This document shows positions 1-64,000 of a stretch of DNA of 64,000 nt, piece after piece. A program made the translations under genes and the position numbers. Origin of the DNA: Bdellovibrionales bacterium CG10_big_fil_rev_8_21_14_0_10_45_34 (GTDB taxonomy: Bacteria > Bdellovibrionota > Bdellovibrionia > Bdellovibrionales > 1-14-0-10-45-34); contig PEZS01000011.1 of NCBI GenBank assembly GCA_002778785.1, positions 416,882 to 480,881 of the forward strand, written 5' to 3'. The stretch's first letter is position 1. Each line of letters starts with the position of its first letter. The notes below the pieces were generated by a model. That model searched no databases. It saw nothing but the letters and a program-made list of their open reading frames with translations, and was not told the DNA's origin.

Positions 1-152
1 ATACCAACATCTTGCCCGCGAAAGACCTTGCTAAAGCTAATCTTATACTGCTCCCCGATAACTCGTTGACAGTAGCATCCGGAGACATCCTTTACACTTC
101 TGTTGATTTCAAATATTCCCTCAATCTTTGAAGGCCATTCCTCCGCTATAGC
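1..152 (-). pseudogene. Possible transposase/integrase C-terminal remnant, cut by the window edge
   Basis: A reading frame on the minus strand is open from a TAG at 153-155 to the left edge, about 50 codons. Its end reads KVFRGQDVG, which resembles the 'GQ.VG' segment of the small C-terminal beta domain found after the integrase core in some DDE transposases. No start codon or ribosome site is visible and no core catalytic residues fall inside the window. It could equally be a chance frame; the plus strand also has a 42-codon frame here (3-131). Confidence 0.25.
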
Positions 153-217
153 CTATGGGCATCAGTCAGGTCATATCTTTCAAGAATGAGACTCGAGGTC
201 GCATGAGGTTTCATCAA

Positions 218-1060
218 TCACCAGTCTTTTTCTGATTTTTCTAAATGGTCGCAAAGAGCCTTGAAGGCCTCACTAAAGGTTCCCACATTTGGAATTGAAG
301 ACACAGCACTTTCCCAGCCTCGCTCAAGCCTTGATGTGTTCAGTTGCCTTACTCCTTCAATAAAACTTTTTGGCACCTCTGTGTTTCGGAATTCAAAACA
401 ATTCTTAATCGCTTTTTTCAAAGTTCTGGGATCAGCCCTTGGGAGAAATACTGCCAAATCGTAAACATCTTTTGACCTTGAATTTTGATCGCCATGAGAG
501 ATGAAGGCATGGAGCTTTTCCGCACATATGGTTTCAATGGGATAGACGGACCAACTTATGGATTCTTGGCTTATCAAAGTATTCAGTTCAACCTTGTGAG
601 GGCCTGGAGTAATTGGGTCACCGATTCCAAGGTCAAAATTGATGATCTGGGCTTTTTTGATATTTTTGAGGATTTCGCCTATTCCTGCACGATAAACATG
701 GCGAATGCCGCCATATTCACCTTGGGTCGCTAGGTCTACTTGGCTTTCAAAGCGAAACCAAACTCCATCATCCAAGTCATACTCTGCCTGTTTCTTTACT
801 TGTTCGAGTGTGTGCTCAATATTTGATTTTACCAAGGGTGCATCTAAGTCCACTGTGTAGCGAGGGGATTCATAAACCATTAGGCCAACAAAGCCGCCTT
901 TAAATACAAGCCGGTCAGCGAGCTTTTTGTCGGCAATAAGCCTTGCGACAAGTCTTTCAATCAAAAAGACAGTTTCAATGTCTCTGTATTTGGATTCTAG
1001 CTTTTTGGATAGTGTGGTGAGTTTTTGGCGGACAGATTCGCCCTTAGCTTTAGTGGTCAT
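218..1060 (-). CDS. abiEii: AbiEii/AbiGii-family nucleotidyltransferase toxin
   Basis: This is the toxin of a type IV toxin-antitoxin or abortive-infection pair, a nucleotidyltransferase of the DNA polymerase beta fold (MenT relatives modify tRNA ends). The family motifs are present. KGG at residues 54-56 is followed by RYTVDLD with Asp71 and Asp73 as the expected metal ligands. A third motif, CAEKLHA, lies near residues 179-185 and the fourth, RSKDVYDL, near 195-202. At 280 aa it has the usual length. The start overlaps the stop of the antitoxin gene by 4 bp (ATGA), so the two are translationally coupled. All motif residues are intact, so it should be active. Confidence 0.88.
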   Translation of the reverse strand: MTTKAKGESVRQKLTTLSKKLESKYRDIETVFLIERLVARLIADKKLADRLVFKGGFVGLMVYESPRYTVDLDAPLVKSNIEHTLEQVKKQAEYDLDDGVWFRFESQVDLATQGEYGGIRHVYRAGIGEILKNIKKAQIINFDLGIGDPITPGPHKVELNTLISQESISWSVYPIETICAEKLHAFISHGDQNSRSKDVYDLAVFLPRADPRTLKKAIKNCFEFRNTEVPKSFIEGVRQLNTSRLERGWESAVSSIPNVGTFSEAFKALCDHLEKSEKDW

Positions 1061-1668
1061 CCTTCAATAGCTCCTATAATAGCCTCGAAGTATTTGGTGA
1101 GATACGAATCAAGACCTAGTTCCTTTGCCATAACCCCGATTTTTTTGAGTGTCGTCTGCTTTTGTTGAATCCCAATTCGTGCAGCCTTGATGGCGGTTCT
1201 TTCTCCAATTTTACTGGCAAGCTTAAAACCTTCTGCGATGGCTCTTTCAATCGAGACAATCCGAAATCTATCCCCCTCGATCACTCCAATATTGAGAGGG
1301 GTCTTTGTTCGAATCAGCCGATAGCCCATACTGCTTGTTCTTTGTTCTGGCGGCACCAGCAGCCATGTTTGCTGAGGAACCTGATTGGCAAGATTATAGT
1401 ACGAAAGAGCCGTGAGACCACCGACCACTGCTTGTGGCCCAAATTTAGTGCAGGCGATTTGAAAATCAATTTCTCTAGGGACTTTTGCCTTTGGATGGAG
1501 GTAAATGCCCCTCTCCATTCTGTGAATTTTCTCTTCTTTTACGAGTCTTGATAGCTCCTGATGACTAATGCCAATCGCTTCCGCCTGATCCAGGGTAAAA
1601 GGGCCAAGTTTTTTAAGTTTTGCTTCTTGTGATGGGGTCATTGTTCTATTGTCGGCATATTTTGACAT
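1057..1668 (-). CDS. abiEi: AbiEi-type antitoxin / autorepressor
   Basis: This is the antitoxin partner of the downstream AbiEii gene. The N-terminal 60 residues form a winged-helix AbiEi_4-like DNA-binding domain (FTLDQAEAIGISHQELSRL, then RMERGIYLHP). The C-terminal part is the domain that counters the toxin. AbiEi proteins are known to bind inverted repeats upstream of their own operon. Here three 24-bp palindromes lie upstream, and the first covers the listed ATG at 1666-1668. A second in-frame ATG at 1639-1641 leaves the whole HTH intact and could be the true start. Neither start has a clear Shine-Dalgarno sequence. Confidence 0.85.
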   Translation of the reverse strand: MSKYADNRTMTPSQEAKLKKLGPFTLDQAEAIGISHQELSRLVKEEKIHRMERGIYLHPKAKVPREIDFQIACTKFGPQAVVGGLTALSYYNLANQVPQQTWLLVPPEQRTSSMGYRLIRTKTPLNIGVIEGDRFRIVSIERAIAEGFKLASKIGERTAIKAARIGIQQKQTTLKKIGVMAKELGLDSYLTKYFEAIIGAIEG

Positions 1669-1845
1669 TTTTCAATAACAATGTCATTTTTAGCCAGGGG
1701 TTGATTTAGGGGGAGATTCTTTAGAAATGTGGGAGCTAACTGAAACTTAGGCTGGCAGAAAGTGACATTTTCTCTACAAAATGTCACATTTGTCCGAAGC
1801 CTTGGATGGAGTGGCCAAACTTCACATTTCTTCGCAGAAATGTGA
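1663..1845. promoter_or_regulatory. Three equal-length palindromes upstream of abiE, likely AbiEi operators
   Basis: Three 24-bp inverted repeats share the outline T(G/C)ACATTT-N8-AAATGT(C/G)A: 1663-1686 (one mismatch), 1763-1786 (perfect, extending to GTGACATTTT/AAAATGTCAC at 1762-1787), and 1822-1845 (TCACATTTC/GAAATGTGA, perfect). Their centres are about 100 and 59 bp apart. Studied AbiEi proteins autoregulate through paired inverted repeats, so these are the natural operators. The first overlaps the abiEi start codon. Confidence 0.65.
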
Positions 1846-1984
1846 TATTTCACCCAAAGCCATTTCCAGGATTTAATATCTATGTGAAGCCCAGTGTGAG
1901 GCAAATCAACGGTGATCAATGAGAAAAGAATCGGTTTCCGTTTTCATAAAAGCAGGCGAGAATGTAGCGATAAGGAGCCTACCT

Positions 1985-2527
1985 ATGAATCGTCTACTGT
2001 CTTATTTTTTTAGTGGTGTTCTCATTGTGCTGCCGCTTGCGGCTACCGTCTATCTGCTGTCTCTGATCATTAGGAACATAGATGGCTGGATTCCAGTATC
2101 CATCCCAGGCTTGGGTTTTATCATTGTGATTGTCGCTCTTACCTTGATTGGCTATATGGGTAGCGGCTTTCTTGCGCGACCTATCTTAGGCTTCATCGAT
2201 ACGATATTAGCTCGCACCCCTGTTGTGAGCGTCATCTATTCTTCACTAAAAGATTTGATCGAAGCCTTTGTAGGCGACAAAAAAAAGTTCGAAGCCCCGG
2301 TTCTTGTAGATATCAGCGGCAATGAAACTTTCCGTGTAGGGTTTATAACTCAAAAAGACGGCACTGGCCTCACCCTGCCTGATCACGTCGGGGTTTATAT
2401 TCCTCACTCCTATAACTTTTCCGGAAACTTTTATTTGGTTCCAAAAAACAGAATCAAGCAGCTGAATATTCCCGCAGGACAAATCATGCGCTTTGCAGTT
2501 TCTGGTGGCGTTGTGAATCTGGAGTAA
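1985..2527 (+). CDS. DUF502 family inner-membrane protein
   Basis: A 180-residue protein with two N-terminal membrane helices (about residues 5-27 and 40-62) and a soluble beta-rich tail, as in the DUF502 family, whose function is unknown. Family features include LPLAATVYLL in helix 1, the RTPVVSVIYSSLKDLIEAF segment after helix 2, and the LPDHVGVYIPHSYNF turn near the end. The frame is open back to an ATG at 1919. The start at 1985 is chosen because AAGGAG at 1972-1977 sits 7 nt upstream and the protein then begins directly before helix 1. It stands alone, divergent from the abiE operon. Confidence 0.85.
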   Translation: MNRLLSYFFSGVLIVLPLAATVYLLSLIIRNIDGWIPVSIPGLGFIIVIVALTLIGYMGSGFLARPILGFIDTILARTPVVSVIYSSLKDLIEAFVGDKKKFEAPVLVDISGNETFRVGFITQKDGTGLTLPDHVGVYIPHSYNFSGNFYLVPKNRIKQLNIPAGQIMRFAVSGGVVNLE

Positions 2528-2621
2528 AACAAAGTGTTTTTTTCTAAACGCAACCGTGGAAGTAACTCAGGCGGGTACTAAACGCCCGCAGGGTAGGCCG
2601 CCACCTAGATATGAGGGGAAA

Positions 2622-3524
2622 ATGAAAAAGTTGACTTTACTTTTGATGATGTCTCTAGTGACAACCACTGGGCCTGCCAACGAAATAGCATTTACGTTTG
2701 ACGATGCCCCTCGTGGTGATGGGCATATTTACACGGGCAAAGAGCGAACGCAGAAGATCATTGATGAGCTTGCTAAAGAAAATATTCAAGCCGCATTTTT
2801 CGTAAACCCAGAACGATTTAATAGATATGGGGGACTTGCCCGCATTAAAGCCTATGCGAATGCCGGCCATTTAATCGCTAATCATACCCATTCACATCCA
2901 AGTATAAAAAAGACTTCACTGAAGGCATATATTGAAGACATCGACCGGGCTGACAAACTTATTCAGCAGTTTTCTACTTACACAAAATGGTTTCGATACC
3001 CGTTTCTCCACGAAGGCGACTCCATTGAGGTTCGTGATGGAGTTAGGAATTTTCTAGCGAAGGCCGGTTATAAAAATGGATATGTTACCGTTGATAACTA
3101 CGACTACTTTATTGATGACTTGGTCCAACAAGCCCTAGAAAAAAATGAAAAAGTTAACTTAGACAAAGCATGCGACATGCTTGTAGATCTTCTGTGGGAT
3201 GGCCTTCAGTTCTACGACTCCGTAGCCAACAAATACATCGGCAACGTACGTCACGTATTACTTATGCATGAGAATGATATTGAGGCTTTGTGTTTAAGTA
3301 AGTTAGTTCGACACCTTCGAGCGAAAGATTGGAAGGTAGTTTCGCCTACCCTCGCCTTTTCTGATCCGCTTCTAAAGGATGAGCCAGACACACTTTACCT
3401 GAATCAAGGTCGTGTGGCAGCCATCGCCCATGTTCGATCAGGTAAAAAGTATGTTTCTAAATGGGAGTCGACCGCTGCCTTAACGACAGAATTTGAAAGA
3501 AGACGAATTGCTACGAAGAACTAG
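2622..3524 (+). CDS. Secreted polysaccharide deacetylase (NodB fold, CE4-like)
   Basis: A 300-residue exported protein with a signal peptide (MKKLTLLLMMSLVTTTGPA) and a polysaccharide-deacetylase domain. FTFDDAP around residues 24-30 carries the catalytic and metal-binding Asp pair. HTHSH at 88-92 supplies the two metal-binding His residues, and RYPF near 125-128 is the third family motif. It probably removes acetyl groups from a cell-envelope or prey polysaccharide; the substrate cannot be told. The reading frame is open back to 2556, but GAGGGG just before the ATG at 2622 and the signal peptide there fix the start. The stop abuts a decayed radical SAM gene on the other strand. Confidence 0.85.
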   Translation: MKKLTLLLMMSLVTTTGPANEIAFTFDDAPRGDGHIYTGKERTQKIIDELAKENIQAAFFVNPERFNRYGGLARIKAYANAGHLIANHTHSHPSIKKTSLKAYIEDIDRADKLIQQFSTYTKWFRYPFLHEGDSIEVRDGVRNFLAKAGYKNGYVTVDNYDYFIDDLVQQALEKNEKVNLDKACDMLVDLLWDGLQFYDSVANKYIGNVRHVLLMHENDIEALCLSKLVRHLRAKDWKVVSPTLAFSDPLLKDEPDTLYLNQGRVAAIAHVRSGKKYVSKWESTAALTTEFERRRIATKN

Positions 3525-4000
3525 CCTTCGAAGGTACGGAGTCACTTGTGGGACTGCTCGCGTTAACTTTATATTTCATATTGCCATCGCGGCGACTAAA
3601 CATCCTGACCAGTTCCTTCGACCATTTTTTGTTCACGAATGTGTTATCATCAGCAAGTTCGACGAATGGGCGATCCCAGATTTTGAATATCGCATCCAGT
3701 TCAAGTTCGACCTGCGCAATGGGCTTCAGTTTATAGGCGCTAATAGTACGAGAGGCAGCGCAGAAGGTGCAGTGATGAGGACAGCCGCGAGAGGTTTGTA
3801 GCGTCAGGCGATTATATTTTGTTATGTCTAACAGCTCGTACCTTGGGGGCGGCTAGCGTGAGCAACGAAAAGCTGGGCAAGCTTGCAATGACACGACTTC
3901 GATCTACGAATCCCGGAAGGGTCATCCCTAACTTGAGGAGCTCTTGATCTTTGACCCTCACCCCACTCATTGCGATCAGGGCGACGTGATAGTCTCTCAT
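3511..4000 (-). pseudogene. Decayed B12-binding-type radical SAM protein
   Basis: Two minus-strand frames together give a broken radical SAM gene. The 5' piece (4000 to about 3848) encodes HVALIAMSGVRVKDQELL and continues through LPGFVDRSRVIASLPS, the N-terminus typical of B12-binding-domain radical SAM proteins. After 'LLTLAA' the frame fails. In another frame, from about 3841 to 3511, one reads YNRLTLQTSRGC followed by CPHHCTFC, the CxxxCxxC cluster motif, then a stretch ending FVELADDNTF. Roughly 100 residues are missing between the pieces, and the gene stops at 3511 before the rest of the barrel. It is not functional. The ATG at 4000 overlaps a TGA of the AbiE remnant upstream. Confidence 0.75.
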
Positions 4001-4237
4001 TGAAGAGACCCTACAAGTTCAGCCATAGAGACAACCTCTTTGCATAGAGTGATCTGGTGAGTGATCGGGTGACTGATCTTGAAGTCCTCACCTTTTGATT
4101 TTGATGTCATGATTTGATCCTATAATGCCCTCAAAATACTTGGCAATGTAGGAATCAAGACGGATTACTCTGGCAGTGCTTCCGATCTTCTTTTGTGTTC
4201 AACGCCGTACGGCTTCGATATTGCAGTTCCCATCTGA
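3997..4237 (-). pseudogene. Remnant of a second AbiEi/AbiEii locus
   Basis: The minus strand from about 4237 to 4111 encodes, after a frameshift near 4180, KKIGSTARVIRLDSYIAKYF then EGIIG, which lines up with the C-terminus of the intact AbiEi (KKIG...LDSYLTKYFEAIIG). At 4110 an ATG begins MTSKSKGEDF, matching the intact AbiEii start MTTKAKGES, and the two overlap as in the intact operon. After about 8 residues the similarity ends, and a 37-codon frame stops at 3997. This is the junction region of a paralogous AbiE operon with most of both genes deleted. Upstream of it, 4238-4343 shows only the promoter-proximal space of the next gene. Confidence 0.75.
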
Positions 4238-4343
4238 AGGATCTCAGTCCCACAGGAAGAGACCCTGTGTACTCCAATTTTCCTCATTGGGGAGAAATGG
4301 GACAACAGGTCGAATATTTTTAAGAAAAGGATAAAGAGTTATT

Positions 4344-5618
4344 ATGGGGACACACTGGATTCGGGTATTCAGAAAACTAAGTCAGAACCTATCTGTTCGC
4401 GCGGGTGCGTATTGTCTCGTGGCCATCAGTGTTGCCCTTCTTGCCGTTGTCATCGCGCCCTACGTTCCTGATGAGATGGCCGACATTCTGGGCAGTGACG
4501 CTGTTGACCACATTCTCACCATCGTTGCTTCTAGTATGCTAGTTGTCGTGACCTTTTCCCTTTCGACACTGATTGCATCATATAGCGTTGCCGGATCTTC
4601 CGCCCCATCCCGCGCGACGTCACTGATCTTGCAGGATCGGACAGCACAAAATGCCCTCTCTACATTTCTCGGAGCTTTTATCTTTAGCATTGTCGCATTG
4701 GTGGCCCTTTCGACGAGTTACTATGGGCCAAAAGGCCGAGTTATACTTTTCGTAACTACCGTCATTATGCTTATTGCGGTGATTTGGACAATTATAAAAT
4801 GGATTGGTCGCCTCTCAGGTATAGGAAAGCTTGCGAATGTGATCGAAGAGATCGAGACAACTACTAAAAAATCTATCCGCAGCCACCCAGGCTTCTTCTT
4901 AAAGCAAGAAAACACTGAAGATCAAACGTCAGATAAATCTCTTGTAATTGAAAGCAATAAGGCCGGCTTTATTCAAACAATCGACATCAAAAATCTTTCT
5001 GAGCTTGTGGATGCGGGTCGATTAAACATTTGTATTGATGTGCACACCGGGGAGTTCGTGTACCCAAAGATGCCTTTGGCGCAAGTCACTGGGGCGCAGC
5101 TCCCTCTTAAAAAAACCCTCGACAAGATTCAAAATTGCTTTGTTATCGACAAAAGTCGCACATTTGAGGATGATCCACGATTTGGTTTTATCGTACTTTC
5201 TGAAATTGCCTCTCATGCATTGTCTCCTGGAGTTAATGATTTGGGTACTGCAATAGAAATCCTCGGAAGCCAAGTGCGACTCATTTCTGAAATAAGTCGC
5301 ATATATTCAGAGGGCCAGGACCAATGGTGGTCTAAGGCACTAACCCTTCGGCAGATTCGACCGGATGAAGTTGTCGATGACGCTTTTCATGCCATTTCAC
5401 GCGATGGTGCTGCCTTTGCGGAGGTTGGCATATTTCTACAGAAAAGCTTGCGCGGCATTCATAGTTATCCTGAATTTTTAAGGCCGGCTATTGAAGCGGC
5501 TCGAAAGAATCTTTATCATTGCCAGCAAGCGATGAAAGACCCTACAGATTTTGACCGAGTGGAGCGCGCTTCTCGATGGATTGATGCTGCTTCGGCCTAT
5601 CTTACTTCCAGAAATTGA
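4344..5618 (+). CDS. DUF2254 family membrane protein
   Basis: A 424-residue protein whose first 150 residues hold four hydrophobic helices (about 22-40, 58-80, 107-125, 132-150). A cytoplasmic or periplasmic domain follows, with the sequence GFIQTIDIKNLSELV, then an SPGVNDLGTAIEILG motif, as in DUF2254 proteins. The function of the family is not established. An AAAGAG lies before the ATG. A small perfect hairpin (5655-5672) follows the gene. Confidence 0.8.
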   Translation: MGTHWIRVFRKLSQNLSVRAGAYCLVAISVALLAVVIAPYVPDEMADILGSDAVDHILTIVASSMLVVVTFSLSTLIASYSVAGSSAPSRATSLILQDRTAQNALSTFLGAFIFSIVALVALSTSYYGPKGRVILFVTTVIMLIAVIWTIIKWIGRLSGIGKLANVIEEIETTTKKSIRSHPGFFLKQENTEDQTSDKSLVIESNKAGFIQTIDIKNLSELVDAGRLNICIDVHTGEFVYPKMPLAQVTGAQLPLKKTLDKIQNCFVIDKSRTFEDDPRFGFIVLSEIASHALSPGVNDLGTAIEILGSQVRLISEISRIYSEGQDQWWSKALTLRQIRPDEVVDDAFHAISRDGAAFAEVGIFLQKSLRGIHSYPEFLRPAIEAARKNLYHCQQAMKDPTDFDRVERASRWIDAASAYLTSRN

Positions 5619-5654
5619 CGCCTCTAAAAATATCGGGTTATTAAATGACGAAGT

Positions 5655-5672
5655 TTTGAGGAAATCCTCAAA
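5655..5672. terminator. Short perfect hairpin after the DUF2254 gene
   Basis: TTTGAGGA and TCCTCAAA form an 8-bp stem separated by only two bases, 37 nt past the stop codon. There is no T-run, so it may be a weak terminator, an RNA-stabilising stem or a palindromic binding site. Confidence 0.3.
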
Positions 5673-5744
5673 TGCAATTCTCTTAGACCGTTTTGAATTC
5701 GAGAGGGGCGTTGCACTTTTGGCGTATCGAAAGAAAGGGGAGTT

Positions 5745-6260
5745 ATGTCGGTGATATTGGTAGTGGGTTCGACCGGAGCCGGTAAAACCACATATTCCAA
5801 AAAATTGGCTCCCGAAATTTCAGCTGTCACATATTCAATTGATGACTGGATGAAAGCTCTTTATTGGCAGGATATGCCCAGTAATCCCGACAATAGTTGG
5901 TTTGTCGAAAATGGCCCGTGGTATTCAAGTAGAATCAATCGCTGTGAAGGCTTAATACTGCAAAACACTTTAGATCGAGCCCAGTTTGATCAAAACACGA
6001 TTTTAGACTTGGGGTTTTCAACTAAAGAGCATCGCGCAAAATTCGTCCGTGAATTAAAAATTAGAGAAGTCAAAGTTGAGATTCATTACTTGAACACTTC
6101 TGCAGACATCCGATGGCAACGAGTGCAAAAAAGAAATTCCGATAAAGGTGATACCTTTGTTATGACAGTAGACCGAAGCATGTTTGATTATATTGAGTCT
6201 ATTTTCGAGGAGCCCACCGATAAAGAGGGCGTCAGAATCTTGCTTGTGCCTTCATCTTAA
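5745..6260 (+). CDS. P-loop nucleoside/zeta-type kinase-like ATPase
   Basis: A 171-residue AAA_33-type kinase. The Walker A motif GSTGAGKTT is at residues 8-16, an SIDDWM segment at about 31-36 is in the position of the substrate-side acidic residues, and LDLGFSTKEHR near 88-98 is the second strand typical of these small kinases. R118 and R122 (DIRWQRVQKRN) could be lid arginines. The acceptor is unknown: aminoglycoside, nucleoside and zeta-type kinases look alike at this level. An AGGGGAG precedes the ATG. It has no obvious operon partner. Confidence 0.75.
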   Translation: MSVILVVGSTGAGKTTYSKKLAPEISAVTYSIDDWMKALYWQDMPSNPDNSWFVENGPWYSSRINRCEGLILQNTLDRAQFDQNTILDLGFSTKEHRAKFVRELKIREVKVEIHYLNTSADIRWQRVQKRNSDKGDTFVMTVDRSMFDYIESIFEEPTDKEGVRILLVPSS

Positions 6261-6311
6261 GCCCGCTGATTCCCATCTGCTGTCGCCCAGGCTGGGTTGA
6301 TCTAGAAAAAC

Positions 6312-6361
6312 TGACCCTTTGGCTAATTTTGAAATACCTTTTTCACTAGAAATGACCCTTT
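6312..6361 (+). repeat. Direct repeat TGACCCTTT upstream of the ECF sigma gene
   Basis: TGACCCTTT occurs at 6312-6320 and again at 6353-6361, 41 bp apart, each in a similar A-rich setting and followed by (G)GC(T/G)A. It could be part of an autoregulated promoter or an activator site. No consensus -10 is obvious at a fixed distance. Confidence 0.35.
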
Positions 6362-6386
6362 TAGCGATTCGATTGTTAGAGAAGTA

Positions 6387-6911
6387 ATGAACGAAAGTCC
6401 CGACGACGCATTAGAGAAAAGTTTTGTCGAAAGTCCGAAAACTCACTTTCGCCATGTATACGACCGCTATTCTGGTCCACTTTACCGCTATCTTTATCGC
6501 TTTACGGGCAACAATCAGGCCTCGGAGGAAATCCTTCATGACATTTTTGTTGAGCTTTTTGGCGGCCGCTTCAAAACAGTTCCCGGCGGCACACTAAAAT
6601 CGTGGCTCTTCACAGTTGCCCGGAATCGCGGCCTCAATTATCAAAAAAAACAGTCTAAAGTCATTGATACTGATACCCGAGATTTACGATGCCTAACAAA
6701 TCTCGAAGAACAGACAATCTCGCTAGATCTGCATCGTCGTCTGAGTGAAGCTGAGGATATGCTACCCGTTGACATCCGCGAAACTTGGACGCTGAGAAAG
6801 AGCGGTCTCGACAACAAACAAATTGCTGCCATTCTTGCGATCCCACTTGGGACTGTAAAATCTCGCTTTTCAAGACTAGTTGAGTATTTAAGAAAGGAGT
6901 TTGAAACATGA
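6387..6911 (+). CDS. ECF-type RNA polymerase sigma factor
   Basis: A 174-residue extracytoplasmic-function sigma factor. Region 2 spans about residues 20-90 (FRHVYDRYSGPLYRYLYRFT, ILHDIFVELFG, SWLFTVARNRGLNYQ). Region 4 spans about 115-170, with the helix-turn-helix LDNKQIAAILAIPLGTVKSR. Its gene overlaps the next one by 4 bp (ATGA), and that gene encodes a one-helix membrane protein placed where an anti-sigma factor would be. This suggests envelope-stress or surface signalling control. The direct repeat at 6312-6361 may mark its promoter. Confidence 0.9.
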   Translation: MNESPDDALEKSFVESPKTHFRHVYDRYSGPLYRYLYRFTGNNQASEEILHDIFVELFGGRFKTVPGGTLKSWLFTVARNRGLNYQKKQSKVIDTDTRDLRCLTNLEEQTISLDLHRRLSEAEDMLPVDIRETWTLRKSGLDNKQIAAILAIPLGTVKSRFSRLVEYLRKEFET

Positions 6912-7288
6912 ACTTTAAGCTCAAAAAACTTATGCTGCCCTTTTACTTTGGCTCAGTAACCGAAGCAGAACGGCTTCTTGTTGAACGCGAAATTCTTGGC
7001 GACCCCGAAGTTTTGATCGACTATCTCGATCTAAAAAGGAAGGTCGAAGGTGCAGATTGTGTTGCTGCGCAGCCCTCACCTTCTTTGTGGAAAAGGCTCG
7101 CCCCAACGACGTCCAAACAAAAAAAGGCGTGGCTACTTCTATCTCTTGGTACTGCGGCTGCGGCTTGTTTGACATTTTTGTTCGTATCTCGACCAGTGCC
7201 CGAAACCACCGAATTCGTGCAGCCTTCGGCAAATCGAGCATTGTTCGACTCGAGTTCTGAACTTTCAGCAAGCTCGAATGTTCTATAA
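6908..7288 (+). CDS. Putative membrane anti-sigma factor
   Basis: A 126-residue protein coupled to the ECF sigma gene by an ATGA overlap. Residues 1-60 form a small helical acidic domain (LPFYFGSVTEAERLLVEREI). Residues about 76-92 are a single membrane helix (WLLLSLGTAAAACLTFLFV), followed by a short periplasmic tail of 34 residues. This is the layout of a single-pass anti-sigma factor. No HxxxCxxC zinc motif is present, and I do not recognise the family; the role is inferred from layout and position. Confidence 0.6.
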   Translation: MNFKLKKLMLPFYFGSVTEAERLLVEREILGDPEVLIDYLDLKRKVEGADCVAAQPSPSLWKRLAPTTSKQKKAWLLLSLGTAAAACLTFLFVSRPVPETTEFVQPSANRALFDSSSELSASSNVL

Positions 7289-7304
7289 TCAGGAGGATTA
7301 AATT

Positions 7305-8510
7305 ATGAAAAACATCTTTACAGCACTTGCCATCGCTTCAATCTCTGCATCAAACGCGGTTTCATTTGAGAACTTTGGTGCCTCGAAAAGCCGTCCGGAT
7401 GAGCGATTTGCCGATGGAGAGGCTAACTTTAAGTTGGCTATGGAAAAACTGCTTCAAGAGTATATGGACCAAGGCATTTCTAAAGAGGAGCTCTATCGTG
7501 GCGCCACGGCGGGCATGCTAGCGACATTGAATGCCGGAGATAATTCTTGGAACACGCTATTGACCCCTAGAGACGTGAAAGAGATTCAGTCAGATTTATC
7601 TGGCCAGGTGAGCGGGATCGGAGTGGCACTGAAGTTCGACGAAACGACAGGGCACGCTCAAATTATAAATGTCATACCTAACTCACCGTCGGAAAAATCC
7701 GGTCTCAAGCAAGACGATCAGATTCTGAGCGTTGACGGCAAACGCTATAAGGGCAAACAGTTTCGCGACATTGTCGGCGCGATACGCGGGAAAGTAGGCG
7801 AATCGATCTCTTTGAAAGTGTTACGCGAAGACAAAGTCATCTCTATGAGAGTTAAAAGGCAAGCGATCCCATGGACTCCCGTGGAGTTGTCCAAAATCGA
7901 CCGCTCGACACAGCTTTTGACTATCGGATATTTTACCAACGAAACCCCGAGACTGGTCGAAAGGAATATGGCGGCCATAAATAGTGACGAGACTAAGAAT
8001 CTCATAATTGATCTAAGGGACAACTCTGGGGGCGACTTTGAAAAAGCCGTTCAGACAGCAGAGTTGTTTGTTCCAAAGGGTAAGGTGATAGTAGGAACAA
8101 AAGGTCGACAGGGGAAAGTTCAAACAATTTCATCAAAGAGGGGACTTCTAAAACCAGGTGTGAATATCGTTTTGTTAACAGATTACGGCACGTCATCAGG
8201 GGCTGAGCTTTTTGCAGGCGCTCTAAGAGAGGGCCTGAGCGCGAAGATCGTAGGGCAAGGAACTTTTGGAAAGTGGAATGTTCAAACAATTCAAACGCTG
8301 TCAAATGGCTTTGCAATTAAATACTCAGTGATGAGCTTTCAGACTCCTGATGGAAAAACCTATCAAGATACCGGACTGAAGCCCGACGTTGAAGTAGCGA
8401 TGCCCGCGGGTACAGAGGCAAAGCAGCTGCAATCAAAATATGATATTCCAAAGCGCCTTGAACTTGATCCTCAGCTGAAAGCGGCGACTGAACTTGTCAG
8501 AGCTATGTGA
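7305..8510 (+). CDS. Secreted S41 (C-terminal processing) protease with PDZ domain
   Basis: A 401-residue exported serine protease. A signal peptide (MKNIFTALAIASISASNAVS) is followed by a helical N-terminal region, a PDZ domain at about 103-185 (GIGVALKF, SGLKQDDQILSVDG) and an S41 catalytic domain. In the latter, LRDNSGG is at 237-243, the nucleophile region GTSSGAEL at 295-302 and the general-base Lys323 is in GTFGK. An AGGAGG stands 17 nt after the anti-sigma stop, so it is the third gene of the sigma operon. Such proteases cut unfolded C-termini in the periplasm. Here it may degrade envelope proteins as the sigma factor's output, or act on the short tail of the anti-sigma factor. Confidence 0.88.
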   Translation: MKNIFTALAIASISASNAVSFENFGASKSRPDERFADGEANFKLAMEKLLQEYMDQGISKEELYRGATAGMLATLNAGDNSWNTLLTPRDVKEIQSDLSGQVSGIGVALKFDETTGHAQIINVIPNSPSEKSGLKQDDQILSVDGKRYKGKQFRDIVGAIRGKVGESISLKVLREDKVISMRVKRQAIPWTPVELSKIDRSTQLLTIGYFTNETPRLVERNMAAINSDETKNLIIDLRDNSGGDFEKAVQTAELFVPKGKVIVGTKGRQGKVQTISSKRGLLKPGVNIVLLTDYGTSSGAELFAGALREGLSAKIVGQGTFGKWNVQTIQTLSNGFAIKYSVMSFQTPDGKTYQDTGLKPDVEVAMPAGTEAKQLQSKYDIPKRLELDPQLKAATELVRAM

Positions 8511-8608
8511 GAATGATTCTCCAGCTTCAAAATAGAAGAGTGTCGTTTGCACCGGGCTGAAGTATGGGCTATGAAGTAGCCCATCTTCAGCTTTATCCAA
8601 GGGGTGCT

Positions 8609-10066
8609 ATGGACAAGGTTTCAACGTTTCTTTTCGGATTTATTGCTATTGCCCTCATTGGCTGCGACAAGGTCGATAGCTGTTTGAACTCCGGCGGATG
8701 TTGGGACAAGGTTGATAGCGTATGTCGCAAACCCGAACCAAATGCCCAAGAGCTTTGCGATCGCAAGACTTCCTTTCCACCGAAACCTTGGCGCGAAGAC
8801 TATTTAGCACTACGCGATCACATCAGCAAAAGCTACGCAAACCTCGAATATATCCTTCAGTATTACAAAATTGATCCCTATGAACTGAACAAAAAAACGA
8901 TTAACACGATTAATGCTGCCAAGACCGAAGATGAAGCACGCGAAGCATTAAATCAGTTTGTAAAGACATTCAGAGATGGTCACTTCCAACTACGAAAACC
9001 AGAAGCCAAGAAAAATGAAGATTCAAACTCATCAACCCAGCTAGAGAACACTACAAAAGGCAAGGACGCTTGCACAGCCATGGGATTTTCATCTGACAAA
9101 AAGTTTTCTTTTCGGTTTCCTGTTGAAGGTGTGAAGGTGCTCGAAAAAGCTGATGGGGAGTTTCCGTACCTGGTTGTCGATAGAGGCGGAGCGAGAGTCG
9201 GGATAATTCGAATCGCTGATTTTCGAGACGAAGTTTACCTTCTGACCTGCATCGAGACTTGGAACAAATACGCCAAATCTTTGAAGGCTACGTGCGATAA
9301 GTCGTGTCGCGATGACTTCAGGTACGAGGCCTTGCGAGGTGTTCTCGTCGACAAGTTCTATGCAGCTTTAACTAGCGTGCGTAAGGCAAAGGTTAAGGCC
9401 TTGGTCATTGATCTTACTAGCAATGGTGGCGGAAATGATTGGGTAGAGAATATCACGGCGCTACTGACTGATAAAAAATTGGTATGCGGCCGGAGCGAAT
9501 TTATCAAGCATCCTCACCACGTCAATAACTTCTCCGAGTTATTGATTGATCTAAAGGCTGAAAAGAAGCCAGATTTAGACAGAATTAAGAGTATCGCACA
9601 ACAACTAAAGCTTGCGGCGGAAACCTGTGATCGCACTTCTATTTGGACAAAAAAAGGCTTCACACTGAGTTGCAGTGCGGTCGGTTATAGCACTGGCGAG
9701 AGATGCAAGTACGAGAGCAAAAAATTTCATGGTAAAGTCAGATACTCAGGGAAGTTATTCTTTCTCGTCGACGACTATACAGCTTCAGCGGCGGAGGATA
9801 TCGTCGCCCGCCACTTAGACAGCAACACTGCAACAATTATTGGTGGTCACACTCATGGTTCGGGGTGTGGGTACATAAACGGCGGTATCAAGTTTTCTTT
9901 GCCCAACTCGGGGCTGGATGTTTGGATTCCTGACTGTGTCCGCGAACGCGCTGATGGAACCAACGAGGTCGTAGGCATCGAGCCACATATCAAGATGGAT
10001 ATGAGCAAAATTAAAAGCCCGTCTTTTTTGGGCGAACTTGTAGATGAAATAGCTAAGCAGTTGTAG
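8609..10066 (+). CDS. S41-family peptidase-like lipoprotein
   Basis: A 485-residue lipoprotein: MDKVSTFLFGFIAIALIGC gives a lipobox with Cys19, followed by a Cys-rich segment. The C-terminal half is an S41 domain with LVIDLTSNGGGNDWV, the nucleophile region DDYTASAAEDIV and a GGHTHGSGCGY loop. The Lys of the usual TFGKG motif is absent from that loop, so the catalytic base differs, as in some S41 lineages, or activity is reduced. Many extra cysteines suggest disulfides in the periplasm. The start at 8609 follows AAGGGG and gives the signal peptide; the frame opens earlier at 8564. It follows the PDZ protease gene on the same strand. Confidence 0.8.
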   Translation: MDKVSTFLFGFIAIALIGCDKVDSCLNSGGCWDKVDSVCRKPEPNAQELCDRKTSFPPKPWREDYLALRDHISKSYANLEYILQYYKIDPYELNKKTINTINAAKTEDEAREALNQFVKTFRDGHFQLRKPEAKKNEDSNSSTQLENTTKGKDACTAMGFSSDKKFSFRFPVEGVKVLEKADGEFPYLVVDRGGARVGIIRIADFRDEVYLLTCIETWNKYAKSLKATCDKSCRDDFRYEALRGVLVDKFYAALTSVRKAKVKALVIDLTSNGGGNDWVENITALLTDKKLVCGRSEFIKHPHHVNNFSELLIDLKAEKKPDLDRIKSIAQQLKLAAETCDRTSIWTKKGFTLSCSAVGYSTGERCKYESKKFHGKVRYSGKLFFLVDDYTASAAEDIVARHLDSNTATIIGGHTHGSGCGYINGGIKFSLPNSGLDVWIPDCVRERADGTNEVVGIEPHIKMDMSKIKSPSFLGELVDEIAKQL

Positions 10067-10072
10067 GTTTCA

Positions 10073-10150
10073 TTAAGCGTAATGATTTCTTAATATCTCG
10101 CCAGGATGAGACGGCTTTCTAGTGAGTCTCTTTTTTGGATGCTTAGCCAT
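10073..10150 (-). pseudogene. HigA-like antitoxin fragment
   Basis: The last 25 codons of a minus-strand frame read MAKHPKKRLTRKPSHPGEIL and end RNHYA. The string RKPSHPGEIL matches the N-terminus of HigA/VapI-type addiction-module antitoxins, whose HTH domain should follow, but the frame stops here. The remainder of the frame upstream (to 10372) shows no relation I recognise. It is most likely a leftover of a toxin-antitoxin gene. Confidence 0.4.
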
Positions 10151-10259
10151 CAATGGCTCCCAAAGCTTTCGTGTGATTTTATCACTATCTAAACCTCTGA
10201 AAACTCCCACTTTCACTCGTTCTTGCACACTTAGCCCTCTAAAGAAGGGGAAGTGAAAC

Positions 10260-11642
10260 ATGCTACAGTCAGTCTCCGCACTACGGAAATCAAGCCTCGT
10301 GGGTTCGATTATTGGATTTCTTACATTTGGCTGCGCATCTGGCCCTGTGACAACGCAAATTGATAAAAGCAAAAATCTTGTCGTAACTGAGCCAACCCAG
10401 TTTCAGAACCCCAATCTAGCTATCGACCGCCTAATTAGTTTCAATACCGGGTCATCAAAAGATTCGCATATTCAACAAATCAAAAAGACAATGATAAAGA
10501 CATTGCTCAATCACAAAACAGCAGTAGCACATGAGCTTAAAGAAACTGGTAAGCTTTTACTAAAGTCAGGCATTTCGTATTCGTTTAATCTTGAAGCATT
10601 TTGCGTACACGCGGGCGAAGAAAGGCCTTTAAAGGGCGATGGACTTTTCTTAGGCAAGATTCAAGGAGCAGCAAAATCGTGGCTCCCAGTGATTCTGCGG
10701 GACTATAAAAAAAAGGGGATTTCGCAAGAGGATGCGCAGATTTTAATTTGGTCTTTACTTTCTGAAGTCCGCTTTGACCAGCTTAACTCGCGAAATCAAA
10801 ATCACCTTTTAAAGCTTTTTCCCGACGCACCCGTGCGGTTTGGTCTTTCAGTTGTTGAAGACCATGCGAGAAACTTTTTGCTTTCACAACTTCCAATAGA
10901 ACTACTTAGCGCCAAAGAACAATTAGATAAATATAGAGGGATTTTACAAGACACTCGGTCAAAGTTTTCTGAGATTGAAAAGTTACTCTCGCCAGTGCCA
11001 TTAAGATCAAGCCCACTGGAAGTGGGCTGGTTGAAGCACGAGGATGGGTATTTTATCAATCTACAAGCCGATGGTTATCAAAGCGTAAATGTGAAAATCT
11101 ACGCACCTGAAGGTCTCAAACCCGGCACCTATTTTGAACCCACTGAGCACGTTGCTCTCCCCGGCGAAGGCCAAAGACTTGCCCTGTCTGCAAGTGTTAT
11201 TGACGGATACAAAGACCACTTTAGCCAGTATATTAAAACCACAATTGGGATTTCTACGAAAGAAGCTCTTTTTATTTTGAAGCATCCACTGGATGCCGTA
11301 AAAATATACCAAGCTGCACAGCGAGCCCTTCAAGCGACTTGGAACACCTTCTCTATCAGTTTTGAAGATAACGAAGCCGATGCCTTTAGACATTTCGTAT
11401 GGTCCGGAATTATTGCCTTAGAAATAGGTGCAGCAAAGGCCAAAGAATTTTTGGACGCGCACGAAGACTTTCCTGAAAACAAATCAGATTCCAAAAATAT
11501 GGATTTGTTTAACAATAGGCTAGGCATTGAGTATGCAGGTAAATATCACGGTAAAAACTTCGAGCAGGATTTAAAGAAAGCTGGCCTTGATAAAATTCGA
11601 AGCGGGGAGCTAAAGTGGATAGAACGAAAACAAATAAACTGA
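10260..11642 (+). CDS. Lipoprotein with C-terminal DUF6973-like domain
   Basis: A 460-residue lipoprotein. The signal IIGFLTFGC gives a lipobox Cys at residue 25. The middle (30-330) is not recognised. The C-terminal 130 residues contain EADAFRHFVWSGIIALEIGA, then a DAHE motif, then MDLFNNRLGIEYA. This His-rich pattern is typical of the DUF6973 domain seen in wall-associated or toxin-like proteins, where conserved His, Glu and Asn suggest an enzyme. GGGGAAG precedes the ATG. The last 28 bases overlap the next gene, which encodes a small membrane protein. Confidence 0.65.
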   Translation: MLQSVSALRKSSLVGSIIGFLTFGCASGPVTTQIDKSKNLVVTEPTQFQNPNLAIDRLISFNTGSSKDSHIQQIKKTMIKTLLNHKTAVAHELKETGKLLLKSGISYSFNLEAFCVHAGEERPLKGDGLFLGKIQGAAKSWLPVILRDYKKKGISQEDAQILIWSLLSEVRFDQLNSRNQNHLLKLFPDAPVRFGLSVVEDHARNFLLSQLPIELLSAKEQLDKYRGILQDTRSKFSEIEKLLSPVPLRSSPLEVGWLKHEDGYFINLQADGYQSVNVKIYAPEGLKPGTYFEPTEHVALPGEGQRLALSASVIDGYKDHFSQYIKTTIGISTKEALFILKHPLDAVKIYQAAQRALQATWNTFSISFEDNEADAFRHFVWSGIIALEIGAAKAKEFLDAHEDFPENKSDSKNMDLFNNRLGIEYAGKYHGKNFEQDLKKAGLDKIRSGELKWIERKQIN

Positions 11643-12028
11643 GTTTAAAAATTGGCCTTTGGGCGACAGGTGTCGGGGTTTTTCTCTACATTCTAATTGT
11701 TTCTTTTTTATTTTTTTCACCAAAATTGAAATCGTATAAAAGCCAAACGGCTTTTGAATCTACTAAGTGGAAGCTTCATTTAAGTGATGGCGATTTTGCT
11801 AAGCAAACGATGGTCGATGATCTTCTTTCTAGATATCAACTCGTTGGCATGACTCGAGCTAATATCGAAGAGTTATTAGGAACGCCCCAATCAACAAATT
11901 ATTTTAAAGACTATGACTATGTTTATTGGTTAGGGCCAGAGCGCAGTGTCTTTGCCATCGACTCAGAGTGGTTGGGCATTAAATTCAACGACGACATGGT
12001 TGTTAAAGCCGAGATTATTATAGATTGA
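11615..12028 (+). CDS. Small membrane protein with SmpA/BamE-like tail
   Basis: A 137-residue protein with one N-terminal membrane helix (about 12-34) and a short outer domain. That domain contains MTRANIEELLGTPQ followed by DYVYWLGPER and GIKFNDDMVVKAEI, the pattern of the BamE/SmpA-like fold in which a helix-LG-P turn precedes beta strands. It overlaps the preceding lipoprotein gene and is probably co-translated with it. Its role is unknown. Confidence 0.6.
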   Translation: MDRTKTNKLSLKIGLWATGVGVFLYILIVSFLFFSPKLKSYKSQTAFESTKWKLHLSDGDFAKQTMVDDLLSRYQLVGMTRANIEELLGTPQSTNYFKDYDYVYWLGPERSVFAIDSEWLGIKFNDDMVVKAEIIID

Positions 12029-12329
12029 TTCTTTAAGATAGTGATCGTCAGTTCATGTAGCTGAAAAGACAGTGGTGCGCCTCTTCTAAGCGTGAGAATT
12101 GTTTTGGGTGGTGTTGAGGATTTTGATTTTTTGTCTTAGTTTGAAATACCCCTGCCAAGGGTCTCGCTTTTGCGCTGCCAATCGCTTTAACGTCTTTTGC
12201 CCCCCGGAGGATCCAACTCCCCGCTCCTAAACTCCTTTGTCTACAAATACGCTTTTCATGATTACTTAGTATGTAGTCTTTGGATTGGTTTCTTGGTAAC
12301 TTGATTTGCCGATTTAGGGGGGGCAAACA
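12029..12329. other. Gene-free interval, nothing recognised
   Basis: No coding frame with sensible composition is visible on either strand; a 92-codon minus frame at 12048-12326 has no ribosome site and low-complexity residues. It contains no clear terminator hairpin. The end provides the AGGGGGGG ribosome-site region of the next gene. Confidence 0.4.
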
Positions 12330-12674
12330 ATGACAACTCTAACGACAATTGGATTACTTTTGGCTTCCAATATCTTTATGACTTTCGCGTGGTACGGGCA
12401 CTTAAAGAACCTTCAAAGTAAACCCCTCGCCGTGGCAATCGTTGTTAGTTGGGGTATTGCGTTTTTTGAGTATTGCTTCCAGGTGCCCGCAAACAGAATT
12501 GGGTACACTGTGTTTTCCCTCCCCCAACTAAAGATTATTCAAGAAGTGATCACTTTAATTGTCTTTGTTGGGTTTGCAGTACTTTTTATGGGGGTAAAAC
12601 CCACTTGGAATTTCTTTTGGGCCGGTCTTTGCCTCGTCGGAGCCGTTTTCTTTATATTCAGAGATAACTTGTAA
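12330..12674 (+). CDS. DUF486 / DMT-family small membrane protein
   Basis: A 114-residue protein with four membrane helices (about 5-23, 33-49, 69-90, 94-110). The sequence FAWYGHLKN near 19-27 and WGIAFFEYCFQVPANRIGY near 41-59 match the DUF486 family, relatives of small drug/metabolite transporters. The substrate is unknown. A GGGGGG run precedes the ATG. It appears to be a single-gene unit. Confidence 0.85.
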   Translation: MTTLTTIGLLLASNIFMTFAWYGHLKNLQSKPLAVAIVVSWGIAFFEYCFQVPANRIGYTVFSLPQLKIIQEVITLIVFVGFAVLFMGVKPTWNFFWAGLCLVGAVFFIFRDNL

Positions 12675-12830
12675 CGGAGGCGACTTACCCTCCATGTCGA
12701 GTTTTCTAGCTTTCACCTATATGGCCCTGAAATCATTACCAAATCAGACCGTACAGAGGTAAGCTTTTTGTTTGAGTAGCGGTGACAAAATCTTACCCAC
12801 TTACGCCTTCGCATTTGAGGAGTACAAGAA

Positions 12831-13322
12831 ATGGTGAAAACTATTTTTGGATTTGTTTTATTATTCATGTCTCATCAAGGAGTCGCTATGGATTTAAATG
12901 AATACAAGGGCAAAGTTGTCTTGGTTGCAAACATTGCCACGCGCTGTGGATACACGGGACAACTTGATGGTTTAGAAAAAATCTACCAAAAATTTAAAGA
13001 TAAAGGTCTTGTAGTTCTTGGAGTGCCTAGTAATGACTTTGGATCGCAAACCCCCGAGAACAACGACGAAGTAAAAAAGTTTTGCAAACTCAAATACGGC
13101 GTGAGCTTTCCTTTAACTCCTAAAATGATTGTCAAAGGACCTCAGAAAGACCCATTGTTTAAGTTTCTCACGAATACTGAAAGTGGCGAAAAAGAAATTG
13201 GCTGGAATTTTGAGAAATTCTTAGTGGATCGCTCAGGAAAGCTCGTTAATAGATTTTCTTCAAAGGTAGAACCCGAAGATGATCAGTTGATAGCAGCTTT
13301 GAACGCAGCTCTTTCAAATTAA
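12831..13322 (+). CDS. Glutathione-peroxidase-family thiol peroxidase, exported
   Basis: A 163-residue peroxidase that reduces hydroperoxides. The peroxidatic residue is Cys39 (NIATRCGYT), encoded TGT, so this is the cysteine type and not a selenoprotein. Other family motifs are PSNDFGSQTPE at about 62-72 and WNFEKFL near 125-131. A second Cys (FCKLKYGVSFP) fits the resolving cysteine of thioredoxin-dependent members. Residues 1-19 look like a signal peptide, which would place it in the periplasm. A GAGG stands before the ATG. Confidence 0.88.
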   Translation: MVKTIFGFVLLFMSHQGVAMDLNEYKGKVVLVANIATRCGYTGQLDGLEKIYQKFKDKGLVVLGVPSNDFGSQTPENNDEVKKFCKLKYGVSFPLTPKMIVKGPQKDPLFKFLTNTESGEKEIGWNFEKFLVDRSGKLVNRFSSKVEPEDDQLIAALNAALSN

Positions 13323-13343
13323 GCCACAGGAGATTGACTGGAA

Positions 13344-13688
13344 ATGACCTGCCCAAGTTGTAAATCAGAGAATACTTACGAAGACGGTAACATTTGGATT
13401 TGCGCTGAGTGTTCGCATGAGTGGTCGGAAGCTGATCTAGCGAATGTACTTGAAGACGAAAATTTGGACCATTCAGTAAAAGATGCAAATGGGAATACCC
13501 TTTCTGACGGAGACTCTGTCATATTGATTAAAGATCTTAAAATCAAAGGTTCCTCCAGCACTCTCAAGGGCGGCACGAAGGTTCGTAATATTCGGCTCAG
13601 TAATGCCGGTGATGGCCACGATATCGCCTGCAAGATTGAGGGGCTTGGATCAATCAACTTGAAGTCGGAATTTGTTAGAAAGGCTTAA
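13344..13688 (+). CDS. yjdM: YjdM/PhnA-family zinc ribbon protein
   Basis: A 114-residue protein with an N-terminal zinc ribbon (Cys3, Cys6, Cys20, Cys23) and a C-terminal KOW-like beta domain ([20 protein letters not shown]). This is the organisation of YjdM, once called PhnA and named for linkage to phosphonate genes, though its function is unsettled. It begins 21 nt after the peroxidase stop with AGGAG upstream and may share its transcript. Confidence 0.88.
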
Positions 13689-13749
13689 CCTGAAACTGTA
13701 GTCTCCCGTTATGCCGCCAGACCGACTTATTCTGAGACAGTTTATACAG

Positions 13750-13778
13750 TTGATATATGTTTCTCGTAGAGGTATTAT
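13750..13778 (+). promoter_or_regulatory. Promoter of the MazF-type toxin-antitoxin pair, possibly leaderless
   Basis: TTGATA at 13750-13755 and TATTAT at 13773-13778 are separated by 17 bp, close to the sigma-70 ideal. The antitoxin ATG is at 13785, only 6 nt past the -10, so transcription would start at or next to the start codon. Confidence 0.55.
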
Positions 13779-13784
13779 AAAGGT

Positions 13785-14030
13785 ATGAAATCTAATGCCA
13801 AGTCTAGCATCACTCTACCTCCCAACGAACTAAAGCTTGTTGAGGGTTTGAGAAAGAAACTTAAGCTAAAGAGTAAGGTTGAGGTTATACGACAGGGTCT
13901 CTACCTATTAAAGGCTCGATCAGATCGTGCCTCCCTTCGAGCTGCATATGCCCATGCTGCTCGCCAGACAAAAGAAGTGACAATTGCCGAGTTGTTAGAG
14001 CTCGATCACTTGTCTGACGAAGGTTTATAG
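13785..14030 (+). CDS. Ribbon-helix-helix antitoxin
   Basis: An 81-residue antitoxin. Residues 8-45 form an RHH DNA-binding domain (SITLPPNELKLVEGLRKKL, then SKVEVIRQGLYLL). The C-terminal acidic tail (TIAELLELDHLSDEGL) is the part that would cover the toxin. It precedes a MazF-family toxin by 5 nt. A later start would destroy the RHH strand, so the ATG at 13785 is required although no spaced Shine-Dalgarno is present; a leaderless message would explain this. Confidence 0.8.
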   Translation: MKSNAKSSITLPPNELKLVEGLRKKLKLKSKVEVIRQGLYLLKARSDRASLRAAYAHAARQTKEVTIAELLELDHLSDEGL

Positions 14031-14035
14031 CTCCA

Positions 14036-14377
14036 ATGAAGATTCGTCATGGTTGGCTTTATATCGCCGATTTAAACCCACGTTACGGCAGTGAGCCGGG
14101 TAAGATGCGGCCAGCACTTGTAATTCAAACAAATTTGCTCAATGAAACAAACCATCCTTCAACATGGGTTCTACCATGCACAACAAGACTTACCGGAGAA
14201 AATCTTCTTCGAGTCCCTTTACCAAAGGGCATTGCAGGGAACAAAGAAGAGTGCGAAATCATGATTGACCAAAGCCGCGCCGTTGACAATCGACGCTTAA
14301 CCAAGGAACTGAAGGAGCTTCCGAGGCCGATTCTTAAAGAGGTTAAAGAAAAACTAAGGCTTTTGGCGGAGCTCTGA
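14036..14377 (+). CDS. MazF/PemK-family endoribonuclease toxin
   Basis: A 113-residue toxin that would cleave RNA. It has the MazF fold signatures: an N-terminal HGWLYIADLNPRYGSEPGKM segment with the GSE/R pair, RPALVIQT, then WVLPCTTRLTG and IMIDQSRAVDNRRL with the conserved Asp-Gln near 80. It follows its RHH antitoxin by 5 nt. All core residues appear intact. A perfect hairpin follows at 14416-14435. Confidence 0.88.
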   Translation: MKIRHGWLYIADLNPRYGSEPGKMRPALVIQTNLLNETNHPSTWVLPCTTRLTGENLLRVPLPKGIAGNKEECEIMIDQSRAVDNRRLTKELKELPRPILKEVKEKLRLLAEL

Positions 14378-14415
14378 TCAGCCGGCTTGCACAAAACCCC
14401 TTCGAAACTGAAAAC

Positions 14416-14435
14416 TATCACTGAAGTCAGTGATA
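14416..14435. terminator. Perfect hairpin after the MazF-type toxin gene
   Basis: TATCACTGA and TCAGTGATA form a 9-bp stem around AG, about 38 nt after the toxin stop. The stem is followed by CCTT and an A-run, not a T-run, so termination would be imperfect; a protein-binding palindrome is the alternative. Confidence 0.4.
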
Positions 14436-14495
14436 ACCTTCAAAAAAGAGTGTCGCCGACGCGTCTGATCGAAATGCATTTTTAGGGAGAACCTA

Positions 14496-15218
14496 ATGAG
14501 TCTTAATTTTGAAGAAATTGATTTTCAAAGAACGCCGATCGGTCCGGTGTCGCTCCGGCGCCGGCGCCTGCCGCACTTCGCGAACCAAGACATCTACGAA
14601 ATCAAACTGGGCGACGAATTCTTAATGACCAGCATCTTTCATGAGTCTGAAACTCAGCTGGCAAAATTAGCACTCAAAAGGGTCAACCGTGATAATCTCG
14701 ACGTAGTAGTGGGAGGCCTAGGCCTTGGTTACACAGCCGCAGCTGCGCTTGAAGACTCCCGGGTTAGCTCCCTCACAGTTGTGGAGTATTTGGAGCCAGT
14801 AATCAACTGGCACAAAACCAAAGCTGTACCGCTTGGAGGTTTATTAACCAGTGATCCGCGTTGCAAGTTCATTCACGCTGATTTCTTTTTGATGGCTCGT
14901 GATTTTGCTGCGGGTTTTAACACCACGACATTCAAGAAAAAAGATTTGATTCTACTTGATATTGATCACACGCCTAACCATGTTCTTCATGTTTCTAATA
15001 AGCGATTTTACACAAAAGAAGGTTTAGAAGAACTACGAACGCATCTTAAGTCAGACGGTATTTTTGGGCTGTGGGCTGATGGGGCCTCAGACATTGGCTT
15101 TACCAATCACTTGAAAGAAGTGTTTGATTCTGCTGAAGCTCATGAAATCGAATTTCTAAATCCAATCACTACTGGCTCTTCCAGGTGCACAGTTGACTTG
15201 GCCACAACGGCATCCTAA
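14496..15218 (+). CDS. Spermidine-synthase-like methyltransferase-fold protein
   Basis: A 240-residue Rossmann protein. The nucleotide-binding turn is VVVGGLGLGYTAAAAL at about 69-84, followed by the acidic strand VVEYLEPVINWH and DLILLDIDHTPNHVLH near 150-165. This is the outline of spermidine synthase relatives, but the N-terminal beta hairpin is short and the Asp pattern of true polyamine synthases is altered. It may therefore act on another substrate. The GGGAG ribosome site is clear. The next gene overlaps its frame only if the latter starts early. Confidence 0.7.
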   Translation: MSLNFEEIDFQRTPIGPVSLRRRRLPHFANQDIYEIKLGDEFLMTSIFHESETQLAKLALKRVNRDNLDVVVGGLGLGYTAAAALEDSRVSSLTVVEYLEPVINWHKTKAVPLGGLLTSDPRCKFIHADFFLMARDFAAGFNTTTFKKKDLILLDIDHTPNHVLHVSNKRFYTKEGLEELRTHLKSDGIFGLWADGASDIGFTNHLKEVFDSAEAHEIEFLNPITTGSSRCTVDLATTAS

Positions 15219-15240
15219 GTTTATATGGGGGCTCAACAAG

Positions 15241-16155
15241 ATGAGTGAATCACTGTTTAAACCCGTTGTACTTGTAACAGGCTGCGGATCTGGTATCGGT
15301 TTGGCGTTAGCCGAGCTTCTCTATAAACACGCTCAGTATCGTGTTGTTATTACAGCGAGAGCTAAGTCACTGCCCCATTTGCAAGAGCGCTTCCCAGATA
15401 CCGAGAGATTTTGGGTAAGACCCCTTGATGTTATGATTGCCAGCGAAAGAGCGCGCTTGATCGAAGAAATCGCAACGAAGTGGAATGGAGTCAACATTCT
15501 CGTCAATAATGCCGGGGTTAGCTACCGTTCCGTCGTTGAACATATGAGTGCAAAAGAGGAGCAGCACCAGTTTGACACAAACTATTTTGGTCCCGTTGCT
15601 CTAATACGTGCCGTTTTACCTCACATGCGAAAAATAGGCCGTGGAAAAATTATCAATGTTTCGTCGGTAAGTGGCATGTTGGCAATGCCGACAATGGGAT
15701 CCTATAGCGCTTCTAAATATGCTCTCGAAGGTATTAGCGAAGCCCTTTGGTATGAAGTCCGGCCGCTAGGAATAAACGTAAGCCTAATTCAACCAGGCTT
15801 TGTGCGATCCAAGTCTTTCTTAAAAGTACAGTATTCCGCTTTGTCGGATCCTGAACACGGCACCGAGGGACTTTACGCAGATTATTACGAGCACATGACT
15901 CCATTTATCGAAAGACTCATGGGCCTGAGCCTCACCACACCAGCAGCGGTTGCAAAAAAAATTCTGCGGACGATACGAAAGAGAAATCCCGCACTTTGGA
16001 TTCCAGCAACAATGGATGCAACAATCTTCTATTATCTTCGGCGGTTCGTTCCAAGACGAATTCTTTTGGAGCTTCTCTTTGCCACGCTCCCGCGCGTTCG
16101 ACACTGGGCCAAGCAGTACACGAATAGGCGAAAGAAGAAAAAACCTAGACAGTAA
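15241..16155 (+). CDS. Short-chain dehydrogenase/reductase
   Basis: A 304-residue NAD(P)-dependent oxidoreductase. TGCGSGIG at 13-20 binds the cofactor, NNAG is at 89-92, and the catalytic Ser (near 142), Tyr155 and Lys159 (YSASK) are all present. The C-terminal extension of about 100 residues ends in a basic tail (RRKKKKPRQ), like SDRs acting on lipid or steroid-type substrates at the membrane. The frame opens at 15193, but the ATG at 15241 begins just before the Rossmann strand. Confidence 0.88.
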   Translation: MSESLFKPVVLVTGCGSGIGLALAELLYKHAQYRVVITARAKSLPHLQERFPDTERFWVRPLDVMIASERARLIEEIATKWNGVNILVNNAGVSYRSVVEHMSAKEEQHQFDTNYFGPVALIRAVLPHMRKIGRGKIINVSSVSGMLAMPTMGSYSASKYALEGISEALWYEVRPLGINVSLIQPGFVRSKSFLKVQYSALSDPEHGTEGLYADYYEHMTPFIERLMGLSLTTPAAVAKKILRTIRKRNPALWIPATMDATIFYYLRRFVPRRILLELLFATLPRVRHWAKQYTNRRKKKKPRQ

Positions 16156-16376
16156 ACTTGTGATATCAGATGAATTCATAGGAATTGTAGTCACCACCTT
16201 TAGACTCTTCTCTGACTTAACTCCGCCCATTTTTTTGCGCGAATCGCTCGGCTACTAATAAGTCAGCACCAACGCGTGAGGTCGCAGAATGGCCGGGCGT
16301 ACTTTTTGCTGGAAATTTACGCCTGTGAAGGATGAAATATCCCTTCAACCCTAAATACAAATTTGAGGAGATCAGT

Positions 16377-16973
16377 ATGAAATTTGCCTTACTATTAGCA
16401 ATGACAATCACTAGTTCATTTGCTGTTGCCGATGTTTACAAAATTGACACTGAAGCGAGCAAAGTATTGTGGAAAGCCGGTAAAAAAGTTGGCTCCTTTC
16501 ACAATGGCGAAATCAAATTAAAAAGTGGAACGGCAGAGACTGCGAAAGACGGAAAGATCAAAAATATTAAAGTTGTTGTTGATATGAAAAGTATTTCTAA
16601 CGAAGATTTGAAGGACACTCCAGACTATCAGAAAAAATTGGTTGGCCACCTTTCAAACGAAGACTTCTTTCACGTTGAGAAATATCCCGAATCAACCTTT
16701 GACCTTGAAAGCATAACTCCGAAGAAGGGCTCCAAAGACGAGTATACTGTCAAGGGAAAGCTTACAATGATTGGCAACACTCAAACTGTGGAGTTTCCTG
16801 CGAAGATTAGCACCGACAAAGACACACTCAAAGGCACAGCTAACATTGAAATCGAGAGATTAAAATGGAACTTAAAGTACGGCTCTGGTAGTATTTTTAA
16901 AGAGTTGACGGCGGATAAAATCATTAACGACAAATTTGATCTCACGTTAAATCTCGTTGCCAAGAAACAGTAA
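16377..16973 (+). CDS. YceI-family periplasmic lipid-binding protein
   Basis: A 198-residue secreted protein with a signal peptide (MKFALLLAMTITSSFAVA) and a YceI beta-barrel. Family motifs are VLWKAGKKVGSFHNGEIKL near 30-48, HLSNEDFFHVEKYPESTF near 92-109 and MIGNTQTVEFPA near 132-143. YceI proteins bind isoprenoids or other lipids in the periplasm. GAGGAG precedes the ATG at 16377; the upstream frame to 16332 is not needed. A strong hairpin follows the stop. Confidence 0.9.
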   Translation: MKFALLLAMTITSSFAVADVYKIDTEASKVLWKAGKKVGSFHNGEIKLKSGTAETAKDGKIKNIKVVVDMKSISNEDLKDTPDYQKKLVGHLSNEDFFHVEKYPESTFDLESITPKKGSKDEYTVKGKLTMIGNTQTVEFPAKISTDKDTLKGTANIEIERLKWNLKYGSGSIFKELTADKIINDKFDLTLNLVAKKQ

Positions 16974-16994
16974 GTCACCACTGTTATAGAGGTT

Positions 16995-17031
16995 TTTAGG
17001 AGCGGCGCCCAGTGTATGATTCGCTCCTAAA
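16995..17031 (+). terminator. Terminator-like hairpin after the YceI gene
   Basis: TTTAGGAGCG (16995-17004) and CGCTCCTAAA (17022-17031) make a perfect 10-bp stem with a 17-nt loop, 21 nt after the stop codon. The A/T ends of the stem give only a short T-rich flank. Confidence 0.55.
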
Positions 17032-17101
17032 TTCCCCACACGAATTAGAGCAAGAGCCTTCTTATAGAACTCTCGTGTGAACGCAAGAAACTGGGGCTGT
17101 C

Positions 17102-17698
17102 GTGCGTTTGAAGGAAACCATTAAATTTTATCTTTTGAATACCTGCACTTTGATTGCGGTTGTGGCGATGACACTCTATTTTTTTTCGCAGGTTTCCGAC
17201 TACGCATTCGGAATAAGCTCGAGCAATCACCCCATAATCATTAATCTCGCGCTTAGTCTTGATCAGCCATTTCGTTTTTTTGGGCTAACTTTACTCGCTT
17301 CTAGTCTTGTTCACGAATCATCCACCCACCTGTTAACGAATTGCCTTCTTTTGTTTTGGTTGGGAGCCATTCTCCATACGAAGTTTTCGAATACACGCAT
17401 TTTGGTTTTGTATTGCATATTAGCTCTAGTAAACAATCTGGCTGTCGTAGTGGCATCACATGCGCTTAACCAAAGTGGATTTGTATTGGGAGCAAGCGCG
17501 TGTCTTATATCTTTAAGCACTCTGGCAATTTTACTTCAGATTAGTGGCTCGAAAGGACTCATCATCCCGTTGCTACTTGTCGTATGGCTTCAGCCAGAGA
17601 GCGCAAGCTCACTCACAACAGCCGGGCACCTCAGCGGAACACTCACTGGTATTATCGCTTACTTACTTTTGAAGAAACGGATGATGTTGCTCGGATAA
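17102..17698 (+). CDS. Rhomboid-family intramembrane serine protease
   Basis: A 198-residue six-helix membrane protein. The catalytic pair is visible: Ser132 in LGASA and His176 in AGHLSG. The helix-2 motif HESSTHLLTN carries His71, His76 and Asn80, which shape the oxyanion hole. It would cleave single-pass membrane proteins near the bilayer surface. The start is GTG, since no earlier ATG is in frame. The 3' end overlaps the convergent propeller gene by 47 bp. A second rhomboid lies at 28375-29073. Confidence 0.85.
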   Translation: MRLKETIKFYLLNTCTLIAVVAMTLYFFSQVSDYAFGISSSNHPIIINLALSLDQPFRFFGLTLLASSLVHESSTHLLTNCLLLFWLGAILHTKFSNTRILVLYCILALVNNLAVVVASHALNQSGFVLGASACLISLSTLAILLQISGSKGLIIPLLLVVWLQPESASSLTTAGHLSGTLTGIIAYLLLKKRMMLLG

Positions 17699-19112
17699 TA
17701 CGAATACTCTGATCAATATCAGTCACTATCCAGCCCACCTTCGAAATTGCAACGGGCGCAAGAGTGCTGCTCCATTCGTCTCCGTCAGGAACCCACATCG
17801 CAACTATAGCCCCATCTCGTGGATTTAGAACATAAAGGCCGCCCTTTCGCGACGGATAGACAAGTACATTTAGATTTGTATCATAAGTTGCATTCGCAAA
17901 GCTCTTGTTCGCCTCCGACGTCATCTTGCACCACCTCACTCTGCCGTTCTCCGAGGAAATGCGGCAAACATTACCGACAAAATCTGAAATTATAATGTCT
18001 TTTTCAATGACTATGGGCACTGCCACAACAGGATGAGGATGCATATAACCCATGCGACTTTCGCCAGTCTTTTTGTCGTAGCAAGATACTCCCCCGACAT
18101 TGCTCTTAAAATAAACTTCCCCAAACACAAAACAAACGTCGTTATCAACTTCTGTCGGCTCCATCCAACTACTTGCGGGCAGTTCGCGTTGCCATACCTT
18201 TATGCCGGTTCCAAACTCATACGCGGTAGCGTAAGAACGCCAGGAATTGGCATCATTTTTCTCTCGCCCCGTGCCGCTAAACACTAAGCCTTCGCTTACA
18301 TGAACAGAAGAATCCGTGTGCCCATCTACTTGGTGCCAAACCTCCGTCATGGTTGCGGGGTCAATCGCGTAGATTCCGTCACTGCCTGCGGCGGCGAACA
18401 AAAGCGCCTGGCCTTCGTGCAAACCCACAACTGCAGATGCCTCCGTGTGTCCTCGCGTAGAAAACGCTCCCTCATACCGGCCGGATCTTAAATCAAACTT
18501 GTAAATTCTTGCGTGGTGGGTTTCGTGTCTGCCCTCTCCCACGTAAAGCTTCTCGTTATAGATGATAGGAGCTGGCGAGACATCTGTGCCTACATAAAAC
18601 TTTCGAAAGGGAGCCGAACCACCATACTCGAATTCGAGTACATAACCTGCATCTGTACTCACAAAATAAGTGTCACCCGCCAAAATAGCACCACGGAAAC
18701 TTCCTTTTTCGATTTGAATTTTTGATGTCTGTTCAATAGTTAAGTCGAGCGTTGGGTCTGAAATCTTTGAAACAACCGCAGGCTTTGGCTCGAGCACATC
18801 AGGATAGCTGTAGTTCGAAACCTTTTCATTTTTCTTTTGCTCTCTTTTGATTACAAACTCAAATGATGGAAGGTTCTTGTAGTAATTGTAACTTTTGATC
18901 CCCCCAAAAATAAAAACATTGAAAAGAAGTGCGCTGATGAGAATCCTTGGCTTCAGCAAAACTTCGAAGAGCTTTTTTGGCCCTTCAGCTTTCAGACGTA
19001 TGCCAAACAAGGCTGCAATGAAAGTAGCGAGTGCTGAAATCGCTACCCCTACCGCTGTTAGCGGAATCAAAACTGTTGGTATAATTTGTGGGTGAATCTC
19101 AATTGGTATCAT
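17652..19112 (-). CDS. Membrane-anchored PQQ-type beta-propeller protein
   Basis: A 486-residue protein with two N-terminal membrane helices (about 10-40 and 60-80) and a large outer domain of repeated blades. The repeats include YVLEFEYGGSAPF, GIYAIDPATMTEVWHQVDG, VSCYDKKTGE and LYVLNPRDGAIVAMW, the pattern of PQQ-like/WD propellers. The start at 19112 leaves a 14-bp overlap with the upstream phosphotransferase gene and begins just before helix 1. The frame is open back to 19181, inside that gene. It probably forms an operon with that gene; the ligand is unknown. Confidence 0.75.
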   Translation of the reverse strand: MIPIEIHPQIIPTVLIPLTAVGVAISALATFIAALFGIRLKAEGPKKLFEVLLKPRILISALLFNVFIFGGIKSYNYYKNLPSFEFVIKREQKKNEKVSNYSYPDVLEPKPAVVSKISDPTLDLTIEQTSKIQIEKGSFRGAILAGDTYFVSTDAGYVLEFEYGGSAPFRKFYVGTDVSPAPIIYNEKLYVGEGRHETHHARIYKFDLRSGRYEGAFSTRGHTEASAVVGLHEGQALLFAAAGSDGIYAIDPATMTEVWHQVDGHTDSSVHVSEGLVFSGTGREKNDANSWRSYATAYEFGTGIKVWQRELPASSWMEPTEVDNDVCFVFGEVYFKSNVGGVSCYDKKTGESRMGYMHPHPVVAVPIVIEKDIIISDFVGNVCRISSENGRVRWCKMTSEANKSFANATYDTNLNVLVYPSRKGGLYVLNPRDGAIVAMWVPDGDEWSSTLAPVAISKVGWIVTDIDQSIRIIRATSSVSSKVSKR

Positions 19113-21432
19113 GAGCAATCCTGCCGTGGTTACCGTCGACCCAGAGTTTGTCTCCGTCTTTAAACTTTTTTGTCGCCTCAAAGATTCCGCTCACGGCTGG
19201 AATGCCCATTTCTCTGGCTACGATGGCACAATGAGAAAGCACACCGCCCTTTTCAACAACAATTGCTTTAGATTTAACAAAGAGAGGCGTCCACGATGGA
19301 TCGGTAGACTCTGCTACGAGAATTGTATTCTCTGGCCACGATTGGGTGTCGATGTTGACTGGATCTAAAACCAAACGAACCTCTCCTCTAATTATTCCCG
19401 GCGATAGGGCCTCACCGTCAAAGGATGGTTTCTTTTGAATGTTTTTGCCGCTGACGATATCTTCTACTTCTTCACGCGACGTCATTTCTGGGAACGAATA
19501 TTTTCTAAAAACAGCAAATCGCTCTTTTCGATCTTCGATTCTTTTTTTCAGCCCTGCTAGCTGCAGTTCATTCTGTTGGAGCGCCTGTAGCTCGCTCAAC
19601 CGCAACCAATGAATGTCTGCATTTAGCGAAAGCCTCTCTGCCAATGCATTCAAAGCATATCTGATAGAAGCATAGGGCTTAAGAATCTCCATCTTCCAGT
19701 TCTCCCTAAGCTCGAGCATCTCTTTTAAAAGACGCCATTCCTCCAAAACGATTTCCCGCTTAAAACTCTCAAGCGCCAAGATCTCTTTTTCTACTTCAGA
19801 GTGATGGTCAACAACACTAAAGCCCACTTGGCTTGTCTTGAAAGCTGAATCTCCTAGTTCATTCCACCTAGGGTACATTAAATCTAGCTCTCGCGGACCT
19901 CTGTGCCCATATTTTAACAAAAACCGATCTCGCTTATCGGGGTCATTACAAGCTTCAATGTATTCTTTTTGCATATCAAACGTTTGTGTATGTAGACCTC
20001 TACCAAGCCATTCTCTAATTTTTCTCTGAGCATTCTCCTCGCCGAGAATTCCCGACAAAAGCAATAGCAGTCGCTGAATGGTGGACTCCGTTAGTACAAT
20101 CAAAATAAATGGCCAATAAAGAACTTCCTTTGCAAATCCATCGGCCTCGGTAAATACGAGGTCGAATAGTTCACTTGATGATTTCCGATTGAGCTCCGCT
20201 ACGCCCAGGTTCGGACTCTTCTTTCTGAAACGATGAAGCTCTTTTGAACAATTATCCAGCCAATGGCGGCGATTCGTCGAAATGTTCCAAGAAACCTTAA
20301 GCATGCTCATAACTGCCGACGGCGCGTAGGAAATCATTTTTAAGCTAACTTTTTTGAATTTAAATTTCAGATGTGGGCGCGGGCGGGCGATAGTCACGTA
20401 GGGAATTGGCCCATAATAAAGTTCGGTCAGTCTATCCAGATTAATATAAGCGCGCCCAAAGACTCTTTCGAGCAAGGAGTCTTTTGAATGAAAACTGCTT
20501 TGATCAAAGCTTTTGTATCCCAAAGTTTTAAGCGCGCTGCCAAAGGCGAAATGCGGGGAGAAAGCTCTCTTCCAGATTGAAAAAGTAAAATAGCTCGGAA
20601 ATCCAGACCACTCAGCAAATGTTTGACCATCCCAAGTTGCCCCACGTGGATAAGAAGTTCGTAAACGCTCAAGTTCATAGGCAATAACTTGATCGTCGGA
20701 ACGAACGGTAGTTATTGGGCGGGCCTGCAAAATTTGAATCACGCCAGCTGGATCAATCGCCCATTCCATGTCTACGCTATAGCCAAGGGATTTTGCCACC
20801 TGAATGCCAACCTGAGCAACTTGAAGAGCTTTTTCAACTGTGAATCCATGAGGTAGATTGGAAAAATGTTTTTCTTCGTTGACCATGCCAGGTGTAACTC
20901 TTCCGGAGACAAGACTCTCGCCAAATCCCGGCACGACTTCAAGATACCAACCGGTGCCTTTATTTCGTGGATCGTGACTGAAGAATACGCCAGAAAAAAG
21001 TGGATTGATCATTTCTTGAAGCACAACGTTCATCTCAGATTGTTGCTCACCTTGTTCCGAAGCGGAATTTTCGTCTTTAAAGAAATCTCTATATGCCTGA
21101 ACAGAATCCTGATGAATGCTGCCAAAGCACTCACGAATGCCTCGCTTTAAATCATCTTGGTTTTGTATGTTTAAAAATGTTTTATTCTGACCGGCAAAGG
21201 AAGTTCTTGCTCCATCTTCTGCAGCAGCACTGCTTCGCACTGCTAAGGCCGGGGCTCCAAGCTGGTCCCACCAGTCGACGAGGGCTTGCCAGTCGCTCGG
21301 TTCAAGCTTTTCATGTATAATTAAACCTCTTGGAACAGTGAACCCTTTTTGGGTCAGGTTTGCCAGGCCACTAGCTTTACCGCCAAATCTTCTATCGCTT
21401 GCCTTAGAGTTTTCAAAAGGAATCAATGCCAC
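19099..21432 (-). CDS. PPDK_N / PEP-mobile-domain phosphotransferase (rifampin phosphotransferase-like layout)
   Basis: A 777-residue enzyme. Residues about 10-250 are an ATP-grasp PPDK_N domain (GGKASGLANLTQKGF, LAVRSSAAAEDGARTSFAGQ, MEWAIDPAGVIQILQARPI). A 430-residue middle follows that I do not recognise. Residues about 695-770 are the swivelling PEP-utiliser domain with the phospho-carrier His734 in GVLSHCAIVARE. The C-terminal PEP/pyruvate TIM barrel of true PEP synthase is absent. The domain order matches Rph-type dikinases that phosphorylate a small molecule held by the middle domain. The start is GTG behind a GGGGGG run. The substrate is unknown. Confidence 0.8.
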   Translation of the reverse strand: MALIPFENSKASDRRFGGKASGLANLTQKGFTVPRGLIIHEKLEPSDWQALVDWWDQLGAPALAVRSSAAAEDGARTSFAGQNKTFLNIQNQDDLKRGIRECFGSIHQDSVQAYRDFFKDENSASEQGEQQSEMNVVLQEMINPLFSGVFFSHDPRNKGTGWYLEVVPGFGESLVSGRVTPGMVNEEKHFSNLPHGFTVEKALQVAQVGIQVAKSLGYSVDMEWAIDPAGVIQILQARPITTVRSDDQVIAYELERLRTSYPRGATWDGQTFAEWSGFPSYFTFSIWKRAFSPHFAFGSALKTLGYKSFDQSSFHSKDSLLERVFGRAYINLDRLTELYYGPIPYVTIARPRPHLKFKFKKVSLKMISYAPSAVMSMLKVSWNISTNRRHWLDNCSKELHRFRKKSPNLGVAELNRKSSSELFDLVFTEADGFAKEVLYWPFILIVLTESTIQRLLLLLSGILGEENAQRKIREWLGRGLHTQTFDMQKEYIEACNDPDKRDRFLLKYGHRGPRELDLMYPRWNELGDSAFKTSQVGFSVVDHHSEVEKEILALESFKREIVLEEWRLLKEMLELRENWKMEILKPYASIRYALNALAERLSLNADIHWLRLSELQALQQNELQLAGLKKRIEDRKERFAVFRKYSFPEMTSREEVEDIVSGKNIQKKPSFDGEALSPGIIRGEVRLVLDPVNIDTQSWPENTILVAESTDPSWTPLFVKSKAIVVEKGGVLSHCAIVAREMGIPAVSGIFEATKKFKDGDKLWVDGNHGRIAHDTN

Positions 21433-21546
21433 TTTCGCCCCCCAGCATCAAGTACCACTCGCAATAGCCTTAACTTAATGAGTGACAGGATACAACCAGC
21501 GACACTCAAATAACGTAAGTTGTCCCTTGTGATTTGAAAGCCACAA

Positions 21547-23037
21547 GTGATAACAAGACTTATGACGTTTTTAGCCCTCTCACCAATCCTGCTTTTTATC
21601 ATGTTGCTGTTTGTAGTACGCTGGCCGCTATTTAAAGCTGCACCTATCGTATTTCTCTACACAACTATAGTTGCGATAACAATCTGGAAGTCTCCTCTGT
21701 CGGAGCTGTTCTCTGCGGTTGGCAAAGGTGGCCTTCTCAGCCTCGACATCATATTCATAATACTGGGCGCTGTTGTGTTTTTGAGGTTTCTCGAGGGGAC
21801 CGGGCAAATTGTCAAAATGCAAGAGAACCTCAAAGCTTTGTCGCCAGATCCCCGTCTACAAGCAGTCTTTCTGGCTTGGTTTTTTGGAAGCTTCATCGAA
21901 GGAATTTCGGGCTTTGGTACACCCGCCGTAATCGTAGCGCCCCTTCTGGTTGGAATTGGGTTTTCTAAGCTTACTGCGATCAGTATTGCGCTTCTTGCCA
22001 ATAGCACTGCTGTGACCTTTGGTGCAGTGGGCACTCCCGTTCGAATTGGCTTCGCGGATCTTCATGCAAACGGGCTTAACATCTTAGCCGCGAAACTCAG
22101 CATCTTACCCGGGATACTTGTCCCGGTTATGATATTGGGATTCTATGTTCAGTTTGAACTGAACGCTCCCAATAGATGGCGCCACTTTAGATAGGCTTTG
22201 CCAATAGCCGCACTTTCGGGACTTGCATTTGTGATACCCTTTTTAGCTACGGCATATACGGGGCCAGAGTTCCCTTCTATTGTCGCTAGCATTATTGGAT
22301 TTGTTTTTGTCTTAGTAACGATCAGAACTTTCCAACTCGGCCCTCCCCCGCTTTTACCAGTAGCCAGAAATGCGCTGCCGGGTAGTTTATTGCCATTTGC
22401 AAAAAGCTTTTCCCCATACATAGTTTTGTTAGCCCTCTTAGCACTTGGAAAATTTTTATTCAGGCCCTTCTCCTATCACGTCGAAATCGGCGAAAAGTTA
22501 AGTCACAACATCCACCTTTTTAATCCGGGCTTCGCGTTTTTTAGCGCCCTTGTCGTATTAGCTCTTTGGAATAACATGAGACTAAAAACTCTTACGGAAA
22601 TCGTTAAGACGTCCCTCGCGGTCTCTTTCCGAACTGGTGTAACGATTTTTTTTATAAGCTCTGTGGTTTATATTCTTATTGTTTCAGGATCGCTCGAACA
22701 AACTGCTCGTCAGCTTTTAACAGATGATCTGCCGTACTATGCCGCTTTTATGGGAGCCTTTGGTTCGTTTCTGGCAGGAAGCGCGACGGTATCAAACTTG
22801 CTGTTTGCACCGCTGCAGTATGCCGCCTCTGAAGATTTGGGTATTTCAACTACTTTAATCTTGTCGCTTCAGCTCGTGGGAGCCGCCGCTGGAAATATGA
22901 TAGCACTTCCAAATATCCTAGCCGTTCAGGCGTCAGTGCAGCTGGAAGGAAGGGAATCCTTGTTTATTGCCCGCTTAATAGGACCTTGCTTAATCTACCT
23001 AACGTTAGCGACTGTATCGGCCCTGCTTTTTATATGA
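21547..23037 (+). pseudogene. lctP: L-lactate permease interrupted by one in-frame TAG
   Basis: A 496-codon frame encodes a lactate permease of usual length, but codon 216 (22192-22194) is TAG. The sequences either side are continuous permease: before the stop, GSFIEGISGFGTPAVIVAP and the helix ending NAPNRWRHFR; after it, ALPIAALSGLAF in the same frame through to SLQLVGAAAGNMIALPN. No frameshift is needed. The gene is either freshly inactivated, read through, or carries a sequencing error (CAG or AAG to TAG is one base). The start is GTG at 21547 or ATG at 21562. It is divergent from the PPDK_N gene. Confidence 0.85.
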
Positions 23038-23097
23038 ATTTAATCATCTATTTTTTGAGTTTTAGTTCGGTTAAGGTTTTGATTAGGAGGCTCGATA

Positions 23098-24123
23098 ATG
23101 ACCTTAAATCCCCTTAAACTGACCGGCATAAGCTTTGTTGAGTTCAGCGATTCAAACCCTGAATCACTTCACAAACTCTTTATAGATTTTGGATTTTCGA
23201 AAATCGCAAAGCACGCTACTAAGAGCATCGATCTTTATAACCAGGGGCAAATTACATTTTTGCTCAACTACGAACCTGACTCTTTTGGCTTAAGGTTTTC
23301 CTCGGTCCATGGCCCATCAATTTCTGCAATGGGTTGGAATTTCGAAAATGCCGAACAAGCTTACTCTGACGCGATAAAGAGAGGTGCTGCTGGCTCTTCG
23401 GAAGGCGATTACAATGATTTGGATGGCAATGCGATATCTGCGATTAAGGGCATAGGCGACAGCCTCATTTACTTTGTCGATAAGAACACCGATCTGGGAT
23501 TTGTTCCTCTGCAAGACCCCGTGCGAACGGTAGAGAAGGGCTTTTATCTTATAGATCACTTAACAAACAACGTTTTTAAAGGAACAATGAACCAATGGGC
23601 CGAATTCTATAAGAATATATTCGGATTTGAAGAGGTCAGATACTTCGACATTAAAGGAAAGAAGACGGGTCTCACATCTTACGCTTTGCGATCACCGTGT
23701 GGCAGCTTCTGCATTCCCATTAATGAGGCCACCGAAGCCAAATCCCAGATTAATGAGTATCTCGAAGAGTATAACGGACCCGGGGTGCAACACTTGGCCT
23801 TTTTAACCGAAGATCTACTGAACTCTCTTGAAAAGCTTAAAGACACGGGAATAAAAACCTTAGACATCAACTCGGAATATTACCTCAAGGTATTCGATCG
23901 AGTTCCTGGAGTTAAAGAAGACCGAGAATCCATTCGAAAGTTTAATGTTTTGGTTGATGGAGACGCCGATGGTTATCTTCTTCAGATTTTTACAAAGAAC
24001 CTCGTCGGTCCTATTTTTATTGAGATGATCCAAAGAGAGAATCACCTTTCGTTTGGCGAGGGCAACTTTCAGGCACTGTTTGAATCAATAGAGCGCGACC
24101 AAGTAAAACGCGGAGTACTTTAA
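23098..24123 (+). CDS. hppD: 4-hydroxyphenylpyruvate dioxygenase
   Basis: A 341-residue iron enzyme of tyrosine breakdown that turns 4-hydroxyphenylpyruvate into homogentisate. It has two VOC domains. The iron ligands are visible: His154 (IDHLTNNVFKG), His232 (GVQHLAF) and Glu309 (IFIEMIQREN). The C-terminal FGEGNFQALFESIERDQ is the helix that closes the active site. An AGGAGG stands before the ATG. No homogentisate dioxygenase gene is in the window. Confidence 0.95.
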   Translation: MTLNPLKLTGISFVEFSDSNPESLHKLFIDFGFSKIAKHATKSIDLYNQGQITFLLNYEPDSFGLRFSSVHGPSISAMGWNFENAEQAYSDAIKRGAAGSSEGDYNDLDGNAISAIKGIGDSLIYFVDKNTDLGFVPLQDPVRTVEKGFYLIDHLTNNVFKGTMNQWAEFYKNIFGFEEVRYFDIKGKKTGLTSYALRSPCGSFCIPINEATEAKSQINEYLEEYNGPGVQHLAFLTEDLLNSLEKLKDTGIKTLDINSEYYLKVFDRVPGVKEDRESIRKFNVLVDGDADGYLLQIFTKNLVGPIFIEMIQRENHLSFGEGNFQALFESIERDQVKRGVL

Positions 24124-24157
24124 CTCTACGGAGCTACTGACCGTACTCGCGCATGCA

Positions 24158-24478
24158 TTAATCGCGGAAAATTTTGTGCATTGAAGAAACTAGTTTTTTA
24201 ACTTGTTGGCTTTCAATATCGTATATAACATTTTGATTCTTTCTTTGGCCCCGCACAAGCCCATCTTGTTTCATCCGAGTTAGAAACTGAGATACCGCCG
24301 ACTGCGAAGCGCCGCTTAACTCTTCAAGCTCAGATACAGACTTAGGCGCCTCACATAGGTGACACAATATTAAAAGTCTTTGAGGATGAGCCATATTCTT
24401 AAGAATTTGAGACACGAATTCACACTGCTCTAGACTGGGCACATTCGACTTTTTGAACTTCTGTTTAGTTGCAGCCAT
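24158..24478 (-). CDS. ArsR-family repressor, likely sulfur-responsive (BigR/SqrR type)
   Basis: A 106-residue winged-helix regulator. The recognition helix is in SGASQSAVSQFLTRMKQDGL, followed by the wing RKNQNVIYDI. It is divergent from a sulfide-detoxification operon, as bigR and sqrR are. Those repressors sense persulfide with two cysteines, one in the second helix and one near the C-terminus. Here Cys39 and Cys42 (LCHLCEAP) lie in the helix-2 region and Cys19 near the N-terminus, but the C-terminal cysteine is absent, so the sensing pair would be different. The same 20-bp palindrome lies in front of this gene and of the operon. Confidence 0.85.
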   Translation of the reverse strand: MAATKQKFKKSNVPSLEQCEFVSQILKNMAHPQRLLILCHLCEAPKSVSELEELSGASQSAVSQFLTRMKQDGLVRGQRKNQNVIYDIESQQVKKLVSSMHKIFRD

Positions 24479-24557
24479 ACCAAAAACCCTCTACCTTTCT
24501 TCTCGCGGCTATCCGCATAGCACCGACTTTTATAGTTAGCAGAGAAGTCACCAAAAT

Positions 24558-24577
24558 ATATTACAATATTATAATGT
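24558..24577. promoter_or_regulatory. Operator 1: AT-rich palindrome upstream of the ArsR-family gene
   Basis: ATATTACAA-TA-TTATAATGT is a 9-2-9 inverted repeat with two mismatches in its arms, 80 bp upstream of the arsR-type start. It matches operator 2 in geometry and in 16 of the 18 arm positions, which indicates one regulator acting at both places. Confidence 0.65.
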
Positions 24578-24730
24578 TTTAATCAAGTGAGCACTACTGA
24601 ACCTCAGGCTTTTTAATCGAGACTAATTTCGGGGTTATTGGCGAGACCAAAGAGGGACCAATATTGGCTGACGAGCCCGTAGGCTAACACCATGACAAAC
24701 GACGTGCCCCGCGAAAACAACAAATAACGC

Positions 24731-24758
24731 TTGACATATTATAAAATTATAATATATT
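24731..24758 (+). promoter_or_regulatory. Promoter and operator 2 of the sulfide-detoxification operon
   Basis: TTGACA at 24731-24736 and TATATT at 24753-24758 are 16 bp apart. A perfect 9-2-9 palindrome, ATATTATAA-AA-TTATAATAT (24736-24755), fills the spacer and touches both elements. A repressor bound there would block RNA polymerase directly. Confidence 0.7.
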
Positions 24759-24775
24759 AATATGAGGAGCTGAAA

Positions 24776-24811
24776 ATGGCTTTAGGTCAATTTAAACTGA
24801 AACTAATGTGA
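24776..24811 (+). CDS. Possible 11-codon leader peptide
   Basis: ATG at 24776 follows GAGGAG by 6 nt and opens a frame of 11 codons (MALGQFKLKLM) ending in TGA, 26 nt before the rhodanese start, which has its own GGAGGAGG. The good ribosome site is the only support. It may be a leader or the relic of a lost first gene. Confidence 0.3.
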   Translation: MALGQFKLKLM

Positions 24812-24837
24812 TGTGAGTAGTTACGGAGGAGGAGCAA

Positions 24838-25386
24838 ATGAAAGAGGTTATCATCGACGTTAGAGAGCAAGATGAATACAAGGCGGAGCGGATCGAGAAT
24901 TCAATCAACCTCCCCTTGTCCCATTTTGCGACGGTTGCGCCAGGAGCACTTTCAAACTTTATGGATTCAAAAGTGATTATCATGTGCCGAAGCGGCAAAC
25001 GGGCCGAGCTAGCCATGGGTCAAGCACGGCAGTTAGGTTTTGAACCTGCCGGTGGATTCGAGGTTTACTCCGGCGGCATACTTAAGTGGAAACAGCAGCT
25101 GAGGCCAGTGATCTCGGGGGTGAAGCATCATCTGCCAATTTTGCGTCAAACTCACTTGGCGGCCGGCTTGATTGCCTTATTCGGTGCTATCTTAGGATTT
25201 ACGGTGCACCCAGGTTTCTTTTTGATGTCGGGTTTCGTAGGCCTAGGGCTCACAGTTGCCGGCGCAACTGGACTTTGCTTGATGAGCGAAATTTTAGCTA
25301 AAATGCCATGGAACAAAAACATTCCAGACATAAAACGAGAGGTTTGCGCAGCCACTAAAGGGGATAGCTCATGTCAAACAATCTAA
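24838..25386 (+). CDS. Rhodanese with DUF2892 membrane tail (YgaP-like)
   Basis: A 182-residue sulfurtransferase. Residues 1-95 are a rhodanese domain with the active-site loop CRSGKR (Cys50). Residues about 118-160 form two membrane helices of the DUF2892/YgaP type. It moves sulfane sulfur at the inner membrane and works beside the next gene, whose start lies 16 bp inside this one. First gene of the operon after the tiny leader frame, under operator 2. GGAGGAGG precedes the ATG. Confidence 0.88.
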   Translation: MKEVIIDVREQDEYKAERIENSINLPLSHFATVAPGALSNFMDSKVIIMCRSGKRAELAMGQARQLGFEPAGGFEVYSGGILKWKQQLRPVISGVKHHLPILRQTHLAAGLIALFGAILGFTVHPGFFLMSGFVGLGLTVAGATGLCLMSEILAKMPWNKNIPDIKREVCAATKGDSSCQTI

Positions 25387-26120
25387 AATCGGAGGAAAAA
25401 GTGGTAAGGCAACAAATTTTCAGACAACTCTTCGACGAAGCAACTTGGACTTATACCTACCTGATTGCAGATCCAGATTCTCTAGAGGGAATCCTGATAG
25501 ATCCAGTTGATGAAAAAGCAGAGCGCGATCTGAGTCTTATTAAAGAACTTGGCATTAAACTTAAATACACTATGGAAACTCATACCCACGCCGACCACAT
25601 CACTGGTGCTAGCTTAATTTCTCAGCAAACGGGCGCGAAAAAAGTTGTCGGCAAGCGCTCGGGGGCAGAGTGTGCCGATGTCTTTGTAGATGACGGCGAC
25701 ATTTTGGAGTTTGGCAGATACAAGGTAAAAGCTCTATCTACTCCCGGACACACGGATGGTTGCACAAGTTACGTCGTAGAAGACAAAGCTTTCACTGGCG
25801 ATGCACTGTTTGTTCGCGGAACCGGTCGAACTGACTTTCAACAAGGATCGGCAGAGGTGCTATATGACAGCATCTACAACAAGTTGTTCAGTCTACCAGA
25901 GGATACCTTTGTTTACCCTGGGCATGACTACAAAGGCGCAACCGTATCTACCATACGAGAGGAGAAGCTGTTTAACCCAAGAGTAAAAGTGGGAATAACG
26001 AAGCAGCAGTTTGCGGAAACTATGAAGAATCTCAAACTAGCAAACCCCAAGAAGATCCACGAAGCCGTTCCGGCCAATTTAAAGTGCGGTCAAAAAGACC
26101 TCACAAGTGTTCAACAGTGA
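25371..26120 (+). CDS. Persulfide dioxygenase (ETHE1-type MBL-fold enzyme)
   Basis: A 249-residue metallo-beta-lactamase-fold enzyme that oxidises glutathione persulfide to sulfite. The mononuclear iron ligands are in place: HTHADH at 71-76, His127 in TPGHTDG, and Asp144 in FTGDALF, followed by RGTGRTDFQ, a signature of ETHE1-like persulfide dioxygenases, and YPGHDYKG. It overlaps the rhodanese gene, which can supply persulfide sulfur, and is followed by a TauE/SafE exporter that can remove the sulfite made. Confidence 0.9.
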   Translation: MSNNLKSEEKVVRQQIFRQLFDEATWTYTYLIADPDSLEGILIDPVDEKAERDLSLIKELGIKLKYTMETHTHADHITGASLISQQTGAKKVVGKRSGAECADVFVDDGDILEFGRYKVKALSTPGHTDGCTSYVVEDKAFTGDALFVRGTGRTDFQQGSAEVLYDSIYNKLFSLPEDTFVYPGHDYKGATVSTIREEKLFNPRVKVGITKQQFAETMKNLKLANPKKIHEAVPANLKCGQKDLTSVQQ

Positions 26121-26129
26121 CCCACTAAA

Positions 26130-26894
26130 ATGGGATACCTTGGCGCACTTGTAATGGGAATTGTGCTTGGGCTAACCGGCGGCGGTGGCTCAATACTAAC
26201 TGTTCCTATACTTGTTTACCTCTTTGGCCTGTCAGCGTCTGTGGCGACGGGCTATTCTCTGTTCATAGTGGGGGTTTCGGCAAGTGTTGGTGCGTGGGGG
26301 TACGCTAACAAAGGGCAGGTTGCATTTAAAGAAGGATTTCAGTTCGCCCTGCCCGCACTCATCGGAGTATTCGTAGCAAGACGCTTTATTGTTCCCGCCC
26401 TGCCCGATGTCATTTTTCAAATTAATGACCTTGTTTTAACAAAAGATCGACTCATTCTAACGGCGTTTGGAATAGTTACCCTGTTGGCTTCTTTCACAAT
26501 GATTCGCGGACAAGGAGCAAAGTCGCCCGCAAAAAGTTCTTTCCTAAGAGTTGCGGCACAGGGGCTAGTAATTGGAGTCATAACAGGTTTCGTTGGAGCA
26601 GGAGGAGGGTTTTTGATCGTACCCGCTCTTGTTCTTATGCTTGGTCTTGACATGAAAAGAGCCGTGGGAACATCGCTGGCAATAATTGCCTTTAATTCTA
26701 CTTTGGGTTTTACAGCTGATCTACAAAGTTATCCACAAGTCGACTGGAATTTACTGGGCGCAGTCAGCGCTTTGTCGATCTTCGGAGTAGTCATCGGAAC
26801 CTATTTATCGCGGTTCATACCTGCCGTGACACTCAAAAAGGCATTTGGATATTTTGTGTTAGCGATGTCTCTTGTAATTATTATTAGCCCCTAG
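26130..26894 (+). CDS. TauE/SafE-family sulfite/organosulfonate exporter
   Basis: A 254-residue membrane protein with about eight helices and the two glycine-rich family repeats: GIVLGLTGGGGSILTVPIL near 10-28 and VITGFVGAGGGFLIVPALV near 150-168. It lies 9 nt after the persulfide dioxygenase stop and is the last gene of the operon. Export of sulfite produced by that enzyme is the likely task, by analogy with bigR operons. Confidence 0.9.
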   Translation: MGYLGALVMGIVLGLTGGGGSILTVPILVYLFGLSASVATGYSLFIVGVSASVGAWGYANKGQVAFKEGFQFALPALIGVFVARRFIVPALPDVIFQINDLVLTKDRLILTAFGIVTLLASFTMIRGQGAKSPAKSSFLRVAAQGLVIGVITGFVGAGGGFLIVPALVLMLGLDMKRAVGTSLAIIAFNSTLGFTADLQSYPQVDWNLLGAVSALSIFGVVIGTYLSRFIPAVTLKKAFGYFVLAMSLVIIISP

Positions 26895-26933
26895 TCTTAA
26901 ACACCCGGCGATTGGTTCCATGGCAAAAAGACT

Positions 26934-27446
26934 TTATTTTCGGGCTATTGGCAAGCCTTCCTCATTCCACTTCAACATGCCGCCTGACATATTGGCCACT
27001 TTTTCAAATCCCCCCTGTTGACTTTCGAGGGTGGCCTGTCCAGACCGCCCACCACTTCGGCATATGAAAACAATCTCACTCTCTTTATCCGCAGTTTGTA
27101 GAAACCGGCTTAACTCCGGACCTAACGTAACAAGCGTTGCTCCCGCAATATGGCCGAGCTCCCCATTGAACTCCTCAGGTCTTCTAACGTCGATGAGCAT
27201 AAGTTTGTCTTTATTTTGATTAACTGCAGATGGCAAAACTTCTGGGATCCCATTGTTTATGACCGGATGAAGAGTTCTTTCGCTATTTTTTTGCACTTTG
27301 CCTCCTGAAAAGCCGATGCCAAGGCTATTTGTTTCTATTTTACGACGCTTTATGCTCCACCATACTTTACCAAAGAGCGAGCCGTCGAGCATATGATACT
27401 TCCCTTGCATAGGTGCGCCAACCTTCGTATAGATACTAAGTGACAA
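26934..27446 (-). CDS. Rhodanese-domain protein
   Basis: A 170-residue protein: about 60 residues of unclear N-terminus, then a rhodanese domain with LMLIDVRRPEEFNGELGHI and the active loop CRSGGRS (Cys129). Convergent to the TauE gene and tail-to-tail with the sulfide operon. The listed start overlaps the divergent psd start by 7 bp; ATGs at 27410 and 27392 are alternatives that avoid the overlap. Probably part of the same sulfur metabolism. Confidence 0.8.
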   Translation of the reverse strand: MSLSIYTKVGAPMQGKYHMLDGSLFGKVWWSIKRRKIETNSLGIGFSGGKVQKNSERTLHPVINNGIPEVLPSAVNQNKDKLMLIDVRRPEEFNGELGHIAGATLVTLGPELSRFLQTADKESEIVFICRSGGRSGQATLESQQGGFEKVANMSGGMLKWNEEGLPIARK

Positions 27447-28327
27447 CCAACAAAGAAAAAATTTTAATTTATAACGATCGTAAAAAGTGCATCGAAGAGG
27501 AAGTCGTATTTGGTGACGCCTTTGTACGTTTTCTCTACCAGAATCCTATCGGAGCACTGGTAACTCCGTTGATCGCGGGTAATCATTTAATAAGCAAGGC
27601 ATACGGACTTTTGAAGGCCTCGGCATCTTCGACTCGCCAGATAGATCCTTTTTGTAAAAAGTTTGGCCTTAATATGGACGAATTTGAAAAGGTAACTTAC
27701 GAAAACTTTAATGATTTTTTCATAAGAAGATTTAAAGATGGCGCCCGTCCCTTTAATCAAGATGCCAAAATCTTGCCTGCACCTTGTGAGGCTCGTTACA
27801 CCTTTTATTCAAAATCCCATAAGAAACTACGCCTTTTCGTAAAAGGAGCTTCTCTTTGCCCCCGCGAAGTACTCGGAGACGAAGTGTCTCAAGCGTTCGA
27901 AGGCGGCCCAGTAGCGGTCGCGCGACTCGCACCAGTCGATTATCACCGTTTCCACTTTCCAGATGATGGCACCGTTGAGAAGCAGTATCCTATTCATGGC
28001 AAGCTAAACTCCGTGAATCCGCTTGCATCTTTTAGAATGCGAAACATTTTTTGTGAGAACGAAAGAAGAGTTAGCATTCTTGATACGCGGAATTTTGGAA
28101 AAATAGCTTACGTAGAAGTTGGCGCACTCTGCGTTGGGCGAATCGTGCAAACCCACACTTCGAAGAACTTCACGCGCGGCGACGAAAAAGGCTACTTTCT
28201 CTTCGGAGGCTCAACTGTGATTTTATTTGGAACCCCCGGTTCGTGGTCATGGAGAAAAGAGTTTTTGAGCCAGAACGCCGAAGGCCGAGAAGTATTGATT
28301 CAGCTGGGTCGGCCTCTCTCTGAGTAA
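27440..28327 (+). CDS. psd: Phosphatidylserine decarboxylase
   Basis: A 295-residue enzyme that makes phosphatidylethanolamine at the inner membrane. The self-cleavage site FGGST is at 255-259; Ser258 becomes the pyruvoyl group of the small subunit. The family motifs FIRRFKDGARP, VARLAPVDYHRFHFP and VEVGALCVGRI are present. GGST in place of LGST is seen in the longer, type II-like bacterial branch. It starts with GTG. It is divergent from the rhodanese gene and followed by a rhomboid gene. Confidence 0.93.
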   Translation: MTTNKEKILIYNDRKKCIEEEVVFGDAFVRFLYQNPIGALVTPLIAGNHLISKAYGLLKASASSTRQIDPFCKKFGLNMDEFEKVTYENFNDFFIRRFKDGARPFNQDAKILPAPCEARYTFYSKSHKKLRLFVKGASLCPREVLGDEVSQAFEGGPVAVARLAPVDYHRFHFPDDGTVEKQYPIHGKLNSVNPLASFRMRNIFCENERRVSILDTRNFGKIAYVEVGALCVGRIVQTHTSKNFTRGDEKGYFLFGGSTVILFGTPGSWSWRKEFLSQNAEGREVLIQLGRPLSE

Positions 28328-28374
28328 ATTTTTAGGATTGGTAAATCGAACTAACCAGCATATTCTTTGTACAG

Positions 28375-29073
28375 ATGAATCACGATAATGGCATCAACGG
28401 CAGTCCCACAGTTGAAGAGGAACTTATTAATGTTCCCATTGAAAGGCGAATTGTCAGCACTTACTTGTCCCGGCGTCCGAAAGAGCTTGGCTATTTTGCG
28501 TCTTTAGGCAGCACCCTGTTTGTGGCAGCGTTCTCGTTTGCCAACTGGAGCAACGCTTTTCACCTGAGCAACGGACTTTACGCAAATCGCTCACTTGTTT
28601 TCACCCAATCAGAGTATTGGCGTCTTTTTACGGCAACGTTTTGCCACGCAGACGCAGAGCATTTGGTCTCAAATTCATTCTTGCTCTTTATCTTAGGGAT
28701 TTTGGTTGTCGGACACTTTGGGTTTGGAATTTATTTTTTCTTGGCAACTTTTGTGGCCGCCGCTACCAATGCGCTAGCCATTCTCACTTACTCTGCTGAT
28801 GTCAGACTCATTGGTGCATCAGGATTGGTTTATGTTTTGGGAGGCTTTTGGTTGACTCTATTCTGGTTAATTCAGCGACAATACAAACCTATCAATAAAA
28901 GTCTTCGCGTCATCGCGGTGGGTTTGCTTTTATTTTTTCCGACGTCTTTTTTACCGACTACAAGCTATCGCACCCACGCACTCGGATTCTTTCTCGGAAT
29001 TTTATCTGCCTTGCTGTTTTATTTTTTTAAAAATGAAGAGTTTAAACGATCTGAGAAGTATGAGTATTTTTGA
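28375..29073 (+). CDS. Rhomboid-family intramembrane serine protease
   Basis: A 232-residue membrane protease. The N-terminal 40 residues are cytoplasmic and acidic, then six helices follow. FCHADAEHLVSN (His91, His96, Asn100) is the helix-2 motif, IGASG supplies the catalytic Ser149, and THALGFFLG supplies His201. It follows psd by 47 nt on the same strand and differs clearly from the rhomboid at 17102-17698. Confidence 0.9.
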   Translation: MNHDNGINGSPTVEEELINVPIERRIVSTYLSRRPKELGYFASLGSTLFVAAFSFANWSNAFHLSNGLYANRSLVFTQSEYWRLFTATFCHADAEHLVSNSFLLFILGILVVGHFGFGIYFFLATFVAAATNALAILTYSADVRLIGASGLVYVLGGFWLTLFWLIQRQYKPINKSLRVIAVGLLLFFPTSFLPTTSYRTHALGFFLGILSALLFYFFKNEEFKRSEKYEYF

Positions 29074-29095
29074 CACTGCGACAAGGAGAGAATGA

Positions 29096-29578
29096 TTGTA
29101 CATAAGACGAGCAGAGCAGAACGATCTAGATGAAATCTTAGCGATTAACGACCGCTTTGTGCCAAAAGTGAGTAAGGTTGATAAGTTGTGGCTCCAAAAG
29201 TATTTAGCTGAAGCCACAGTATTTGATATTGTCGAATCTGAAGGTAAACCAGTTGCTTACATAATTGCGATGACACCCGATGCTGACTACCAAAGCGAAA
29301 ATTTTTTGTGGTTTAAAAAAAGATACGCTGACTTTTTATATATCGACCGAGTAGCAGTAAAGCTTGGTTTTCACTCTATAGGTATTGGAAAAAGCCTCTA
29401 CAATTACCTTTTTAACACCTATAAAGACGTCTCCCAAAAAATCACTTGTGAAGTAAATATTGATCCGCCGAATCCTCAGTCACTGGGTTTTCATTCCGCT
29501 TTAGGGTTCAAGGAAGTCGGTCAACAGGATACGAAAGGCAACACAATACGTGTGGCAATGCTTTTAAAGGAGCTTTAG
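29096..29578 (+). CDS. GNAT-family N-acetyltransferase
   Basis: A 160-residue acetyltransferase. The core strand and acetyl-CoA loop are LYIDRVAVKLGFHSIGIGKSL at about 82-102, with a Q/RxxGxG/A-like IGIGK turn, and the C-terminal NPQSLGFHSALGFKEVG motif is typical. The start is TTG at 29096 behind AAGGAG; the ATG at 29092 is in another frame and yields 13 codons only. The acceptor is unknown. Confidence 0.85.
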   Translation: MYIRRAEQNDLDEILAINDRFVPKVSKVDKLWLQKYLAEATVFDIVESEGKPVAYIIAMTPDADYQSENFLWFKKRYADFLYIDRVAVKLGFHSIGIGKSLYNYLFNTYKDVSQKITCEVNIDPPNPQSLGFHSALGFKEVGQQDTKGNTIRVAMLLKEL

Positions 29579-29680
29579 TTTTTTGTCTGAATTAGTTTTT
29601 AGCTAAAAAAATATTGAATATGATGGGTAGCTTCGAATTTGGCAATGGGCTAAAGAGCTTCATTGTAAAAACTTGACACT

Positions 29681-31141
29681 CTATGTCCCACAAAAAGTAT
29701 TCTTTATTCTTTCGTTTTCTTTAGGTGGCTCTTGGAATTTACTAAATCTTGAGTCGTCACTATAAGGATTCTTTAGAGCCTCGTAGAATTCATTCACTAA
29801 ACCAAAATCTCCAGAATCAGCAAGCTCAAGAGCTTTTTGTAATATATGATTTCTCGGTATATTAATTGGATTGCTCTTGTTCAGCCGCTGCACAATTAAT
29901 TCTGGACTGTCTCCTTCGGCTTCTAGCAACGATTGCCATTTTTCAAAGAATTCGCCTAACTCTGTAGGATAAAATTTATTGGTAGAGAGTTGATTCTCGA
30001 AGGGATTATCGACCACACTATTGAGGCCACGAAAGCCGAGTGTAAAATCAAGCGCATGGGTTTGAAGGGCATCAAGCCACTCTAACACAAGATTCTTTGC
30101 CTCAGAACTCGCCACCAAAAACCCCAACTTTTGGCAAAACTTGAGATCAATTTGCTCTTGGCATTTTACCAAAAAACTCTCAAGGATTTCTTGATACTCC
30201 TTTACAATTTTGGGATCGCTATCTATCACAAGTAAACATTCAGCGAGGCGAGCCAGGTTCCACTGTGCAATTTTTGGCTGGTTATTAAAGGCGTATCGAC
30301 CATTTCTATCTATGAAGCTGTAAACTTGATCCTTCTGAAAGTTGTCCATAAAGGCACAAGGGCCATAGTCAAGTGTCTCGCCAATCACGGACGTGTTGTC
30401 GGTGTTCATCACTCCATGTATAAAACCGACGGACATCCAATCCGCCAAGAGCTCGACCTGCCGATTCACAGCACATTTAAAAAACTGAACTCTGTCTTGA
30501 GGTTCTATTTCTTCGTCGTAAAAACCTCTTTTGATTGAAAATTCTACAAGCTGTTTTAGGCCCTCTATGTTATTTTGAGAGGCCAGGTATTCAAACGTAC
30601 CGACTCTAATATGGCCGCGTGATACCCTCGAAAGTATGGCCATAGGAAACGATTGCTCTCTTTGTACGGAATCTGATGATTTTACAACTGCCAGGGAGCG
30701 TGTCGTTGTTATACCGACAGCACTCATGAACTCACTTACGAGGAATTCTCTAAGAGCTGGGCCCAAGGCGGAGCGACCATCGCCTCTTCGTGAAAACACT
30801 GTAGGACCAGAACCCTTGAGCTGAAGTTCAAAAACTTCCCGAGTGTTTTTCTTAAAAGTGCCAAGAATCAACGCACGACCATCACCTAAAACGGGTACGA
30901 AATGACCAAACTGATGGCCAGCATAAGCTAAGGCGAAAGGGTTTGAGTTTTTTGCCAACTCATTACCAGAAAGAACGCGGGACAGTTCATCTTTGGATAA
31001 GAACGTCGGAACACCTAATTGCTCCGCCAAGCCCGTGTTATAAATAACGAGATCAGGGGAGGCTACCGACGAAGGCGAGGTTTTTTGTACCAGGTCCGCC
31101 GGCCAATCTGTATCGTATTCGGAAAAACCAAAATTGATCAC
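29681..31141 (-). CDS. selO: Protein adenylyltransferase SelO (YdiU/UPF0061)
   Basis: A 486-residue pseudokinase-fold enzyme that transfers AMP from ATP to protein side chains, known to act in oxidative-stress control. The family stretch YAGHQFGHFVPVLGDGRAL at about 88-106 and FELQLKGSGPTVFSRRGDGR at 123-142 are diagnostic, as is HGVMNTDNTSVIGETLDYGP near 244-263, which carries the metal-binding Asn and Asp. The start is GTG. It lies 4 nt behind the small HPF-like gene and is likely co-transcribed with it. Confidence 0.93.
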   Translation of the reverse strand: MINFGFSEYDTDWPADLVQKTSPSSVASPDLVIYNTGLAEQLGVPTFLSKDELSRVLSGNELAKNSNPFALAYAGHQFGHFVPVLGDGRALILGTFKKNTREVFELQLKGSGPTVFSRRGDGRSALGPALREFLVSEFMSAVGITTTRSLAVVKSSDSVQREQSFPMAILSRVSRGHIRVGTFEYLASQNNIEGLKQLVEFSIKRGFYDEEIEPQDRVQFFKCAVNRQVELLADWMSVGFIHGVMNTDNTSVIGETLDYGPCAFMDNFQKDQVYSFIDRNGRYAFNNQPKIAQWNLARLAECLLVIDSDPKIVKEYQEILESFLVKCQEQIDLKFCQKLGFLVASSEAKNLVLEWLDALQTHALDFTLGFRGLNSVVDNPFENQLSTNKFYPTELGEFFEKWQSLLEAEGDSPELIVQRLNKSNPINIPRNHILQKALELADSGDFGLVNEFYEALKNPYSDDSRFSKFQEPPKENERIKNTFCGT

Positions 31142-31145
31142 TGCA

Positions 31146-31469
31146 TTAGGGTGCTACACTATTGAAGTCGCGATGTCTAATCCATCGTTTGACCTGTTTC
31201 ATGAGTTCTTTGTTTACGCTGTTTACGACTTGCATCGGCTCTAGACCAGATGCCCGGGCCTCGAAACGGCTCGAAAGTGATACAACACTTAGTATTCCCG
31301 TCACTGCAGAGCCGGCTAACTCCTTGGGTCCTCTCACGAGTCGCAGACAAAGGCTGCTATCCGATGGTACACTGTTTTTTGTTACAGCAACGAGTTTTTC
31401 GATCGAGCGTCTAACCTCTTTTGGAACCCGCACTCCGACGAATTTTATTTTGCAATCTGGAAGGTACAT
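31146..31469 (-). CDS. Small HPF/RaiA-like protein
   Basis: A 107-residue basic protein. Residues 5-95 read like the ribosome-hibernation (S30AE/HPF) fold, a beta-alpha-beta-beta-beta-alpha layout: IKFVGVRVPKEVRRSIEKL, then SLCLRLVRGPKELAG, then VNSVNKELMKQVKRWI. Overall similarity is loose. The ATG at 31469 stands 5 nt after AAGGAG; a GTG six bases upstream is less well placed. Its stop is 4 nt from selO. Read as HPF-like with caution. Confidence 0.55.
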   Translation of the reverse strand: MYLPDCKIKFVGVRVPKEVRRSIEKLVAVTKNSVPSDSSLCLRLVRGPKELAGSAVTGILSVVSLSSRFEARASGLEPMQVVNSVNKELMKQVKRWIRHRDFNSVAP

Positions 31470-31930
31470 AAACACTCCTTTTGATGAAATTTAGATATTT
31501 AACTTACCAATAAATTCTAAACCACCAACCTCCGTGGGGCCGCGCAATTATGCATAAGGCGAGGCTACTTATCACCTTCGCCAGGGCAATAGCATTTTTG
31601 TAAAAGTCGAAACCATGAGTGTGCACCCCTCTTAAAGTGGCCAAATAACCATAGGCACGGATAATTTTTATAGCCTGCATCTTGCAATGCACCGTAACGC
31701 TACCTGGTTTCCTAAGCCTATTATTTGATCAAAACTTGGAATTTCTTAGGCAAAAGTAGAACTAGAGCAGCGACCTCTACTAAATAGTACGTCGGCCTTG
31801 TAAGCAACTTGATCACTATTCTTGGCAATTGACAAACAGGGCTTAGCTTAGCGAGCCTTATTAGGCTCTTGCGATTGTTTCTTAAATCCACATCTAGGGA
31901 GCCGCAGTGTCCATCACCAAGGAGGCAGTC
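31470..31930. other. Intergenic interval, no clear gene
   Basis: A 62-codon minus-strand frame at 31504-31692 has no convincing ribosome site and no family I recognise, so it is not called. The right end holds the AAGGAGG ribosome site of the deiminase gene. No tRNA-like fold or CRISPR-like repeats are seen. Confidence 0.4.
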
Positions 31931-33001
31931 ATGATGGCAAAAAGAACCCACTTTGCATTTTTGTTTTTGTTTTTGGGCTTGATAAGTTTTCAGCCCCTTC
32001 ATTCATCTTCTTCTTACTTAGCCCCATCACATATCGATCCAAATGCCGAAGCCAACTCCCGCTCGAACGAAGATCTTCTGAGCAGATTCAATATAAAGGA
32101 GCTTTTTGAGCAAAAATTTGCACCGCTAAGGCCTGTCGAAGAAACAGCAAAGTTCAAGTATCTCCTTATGAGCGGCTATCACTACAACAATGATTTCACA
32201 ATGAAACGGCTCATTGTGGAAAACTTACCAAAAGATATCATCTTAGTCCTTCTTATGACACCGGAGGACGAAGAGGCCGTAGTGAAAAAATTTGGTGAGT
32301 GGATACCTGCAAAAAGAATTATCACCGTCAAACACGCCGACGCTAAAAAAGGCTTTTGGGCCCGGGATGCTTACCCGTTTCCCGTCTACCTAAAAAACGG
32401 AAGGGACATTGGTTTAGTATCGGCTCGCTACTTCAGACAATTTGAAGCTTATGGTTCTCTTGCTGACGCCGTTCAAGCTCCGGTCGTACGCAGCAGATTG
32501 TACCTTGTTGGCGGCAACGTACTCGCCGATGAAAAGGGCAGATGCTTTTCGGTTGGGAGCGCTCGTCTTTACAACTTAAATGGGGCGCAGCTAAAAGAAC
32601 TCTACGGATGCAAAACCACTACAATTCTTCCGTGGATTACAGGTATAGGCGATGTAGACGAAGTCTTAAAGCCTTTGCCTAATAACGTCATGTTGACTAC
32701 TGAGAAGCAGTACGTCCACACCTTAGAATCGCTAGGCTATAACGTCACTATGCTTCCTAAATCGACGGGATACAGAACCTACGCCAATTCGTTAATTATA
32801 GGAAAGACAGTTTTTATGCCTAGCTACTCAAGCGAACAGGACGCCGCAGCTGTCGCCGTCTACGAAGGCCTTGGATACAAGGTTGTACCTGTTGAATCGA
32901 CCGGAATCTCTGATAACTGGACCGGGTCAATTCACTGCTTTACGATGGCGTACCCAGATATATCGCTAGATAAGTTAGTAAAAGCAATAACCCAGAACTG
33001 A
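31931..33001 (+). CDS. Secreted agmatine/peptidylarginine deiminase-family protein
   Basis: A 356-residue exported guanidino-group hydrolase. It has a signal peptide (MMAKRTHFAFLFLFLGLISF). WARDAYPFPVYL near 150 holds the substrate-binding Asp, and LVGGNVLAD near 200 is the second motif. In TGIGDVDEVL near 240 the usual His-Ile-Asp signature reads Gly-Asp-Val-Asp-Glu. GSIHCFTMAYP near the C-terminus carries the catalytic Cys. The missing His of the HID motif may lower or change activity. AAGGAGG precedes the ATG. Confidence 0.8.
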   Translation: MMAKRTHFAFLFLFLGLISFQPLHSSSSYLAPSHIDPNAEANSRSNEDLLSRFNIKELFEQKFAPLRPVEETAKFKYLLMSGYHYNNDFTMKRLIVENLPKDIILVLLMTPEDEEAVVKKFGEWIPAKRIITVKHADAKKGFWARDAYPFPVYLKNGRDIGLVSARYFRQFEAYGSLADAVQAPVVRSRLYLVGGNVLADEKGRCFSVGSARLYNLNGAQLKELYGCKTTTILPWITGIGDVDEVLKPLPNNVMLTTEKQYVHTLESLGYNVTMLPKSTGYRTYANSLIIGKTVFMPSYSSEQDAAAVAVYEGLGYKVVPVESTGISDNWTGSIHCFTMAYPDISLDKLVKAITQN

Positions 33002-33057
33002 AAGAAACAAACGAATAGCTATTTGCTTAGTGATCCAGCTCCTGGCCACTTTGACAT

Positions 33058-34794
33058 TTGGGTACCAAGCTCTACAAGAATGGATACCCAGTTTTAGGTT
33101 ATTGGGGTAAACAACTTGGATGGCATAGGAGGCCCGATCTGCCGAACTCTAAGCAGCCGTCAATCGAAACGATTGTTCAAACACCACGTCTAGAAGTTCA
33201 ACGTCTAGGCTTTGCGCCCAGTTCGCGGTACGAAGTTTTAGGTCCTGCTTTTGCTTACTTAGATTTATTTGTAACTGAAGGAAGGCTTAGGGCCTCCATT
33301 GATTTTGGTTTTAAAACAGAGGTTTGTGAGCTCGAGTTAGGTAGTCAAATGAGATTGTACCCTAACTCTCACTTGTGTATTGAACCAATAAGCAACACCG
33401 CTCAAATGTTCGTAGCGCGTGTTGCTGAATTTGAAACTCGCACCGAATTAAACCCTTCGAGATTTTATCAAGATTTAAATACTGACTGGAGTCTTATTAG
33501 TAGCCCTGCCACCATGAACTTGAGTGCGCTATCTGACCTAGCTTCAAGCGTGATTGCGAACTCCATTGACTCACTGTCACCAAAATTTATGAATCAGCTA
33601 TATTCGGGTGTGATTCCGCACGCAATCATTGCCGACAACATTCGATCGCAAACAAAAACGACTCTTGCAATCCAAGAAGCAAGTCCGGTATTTAGCCAAA
33701 TTGAAGTTGCCCTTACTGAGGCCATCTGCCAACTCATTGGTTGGAGCTGCGGCACAAGCGATGGAATATCTGTTCCTGGAGGAACCTTCGGCAATTTTAT
33801 GGCACTTCATTGCGCGCGTATTCGCAAATGGCCAGAAGGAAAAAGCAAAGGCTTCTTTGGTAAGCCTGCTAGAATATATGTTTCGTCTGAGGCGCACTAT
33901 TCGTTTAAAAAGGGAGCTCTTGCACTGGGTTTTGGCATCGACAACATAGTTGAAATTGCTACCGACGAGCACGGAAAAATGATTGTCTCTCAGCTTGCAG
34001 CAACTATTGCGAACGACAAAAGAAGCGGATTTGTTCCGCTGCTGGTCGGTGCGACTGCTGGGACCACTGTTCAGGGCGCTTTCGACCCCTTAGAAGAAAT
34101 TGCGAGGTTGTGCCAATCAGAGGGAATATGGTTTCACGTCGATGCGGCGTGGGGATGCCCAGCGCTTTTTTCAAAGAAGTTAAAACATTTGGTAGTGGGC
34201 ATAGAGGCCGCGGACTCTGTAACTTTTGACGCCCACAAATTTTTTGCAAGCTCCTTGACCGCCACTCTCTTTTTAACAAAACACAAAAGTCTTTTACTTG
34301 AAGCCAATGATGTAGCCGGCGGAGACTATCTTTTTCACAATAACACGCCAGAAAGCGACAGGGGCCGACTAACTTGGCAATGCGGACGAGGCCCCGATCT
34401 TCTTGCTTTTTGGCTTCTTTGGAAGCATCTAGGACTTCAAGGATTAAGTGAAGTCGTAGATCATTTTTTAGTTATTCAACAAGAATGCGTAAAGTGGATT
34501 CAGACTCAACAGCGTTTAAAGCTCATGCATCAACCGGAATACTTGAATTTGTGCGTCGAGGTGCTTCATCCTCAAATGAAGACAGACAACGAATGGTCAG
34601 CTAAAGTGCGTCGAGTACTAAAGGCTAAAAATCAGGCGTTCGTCAATTACTCTACCAACTCTGAAGGCGTGACTTTTCTTAGGCTTATACTTGTCCACCC
34701 CCACATCTCAGTTCAAAACATTCTAGATATTTTGAACGATGCGCTCTCGGTAACTGTTGACGACGTCAATAAGAACTCTCTAGCGGCAACGTAA
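33058..34794 (+). CDS. PLP-dependent group II decarboxylase with N-terminal cupin-like domain
   Basis: A 578-residue protein. Residues about 150-560 are a glutamate/aromatic-amino-acid-decarboxylase-type PLP enzyme: His280 (SSEAHYS) stacks on the cofactor, Asp362 (HVDAAWG) pairs with its nitrogen, and Lys394 (FDAHKFF) forms the Schiff base. Residues 40-125 instead look like the small cupin of TehB N-termini and DUF1971 (VTEGRLRASIDF, then SHLCIEPISNTAQMFVARV). I know of no standard group II decarboxylase with this domain. The only in-frame start is TTG at 33058, because TGA occurs at 33052-33054, and no ribosome site is visible. Confidence 0.8.
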   Translation: MGTKLYKNGYPVLGYWGKQLGWHRRPDLPNSKQPSIETIVQTPRLEVQRLGFAPSSRYEVLGPAFAYLDLFVTEGRLRASIDFGFKTEVCELELGSQMRLYPNSHLCIEPISNTAQMFVARVAEFETRTELNPSRFYQDLNTDWSLISSPATMNLSALSDLASSVIANSIDSLSPKFMNQLYSGVIPHAIIADNIRSQTKTTLAIQEASPVFSQIEVALTEAICQLIGWSCGTSDGISVPGGTFGNFMALHCARIRKWPEGKSKGFFGKPARIYVSSEAHYSFKKGALALGFGIDNIVEIATDEHGKMIVSQLAATIANDKRSGFVPLLVGATAGTTVQGAFDPLEEIARLCQSEGIWFHVDAAWGCPALFSKKLKHLVVGIEAADSVTFDAHKFFASSLTATLFLTKHKSLLLEANDVAGGDYLFHNNTPESDRGRLTWQCGRGPDLLAFWLLWKHLGLQGLSEVVDHFLVIQQECVKWIQTQQRLKLMHQPEYLNLCVEVLHPQMKTDNEWSAKVRRVLKAKNQAFVNYSTNSEGVTFLRLILVHPHISVQNILDILNDALSVTVDDVNKNSLAAT

Positions 34795-34804
34795 GTTCAC
34801 AAAT

Positions 34805-35503
34805 TCAAGCTAGGTCGAAGAGAAGAAATTCAGAGTCTTCAAGTGGTTCAATCTGCAAATCGCTCTCTTCGACAACTCTTGCGCCGTCACCAACCTCTAG
34901 TGTCTGAGCATTTACGCTCAGACTTCCTTTAATGACTTGAAGCCAAATCGCTCTGCCAATTCTAATTTGAAAATGAAAATTTGTGCCTTTTTGGGAGCGA
35001 GCCCAATACATATCGCAGTCTTGTTTTATATCTATGGAGCCGTTGCGACCATTCTCTGAGACAACTAAAACGAGGTTTCCGGTTCGTAGCTCTTGCTCAA
35101 AAGATTTTTGACCATATGAAGGAACCCCACCCTGGGTTTTTGGGATGATCCATATTTGCAGAAAGTGAGCCACTTGGTCGGAAAAATTATTGTGTTCTGA
35201 ATGAACTACTCCTGTACCGGCACTCATTTTTTGAATCTCACCCGGTTTAATCACTGCCTCGTTGCCCATGGAGTCTTTGTGTTTGAGAGCGCCTTCGACC
35301 GCTACGGAGATGATCTCCATATTCTTGTGGGGGTGCGAACCAAACCCTGTACCTCCTTCGATTTGATCTTCATTTATGACTCTCAGGCTTCGAAACCCCA
35401 TAAAATCAGGATCTTTATAGTCGGCGAATGAAAACGTGTGGCGTGTTTTCAACCAACCGTGATCAAAGTAGCCTCTCTCTTTGGATTTTCTTAGCTCGAT
35501 CAT
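34805..35503 (-). CDS. Pirin-family bicupin protein
   Basis: A 232-residue cupin protein. Metal ligands of the N-terminal cupin are visible: FGSHPHKNMEIIS (His57, His59) and TGVVHSEHNN (His101, Glu103). The C-terminal cupin is degenerate. Members such as YhhW act as quercetin dioxygenases in vitro or as regulators. The stop is 10 nt from that of the convergent decarboxylase gene. Confidence 0.9.
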   Translation of the reverse strand: MIELRKSKERGYFDHGWLKTRHTFSFADYKDPDFMGFRSLRVINEDQIEGGTGFGSHPHKNMEIISVAVEGALKHKDSMGNEAVIKPGEIQKMSAGTGVVHSEHNNFSDQVAHFLQIWIIPKTQGGVPSYGQKSFEQELRTGNLVLVVSENGRNGSIDIKQDCDMYWARSQKGTNFHFQIRIGRAIWLQVIKGSLSVNAQTLEVGDGARVVEESDLQIEPLEDSEFLLFDLA

Positions 35504-35675
35504 GTCAACTCTTCCTTTTCTGTAATTTTAGGCTTCTTGACCTCAAGGGTTTTAAACCGAAAGTTACAACCCTTTCGTGTCGCTACTCTAGGCCTCATTT
35601 TGCCTTACTCGACATTGCCAAGCCTATCCTTTTTTGCAAGTATTGAAATCCATTTCGAAATACTACGGAGGAATC

Positions 35676-36464
35676 ATGGCCCGCCCCCCCTTTCTCAATT
35701 TTAAAGTCGACCACATGACGCTGTTGGTACAGCCTCAAATGTACAATGTCGCCTATGTCGTATTTCGTACGATTTTTGGTTGCAGCCCCGAAAACATGCT
35801 CTATGAAAAGCGCAAGGAATGGGTCGCCGGACAGGGCGAAAAATCTCTCACCTTTGCCATGCAGGTCGGAGAAGGCCCCGATGCTAATGAAAAGCTTAGC
35901 AATACGATGATTGCCGTGGTGCAACCTACGGAGCCGATGAGTCAGTCTTCTCATGTGCGAGAAATGCTTGATGGCCATAAAGCCGCCGCGCACTGGCAGC
36001 ACATAGCCCTAAGAACTCCGGATCTTCTGTCTTTTCACAAGCACGCCGAAGATAGAGGCGTCAATTTTATCACTCCCATACTTCGCGATGAATCAGAAGA
36101 CGTAATTCAGGTATTCACAGGAGAATGGTACTACCCCGGCGCAACGCCAAGCGGAATGTTTTTTGAGTATTTACAAAGAAATCCCAGTGACGAGCTCATA
36201 AAAAAACTCGAGTCACGCAATCGAGAGTCTTGGTTTAATGACAAAACTTTTCTAGGCCTCTACGGGGAAAAGGAAACGGAATACCAAAAAGGGCAAGTTA
36301 CTCCCTTCTTAGATTTCGAACTCTTCGATGAAATCACTAAAGTCGTAAAAGAAAAGAATGTTTGGGAGATTGACGACAACCTCATTCAAAAATGTGAAAG
36401 CATTATGTTACGCTACGGATCTTCACGAGCTTCTCATTCAAAGGGCAACGGTATCAGCCCTTAG
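35676..36464 (+). CDS. VOC-family protein related to the HPPD fold
   Basis: A 262-residue protein. VDHMTLLV near the N-terminus, HWQHIALRT near 110 and MFFEYLQRN near 165 supply a His-His-Glu triad like that of VOC dioxygenases, and the segment between resembles the HPPD catalytic half. Most of the C-terminal 90 residues are helical and unlike HPPD. It may be an iron-dependent dioxygenase of unknown substrate. The ATG at 35676 follows CGGAGGAATC; an earlier in-frame ATG at 35634 has no such site. Confidence 0.7.
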   Translation: MARPPFLNFKVDHMTLLVQPQMYNVAYVVFRTIFGCSPENMLYEKRKEWVAGQGEKSLTFAMQVGEGPDANEKLSNTMIAVVQPTEPMSQSSHVREMLDGHKAAAHWQHIALRTPDLLSFHKHAEDRGVNFITPILRDESEDVIQVFTGEWYYPGATPSGMFFEYLQRNPSDELIKKLESRNRESWFNDKTFLGLYGEKETEYQKGQVTPFLDFELFDEITKVVKEKNVWEIDDNLIQKCESIMLRYGSSRASHSKGNGISP

Positions 36465-36560
36465 CGAAATTTAATTTCGTGGCCCCTACTCTTAGCCAGT
36501 GATGCGGAGGGGACTTGGAGCTAATGATTTGTTGTATTCGCACTTGGCAGAAATTGTAAC

Positions 36561-36593
36561 CTGAGGTCGACGTGCTATTACGTCGACCTTCAG
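36561..36593. terminator. Bidirectional hairpin between convergent genes
   Basis: AGGTCGACGT (36564-36573) and ACGTCGACCT (36580-36589) form a perfect 10-bp stem with a 6-nt loop. CTG and CAG continue the stem past one bulged T. It lies between the VOC gene and the convergent S8 protease gene and could stop both transcripts. Confidence 0.6.
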
Positions 36594-36606
36594 AATAAGC
36601 CCTCTG

Positions 36607-38328
36607 TCAGTTTCTCAAAGCTGCGAAGACATCTGCAATCGCACCTGTAACAGACAGTGACCAAAATCTCACCAACAACTTGTCAGAAGGACGAATCACC
36701 ATTTCTTGTGATCTGTCCTTAGCCGAACGAAGAATCAAAGACTTAAGTGCAGCTGCATTGAGATCGCGCCTTTGACTCAGAATAAGTGCTGCAACTCCGG
36801 CTACGGCTGGTGACGCCATACTTGTACCCGAAAAGGTAGCGTATTGATTCTTATCTGGAACAGACGAAGTGATCTGATGACCCGGCGCAAATATGTCAAC
36901 GGCCTCTTGCCCGAAGTTCGAAAACGAGGCCGGTAAGTTTTCACCGTTTTTTGAAGTCGAAGCCCCTACTTCTAGCCAACCGTTAATGACTCTTTGACTT
37001 ACTGTATTGCGATTCGGAAAGTTGTTTGCTACGTCGATGTTTAGTGAACTATTGCCAGCTGCGTGTACCAGCAGTACGCCTTTGGATGCAGCGTAGAGAA
37101 AAGCTTCATCTACCTCTTTTTTCATAGGGGAGTAGGCTTTACCAAAACTCATATTAATAATTTTTGCCCCGTTATCTACAGCGTATCTAACAGCGAGGGC
37201 TACATCTTTATCGTATTCGTCGCCATTGGGAACCGCCCTTAAAGACATAATACGAACGTTATCGGCGATACCGCGAATGCCCAATTGATTGTCTCGTCGC
37301 GCTGCGATGATCCCGGCTACGTGAGTTCCGTGTGATGCATCCGGCCCTTTGACATCGTTGTTCCCGTATTTGACGTCACTCATATCGTAAGGGTTATCTT
37401 TTACTATTTCTTTTCGAGGATCAAAATTTTCATTGTAATAGTAATCAACCTGACTGCGATTGTAGTCGAGAAATCGCGTGATCCTGGCGACTGTGTAGGG
37501 AGCATTGGGCAAGATCGAGCGAAACTTCGCGATTATCTCTCTTTTCGTCTTTACTACATCAGGATTGTCTTCGGATAACTTTTCAACAGCTACCACATCT
37601 AACTTTTCGAATTCGGGCAAAAGATCTTTTACTTTTTCATAAAGCTCTCGAAGTTCTTTCACGCCTGCTTCGAGCCCTTCGATAGTAGTAGTTGCCAAAC
37701 CTCGCGCTTCGCTAACCTCTTTAGAAACCTGTTCCAACAAAGTTTTTTCGCTAACAGTAAGCTCCCTCTCCTGCTGTAGTTTTTTGAGGCGAACAAGCTC
37801 TCTAGTAACCTCAAGAGTTGCATTTTCGAGGTTCACAAGGTTACCCTTTTCATCGTAACCGCCCAAAAAGTTCCACCCATAAACATCGTCGATGTAACCG
37901 TTGCCGTCGTCGTCAATGTTGTTTGTAGATTTGTCGTTGCCATCGGCATCTAAGCCTGTCTCTTTGGAGTTTATCCAAACTCTCCCATCAAGATCTTCAT
38001 GACCGATATCCACTCCGCTATCGACGACTGCTACAATAACCGGATCACCGTCTGATCGTAGGCCAAGATCTTTGTATGCGCGATCTGCTCCGACGCCTTC
38101 GACACCGTCAAGCTCCGAAGATTTGGTAAACCAGTTTATCTCGGCATTTTCTTCTGCCACTGTGGTTCCATCCGGAGTTACCGGCGGATCGATTGGTTTT
38201 TCAATAATGGGTCGCTGATTCTTTGCCGTATCAGGAGCGCAGGCCGTCAGTGCAGTGATGGCTCCGAAAAATCCTGCGGTGATGAACATTCGAAAGATTA
38301 AATTATTTAATGATAGTGTGTGCTGCAT
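36607..38328 (-). CDS. S8 subtilase lipoprotein with a long helical insertion
   Basis: A 573-residue serine protease anchored by a lipid: AITALTAC gives a lipobox with Cys30. The catalytic triad is Asp103 (VAVVDSGVD), His333 (SHGTHVAG) and Ser503 (SGTSMASP). Asp and His are 230 residues apart, about 190 more than in subtilisin. The extra piece contains DxDGN-type acidic turns (DADGNDKSTNNIDDDGNGY), which look calcium-binding, followed by about 130 residues of charged heptads, likely a coiled coil. The mature enzyme would sit at the periplasmic or outer face of a membrane. Confidence 0.9.
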   Translation of the reverse strand: MQHTLSLNNLIFRMFITAGFFGAITALTACAPDTAKNQRPIIEKPIDPPVTPDGTTVAEENAEINWFTKSSELDGVEGVGADRAYKDLGLRSDGDPVIVAVVDSGVDIGHEDLDGRVWINSKETGLDADGNDKSTNNIDDDGNGYIDDVYGWNFLGGYDEKGNLVNLENATLEVTRELVRLKKLQQERELTVSEKTLLEQVSKEVSEARGLATTTIEGLEAGVKELRELYEKVKDLLPEFEKLDVVAVEKLSEDNPDVVKTKREIIAKFRSILPNAPYTVARITRFLDYNRSQVDYYYNENFDPRKEIVKDNPYDMSDVKYGNNDVKGPDASHGTHVAGIIAARRDNQLGIRGIADNVRIMSLRAVPNGDEYDKDVALAVRYAVDNGAKIINMSFGKAYSPMKKEVDEAFLYAASKGVLLVHAAGNSSLNIDVANNFPNRNTVSQRVINGWLEVGASTSKNGENLPASFSNFGQEAVDIFAPGHQITSSVPDKNQYATFSGTSMASPAVAGVAALILSQRRDLNAAALKSLILRSAKDRSQEMVIRPSDKLLVRFWSLSVTGAIADVFAALRN

Positions 38329-38430
38329 TGTCCCCCCAGACGAGGAGATCCTAATACAGGTTTGCAGAAAATATCATCTGTAAAAATCGCGTCGAGGATG
38401 AGTATTTATTATGAGTGAAATAAGAGACTC

Positions 38431-40326
38431 TTATTGCTTTTGACTCGCTTCATCTTGTTGGCGCATCCACATTTCGTAGTAGTGTCGCTTCGCGCCCAGC
38501 AACTCTAGATGAGTGCCCCTTTCAATGATCATACCGTCCTTTAAAACGAGAATTTGATCTGAATTCACAATTGTCGATAGGCGATGGGCAATGACAAGCG
38601 TTGTTCGATCTTTTGAAACTTCGTCGAGTGAAATCTGAATTTCTTTTTCGGTGTGTGAGTCTAAAGCCGAAGTCGCTTCGTCAAAAATTAGGATCTTCGG
38701 AGACTTAAGCACCGTTCGAGCAATCGCTACTCTTTGCTTTTCTCCGCCAGAAAGCTTTAGTCCTCTCTCTCCCACTTCGGTGTCGTACATCTTAGGTAGG
38801 GATTCAATAAAATCACCAATCCTCGCGGCCTTCGCAGCACGCCCAATCTCTTCGGCGGTGGCACCTGGTTTGCCGTACTCGATGTTGTAACCAATCGTAT
38901 CATTAAACAAAACAGTATCCTGCGGCACTACACCGATTTGGCGCCTTAAGTCTGACTGACGGATATCTTTAATGTCGAGACCGTCGACTTTGATGGCTCC
39001 TTCATTGACATCGTAAAATCGAAACAAGAGTCTTGCGAGGGTAGACTTTCCGGAACCACTTGGACCAACCACCGCCACCGTCTGCCCGGGCTTGATCGAA
39101 AAACTCACTCCCCGAAGTATCTTGCGATCGGGATTGTAAGAAAATTCAACGTCCTTAAACTCGATGTGCCCTTCAGTCTTTATTAGGTCCCTGACGTGAT
39201 CGCTGTCTTGAATCGTAGGGGCAACTGTCTTTAGCTCAAACATTTTGTCCATGTCGACAAGGCTTTGTTTGATCTCACGATAGACAAATCCTAGAAAGTT
39301 TAACGGAAGATACAGCTGTATAAGGTAGGTGTTAACAAGCACGAAGTCGCCAATCGTTTTTTCACCGTTCACCACACCCTGAGCTGCTAGCAACATTATC
39401 GCTATTAAGCCAACTCCGATGATAGCACTTTGTAGTATGTTGAGCGCCGAAAGACTTTTTTGACTGCGAATTGCCGCAGACTCATAACTTGCTAGGTTTT
39501 GATCATATCTTCTGTACTCGTGCTCTTCATTGCCAAAGTATTTAACCGTTTCAAAATTTAAAAGACTGTCGATAGCTTTTGTATTGGCTTTTGTCTCTTC
39601 GGCATTCATTTCTTTTCGAAACTTCAGGCGCCATTCAGTGACGCTCAGTGTGAGATAAATATAAAGCGATATTGTACCGAAGATAATAAAGCCAAATATC
39701 CAGCCAAAGTTGTAAATAACAATCCCCGTTACTAATGCTATCTCGAACAATGTCGGCACAACGTTAAACGTCATGAAGTTGAGCACAAACTGTATCCCGC
39801 GTGTGCCTCTTTCGATAACTCGAGAGAGGCCCCCAGTTTGGCGACTCAAGTGAAAATCTAAAGATAGGGCATGCAAATGTTTAAAAGTTGTAAGGGCTAT
39901 TTCTCTTTGAGAGTTTTGCGCTACATTCGCAAAAACCAAATCTCGAAATTCTCCGAAGACCTGAACAAGTATTCTACTCAAGCCGTAGGCTAAGATTATT
40001 CCAACAGGTGCCACAACCAATACGCTGGTGACCGACGAAAGAGAGTCGATCGCCTCTTTCATTAAAAACGGCACATAAACGTTAACTACTTTAGCCAATA
40101 CCAAGAAAAGCATGGCGAGGGCGGCTCGTACGCGGAGCGTGGGACGACCTTGGGGCCAAAGGTAGCTGCCCAAAGTCTTTAGCGTTTGCCAATGCGAATG
40201 CGCTGGTGAACTTTCTGAATCTGTGAGTGATTTTTGGCCCGTTGCCTGCGAGGACTGTTGGTTGGCGTGTAAGGATTTTAGGGAATCTTTGCCCGAAGGA
40301 CTTTGCATCGACTCTGCTCCAAGCAA
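38431..40326 (-). CDS. ABC exporter, fused membrane and ATPase domains (Atm1/HMT1-like)
   Basis: A 631-residue half-transporter: 40 residues of polar N-terminus, six helices (about 65-340) and an ATPase domain. Walker A is GPSGSGKST, the signature is LSGGEKQRVAIAR and Walker B is ILIFDEATSALD. The membrane part (VYVPFLMKEAIDSL, SRVIERGTRGIQFVLNFMTFN) resembles the Atm1/heavy-metal exporter group, which carries glutathione- or sulfur-containing compounds. It would work as a homodimer. It stands alone on its strand. Confidence 0.9.
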   Translation of the reverse strand: MLGAESMQSPSGKDSLKSLHANQQSSQATGQKSLTDSESSPAHSHWQTLKTLGSYLWPQGRPTLRVRAALAMLFLVLAKVVNVYVPFLMKEAIDSLSSVTSVLVVAPVGIILAYGLSRILVQVFGEFRDLVFANVAQNSQREIALTTFKHLHALSLDFHLSRQTGGLSRVIERGTRGIQFVLNFMTFNVVPTLFEIALVTGIVIYNFGWIFGFIIFGTISLYIYLTLSVTEWRLKFRKEMNAEETKANTKAIDSLLNFETVKYFGNEEHEYRRYDQNLASYESAAIRSQKSLSALNILQSAIIGVGLIAIMLLAAQGVVNGEKTIGDFVLVNTYLIQLYLPLNFLGFVYREIKQSLVDMDKMFELKTVAPTIQDSDHVRDLIKTEGHIEFKDVEFSYNPDRKILRGVSFSIKPGQTVAVVGPSGSGKSTLARLLFRFYDVNEGAIKVDGLDIKDIRQSDLRRQIGVVPQDTVLFNDTIGYNIEYGKPGATAEEIGRAAKAARIGDFIESLPKMYDTEVGERGLKLSGGEKQRVAIARTVLKSPKILIFDEATSALDSHTEKEIQISLDEVSKDRTTLVIAHRLSTIVNSDQILVLKDGMIIERGTHLELLGAKRHYYEMWMRQQDEASQKQ

Positions 40327-40363
40327 AGAGTCGCTTTATTTAATCAAAGACTCAATAAATTTT

Positions 40364-40549
40364 TCAGTTGAGAGAAGCTGTTATGCTTTTTTGCACTTGC
40401 TCGGGCTGTGTCTGTGTCAATTTAGCTGTCTCCGAAAAAATAGAGTAAGGTATCGCTAAAACTGCCAAGATTGCTAGAATCTTAAATGCTTTGATTGCTA
40501 TTCTTTCAAGCTGGGTTTCATTTACATAGAGATATTCTGCTGCGTTCAT
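40364..40549 (-). CDS. Small single-helix membrane protein
   Basis: A 61-residue protein: MNAAEYLYVNETQLERIAIK, then a membrane helix at about 22-39 (ILAILAVLAIPYSIF), then a polar tail. The ATG at 40549 follows GGGGAG by 6 nt; the frame runs back to 40591. It ends 38 nt from the ABC exporter start. Function unknown; the helix and ribosome site support that it is real. Confidence 0.5.
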   Translation of the reverse strand: MNAAEYLYVNETQLERIAIKAFKILAILAVLAIPYSIFSETAKLTQTQPEQVQKSITASLN

Positions 40550-40713
40550 TTCAAACTCCCCGTTTATTGTTGATACTAGGTAGAAGTGCAAGCGCCATGC
40601 TCAGCGGGGAAAGTCTCCAGGCTCATTTAAAGCACTCCACACCCATCCTAGGACTTGTTTTAGACTGTTATAGTTTATCTACGTTGGGATTATCATTTTC
40701 GATCGACTAATTT

Positions 40714-40763
40714 TTAGACAATTATAAACATTTGGCATTTTTCGTTGTCTAATAATGAGACAA
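40714..40763. repeat. Three-part inverted repeat TTAGACAA / TTGTCTAA / AGACAA
   Basis: TTAGACAA (40714-40721) pairs with TTGTCTAA (40745-40752), and the latter's TTGTCT also pairs with AGACAA (40758-40763). Only one of the two stems can form at a time. It is 16-65 bp past the stop of the unknown gene at 40779-41846, so it may be a terminator or RNA switch-like structure. Confidence 0.3.
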
Positions 40764-40778
40764 ATACGCTTTGATCTT

Positions 40779-41846
40779 TCATTCAGCGCTCTGAATAGTA
40801 TCGATAATAAGTGGTCGAGCGTCTAAATCACTCCAGGATGTTAGTGCCATGAAAGAAACGTAATTGGTGACGATTCTGCCATCGAAACTTCTGTTAAAAA
40901 GGCGAAAGTAGGATGTTCTATCAATGTATTTCTCGGCTATACCGTCATTCTTCAAAATCCTCGTGTATTCAAAAATAGGCTCCCCGTCGGGGCCGACTAA
41001 TAGATATGCGCTTTGAATGCCCGGCGATTCCTTAGAGATCTCGATTAATCTGTAGTCGTCAGACACTGTTTGACAGCTTCCGAGTTGAAATTGTGCGCGC
41101 AAAAGCTCTGGAATCTCCTTTAGTCCATCTTCTGACTGAGCACCCTGGTCTTGTTCAATCGGCATTTTCATCGGAATCTTTTTTATCCATAGAAAGATTC
41201 GCACTCCATCCCATAGTAGTTTTGCGAGCGCACCCTCAGAAAGCTTCGTATCGATTTCGTATTTTACTTTGTACCCAGGAGACTTTCTGAATTCCTCTTC
41301 GTTATTCGTTCTCGGCGTGATTGTTCTTTTGCCAGTTCCTACAGCCTCTCCTTGTATCGGTCGTCCAACAGCCCAGAGGGTCTTTAGTTCAGTGGGCAAC
41401 AAGGTCATTCGCTCTTCGTGATTAGCTCGCACTAGCTGAGTAGCGAGCAAAGGCAACCTACTTGAAAAATCCATGTCTAATTGCTGTAGATATTTTTGCT
41501 TGGCTAACTGTCTGTCGACATCATCGTTCTGAAGGTCATAAGCACGTCCAACTATCTGGAATCGATTTTTCTGCACCAAGAACGGAAGTGCTCCGTAGTC
41601 TCTTGAAGACAGTAGTTTAGATTTAGCCATTTCAAAAAGCTGTTGATCTCTTTCGTCGCAGAGGTTGCCCTCTGAAGAGGAGTTACTATCCCAGCTAAAG
41701 GGCATCCACATAGGCCATAGGCCCCTGCTGCTACCTATTTTGGCTTGAACCGGTGTAAACGCAAACACGAAAAACAGGACCACCAAAAACTGTGCGAAGT
41801 CTGATCTGCACCTATCCAAAGCGCCCCTCCCTTGTTGTAAATACAT
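40779..41846 (-). CDS. Secreted protein of unknown function
   Basis: A 355-residue protein with an N-terminal hydrophobic stretch (FAQFLVVLFFVFAFTPVQA) typical of a signal peptide, preceded by 16 polar residues. The mature part is mixed alpha/beta with a VKYEIDTKLSEGALAKLLWDG segment and the closing motif YIDRTSYFRLFNRSFDG. I do not recognise a family. A good promoter -10 (TATAAT, minus strand 41938-41933) lies about 87 bp upstream. Confidence 0.6.
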   Translation of the reverse strand: MYLQQGRGALDRCRSDFAQFLVVLFFVFAFTPVQAKIGSSRGLWPMWMPFSWDSNSSSEGNLCDERDQQLFEMAKSKLLSSRDYGALPFLVQKNRFQIVGRAYDLQNDDVDRQLAKQKYLQQLDMDFSSRLPLLATQLVRANHEERMTLLPTELKTLWAVGRPIQGEAVGTGKRTITPRTNNEEEFRKSPGYKVKYEIDTKLSEGALAKLLWDGVRIFLWIKKIPMKMPIEQDQGAQSEDGLKEIPELLRAQFQLGSCQTVSDDYRLIEISKESPGIQSAYLLVGPDGEPIFEYTRILKNDGIAEKYIDRTSYFRLFNRSFDGRIVTNYVSFMALTSWSDLDARPLIIDTIQSAE

Positions 41847-42175
41847 CGCCCCGTTCGAAAACCTATCTTGCCGTGAATTGAGCGCGGGCTCCTCAATCGG
41901 CTGTGAGGCCTCAAGGGTAAACCTCTTTCTACATTATACACAACTATGCTTAGAGGCTTAACTAAGAAGCTGGACGGGAAGCGGCAACTAGGTAGGAGGC
42001 CTTGAGTGAATCGTTCTATTTATAACGCAGTGTAAAATCACCCGTGGCTTTAGCGAATAACTGGATTTCCACTGATTTATTGATTAGATGAGAGCCTTAT
42101 ATAAATCGCCTTTGGGTAAGCTAGCAGGTTGGCTTGTTGAAATTTAGCTCGAGCCCTATCGCGAATCCAATCTAC
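41847..42175. other. Intergenic region with a minus-strand -10 element
   Basis: No gene is seen. On the minus strand TATAAT occupies 41938-41933, with a weak TTAAGC -35-like hexamer 17 bp further upstream; it would drive the secreted protein. The right half leads into tRNA-Ser. Confidence 0.4.
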
Positions 42176-42265
42176 GGAGGGGTGGCAGAGCGGTTGAATG
42201 CACCGGTCTTGAAAACCGGCAGGTCCTCACGGGCCTCGTGAGTTCGAATCTCACCCCCTCCGCCA
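42176..42265 (+). tRNA. tRNA-Ser(UGA)
   Basis: The acceptor GGAGGGG (42176-42182) pairs with CCCCTCC (42255-42261), followed by G and an encoded CCA. The anticodon stem CCGGT/ACCGG encloses CTTGAAA, so the anticodon is TGA (42210-42212), reading UCA serine codons. The variable arm is long, as in class II tRNAs, and the T loop is TTCGAATC. Confidence 0.95.
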
Positions 42266-42275
42266 TTAAAGAAAC

Positions 42276-42333
42276 GGCTCTTCTCACTCAACTGTAGATA
42301 GTTTGGCTCTTCTCACTTAACTGTAGATAGTTT
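42276..42333 (+). repeat. Tandem 29-bp repeat beside tRNA-Ser
   Basis: Two adjoining 29-bp copies (42276-42304 and 42305-42333) begin GGCTCTTCTCACT and end GTAGATAGTTT; they differ only at position 14 (C or T). They lie 10 bp past the tRNA CCA end. Two copies are not enough for a CRISPR or integron reading. Confidence 0.7.
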
Positions 42334-42358
42334 CAAAAAGTTCAAAATCCACAAGCCT

Positions 42359-43609
42359 TTATAGCGGCCAAACCATCAACAAAGTGGGAATCGCCAAGAG
42401 TAGAATTATTAAAGTTAATGGTGCTCCTAAATATGAGTAGTCTTTGAAGGCGTAGCCACCGGGCTCCATCACGAGTGTGTTGGATTGATGCGCAATTGGC
42501 GTAATAAATGCGGTCGACGCAGCAACCGCTACGCCCATCAACAATGAGTCAGGTGAAACCTTGAGTTGCCTTGCTATCTCTAGCGCGACCGGAGCCATGA
42601 TGATGGCCGCGGCTGCATTATTAATTACATTCGTAAGAAGAACTGTAACTGTCATGATGATCGCCAAAATAAAAACAGGGCTCAAGCCTGAAGCCACAAC
42701 CAACACGGAATCGGAAATGACTTTCAAAGACCCCGCGGCCTCCATGCCTTCGCCCAATGGAATAAGGCAAGCGAGCAGCACAATCACAGGCCACTCCACC
42801 TTGCTGTAGATCTCTTTGGGCTTAATGTAGCCCAACAATACGTAAAGCAGAGAGCAGCCCACGAATGCCACCGTGATATCGATGTAGCCCATTAGGTTTC
42901 CGGTGATTGCCGCGGCAAACAAAAGTACAGGAAGGAATATTTCTCTCTTGTACTGAAAAAGAGCTTGGCGCTCAGACAGAAATACCAAGCCCATATCTTT
43001 TACGGCGCGGGCAATGTTTTCTTTTTGACCCTGGAGCAAAAGAATATCACCTACATGATATATGACATCCGAGAGCTCTCTCGTTATTCGATTGCCGGCG
43101 CGAGCAATACCTAAAACGTTTACCGAATACTCCCAGCGCAAATCCATCGTCTTTGACGATCTGCCAACGGCAAATGCATCTGCAGGAACAACGAGTTCTA
43201 CGATCGTGCAGTCAGCTTCCTTTAAAATCTGTTCAGAATCCTGACCGCCCAGAAGTTGCAGCCTTTCTTTGGAAACTAGCGTTTCGAGCACCTCAGAAGT
43301 TGCCTCCACAATAAGCAGATCTCCGGCCTCGATCTTCCTGAACTGACTAGGCGCCCGGAAAAGTTGATCCCCATTTTTTAAGCCCAGCAAGGCGCACTCT
43401 GGATACCGACTTAAAAACTCAAGGAGGGTGGTGCCAACCAACGGACTTCCTTTGCCGACCTTAACCTCCGTTAAAAAATCCCGTATGACCTTCAGTAAGT
43501 CGCCTTCGTCTTGGCTTTCTGGAGCTCTAATGAAGAATCTGGAAAAAAAAGATATGGCTAGTACTCCCGCAAGACACAAGACAAAGCCAACCGGAGTGAA
43601 ATCAAACAT
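42359..43609 (-). pseudogene. 5'-truncated SLC13/ArsB-type permease with TrkA_C domains
   Basis: A 415-codon frame begins MFDFTPVGFVLCLAGVLAI, which in full SLC13 permeases is the end of the first membrane half. Two TrkA_C/RCK domains (about 40-110 and 125-205) and the second membrane half follow, ending normally. About 170 N-terminal residues, including several helices, are missing. Upstream codons back to 43723 do not resemble the family and overlap the divergent MscS gene. The remaining frame is uninterrupted, so the loss may be recent; transport function is unlikely. Confidence 0.75.
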
Positions 43610-43670
43610 TGTGAACTGATCGCTCTTCGTGGCCTGGGCGCGAAACGCCGAGATAATATTGATTTTATAT

Positions 43671-44546
43671 ATGGGAAACAAAAGCTTTGAGTATTGGATC
43701 CAGCAGGTGATGGAGATAGCCAACCGAACTTTCTTTAAAATGGGGGCGTTCGAGGTCAGTTTCTTCTCGTTGATGTATGTTTTTTTATTTTTGATGCTCC
43801 TCTATTTCGCCTCGAGCGGCTTGCGAAGAGTTTTGCTTAGGCGACTAACTCATTTTCCGAGAGCAACTGTTGAGTCTGTGCTGACGCTGTTTCACTATTC
43901 AGTCCTTGCAATTGGTACCGTCATTATACTCCAGTCAGCGGGCTTGGACTTCAGTGCGCTTGCGGTTCTGGCTGGTACTGTGGGAATAGGAATTGGTTTC
44001 GGTCTGCAGAATGTCACAAATAACTTCATTAGCGGACTAATCATTTTATTTGAGCGCCCAATTAAAGTAGGGGATCGCATTGAGATTACTGATATCATGG
44101 GACAGGTGATGAGGATCGGAATGCGATCGACCACGGTCCTGACTAATGACAATGTGTCGATAATCATCCCGAATGCTGAATTCGTCTCAGGCAATGTGGT
44201 CAACTGGAACCATACTGACGACATAGTCCGATTAAGAATTCCAATTGGGGTTTCTTACAAAGCGGACCCCACATGCGTAATAAGGACCTTGGAGTCAGCA
44301 ATTAAAGATTTACCAGGTGTCTTGGAGCATAGAAAGTCAGATGTAATACTTGATAGCTTTGGCGATCATTCAATTAATTTTTTAGTGCGAGTTTGGACCC
44401 AGGATTTTTCTCAAAAGCCCGGCCTGATGAAACACCAAATCAATATGGCCATCTGGGAAGCGCTAAAGGTTGCAAAGATTGAAATTCCGTTTCAGCAGCT
44501 GGATTTGCATGTACGCACTGAAAAGCAGCCTACAGTCTCGGCTTAA
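43671..44546 (+). CDS. Small-conductance mechanosensitive channel (MscS family)
   Basis: A 291-residue channel. Two helices (about 30-50 and 70-90) precede the pore helix TVGIGIGFGLQNVTNNFISGL, with its Ala/Gly packing and Asn-rich turn, then FERPIKVGDRIEI, the start of the MscS beta domain. It releases solutes during osmotic downshock. The frame can start at GTG 43629; ATG 43671 is preferred because it removes 14 polar residues and avoids the truncated permease. Its stop overlaps the convergent antiporter by 17 bp. Confidence 0.9.
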   Translation: MGNKSFEYWIQQVMEIANRTFFKMGAFEVSFFSLMYVFLFLMLLYFASSGLRRVLLRRLTHFPRATVESVLTLFHYSVLAIGTVIILQSAGLDFSALAVLAGTVGIGIGFGLQNVTNNFISGLIILFERPIKVGDRIEITDIMGQVMRIGMRSTTVLTNDNVSIIIPNAEFVSGNVVNWNHTDDIVRLRIPIGVSYKADPTCVIRTLESAIKDLPGVLEHRKSDVILDSFGDHSINFLVRVWTQDFSQKPGLMKHQINMAIWEALKVAKIEIPFQQLDLHVRTEKQPTVSA

Positions 44547-46602
44547 AATGAGTTTTCGCCGTACCATTGCTCTCAGGCATGGTTGTTCCAAATACCACCA
44601 AGAAATTTTGCTCGCTGTACTTCCCGGCGATACTATGAGCCATAGTTTCGTTTTCCACCATTTCCGTGGCGTTGCTTTCACTCTGCGATTTCTTCCTTAA
44701 CCCGACAAGCACCAAAAGGTCCTGCTTCTCAGTGTTCCCACTGAAGGTTGAAAACCACATACGCACGGAACGATACGAAACAAATGCCTTTTTGATTGTT
44801 TTGTCGCTAGATTCGAAGGCAGTTTTAACGTTTTTCAAGTCTTGATCGTGACAAAAAATTTGAAGCCCTATCCCAAGCTGCTTTGCAATCAAGTTAATTA
44901 TTTTAATTGCCGCTAAGTTGTCAGATGTAAGCTCTCCAATTGGGGGAAAAATAACATTCATTCTCCTTGACCCGCTTAGTGGATATATCAAGCGAGATAA
45001 TATGAGATTCGCTTCACCCTCTTGAACCAAATCATCAATCATACGGCCGAGTTTCGCACCACTTCGGCTGGGAACAACATCCCATGGAACTATTACGAGT
45101 TTTGATCTGAGCTCCTTTAAAACCTGGCTCATACCCCGGCCTGCGGAAGTGTGAACTCTTTTTATCGCCTCTGCTCTATGTCCTGAAGCATTGACCTGAT
45201 TTACTGCTGCCAGCAGAACCTTGTCCGCCTCTGACATCTTTTGCTCATATTCTGCGCCCTCCGGGACAAAGTACGCTGGATAGACCGGAACTTGCGAGCC
45301 GCTTGATTTAAGCAGTAAGGCTAACTCAACTGCGGGCTCTACCTGTTTAAGCTCCACAAGTGGAATAACAATCCTTTCTAATGGGTTCGCTATGAAAGAG
45401 TCAGAATTTGCTGCGGTGACGGCCATCTTGTCTATTGATAGATTGACGACATACGGGCCCAAAACACAGGTCACTAGGATCATCACAATAGTTCCATTAA
45501 TGACAGCCTCATCAAAAAGACCTATTCGATGACCGACCATAACCGCAGCAAGAGTGGCCGCTGCTTGAACGACACTGAGGCCAAACATGACTTTCCCCTC
45601 GGGTTCGCTATAGCCAAAAATCTTTCTTGCTGCTTGAGCCGCCGCCCACTTAGTCGCTATAACGGTCACAGACATACCAATCGCTATGCCCCAGGTGCGC
45701 AAATCACCAAACAGAACTTTTGCATTGAGAATCATTCCGACTGACAAAAGAAAAAATGGAATAAATATCGCATCCCCTGTGAAGGTGATCCGATTCATCA
45801 GCGTGCTATTGTGCGGGATCAGCCGGTTTAGCGCGAGGCCCGACAAGAAAGCTCAAACTATTGGCTCAAGTCCTGCTGCGTGAGAAAAGGCCGCGCAAAA
45901 AAACACGGATGATAAAACAAATACAAATTGAGCTGTTGAATCGTCAGGAAATCGCCTAAAGAACCAACGGCCTAGCTTGGGTAGGCCTATAAAAATCGCA
46001 GAAACAAATAAGGTTATTGATACACCAAGCCGCCACCATAAAGCTTCATTCAACTCGCCCTGTGCCGCAGATGCAATTATCGCAAGAACCAAAAGCGCCA
46101 GAGTGTCGGTAACCATTGTTCCTGCAACAGTGGCCGTCACCGTCCTGTTTGTGGAAAGCCCTTTTCGACTGACCAAAGGGTACGCCAAAAGAGTGTGAGA
46201 TGCGAACATACTGGCCAGCAATATCGCTGAAAGCCATTCAAAACCTAAGATATAGTGGGCGATAACTGTACCAATGCCCTGAGGAATGGCGAATGTTAGG
46301 AGGCCAAAAACGATTCCGTCTAGTCCATATTTTTTAAATACAGAAAGATCTACTTCTAATGCCGCCGTAAACATAATGTAAGTGAGCCCTACAGCACCAA
46401 GCAAAACAAACGAAGAATCACGCTCCAGCACACCGAGAGCATGTGGTCCCAAAACTGCTCCCGCTAGAAGTAGCCCTATCATTCCAGGTAACTTAAAGCG
46501 CGCCATCAAAATGGGAGCTAACAAGAATAATATTAGCACTATAGCGAAGATCAAAACCGGATCACGAAGCGGAAATAGGTTTGGCAGCAGGTAAGACATC
46601 AT
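44530..46602 (-). pseudogene. Kef/CPA2-type cation:proton antiporter with in-frame TGA
   Basis: A 690-codon frame encodes a monovalent cation antiporter of twelve or so helices with a C-terminal universal-stress-like soluble domain (ERIVIPLVELKQVEP..., LVIVPWDV). Codon 250 (minus strand 45855-45853) is TGA. The sequence reads HAAGLEPIV-stop-AFLSGLALNRLIP, and the stop stands exactly where Gly of the conserved GAFLSGLALNR motif belongs, so GGA to TGA explains it. The parts on both sides are intact and in one frame. Nonsense mutation, sequencing error or read-through are possible. TTG at 45846 could restart translation poorly. Confidence 0.85.
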
Positions 46603-46765
46603 AGTTATGCCAGGATAGCGGCATGAAAATATACAATCAAAGTAAATGATATTAACTCTTTTAAGTTTTCGCTTTACTACCTATGGGATCTCACGCCAAA
46701 TGGTTGATCTGGTGGAGTTCCGTAGAAATTGACCAATTAAGCGATTGCAATAAGCTAAGGTGACT

Positions 46766-48667
46766 ATGTCAAAAATCACACGACGCGATTTTATTTCTGA
46801 CTCGGCTACTTTGGCTCTGACTGTCGCGGCCACGGGGTTGGGTTGCAGCTCTACGGGCGGTTCGTCAAAGTCTAGGCGCGATGTAGCCACAATCGTGAAC
46901 GAACGAGATGAATATGACTACATCGTTGTAGGCAGTGGAGCTGGCGGTGGCCCTGTTGCATCGAATCTCGCAAAGGCAGGGTTTCGTGTTTTGCTTCTTG
47001 AAGCTGGCGGAAATCGCGGAGGAAGAAATTACTCCGTTCCTGGATTTGCCGCGCTTTCGTCAGAAGATCCCGATATGGCCTGGAATTTTTATGTCAAACA
47101 CTATGACGACTTGTTTAGGCAAACGCGCAATCCAAAGTTTGTAGAAGGCAAGGGCATCCTCTATCCGCGCGCAGGGACTCTTGGCGGTTGTACCGCTCAC
47201 AACGATCTGATTGTTCTTTACCCTGATCTCAGCGACTGGAACCAAATTGCAAAGCAAACGAGCGATCCTTCGTGGGATGGCACCAAGATGCGCCAATATT
47301 TCGAACGTCTTGAGAGGTGTCGATATGTCACACAGAGCAATAGAAATCCTTCTCGCCATGGTTACAATGGTTGGCTGCCAACGGAAACTCCCGACTCTTC
47401 ACTTATTTTTCGTGATCCCAAGCTCTTAAAGCTTTTTATAAGTGCTTTGGCGGCTGGTGGCAGACGGCGTGACGCTAATGATTGGCGACAAGTTCTCAAT
47501 AGAAAAAACGGCAATTTTATAATTCCTCAGTCGAGTGAAAATGGAACTCGAATGGGAACTCGCGAACTAGTACTTGATACCATGCGGGCTCACCCTGAAA
47601 ATTTAGTGCTAAGAACGGGGGCACTCGCGCGTGAAATACTTTTTGATGATCAAGATCCCACCAAGGCGATAGGTATTGAGTATGTTGTGGGCGATCACCT
47701 TTATCAGGCAGACCCGGCTGCATCAAAAAATCCATTTATAAATCCAATGAAAGCTTTTGCTAGACGTGAAGTTATCTTAGCTGGCGGAGTTTTTAATAGC
47801 CCCCAGCTCTTGATGCTTTCGGGGATCGGTGACGAGACAGAACTTCGACAGCACAATATATCACCGCGCATTCACTTGCCTGGAGTTGGCAAGAACCTTC
47901 AAGATCGTTACGAAATTTCGGTACCAACTCGAGTTCGGAGTGATTTTTCTATTCTTAAAGACTGCACATTTGGTGCAGATGGCGATCCGTGCCTTGTCGA
48001 CTATGACAGAGCCCCACGATCAAGCCCTTATAGTACGAACGGCGTCTTCACGAGTTTCATTCGAAAATCTTTTAAGAATAAGAGTGATGCCGATCTTTGT
48101 GTTTTCGGAATCGTCGGGCGCTTCGTCGGATACTATCCCGGATGGTCTCGTGAAATCATCGCTAAGGACCACTTTAGCTGGGTTGTTCTTAAGGGCAAAA
48201 CCGAAAATCGATCCGGTTATGTGAAGCTTAAATCTAAAAATCCACTTGAGATGCCTGAAATCAATTTTAGATATTTTGAAGACGGTAACGACAAGGCGGG
48301 AGATGACCTTAAGAGTGTGCTCGAGGGAGTGCGCTATGCAAGAAGCTTAAACAAACGCCTCCTAGCTAAGAGAGTTATCAAAGAAGAAAGCCTACCTGAA
48401 GCAGCGAGGCAGTCTAATACAGGGATGGCCGAATATATCAAAGACAATGCCTGGGGCCACCATGCCTCTTGTACAAACCCGATCGGAGCTCATGGCGAAC
48501 CAGGCGCCGTCGTGGATAGTAAGTTTCGTGTGCAAGGTGCTAAGAATTTGCGCGTTGTCGATGCTTCGGTCTTTCCGCGTATTCCGGGACTATTTATTGT
48601 GGCGTCTATTTATATGATCGCCGAAAAAGCCAGCGATGACATCATCAGAGACGCCGGCAAAATATAA
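46766..48667 (+). CDS. Tat-exported GMC-family oxidoreductase
   Basis: A 633-residue FAD enzyme. The signal carries the twin-arginine motif TRRDFIS and a lipobox-like GLGCSS, suggesting a lipoprotein exported folded. FAD is bound by VVGSGAGGGPVASNLAKAG, and ILYPRAGTLGGCTAHND is the GMC loop. The catalytic His pair is in GHHASCTNPIGA near the C-terminus, with the GMC_oxred_C motif ARQSNTGMAEYIKDNAW before it. It likely oxidises an alcohol or sugar in the periplasm; the donor is unknown. ATG 46766 follows AAGG; GTG 46760 is an alternative. Confidence 0.88.
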   Translation: MSKITRRDFISDSATLALTVAATGLGCSSTGGSSKSRRDVATIVNERDEYDYIVVGSGAGGGPVASNLAKAGFRVLLLEAGGNRGGRNYSVPGFAALSSEDPDMAWNFYVKHYDDLFRQTRNPKFVEGKGILYPRAGTLGGCTAHNDLIVLYPDLSDWNQIAKQTSDPSWDGTKMRQYFERLERCRYVTQSNRNPSRHGYNGWLPTETPDSSLIFRDPKLLKLFISALAAGGRRRDANDWRQVLNRKNGNFIIPQSSENGTRMGTRELVLDTMRAHPENLVLRTGALAREILFDDQDPTKAIGIEYVVGDHLYQADPAASKNPFINPMKAFARREVILAGGVFNSPQLLMLSGIGDETELRQHNISPRIHLPGVGKNLQDRYEISVPTRVRSDFSILKDCTFGADGDPCLVDYDRAPRSSPYSTNGVFTSFIRKSFKNKSDADLCVFGIVGRFVGYYPGWSREIIAKDHFSWVVLKGKTENRSGYVKLKSKNPLEMPEINFRYFEDGNDKAGDDLKSVLEGVRYARSLNKRLLAKRVIKEESLPEAARQSNTGMAEYIKDNAWGHHASCTNPIGAHGEPGAVVDSKFRVQGAKNLRVVDASVFPRIPGLFIVASIYMIAEKASDDIIRDAGKI

Positions 48668-48703
48668 TCAAGAGACTTCATTTTTCATTTTGATGCGTAG
48701 CCC

Positions 48704-48732
48704 GACGCTGTCGAAATGTTGTCGACAGCGTC
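48704..48732. terminator. Strong hairpin after the GMC oxidoreductase gene
   Basis: GACGCTGTCGA (48704-48714) and TCGACAGCGTC (48722-48732) form a perfect 11-bp stem around a 7-nt loop, 37 nt past the stop. No T-run follows, as for the other hairpins in this window. Confidence 0.55.
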
Positions 48733-48836
48733 ACAGAGACTTTAAAAAACCATCCAGACGTGAAAATCATCTTTGCGTAACATGACGTGTTGTATGAAGT
48801 GTTATAGCTACCAATTGGAAGCAGATACATTGGTTA

Positions 48837-49556
48837 CTAGTTAAGCTTTTTGAATACCCCATCACCACGTACGTAAAAGCTTTCTATTGTCTGCGTATAC
48901 TTTACTGCAGTGCTTACGGCCCACTTTACATCTAACTGCATTGCCGCAAGTGGGTTCGCTTGAGTACCAATATTCAGTGTATTTACTACCACAACATTGG
49001 CATCAAGTTTATAACCCCAAGCCACATCGAGCTTTGAAGGAAGAACGGTTACTTGACTTAAATATTTGCCAACGCCATTCCAGCGACCACCGTGGGAATA
49101 ACTTAAGCGAAATTCCATGTTGATGACGGTCATGCCATAGAGGTTTTTGTAAATAACTCTGAACGTGTGCATTTTGGGCGCTTGCCAACACTCGAGGTCT
49201 AGCCAAGATCGAACTCCACTTGGAACCGCGTCAGCCCTTTGTACGTTGACAGTCACAACCGGTTTGTTCTCTTGCACTATTCTCCACATCGTTTGGCCAA
49301 TGTTTATAATTTCTCTTATATCAACCTCACCTGAGCCCGGATTCGAGGTTGCCTGTCCCCGGTTGACTACTTGCTTGGCGTCACATGGTGAAGTTTCTTT
49401 TGCCTGAAAATCGGGTTGAGCAATTTCTTCAATTTGAACCGACTTCAAAGTGAAGTACTTTTCGTCGATTGCAGCTTTGCTTGTATAGGCTTGAGCACCT
49501 GCAGCCACTTGAGTCGCCACAAGTGCGATCAAAATAGAACCTTTACTGATAATCAT
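48837..49556 (-). CDS. Secreted protein of unknown function
   Basis: A 239-residue protein with a clear signal peptide (MIISKGSILIALVATQVAAGAQA). The mature part is rich in beta strands, including MTVINMEFRLSYSHGGRWNG near 140 and LDVAWGYKLDANVVVVN near 180. Two cysteines (DAKQ-adjacent Cys58 and Cys123) could pair. I do not recognise a family. Confidence 0.65.
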   Translation of the reverse strand: MIISKGSILIALVATQVAAGAQAYTSKAAIDEKYFTLKSVQIEEIAQPDFQAKETSPCDAKQVVNRGQATSNPGSGEVDIREIINIGQTMWRIVQENKPVVTVNVQRADAVPSGVRSWLDLECWQAPKMHTFRVIYKNLYGMTVINMEFRLSYSHGGRWNGVGKYLSQVTVLPSKLDVAWGYKLDANVVVVNTLNIGTQANPLAAMQLDVKWAVSTAVKYTQTIESFYVRGDGVFKKLN

Positions 49557-49726
49557 CTTCCCCCCTTTGATGATAATTTAACCCCATGAAACGATATATT
49601 AGGATGGCAACCGAAATAAAGACATTTTTTAACCGATTCTCAGCTGGGCTCCGTTTTACAACTAGACGGGGTTAGAAGCTGCTATCTAATTGATCGCCAA
49701 ACGCCAAGAGCGATCTATTTTAGATC

Positions 49727-51007
49727 TTATTGGCTACATCTCCAGCATTTCGCAGTGTCTAGATCTACGATCCAGCCCGGAGGATTAATACGGAGTAGAA
49801 CTTTATCCTCCGCGCGGTACCTCGTAATCTGCTCAGGCAGGTTTAGGTCTGTATAAGATATGAGCGAGTGATAATAAAAGGCCCCAGATGAGAGAGAGAA
49901 AATCAACAATGCATTTCTAAAATATTTTTGCCAAAAGTTTAACTGCGGCTTAGCAGCTAGCGCCCACAAAATGCACACATAAGGGATAAAAAAGTACCTC
50001 ATACCGGCGCCAAAGGCTGATGCAACATCGGGCTGATCCGATATAGTCGAAATTGCAGCCGCAAAAACTGAAAGCCCACAGTAACTATATAAAAGACTTT
50101 TTGAACCTAAGAATTTTTTGAATTCTGTGGCTTTGGCTAAAAGTATCCAGGCCGTGACAACTCCTAGCAACGCCGAAATGAGAGCGGCTAACACAAGAAA
50201 GACCTTTAAATTTGCAAAGTAAAGCTGCCAGAAAAACCTCGCGCCTACTTTTAACCAAATAAGTATATCGGTACTCACTGGCTTTAAGCGAGGGCCAATG
50301 TCCATCGTCAATAGGTGCACGATTGCAGATCCCGTCAATATCCCTATGACTGAAAATAACCAATGTACATCTCCATTCTTAGGCGAGAGACGGCTCTTGA
50401 AGTTCATCAACTTATGTAGAACGATCGCTGGCCCCAGAAATAGAACATACGGGCCTGTAAGCGCACAAACTACCAATAGCGTAATATCTCGCACCCCTCT
50501 CAACGCTGTTAGCGGTTTGGTGAGAGTTGAAACGACTAACATTAATAGGCAAGCCGTCGACATTTGATTTGCTAGATTTCCGAAAATTTCGCCTCCATGC
50601 GGAAACATTCCCATTACCAAGATAAACGCCGCTCTTTTGGGCACCGATAAGCCCATGCGATCGCTAGTTAAATAAAGTAACAACGAAATAAAAACTAAAA
50701 ATGCTGCTACCTTGTAAAGCCAGACTGCCATTGCAATATCAAAGTAGCCTATTCCGAAGGCAAAAAAGCGCATTAGGCTATGGAGATAACCTGCATAGGG
50801 TCTAAATAAAGCCCCCGAGCCCAGTTCAAAATCTTGAAGAAAAAAAACGGCGCCGTCCTCTGCCCAAAAAGTGGGATTTCTCCAGCCCCGAGGCATTCGG
50901 AGAATATAGGCTAAGGCTGAGACCCCAACAGCTGCGAAATCCTGCCGCAACCGAATGCTTAGCAATAATCTCTGAAGGCGAGAGCCGAGGCGCTGAGTTA
51001 AATTCAT
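49727..51007 (-). CDS. Polytopic membrane protein with WAEDG motif, GT-C-like candidate
   Basis: A 426-residue protein of about ten helices. Near residue 45 it reads GWRNPTFWAEDGAVFFLQDF, then GSGALFRPYAGYLH. The acidic pair after a membrane helix and the PYAGYLH helix are typical of a class of large membrane proteins found in surface-polysaccharide clusters, where such acidic loops recall GT-C glycosyltransferases. The right-edge gene (63759 onward) has the same block and is a paralogue. Function not proven. Confidence 0.65.
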   Translation of the reverse strand: MNLTQRLGSRLQRLLLSIRLRQDFAAVGVSALAYILRMPRGWRNPTFWAEDGAVFFLQDFELGSGALFRPYAGYLHSLMRFFAFGIGYFDIAMAVWLYKVAAFLVFISLLLYLTSDRMGLSVPKRAAFILVMGMFPHGGEIFGNLANQMSTACLLMLVVSTLTKPLTALRGVRDITLLVVCALTGPYVLFLGPAIVLHKLMNFKSRLSPKNGDVHWLFSVIGILTGSAIVHLLTMDIGPRLKPVSTDILIWLKVGARFFWQLYFANLKVFLVLAALISALLGVVTAWILLAKATEFKKFLGSKSLLYSYCGLSVFAAAISTISDQPDVASAFGAGMRYFFIPYVCILWALAAKPQLNFWQKYFRNALLIFSLSSGAFYYHSLISYTDLNLPEQITRYRAEDKVLLRINPPGWIVDLDTAKCWRCSQ

Positions 51008-51310
51008 GCCGCCAACTTATTGGAAAGAAAGCCATCAATGCAATAGCATTTTTTTTGGAAACCTGTTTTGCCGCGATTTAGGCTTGCTGCTTTGTTTGCC
51101 AGAAACGTAGCGCCCTCTTCGTGAACCTATGGCGATAACCATTGCAAATCGAATATGCACATATTAGAAAACTATGTGCCCGTGTTTATTAGATGTAACA
51201 CTCGGGCAATCTTCTTTAAGTGGCCTCATTTAGTGGGCTCAGTTGGTAGGTCACTAAATGGCATTCTAGTGGGATGATATTGCTTCATTAAATGCCAACG
51301 GAGGAGCCAA
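51008..51310. other. Divergent promoter region with an inverted repeat
   Basis: Between divergent membrane-protein genes. CATTTAGTG (51227-51235) and CACTAAATG (51252-51260) are perfect 9-bp arms with a 16-nt loop. GAGGAG just before the TTG start at 51311 is the ribosome site of the right-hand gene. Confidence 0.4.
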
Positions 51311-52525
51311 TTGCTAATTAAGTGGAATCGCGCAAACGCTATCTCATCGGGCTTTTTTTTACTATGTGCAGCCTTACTCTACCTAAGGCGTCCCAATCAG
51401 TTCACACGGCCTGGCGTTTGGAATGAAGAGAGTGTCTTTTTTCTTCATCAGCTTGAATCAGGCATGCTCTCGGTTTTTAAGCCCATAGCCGGTTATATAG
51501 CCTTTGTGCCAAAGTTTATTCATGGAATTGCGCTTCATTTGAGTTTTACTAACTTCCCGTGGATCGCTTCGATCCTCACATTTGGTTTTCTCTTAACCAT
51601 TCTTTTTTTGATTTCAAAGGCACCCACTCTCTTCCACGCTCCTCGATTGGCGGCCTTGCTCTTGCTGCTTATACCGAGTGATAGCGAATGTTTTATGGTG
51701 AGCCTTTACACTCTATGGTGGGCAGGACTTCTTGTGATCCTGACTCTTGTATGGCAGACAGAAAAAAAGGCCGAACTCCTTCGCTACTCGCTTCTGACAC
51801 TTGGGGCTCTTTCATCACCCTTGATCATCGGACTCATTCCTCTTTTTTGGATGCGATGGCTCTACACGCGATCAGCACATGATTTCAAGTTCAACGTATA
51901 TTCGACACTTCTAGCGACATTCCAGTTTTGGATATACCAAACAACAAACACCTGGAAGCCGGTACATGCCCAGATTGATAACGAGTACATCAAAGAGTTT
52001 TTACGAAAGTTTGTGGGCTATTACTTTCAGAGCAATTCTGGTGCAGACTTCTTTAAAATCCTCTTTCTAGTACTATTTATTACTTCTTTAGTACGCGCTT
52101 TTCAAAAAAAGCATCTGCTTGTCATTTTGTTGTCTGGGGCTTGGATAATTACCGCCGTACTCTCTTCGATTCGACTGGGAGGTCCTCACTTAATTGATCC
52201 ATTAAATGCCGGTCCTCGATACTTTTTTTATCCCTATATTTTGATGGGGTGGCTTTTGTTATCATTTTGGCCACATTCCCACGCACTCAAAAAGAGCCTC
52301 GTTGCATTGCTTCTGGTTGCGGGCGTTTACAATGCCTTGCCGATATTAAAACGCAAACATGACAAGCTCGAGTGGAAAGAGGCCATCGAGACCTGCCTAT
52401 CATCCAGTCCCGAGGCCACCCACCGAATCCCGGTGCACTTTGCAGGAGACAAAAATCATCTGTGGCATCTTGAGCTCACAGGCTCGCAGTGCCGAAAACT
52501 AGCCGAAATGGCCCTGTTCCCTTAA
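51311..52525 (+). CDS. Polytopic membrane protein of the polysaccharide cluster
   Basis: A 404-residue protein with about ten helices, distantly like the 49727-51007 product. Its acidic block is PGVWNEESVFFLHQLESG, then FKPIAGYIAF, in the same place as WAEDG...PYAGYLH, with the second acidic residue displaced. It may be a diverged glycosyltransferase-like member of the same family. The TTG start follows GAGGAG. Confidence 0.6.
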   Translation: MLIKWNRANAISSGFFLLCAALLYLRRPNQFTRPGVWNEESVFFLHQLESGMLSVFKPIAGYIAFVPKFIHGIALHLSFTNFPWIASILTFGFLLTILFLISKAPTLFHAPRLAALLLLLIPSDSECFMVSLYTLWWAGLLVILTLVWQTEKKAELLRYSLLTLGALSSPLIIGLIPLFWMRWLYTRSAHDFKFNVYSTLLATFQFWIYQTTNTWKPVHAQIDNEYIKEFLRKFVGYYFQSNSGADFFKILFLVLFITSLVRAFQKKHLLVILLSGAWIITAVLSSIRLGGPHLIDPLNAGPRYFFYPYILMGWLLLSFWPHSHALKKSLVALLLVAGVYNALPILKRKHDKLEWKEAIETCLSSSPEATHRIPVHFAGDKNHLWHLELTGSQCRKLAEMALFP

Positions 52526-52591
52526 AAAAATAGGCACTTGGCAGGGCGCAAGAAATAGAGGAATACTGCTTTGGAAAAGGCAGGTGCAAGC

Positions 52592-53650
52592 ATGAATGTC
52601 TTAATCACTGGTGGCGCAGGGTTTGTTGGGTCTTATCTTGCCCGGGGCCTAAAAGATCTCTATCCCTCGTCAAAAATTGTGGCCTTTGATAATTTACGAA
52701 GACGAGGATCAGAATTTAATGTCGCCGAATTCAAGCGTCGAGGAATTCACTTCGTCCATGGCGATATAAGAAACCGCTCCGACTTACTTGATATTAATGA
52801 GAATTTCGATCTATTTATTGAGGCTTCGGCAGAGCCTTCGGTGCACAGCGGAAGTGACGGAAGGGCTGACTACCTTGTTTCTACAAATCTCCTGGGCACT
52901 GTGAACTGCCTTGAGTTTGCGCGTGTACATGCTCCTCGGATGATTTTTTTATCCACCTCACGAGTCTACTCACTAGAAGCTCTTAAAAACCTACCGCTAA
53001 CAGAAGAGCCAACCAGGCTCAGCGTGCGAACAAGCAGTTCGGGTGTTTCTGAAATGGGAATTGCGGAAACCTTTGAGTGCATGAAGCCTCGATCACTCTA
53101 TGGCGCCACGAAACTCGCATCCGAAATACTCATTCATGACTACGCCGACACTTTCAAACTGAAAACTATGATCAACCGATGCGGAGTAATTGCTGGCCCT
53201 GGGCAGTGGGGTAAAACTGATCAAGGAGTCTTCACACTGTGGGTCGTAAACCACCATTTCAAAAAATCGCTAAGATATACCGGCTTCGGCGGCGAAGGAA
53301 AGCAAGTTCGGGACCTCTTACACCCTCAAGATCTTTTGGATTTGTTGCTTCTTCAGAATGAATCTCTTGATAGAGGCGCCATAGAAACCTACAACCTGGG
53401 AGGGGGCCTGAAAGGCTCGGTTTCATTGCAGGAGATGACCAAAATTTGCGAAGACGTCACAGGCAACCAGATAGAAATTGGCAGCAATAAAGAGACCGCC
53501 GCCGTGGACGTTCCATGGTATATCTCGGATAATTCCAAAATTATTCGAGATTTCGGGTTTGAACCCAAGAGAACGCCGCGTTATATAGTTGAAGAGATTT
53601 CGCAATGGATTAATAAAAATGAAGCTCAGCTCAAAGAGTTTTTTCAATAG
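52592..53650 (+). CDS. NAD-dependent sugar epimerase (CDP-paratose 2-epimerase-like)
   Basis: A 352-residue extended SDR. The cofactor loop GGAGFVGSYLARG is at 7-19, and FDNLRRRGSEFN and HGDIRN match the nucleotide-sugar epimerase branch that includes CDP-paratose 2-epimerase. The catalytic Tyr170 and Lys174 (LYGATK) are intact. It is followed by a second epimerase 9 nt later and is the first of a polysaccharide-precursor pair. The frame opens at 52571, but ATG 52592 starts at the Rossmann strand. Confidence 0.82.
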   Translation: MNVLITGGAGFVGSYLARGLKDLYPSSKIVAFDNLRRRGSEFNVAEFKRRGIHFVHGDIRNRSDLLDINENFDLFIEASAEPSVHSGSDGRADYLVSTNLLGTVNCLEFARVHAPRMIFLSTSRVYSLEALKNLPLTEEPTRLSVRTSSSGVSEMGIAETFECMKPRSLYGATKLASEILIHDYADTFKLKTMINRCGVIAGPGQWGKTDQGVFTLWVVNHHFKKSLRYTGFGGEGKQVRDLLHPQDLLDLLLLQNESLDRGAIETYNLGGGLKGSVSLQEMTKICEDVTGNQIEIGSNKETAAVDVPWYISDNSKIIRDFGFEPKRTPRYIVEEISQWINKNEAQLKEFFQ

Positions 53651-53659
53651 GAGCTAAAT

Positions 53660-54730
53660 ATGTCTGTCGTTATTGTTACAGGAAGCTCAGGACTTATCGG
53701 AAGCGAAGCCGCCAGGTTCTTTCACGAGAAAGGACTCGATGTCGTCGGGATCGACAATGACCTGAGAAAGTATTTTTTTGGCAGTGACGGATCCACTGAG
53801 TGGAACAAGCGACTTTTAGAAAAGGATCTCAGTCGGTTCACCCACTACTCCTGCGACATAAGAGACGAAGCTCAAATTTTGAAAGTCTTTGAAAAATACA
53901 AAGGGTCGATACATTCGATCATTCATACTGCCGCTCAGCCATCACATGATTGGGCAGCAAAAGAGCCTCTTACTGACTTTACAGTGAATGCACTTGGTAC
54001 GACCATTTTACTTGAAGCAACCAGAAAGTTTGCCCCTGAGGCGCCCTTTATTTTTACAAGTACCAACAAAGTCTATGGGGATACACCCAATTTTCTACCA
54101 CTTGTCGAAACCTCTACTCGCTGGGAGCTAGATCGAGCTCATAAATATGCAGAGCATGGCATTGATGAATCTATGTCTATTGATCAGTCTAAGCATTCTG
54201 TTTTTGGCGCCTCAAAAGTTGGCGCGGATGTTATGGTTCAAGAGTATGGGCGATATTTCGGCATGAAGACCGCGACCTTTCGCGGCGGATGCCTTACGGG
54301 CCCAGCTCACTCAGGAGCTGAGCTACACGGATTTTTAGCCTACCTCATTAAGTGTGTCGTCACAGGACGTCCTTACAAAGTTTTTGGCTATAAAGGTAAG
54401 CAGGTCCGCGACAACATTCATAGCTATGATTTGGTGAATGCCTTTTGGCATTTCACTCAAGCTCCTCGTTCGGGTGAAGTTTATAATATAGGTGGGAGTC
54501 GTTTTAGTAACTGCTCGATGATCGAAGCAATTCGTATGAGTGAGGAAGTTTCAGGTAAAACTTTAGATTTTACTCTGGTAGATGATAACAGAATTGGCGA
54601 TCATATTTGGTGGGTCAGTGATATCCGAAAATTTAAAGAACACTATTCTGGCTGGAAGCAAAAATTTGACATCAATACAATAGTCAAAGAGATAGTTGAA
54701 GCCACACAAGAAAGAGAAGGCATCAATTGA
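53660..54730 (+). CDS. NAD-dependent sugar epimerase/dehydratase-like, Phe in place of catalytic Tyr
   Basis: A 356-residue extended SDR next to the first epimerase. [14 protein letters not shown] is at 8-21 and [11 protein letters not shown] near 31-41. The expected YxxxK reads FGASK, with Phe182 and Lys186, so the tyrosine hydroxyl of the SDR mechanism is absent. I recall related epimerase-family proteins with the same [11 protein letters not shown]-like run, so the change may be a family trait and not a mutation. AGGAG precedes the ATG. Its stop overlaps the next gene's TTG start. Confidence 0.8.
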
Positions 54731-55650
54731 AGCTTTCTGTAGTTATTCCTGCTCACAATGAAGAAGGTTCGCTCACTAAAACTGTGCAAGGGCTATTTGA
54801 TACACTTTCTAAAAATCAAATTGATCATGAAATTCTGGTGATCAACGACAACAGCAGTGATGGAACGGAAGTTGTACTTCAAAAGCTTCAAAGCAAACTT
54901 ACTACTTTGCGATATCTGAACAATCCCCCGCCCAATGGGTTTGGATTTGCCGTTAGGTACGGTTTAGAAAATTTTTCGGGCGATGCTGTCGCCATTTTTA
55001 TGGCCGACTGCTCAGACGACCCAAATGATTTGGTGAGATTTTTTAATGAAATGTCCGACCACGGTGTGGACTGCGTTTTTGGCGACCGCTGGAGCAGAGG
55101 CGGGAAAACTTTTGACTACCCTTTGGTGAAACGTCTATTGAACCGAACCTTCAACAGGCTTGTCTCGGTTTGCTTTGGACTCCGTTACAGCGATGTTACC
55201 AATGCGTTCAAATTATACAGGGCAGACGTCATAGAGGGGCTAAAACCTTTTCTGAGTCACCACTTTAATCTTACATTGGAGCTTCCGTTAAAGGCTATTA
55301 TTCGTGGCTATACCTTTAGGGTTCTTCCTAATTCTTGGACAAACCGCAAAGAGGGCATTGCAAAACTGAAGATTCGGGAGATGGGAAGCAGATACCTCTT
55401 TATCTTGGTTTACTGTCTTATCGAAAAATGGCTTTCACGCGGCGACTATCACTCGGAGAACACAAAGAATCCGAGGAGCAAGGCAAATCTATCTAAAAAG
55501 GTAAGCTTAACTAACACTTCAACCCGAAGCTCCTCAGGCGTCAACAATGCGGATTTCGCTCAAACATCAAACTCGAACCATTTGGGCGCCGACCCGCTTT
55601 CAGTTAAAATAAGAGAAGCCGAAAAGACGACTTGGACAATTCAAACATGA
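54727..55650 (+). CDS. Family 2 glycosyltransferase (DPM1-like)
   Basis: A 307-residue glycosyltransferase. Residues 1-230 form a GT2 domain: [16 protein letters not shown], then [11 protein letters not shown], then [14 protein letters not shown], in the pattern of dolichyl-phosphate-mannose-synthase-like enzymes. It moves a sugar from a nucleotide to a lipid or glycan at the inner membrane; sugar unknown. The C-terminal 60 residues are polar and disordered-looking. TTG start, overlapping the epimerase stop. Confidence 0.85.
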
Positions 55651-56309
55651 ACTTCGAACGTATTTACGAATACCGATTTTCCGGGGTAGATCAGGTTGCC
55701 AAACGTGAGTCCTGGCGAGAAATTTCTAGGTGGCTTTACGAATACCTAGGCGAACCAAAAAGCGCACTTGATCCTGCTGCCGGTGACCTGGAGTTTCTGG
55801 AATACTTTCCGTGTGAAGAAAAAATGGCTGTAGATCTGAGAAGATCCCCTTACCTAGATAAGGTTAGCGGGATTGAGTTTAAACAAGGAAACTTCCTTAC
55901 AACTGAGGTCGAAGAAAATCGCTTCGACGCTACCTTTCTGTCTAACTTTCTAGAGCATTTGAATAGCCCTGAAGAAATCCAAGTTTTGTTAAAAAAACTA
56001 TTTTCGGCGTTAAAGCCCGGTGGAAAAATTGCGGTGATGGGGCCCAACTTTAAGTATTGCTCGAAGGTTTACTTTGATTGCGCAGATCATAAGCTCATTC
56101 TCACAGACACCGCCGTCGCTGAACATCTTTACGCAGCAGGATTCAATGTTGTCAGTCAGATCGACAGGTTTTTACCATTTTCTTTTCGAGGAAAATTGCC
56201 CCCTAAACCTTTTTTAGTAAGGGCCTATTTGAAGTGTCCGGCGGCATGGCCGCTGCTGGGCAAGCAGTTTTTGGTTGTCGGTGAAAAACCTTCTAATCTG
56301 GCTGTATGA
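55647..56309 (+). CDS. Class I SAM-dependent methyltransferase
   Basis: A 220-residue methyltransferase. The motif I strand is SALDPAAGDLEFLEYFP, a variant with DPAAG in place of DxGxGxG, and the later strand FDATFLSNFLEHLNSPEE followed by LKPGGKIAVMGPN is a clear type I arrangement. It may decorate a sugar of the polysaccharide. The ATG at 55647 overlaps the glycosyltransferase stop as ATGA; the earlier TTG at 55632 is less likely. Confidence 0.78.
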   Translation: MNFERIYEYRFSGVDQVAKRESWREISRWLYEYLGEPKSALDPAAGDLEFLEYFPCEEKMAVDLRRSPYLDKVSGIEFKQGNFLTTEVEENRFDATFLSNFLEHLNSPEEIQVLLKKLFSALKPGGKIAVMGPNFKYCSKVYFDCADHKLILTDTAVAEHLYAAGFNVVSQIDRFLPFSFRGKLPPKPFLVRAYLKCPAAWPLLGKQFLVVGEKPSNLAV

Positions 56310-56322
56310 AGAGAGCACTCAT

Positions 56323-57645
56323 TTGAACCCACAAAAGTTCAAACGGCATTTTCAAACAATACTTACGCCTTATGGTGTCTTGTATTTGATGTCGACGTTT
56401 ACTCTTGTCATCTGGCTCTTGAATCGCGTGAATTTCCCGGAAATGGACGAACGAGGGGTTATCGAGCAAGCCGTCGGTCTACTGCCTGTAACTTGGGACT
56501 GGCTGTGGTCGCAGCATAACGAACACCGTATCCCGTTACCTAAGCTGGTACTGGTATATTTTTCTCGACTCACCGATCGCACGCAAGACTACTTTATCCT
56601 CCTCAACTGGAGCATGGTGCTGGCGAGTATCATTTTCATGTTCAAGACGGTTGAGAATATTCTCGGTCGTTTACCCAAATGGGCGGCACTCATACCGTTG
56701 TTCCTGATGAGTCCTATGCAAGGGCAGAACATGTACATTGCATTCCAAGTTGTTTTTGTGATGGTTCTTTTTTTTCTCGCTACATGCCTCTATTTTTTAA
56801 GCCAGAACAATGAGCCTATGTCGAAAACAAGCCAAACATTTTTTGGCTTGTCTTTGGTTGGATTGCCTTTATGTGGTGCAAGCGGCATTCCGACCGCACT
56901 CATGGTGAGTACTTTTGTAGTCTTTGATATTTTCATCAACAAAGAAAAAGTTTTTAGGCGTCTGCCTCTTTTGCTTTTTGCTTTGCTCAGTTTTGGCGCC
57001 AGCGTGTTGTATTTTGTGGGCTATGAACACCCACCTTATCACCCTAAACCAGACAGTCTTTTAGGTGCTGTACCAATTGCACTTGAAATGCTCACTCTGC
57101 TTTTAAGTGGAGATTTCATGACGGGTTCGTACCCTTATGCCTTGTTGCTTGGGTCCGTCGTGTTAGTTGGATCGCTTCTTTTTATCGGATACGAACTAAA
57201 AAGCCGCAAAATGACTGAATGGGGGCCAGCAGTATTAGCAGCCTCTCTTTTGGGATTGGCATTGTCCATCGGCTACAGCAGAGCCCCGTTCAACGAACTT
57301 GCGGGATTCGCTCAAAGATACGCCTTTTTGGTAGGACCACTTTTGCCTTTATCACTCGCTGGATTTACTTACTTTTCAAAAAATTGGCCGTTCTGGTTAA
57401 AAAGAACGTCTTTAGCGGCAGCTTGCCTTTTAGGTATTTACGCCGCCCGCCAGGGCACGCACAACCAACATCAACTTCACAGGAGATACCGAGATTTAAA
57501 GGTAGATGTTGCTGCCGGTTTAAGTGTATCAGATATCGCAGAAAAACATTGGCAGCATTGGTATCCGTCAGTGGAGCAGGTGGAGTTTATGCTTAAGGCC
57601 ATGAAGGATAAAAACTGGGCCGTTTTTAAAGAGTCCACTAAATAG
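56323..57645 (+). CDS. Polytopic membrane protein with HNEHR motif
   Basis: A protein of about 440 residues and eleven helices. After the first helix it reads FPEMDERGVIEQA, then SQHNEHRIPLPKL, motifs seen in large membrane proteins of glycan clusters that may be GT-C-type transferases. Starts at TTG 56275, GTG 56281 and TTG 56323 are all possible; I favour 56323, just past the methyltransferase stop. It is the third polytopic gene of the region. Confidence 0.6.
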   Translation: MNPQKFKRHFQTILTPYGVLYLMSTFTLVIWLLNRVNFPEMDERGVIEQAVGLLPVTWDWLWSQHNEHRIPLPKLVLVYFSRLTDRTQDYFILLNWSMVLASIIFMFKTVENILGRLPKWAALIPLFLMSPMQGQNMYIAFQVVFVMVLFFLATCLYFLSQNNEPMSKTSQTFFGLSLVGLPLCGASGIPTALMVSTFVVFDIFINKEKVFRRLPLLLFALLSFGASVLYFVGYEHPPYHPKPDSLLGAVPIALEMLTLLLSGDFMTGSYPYALLLGSVVLVGSLLFIGYELKSRKMTEWGPAVLAASLLGLALSIGYSRAPFNELAGFAQRYAFLVGPLLPLSLAGFTYFSKNWPFWLKRTSLAAACLLGIYAARQGTHNQHQLHRRYRDLKVDVAAGLSVSDIAEKHWQHWYPSVEQVEFMLKAMKDKNWAVFKESTK

Positions 57646-57781
57646 TGTTTGGCCAATTCTCATGGCGGTGTTTAAAGTTCTTTATCTATATTGAGAACTG
57701 ACAGACTCAAAAGGTCCTTCGAGCGATACTAACAGCAATTAATACCTTGACTCGCATCGGTCGAGCAGGCTTCTTTAAATT

Positions 57782-59647
57782 ATGCTTCAGAGCAAACCAG
57801 ATGCAAAAAGCGGCGAAGACAAGCCCCCGGCTTATTCGGACGGCGAGCAAATAGAGCGCGATATTATTGACGTTTTAAAGATGGAACCTGATCGGTGTTC
57901 CGAGAAGGATATTCGGCCGGATCTACATACCTCCTGGGCCTTTGAGTATCATTTATCTTCAAAACGCTCCAATCTTCTGCGTCCTTTTGATTTTGAGGGC
58001 CTTGATGTTTTAGAGATCGGTGGGGGCATGGGCGCGATCTCTAGATTTTTGGCCGAAAAAAGTAAAAGTCTAACAATTGTCGAAGGTAGCTCTCGGCGCT
58101 TAGAGGCTGCAAAGATTCGACTGCGAGATTTAGATAACTGGAAGTCTTATTGTGGTGATTTCGCCGATTATAAATCTACTGAAAAGTTTGATGTTGTAAC
58201 AGTCATCGGTGTTCTTGAATACAGCGAAGTTTTTTTTAAAACGAAGGAACCAAACCCCTTCGCCGCTTTTCTCAGTCATGCCAAGAGCTTTCTCAAAGAG
58301 AATGGTGTTTTGATTTTGGCGATTGAAAATCAACTTGGTATCAAATATTTTTCTGGCTGCGTGGAGGATCATAACTACAAACTTTTTAGTGGAATCTCCG
58401 GCTACAGTTCTCGCAAGCAAGCACGCACCTTTTCAAAAGAAGTTTTAGACAGTCTGTTTAAAGAGAGCGGCTTCATGCACAGAGAATTTTTTCACCCATG
58501 GCCCGACTACAAAATACCCTCTTCGATATTTCCAGAAGCTCTCTGGCAAGAAAATCCGCAGTTGGCGCTACGACTCGCTACTATCCATAGGCCACGTTCT
58601 TATGGAGTAGAAACCATTGAATATTTTAACTCTAGAAAGGTTTTAGAAACTCTTGAAAAAGCTGGCCTTGCTCAGCATTTTACCAACTCCTTTCTTGTTG
58701 TAGGAAGCACTACTGAGACTGGGCGTGGGACACTACGAAAGAATTCCGACCGCAAAAATCAAATTGCCTGGCACTATTCCAGTCAGCGCAATCAACCTAT
58801 AGAGACAGTTTTTACGAAGTTCGAAGGTGGCGACGCCTTGGTCAAAAAGAAGCCCCTGGCGACTTTTGCAACTGAGAATGAAACTATCAAGTGGCGACCT
58901 ATAGAAGAACCTTTGTACACTGGTCGATCAGTATTAACAGAACTTGAAGATCTAGCTATTGAATCAAATTGGCCGGCCTTTCATACTTTATTGCTTAAGT
59001 TTTTGAAGCAATCTTTTCAAAAGTTTAAGTTAGAAGAGAGTGACGGCCTCAAAGGCGAGGCGATAGATGCTTTGGTGGGCAATTGCCTGCGGCCCGGCTA
59101 CCAGTTCTTTGATCTCGAGTGGGAGTACAAGGGCGAGGTTTCGAAGTCTCATTTTATTCTGAGAAATATTTTGCTCTTAAGTGGCAAACATACGTCTTTT
59201 AGTAGCTCCCCATTTGAATCCTTCAAAAACCTTTATTTAAATCTTTGTAGTGAACTAAAACTACCTGCTCGATTAGAGGCGGATGTTGAAGCGGAGGCTC
59301 AGCTACAGTGTGCGGTTTATAGCGGCATAACCGAAGAGAGGCAGCGTTTACTTATTGAGGCGGCGCTCAATCAAGACCTTCAAAGCGTGCCTCCGTACGC
59401 AACAGATCCCGAAGTTGAGCAGAAGGCCCGAAAAATCGTGTCTGATCTGATCAACTTAGATACTTCTGATGATTCACTTAAACATTTACGCGACATATTG
59501 GCTCTTCGAGAGCGCTTAAATCATGTCGAGAATGAAGCTCGAGCCTCTCGCGAGGAATTGAATCAAATTAAGAACACTCGAAGTTGGCGCGTGACAGGGC
59601 CCCTAAGAAAAGCCGCACATATTTACAAAAAATTTTTGAAACCATGA
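57782..59647 (+). CDS. Large methyltransferase-domain protein of the polysaccharide cluster
   Basis: A 621-residue protein. Residues about 65-215 are a class I SAM methyltransferase (LDVLEIGGGMGAISRFLAE, VEGSSRRLEAAKI, FDVVTVIGVLEY). A long unrecognised middle follows. Near the C-terminus a charged coiled coil (LRERLNHVENEARASREEL) leads into NTRSWRVTGPLRKA, a motif often seen at the ends of glycosyltransferases and methyltransferases in O-antigen clusters. It may combine methyl transfer with a docking role in chain assembly. Confidence 0.7.
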   Translation: MLQSKPDAKSGEDKPPAYSDGEQIERDIIDVLKMEPDRCSEKDIRPDLHTSWAFEYHLSSKRSNLLRPFDFEGLDVLEIGGGMGAISRFLAEKSKSLTIVEGSSRRLEAAKIRLRDLDNWKSYCGDFADYKSTEKFDVVTVIGVLEYSEVFFKTKEPNPFAAFLSHAKSFLKENGVLILAIENQLGIKYFSGCVEDHNYKLFSGISGYSSRKQARTFSKEVLDSLFKESGFMHREFFHPWPDYKIPSSIFPEALWQENPQLALRLATIHRPRSYGVETIEYFNSRKVLETLEKAGLAQHFTNSFLVVGSTTETGRGTLRKNSDRKNQIAWHYSSQRNQPIETVFTKFEGGDALVKKKPLATFATENETIKWRPIEEPLYTGRSVLTELEDLAIESNWPAFHTLLLKFLKQSFQKFKLEESDGLKGEAIDALVGNCLRPGYQFFDLEWEYKGEVSKSHFILRNILLLSGKHTSFSSSPFESFKNLYLNLCSELKLPARLEADVEAEAQLQCAVYSGITEERQRLLIEAALNQDLQSVPPYATDPEVEQKARKIVSDLINLDTSDDSLKHLRDILALRERLNHVENEARASREELNQIKNTRSWRVTGPLRKAAHIYKKFLKP

Positions 59648-59767
59648 TTGTGCACAAAAAGCTTCTCCCGCGTATCACTTTTCAAATACTCACAGAGTTC
59701 GGCAAATTATTCGGCAGATGCTACTGGTAAATTTATATGACAGCTGCTGCCAAGATGTGCACATAAA

Positions 59768-61609
59768 CTAAGCCAGTTCTATTTCTTTTTCTCGATTTAG
59801 ACTGAGATTTTTGTTGTGGTAGGGGTCTTTCTCAAGTGTCCCATTCCACTTAGACTTCATGAACTCTGATTCACGCTGAAGCCTGACTCTTTTTTCTGGA
59901 GTCGTATCAAAGCCCCTGGTCGCCGATTCGTGATGAATAACCGATGTAAACGGAGTGTAGATATTGCGATATCCTGCCTGGGTTAGCTTTAGACAAAAAT
60001 CGACATCATTGTAAGCTACAGCCAGGTTTTCTTCATCTAAACCACCGACTTCTTCATAAGCCCTTCGAGTAACAAACAGACATGCCCCCGTTACCGCCGA
60101 CACCTGCCTAAGGCAATGAATTCGCCCCATATATCCTGGTTCACTTGCAACTGAGCCTTTAAAAATATGACCTGCAACACCACCAGCCATACCAAGTACT
60201 ATGCCGGCATGTTGCACCTTCCCGTCTGGGTACAACAACAAGGGGCCCACTGCACCGACTCCGCCTCTGACAACATGACTTACTAACTCGAGCAGCCATG
60301 CCTCGTCGACAAACTCCAGGTCGTTGTTGAGTAGTCCAACGACTTCGCCCGTAGAAACCCTCACACCATAGTTGTATATTTTCGAAAAATTAAATGGCTG
60401 ATCAAACTTTATGATCTTTATTTTAGGATTTTTACTAAAACTCTCCAAAAGCCTCAAAGTATCCTTTTCGATGCTTTGGTTGTCTACAATGACAATCTCG
60501 AAGTTCAAATAGACTCGCTGAGAGAGAATCCCCATTATAGTCCGTTCAAGCAGATCAGCTCTATCCTTTGTTGCGACTATAAGACTCACTCTTGGTTGGC
60601 TCTTGAGCTCATACCTAACTTTTGTTAACGGCCCATAACCCGGCAAAGACACAGCTGAGATTTGATTGCGATAAAAATAATCTTGAATTGCCCTACGTGC
60701 AGCCATATGGGCATAAGGTTTTTGTTCTGATCCCGAAGCGACGGACCCTTCAATGGCTCGCCAGTGATAAAGCACTTTTGGTATATGCACAATTTTTTCA
60801 GGAGCCGTCTTTTCGGAAAACCGCAAAAGAAGATCCCAGTCTTGACTACCTTCATATCCTTCTCTAAATCCGCCTATATCGCGAACTAGAGAGACTCTGT
60901 AAACCGAGAAATGACAAACGTAGTTTTGAGTCAGCAACAGTTCTGGATCCCAGTCAGGCTTAAAATGTGGATCAAAGCGAATTCCAAATTTTGAGATTTT
61001 ATCTTCGTCAGAATATATGAGGTCAACATTGGGTTGCCTTTGAACTACCTTTACGACTTCGGCCAGAGCATCCGGCGTTAGTTCATCGTCGTGATCCAAT
61101 AGCCCAACGAATTCACCCGTAGCAAGAGCGAGAGCAGTGTTCGACGCTTTTGAGATGTGACCGTTTTCTTGCCTAAGACAAACACGAATGCGTGCATCTC
61201 TTTTTGCAAACTCCCCAATCACCTCTTTAACTTCTGGCCGAGGCGAGTTGTCATCTGCAATACAAAGCTCCCAGTTAGTGTAAGTTTGATCGAGCACTGA
61301 CTGAATCATTTTTTTAAGCACTCTAAGCTCTGTGTTGTAGGTGGGGGTCAATATGCTGATCTTGGGCCCCGCCAGACCCTTCAAATCATGCGGAGTCAGC
61401 CCGTGCGATTTTTTGGCTTCGCCGTTCGACTTTTGACGAAACAGCCATATATTATACCGGAGCATGCTGTTGTATTTGTTTCTTCTAACAACGATAAACC
61501 AAATCAATCTTTCGTAAAACGCACGCAGACCCCGTTCTTTATAAATAGACTTAGCCCCTAGAAATTTTCGACGAATCTTTTCTTTTAAATGCGCGAGCGC
61601 CCAAACCAT
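59768..61609 (-). CDS. Tandem family 2 glycosyltransferase
   Basis: A 613-residue enzyme with two GT2 domains. In the first (about 85-300) SILTPTYNTELRVL, IADDNSPRPE and GLLDHDDELTPDAL supply the DHDD metal site. In the second (about 340-590) LIVATKDRADLLERTI, IVDNQSIEKD and GLLNNDLEFVDEAWL are the equivalents. Two domains suggest a polymerase-like or two-step transferase. The first 80 residues are basic and may bind membrane. It abuts the Wzt-type gene on the minus strand. Confidence 0.88.
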   Translation of the reverse strand: MVWALAHLKEKIRRKFLGAKSIYKERGLRAFYERLIWFIVVRRNKYNSMLRYNIWLFRQKSNGEAKKSHGLTPHDLKGLAGPKISILTPTYNTELRVLKKMIQSVLDQTYTNWELCIADDNSPRPEVKEVIGEFAKRDARIRVCLRQENGHISKASNTALALATGEFVGLLDHDDELTPDALAEVVKVVQRQPNVDLIYSDEDKISKFGIRFDPHFKPDWDPELLLTQNYVCHFSVYRVSLVRDIGGFREGYEGSQDWDLLLRFSEKTAPEKIVHIPKVLYHWRAIEGSVASGSEQKPYAHMAARRAIQDYFYRNQISAVSLPGYGPLTKVRYELKSQPRVSLIVATKDRADLLERTIMGILSQRVYLNFEIVIVDNQSIEKDTLRLLESFSKNPKIKIIKFDQPFNFSKIYNYGVRVSTGEVVGLLNNDLEFVDEAWLLELVSHVVRGGVGAVGPLLLYPDGKVQHAGIVLGMAGGVAGHIFKGSVASEPGYMGRIHCLRQVSAVTGACLFVTRRAYEEVGGLDEENLAVAYNDVDFCLKLTQAGYRNIYTPFTSVIHHESATRGFDTTPEKRVRLQRESEFMKSKWNGTLEKDPYHNKNLSLNREKEIELA

Positions 61610-62887
61610 TTACAAACTTCCTTGATCAATATCTTCTTGGTTATCAACGGTTACTTTAAACTCACTCATTGGATCAAAAAAACCTACAGTTGACCTGTGC
61701 GCGAGAGCTTCGAAACTAAATACATCGTATATTCTGTGGTGAACCTTAAAGTCGGGTTCAAAATTTGTACACCCTAACGATAGCCAGTAGGGCCCACCCG
61801 CTAGCGAAAGCTTTTGTGTAAACTTCAGACGTGCAATTTGACCTATTTGAAATTCACCCGATGCAACCCTTAAAAATGACGAATTGGTACCGGTTATCTC
61901 AAGTCCTTTATTGTCTTTTATTGAGTAGGCGAAAATCGGATGACTCACTTTTTCGTGAAACTCTACCTCAAAGCGAATTTCAAATAGCTCATCAGATAGA
62001 ATTGACTTTATCGGCTCACTATTCTCGTTGGTTATACCCCAATTCTTGATTGTCGCGCTTCCGTCTCCGTAACTTTGAGCTTCTGACGACAACGGGAACA
62101 GTGACCCCACATCTTCTGCATTTAAGATTTTTTCGTGATCACTTGCAAAAGCCGGCAAACTAACTTCAATCCTCTTATAGATATCAACAGCCTCTTTCGG
62201 AGAGCCCTCAAACACCTTTTGGCCTTTATCTAACAAGATTGCGCGGTCGCAATACTTAAGAACTGTATCCATCGAGTGCGTGACAAATAAAATGGTCTTC
62301 CCGTTTTTTCGAAACTCGTTGAATTTTTTGAAACAGCGATTTTGAAAATTCATATCGCCAACAGACAAAGCTTCATCAATAATCAGTATGTCTGGCTCAA
62401 CATGAATTGAGACCGAAAAAGCTAGTCTTACAAACATTCCACTTGAGTAACTTTTAACAGGTTGATCGATGTATTCACCGATATTCGCAAACTCGATTAT
62501 CTTGGGAATTTGCGCCTTAATTTTGCTTTTTTCTATTCCGAGTATGGCTGCGGTAAAGTAGATATTTTCTCTACCAGTGAATTCCGGGTTAAAACCTGCC
62601 CCCAGCTCTAAGAGTGCTGAAATTCTACCGTCTACTTTTACTTCGCCAGATGTTGGCACAACTATTCCGCAGATTATCTTTAACAACGTAGATTTGCCGC
62701 TTCCGTTTTTACCGATTATCCCTATTGTCTCGCCCGGACTAATCTGAAAGCTGACATCGTTTAAGGCGTGAAATGGGTGGCAGTATTTGCCTTTAAAAAA
62801 CGTAAGTGCTTCTAGTACTCGGTGCTTTTTGGAGGGGTAAATTTTGAATTGTTTGTGGATATTCGTAAGGAAAATTGAGCCACTCAT
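61610..62887 (-). CDS. wzt: Polysaccharide ABC exporter ATPase with C-terminal domain (Wzt-like)
   Basis: A 425-residue ATPase of an O-antigen-type exporter. Walker A is GKNGSGKST at about 59-67, the signature is SYSSGMFVRLAFS, and Walker B is ILIIDEAL. From about residue 280 onward comes a beta-rich domain like the Wzt C-terminal domain, which reads the cap of the polysaccharide. The start at 62887 is chosen because it leads directly into the ATPase and follows the permease stop by 2 nt; the frame continues to 63010 inside that gene. Confidence 0.9.
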   Translation of the reverse strand: MSGSIFLTNIHKQFKIYPSKKHRVLEALTFFKGKYCHPFHALNDVSFQISPGETIGIIGKNGSGKSTLLKIICGIVVPTSGEVKVDGRISALLELGAGFNPEFTGRENIYFTAAILGIEKSKIKAQIPKIIEFANIGEYIDQPVKSYSSGMFVRLAFSVSIHVEPDILIIDEALSVGDMNFQNRCFKKFNEFRKNGKTILFVTHSMDTVLKYCDRAILLDKGQKVFEGSPKEAVDIYKRIEVSLPAFASDHEKILNAEDVGSLFPLSSEAQSYGDGSATIKNWGITNENSEPIKSILSDELFEIRFEVEFHEKVSHPIFAYSIKDNKGLEITGTNSSFLRVASGEFQIGQIARLKFTQKLSLAGGPYWLSLGCTNFEPDFKVHHRIYDVFSFEALAHRSTVGFFDPMSEFKVTVDNQEDIDQGSL

Positions 62888-62889
62888 AA

Positions 62890-63702
62890 TCAAATCGCAT
62901 CCGCAAAAGAAGGGCGAAGTCTCTGAAATACAACTATTCCCAAAAATGAAAATCCGAACAGGCTGATGTAAAATGATATTGCAGATGACGGGTGGCTGAA
63001 AAATGCCCATTGGTTTAAAGCAATCGCCGACCTATAACCATTTACTAAATAGTAAAAAGGATTCATATCAACTAAGAAACTCAGGTTTTTAGGTAGTCGT
63101 GATGGATCCCAAAAAACTGGGGTCCCCCAAAAAGCGACCTGCATTGCTACGACAAGTATTTGATTCAGATCTCGAAAAAAAACAGACACTGCAGACAGCA
63201 GCCATCCCATCGACGAAACCAATAGACTTGATAATATCAAGAAGTACGGAAGCTGCAGCCAATACTTGGTAGGGCCAAGCCCCAAGGCAGCTGCTAATAC
63301 TAGAATGAGCACTACGAAAACCAGATGCACGTATAGTGAAGAGTACACTCTTACAGGCACCAAGATATTGAGCTTAAAGTTTACCTTTTTGACCAAAAAA
63401 CTGTACTGAGTGATAGCTTGTGAGCTGGCCAGTATGGCTTCTGAGATGAAGCTCCATGCAATGAATCCACTAAAAAACCAAATCGAAAAAGGAACTCCGT
63501 CGACTCTTTGGCCTTGTTTAAACCCAAGCTCGAAGACAAGCCACATGACCAGCATGAGGGCCAACGGTTGTATAAACGACCACAACACGCCAAACAGTGA
63601 GCCTGCGTGGCGAGAGGCAAAATCGCGCCGTACAAGCTCTGGCGCCAATTTGTGCCCGGCGATTAGGTCGTTAAAAAAACTATTGATTTTATTCATCTGC
63701 AC
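62890..63702 (-). CDS. wzm: Polysaccharide ABC exporter permease, ABC-2 type (Wzm-like)
   Basis: A 270-residue permease with six helices. RDFASRHAGSLFGVLWSFIQPLALMLVMWLVFE is in fact split over the first amphipathic stretch and helix 1, typical of Wzm/TagG proteins, and YLVNGYRSAI near the end is also usual. With the ATPase downstream it forms the exporter for the cluster's polymer. Divergent from the right-edge membrane gene 56 bp away. Confidence 0.9.
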   Translation of the reverse strand: MQMNKINSFFNDLIAGHKLAPELVRRDFASRHAGSLFGVLWSFIQPLALMLVMWLVFELGFKQGQRVDGVPFSIWFFSGFIAWSFISEAILASSQAITQYSFLVKKVNFKLNILVPVRVYSSLYVHLVFVVLILVLAAALGLGPTKYWLQLPYFLILSSLLVSSMGWLLSAVSVFFRDLNQILVVAMQVAFWGTPVFWDPSRLPKNLSFLVDMNPFYYLVNGYRSAIALNQWAFFSHPSSAISFYISLFGFSFLGIVVFQRLRPSFADAI

Positions 63703-63758
63703 CTGGAAAGTACTTCACTCAAGATGTACCACACACTAACTTACAGGCCGCGTTATAG

Positions 63759-64000
63759 ATGAGACTTTTAGATGTGAAGTCTTTTGCGCAAAAAGACCCG
63801 CTGAGTTTTTTTGCCCGAGCCTGGGCAGCTCTTCGAAATAAATATCCCGTATCCGACAAAGAGCTCTTAATGCTGAGTATTTTTGGTGCTGCTCTTGCTT
63901 ACATTTACCGAATGCCTAACGGTTGGCTCTCCGCTACTTTTTGGGCCGAAGACGGCAGCATTTTCTTCGTCCAAGACTACGAACTTGGGCCGCTGGCCAT
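63759..64000 (+). CDS. Polytopic membrane protein with WAEDG motif, partial at the right edge
   Basis: The first 80 codons of a gene running past the window. After a helix (LMLSIFGAALAYIYRM) it reads GWLSATFWAEDGSIFFVQDY, then ELGPLA, nearly the same block as the 49727-51007 product (GWRNPTFWAEDGAVFFLQDF, ELG). The two are clear paralogues on opposite sides of the cluster. Its remaining length cannot be seen. Confidence 0.75.
   Translation, partial: MRLLDVKSFAQKDPLSFFARAWAALRNKYPVSDKELLMLSIFGAALAYIYRMPNGWLSATFWAEDGSIFFVQDYELGPLA

Follow-up and report, generated by a model that had tools for sequence, protein, structure and literature searches.

Putative operators of a BigR/SqrR-like ArsR-family repressor at sulfur-oxidation and thioredoxin loci of a Bdellovibrionales bacterium

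Results

Gene organisation and palindromes at the arsR locus

The window analysed here, meaning the whole stretch of 64,000 nucleotides, contains an arsR gene (24158..24478, minus strand) that encodes a 106-residue BigR/SqrR-like ArsR-family repressor. Divergent to it lies a plus-strand operon spanning 24838-26894, whose three genes encode a rhodanese with a YgaP-like transmembrane domain (24838..25386; PF00581, PF11127), an ETHE1-like persulfide dioxygenase of the metallo-beta-lactamase fold (25371..26120; PF00753), and a TauE/SafE-family sulfite exporter (26130..26894; PF01925). The best NCBIfam match of the dioxygenase is to the dioxygenase half of Blh, at a score below the Blh cut-off. A second rhodanese gene (26934-27446, minus strand) is convergent with the TauE gene, and no 28-bp element of the kind described below was found near it at up to five mismatches. 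Elsewhere in the window, a permease-like frame (21547-23037, plus strand) is interrupted near 22192 by an in-frame stop, leaving pieces of 215 and 279 residues.

The sequence-only reading had reported a perfect 20-bp palindrome of 9-2-9 spacing, ATATTATAAAATTATAATAT, at 24736-24755 upstream of the rhodanese-dioxygenase-TauE operon, together with a degenerate copy, ATATTACAATATTATAATGT, at 24558-24577 upstream of arsR, which departs from the 9-2-9 pattern at two positions; both were found at these places. The two palindromes are real features beyond chance, as the 20-bp pattern, allowing three mismatches, occurs four times in the 64-kb window when 0.03 matches are expected from shuffled sequence. 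A sigma-70-like promoter, TTGACA-16-TATATT, with 11 of 12 consensus positions lies at 24731..24758 on the plus strand, and the perfect palindrome therefore covers the -35 and -10 of the operon, as had also been claimed. Between this promoter and the rhodanese start there is an 11-codon ORF (24777-24812, plus strand) with a strong Shine-Dalgarno sequence, GAGGAG, which is possibly a leader ORF.

Each 20-bp site is overlapped by a second copy shifted by 8 bp. In a logo of the arsR-upstream sites of 35 relatives, a central 12-bp palindrome, ATATTATAATAT, is followed by two free bases and then TAATAT, with ATATTA partially represented on the opposite flank, giving an enlarged two-fold element of 28 bp, ATATTA-N2-ATATTATAATAT-N2-TAATAT. 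The palindromes first reported are parts of this larger element. The predicted operator of the operon (24736..24763, plus strand) matches the 28 bp with one mismatch, includes the perfect palindrome and overlaps the promoter, and the predicted operator of arsR (24558..24585, with the better match on the minus strand) has three mismatches, includes the degenerate copy and matches the 18-bp core, ATTATAATATNNTAATAT, exactly. The two are spaced 178 bp apart, about 17 turns, so that DNA looping between them would be possible.

Known operator types were also compared. No SqrR-type ATTC-N8-GAAT box was found at up to one mismatch in 24479-24837; the window as a whole holds 33 such boxes, below the shuffled mean of 42.8, and these were set aside. 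The region upstream of E. coli ygaV was rejected as an operator cognate, its best core match having five mismatches.

Copies of the element in the genome and across the class

Scanning the whole 3.06-Mb genome for the 9-2-9 motif, a check that the sequence-only reading had proposed, led at up to three mismatches in the 20-bp pattern to three places only, namely the two window sites and C16:183278-183305, with six matches per strand for the pattern against five for a reversed control of the same letters. The exact 18-bp core occurs three times in the genome and the 28-mer, at up to three mismatches, in three places, with none for the reversed control in either case. At two mismatches the core yields one additional isolated site (C5:49732).

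The third site, on another contig (C16:183278-183305, equivalent to L005 7779-7806), is directly upstream of a thioredoxin gene (L005 7414-7764, minus strand), across from which a gene for a small YgaP-TM-like protein (L005 7942-8151) runs divergently. Here, as at the operon promoter, the final base of TTGACA is the first base of the operator. A PF01022 search of the genome at E<=0.001 returned a single match, leaving arsR as the sole recognisable gene of its type. The earlier prediction that one repressor switches both window transcripts is thus strengthened by the genome-wide uniqueness of the sites, by the single PF01022 match and by footprinting in relatives, but it had missed the thioredoxin target. 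These data give good support to a predicted regulon in which one repressor would govern arsR, the dioxygenase operon and the thioredoxin locus.

Among 143 genomes of the class, 47 carry repressor relatives at E<=1e-10. The 28-mer, at up to three mismatches, gave 41 merged sites in 38 of the 143 genomes, compared with three for the reversed control; 34 of these sites are no more than 200 bp away from an arsR match, and a site is present in 35 of the 47 arsR-bearing genomes as against 3 of the 96 others (Fisher 1e-19, kinship ignored). The core and 28-mer patterns were drawn up once the sites of the window and the sequences upstream of arsR in the relatives had been seen, and it is therefore with counts that are partly circular that the core was found within 200 bp upstream of arsR in 39 of 50 relatives at up to two mismatches (0.8% of shuffles, 3 of 165 other genes) and in 33 of 50 at up to one (0.1% of shuffles, 0 of 165 other genes). 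The remaining 11 of the 50 have no core site upstream of arsR at up to two mismatches.

The placement of sites away from arsR in other genomes is free of that circularity. Four of five such sites precede recognisable target genes: thioredoxin-OsmC in G025 and G140, dioxygenase-YeeE-TauE in G049, and OsmC-DUF302 in G130. The fifth, in G142, is close to a contig end with no recognisable target beside it. G072, the nearest relative, lacks any site outside its own arsR locus, which means that control of thioredoxin is not shared with it. In G140, the operator is followed by a thioredoxin gene (L200 3163-3396) that is apparently broken into two frames; the adjoining OsmC gene is intact.

One-mismatch core sites in four genomes (G213:C101, G101, G108:C201 and G097), far from arsR and in or by unrelated genes, were attributed to chance, and two-mismatch core sites in eight genomes were rejected, since in the AT-rich genomes among these they did not exceed the control. 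In the arsR stretches fetched for the 50 relatives we counted rhodanese or dioxygenase genes in 34 and TauE in 19 (both after subtraction of the window), thioredoxin in 14, OsmC in 13 and YgaP-TM in 8. The operator abuts the arsR ATG in many relatives (L054, L055, L056, L060, L063 and others), where an mRNA starting from the likely -10 would be nearly leaderless.

The repressor and its cysteines

The repressor scores 44.1 bits against HTH_5 (PF01022; cut-off 22), which places it in the ArsR/SmtB family, and 70.1 bits against NF033788 (cut-off 55); against the BigR equivalog NF040642 it reaches 61.5 bits, below the cut-off of 155. Its closest sequence matches are YgaV, SqrR, HlyU and BigR. The nearest fold to its predicted model (pLDDT 90.7) is SqrR 6o8k (Z 17.1), with residues 14-106 corresponding to 16-108, and from this constant offset of two it follows that C39 equals SqrR C41 and position 105 equals SqrR C107. 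The neighbourhood, with its rhodanese and sulfur transport genes and an operator on the promoter, is also that of BigR, SqrR and YgaV. The protein is a relative of these sensors, and can be described as a variant among them because it lacks their second cysteine and falls below the BigR equivalog cut-off.

Its cysteines are C19 on alpha 1 and C39 and C42 on alpha 2. Cysteine frequencies were taken from 130 aligned sequences of the phylum, the set excluding L252 (no tblastn match), L037 (a duplicate of L038), G316 and G160 (stops) and G241 (partial); of the 51 sequences known at an earlier stage, 48 entered alignment A1. Cysteine occupies position 19 in 97 of the 130 sequences, position 39 in 107, position 42 in 3, position 55 in 96 and position 105 in 121. 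The alpha-2 sensor cysteine is therefore present, C39 aligning with SqrR C41 by structure and with the family cysteine by sequence. At the alpha-5/C-terminal position the window repressor has Arg105, in the alignment and in the structural match to SqrR alike, which bears out the earlier statement that this cysteine is lacking. That statement had named Cys19, Cys39 and Cys42 as being there instead; all three are present, but Cys39 is the ordinary sensor cysteine and Cys19, probably ancestral in the phylum, is widespread, leaving Cys42 alone as near-private. There is no adjacent alpha-3 pair of the RexT type, and the model helix 48-55 contains no cysteine.

A misread start or frame, the refutation foreseen for the missing cysteine, does not account for it, no IFC or IYC end being found in any of the three frames read across the 3' end of the gene. 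Nine of the 130 sequences, the window repressor among them, lack C105; the eight others have Asn, Ser, Gly or Ala there, and one of these lies near the window repressor in the tree. L118, which is 57% identical and from another family, likewise lacks C105, having C19 and C39 only, and has the same arsR|rhodanese-dioxygenase-TauE layout with an exact core site; it groups loosely, with weak support, with the window repressor and with L038, which has C19, C39 and C105. With other relatives lacking C105, one of them in the same layout, the loss is no misread frame and probably no sequencing slip, and the alignment and tree indicate that it is real, derived and recurrent.

A group of paralogs (L051-L085; 19 tree members) has Gly or Ser at 39, keeps C19 and mostly keeps C55 and C105; two of the 19 (L075, L083) also lack C105, and members often adjoin thioredoxin, OsmC or TolC/RND efflux genes. 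Across the first 71 sequences C19 was present in 24/24 of those that had lost C39 or C105 and in 37/47 of the rest, and across 59 new sequences in 5/5 and 31/54 (Fisher p 0.15 for these alone), which pooled gives 29/29 and 68/101. A tree-aware test on independent pairs returned p 1 with three usable pairs only, so that we treat this pattern as a lead.

Discussion

We consider it quite probable that the palindromes serve a single ArsR repressor as operators, a sulfane-sulfur-responsive protein of the BigR/SqrR/YgaV kind that blocks three loci until persulfide or polysulfide brings about release. Reduced repressor dimers would occupy the AT-only 28-bp element spanning the -35 and -10, and, once bound, would keep RNA polymerase off arsR, the rhodanese-persulfide dioxygenase-TauE operon and the thioredoxin/YgaP-TM locus. 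Persulfide or polysulfide would then modify cysteine thiols, the repressor would leave the DNA, and the induced enzymes would oxidise, reduce and export surplus sulfur. Binding, repression and the identity of the inducer are what we infer here.

Because the palindromes are made of A and T only, contain TATAAT-like words and overlap a -35/-10, they could be generic strong-promoter or DNA-bending sequences and no operators at all; this is hardly credible when the core, at up to one mismatch, precedes 33 of 50 arsR genes and 0 of 165 other genes, and when there are just three sites in 3.06 Mb. It is improbable, if less so, that Cys39 and Cys42 serve the repressor to detect a metal, arsenite or peroxide in place of persulfide. 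The ligands of the ArsR family are diverse, and RexT, with its adjacent Cys40-Cys41, is described as sensing H2O2 and controlling a thioredoxin gene (PMC8960804). Yet the targets here are a rhodanese, a persulfide dioxygenase and TauE, the nearest sequences and folds are YgaV, SqrR, HlyU and BigR, alpha 3 has no CXC, and Cys42 is unconserved.

The loss of C105 bears more heavily on the sensing step, which may be broken, since the residue lost through C105R is one on which the persulfide response of SqrR depends (PMC10451225). The protein might have become a poor or blind sensor that still binds its operators, its C-terminal cysteine lost by drift and the operon constitutively repressed or leaky. 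We regard this as a less probable outcome that nonetheless deserves real weight: the Arg105 codon, CGC, is one base from a cysteine codon, C105 is missing in nine of 130 sequences, and, in the accounts given in PMC10451225 and PMC12423496, SqrR variants lacking one or the other cysteine bind DNA and give no response, and sHdrR C116S behaves in vivo as a weakened repressor. The same accounts have Hyphomicrobium SoxR C116S retaining a weak polysulfide response, however, and no damage is seen here in any of the three operators, in the repressor frame or in the operon genes; L118, equally without C105, has the same layout and keeps an exact core site. That single base could also mean that Arg105 arose in sequencing or assembly and hides an ordinary C39-C105 sensor. 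We think this very improbable, given that eight other sequences, including a tree neighbour of the window repressor, have Asn, Ser, Gly or Ala in place of C105, and that the genome is 100% complete with contamination of 0.51.

If the repressor does respond to persulfide, as we favour, then, given the loss of C105, its usual partner on alpha 5, C39 would act together with C19 on alpha 1 or with C42, one turn further along alpha 2; the response would perhaps be weaker than in relatives. This pairing is our best guess and the most speculative part of the proposal. A new persulfide-sensing pair, as the sequence-only reading had suggested, is possible; many sHdrR-like proteins are reported to lack both cysteines (PMC12423496, 2025), so that absence alone is not new. 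More broadly, one might imagine a phylum-wide three-cysteine switch with exchangeable partners, in which C39-C105 would be the ordinary pair, C19-C105 that of the Gly39 thioredoxin/OsmC paralogs, and C19-C39 that of the window repressor and its C105-less kin, with C42 as a helper specific to the lineage, a scheme that we hold to be doubtful.

For the phylum of Bdellovibrio, the analysis provides a concrete predicted operator, with its regulon, for sulfane-sulfur control; among the matches listed from the open-licence literature, no paper described such a regulon in the Bdellovibrio group. It also points to natural variants that lack the 'required' C-terminal cysteine and sit beside intact targets, which opens the two-cysteine rule for persulfide sensors of the ArsR type to a direct test.

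With BigR, SqrR, YgaV, HlyU and SoxR the window repressor shares its fold, the alpha-2 cysteine (C39, equivalent to SqrR C41, BigR C42 and YgaV C31), the adjacency of rhodanese, persulfide dioxygenase and TauE genes, and an operator on the promoter, the operators of BigR and YgaV being described as overlapping the -35 and -10 (PMC5823870, PMC9774250). It differs from them in lacking the alpha-5/C-terminal cysteine and in its predicted operator, ATATTA-N2-ATATTATAATAT-N2-TAATAT. The bigR operon of Xylella and Agrobacterium, as described in PMC5823870, likewise combines a repressor, a sulfur transferase, a dioxygenase, a TauE exporter and a repressor-covered promoter, but its transferase and dioxygenase are fused (Blh) and BigR is encoded inside the operon, whereas here each enzyme has its own gene, arsR runs divergently, and the predicted regulon also takes in a thioredoxin locus. 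RexT, the cyanobacterial H2O2 sensor, resembles the window repressor in its ArsR scaffold, its thioredoxin gene target and its close cysteines (here C39 and C42); in RexT, however, Cys40 and Cys41 are adjacent and on alpha 3 (PMC8960804), whereas Cys39-x-x-Cys42 lies on alpha 2 in the protein described here, whose predicted targets include genes of sulfur oxidation.
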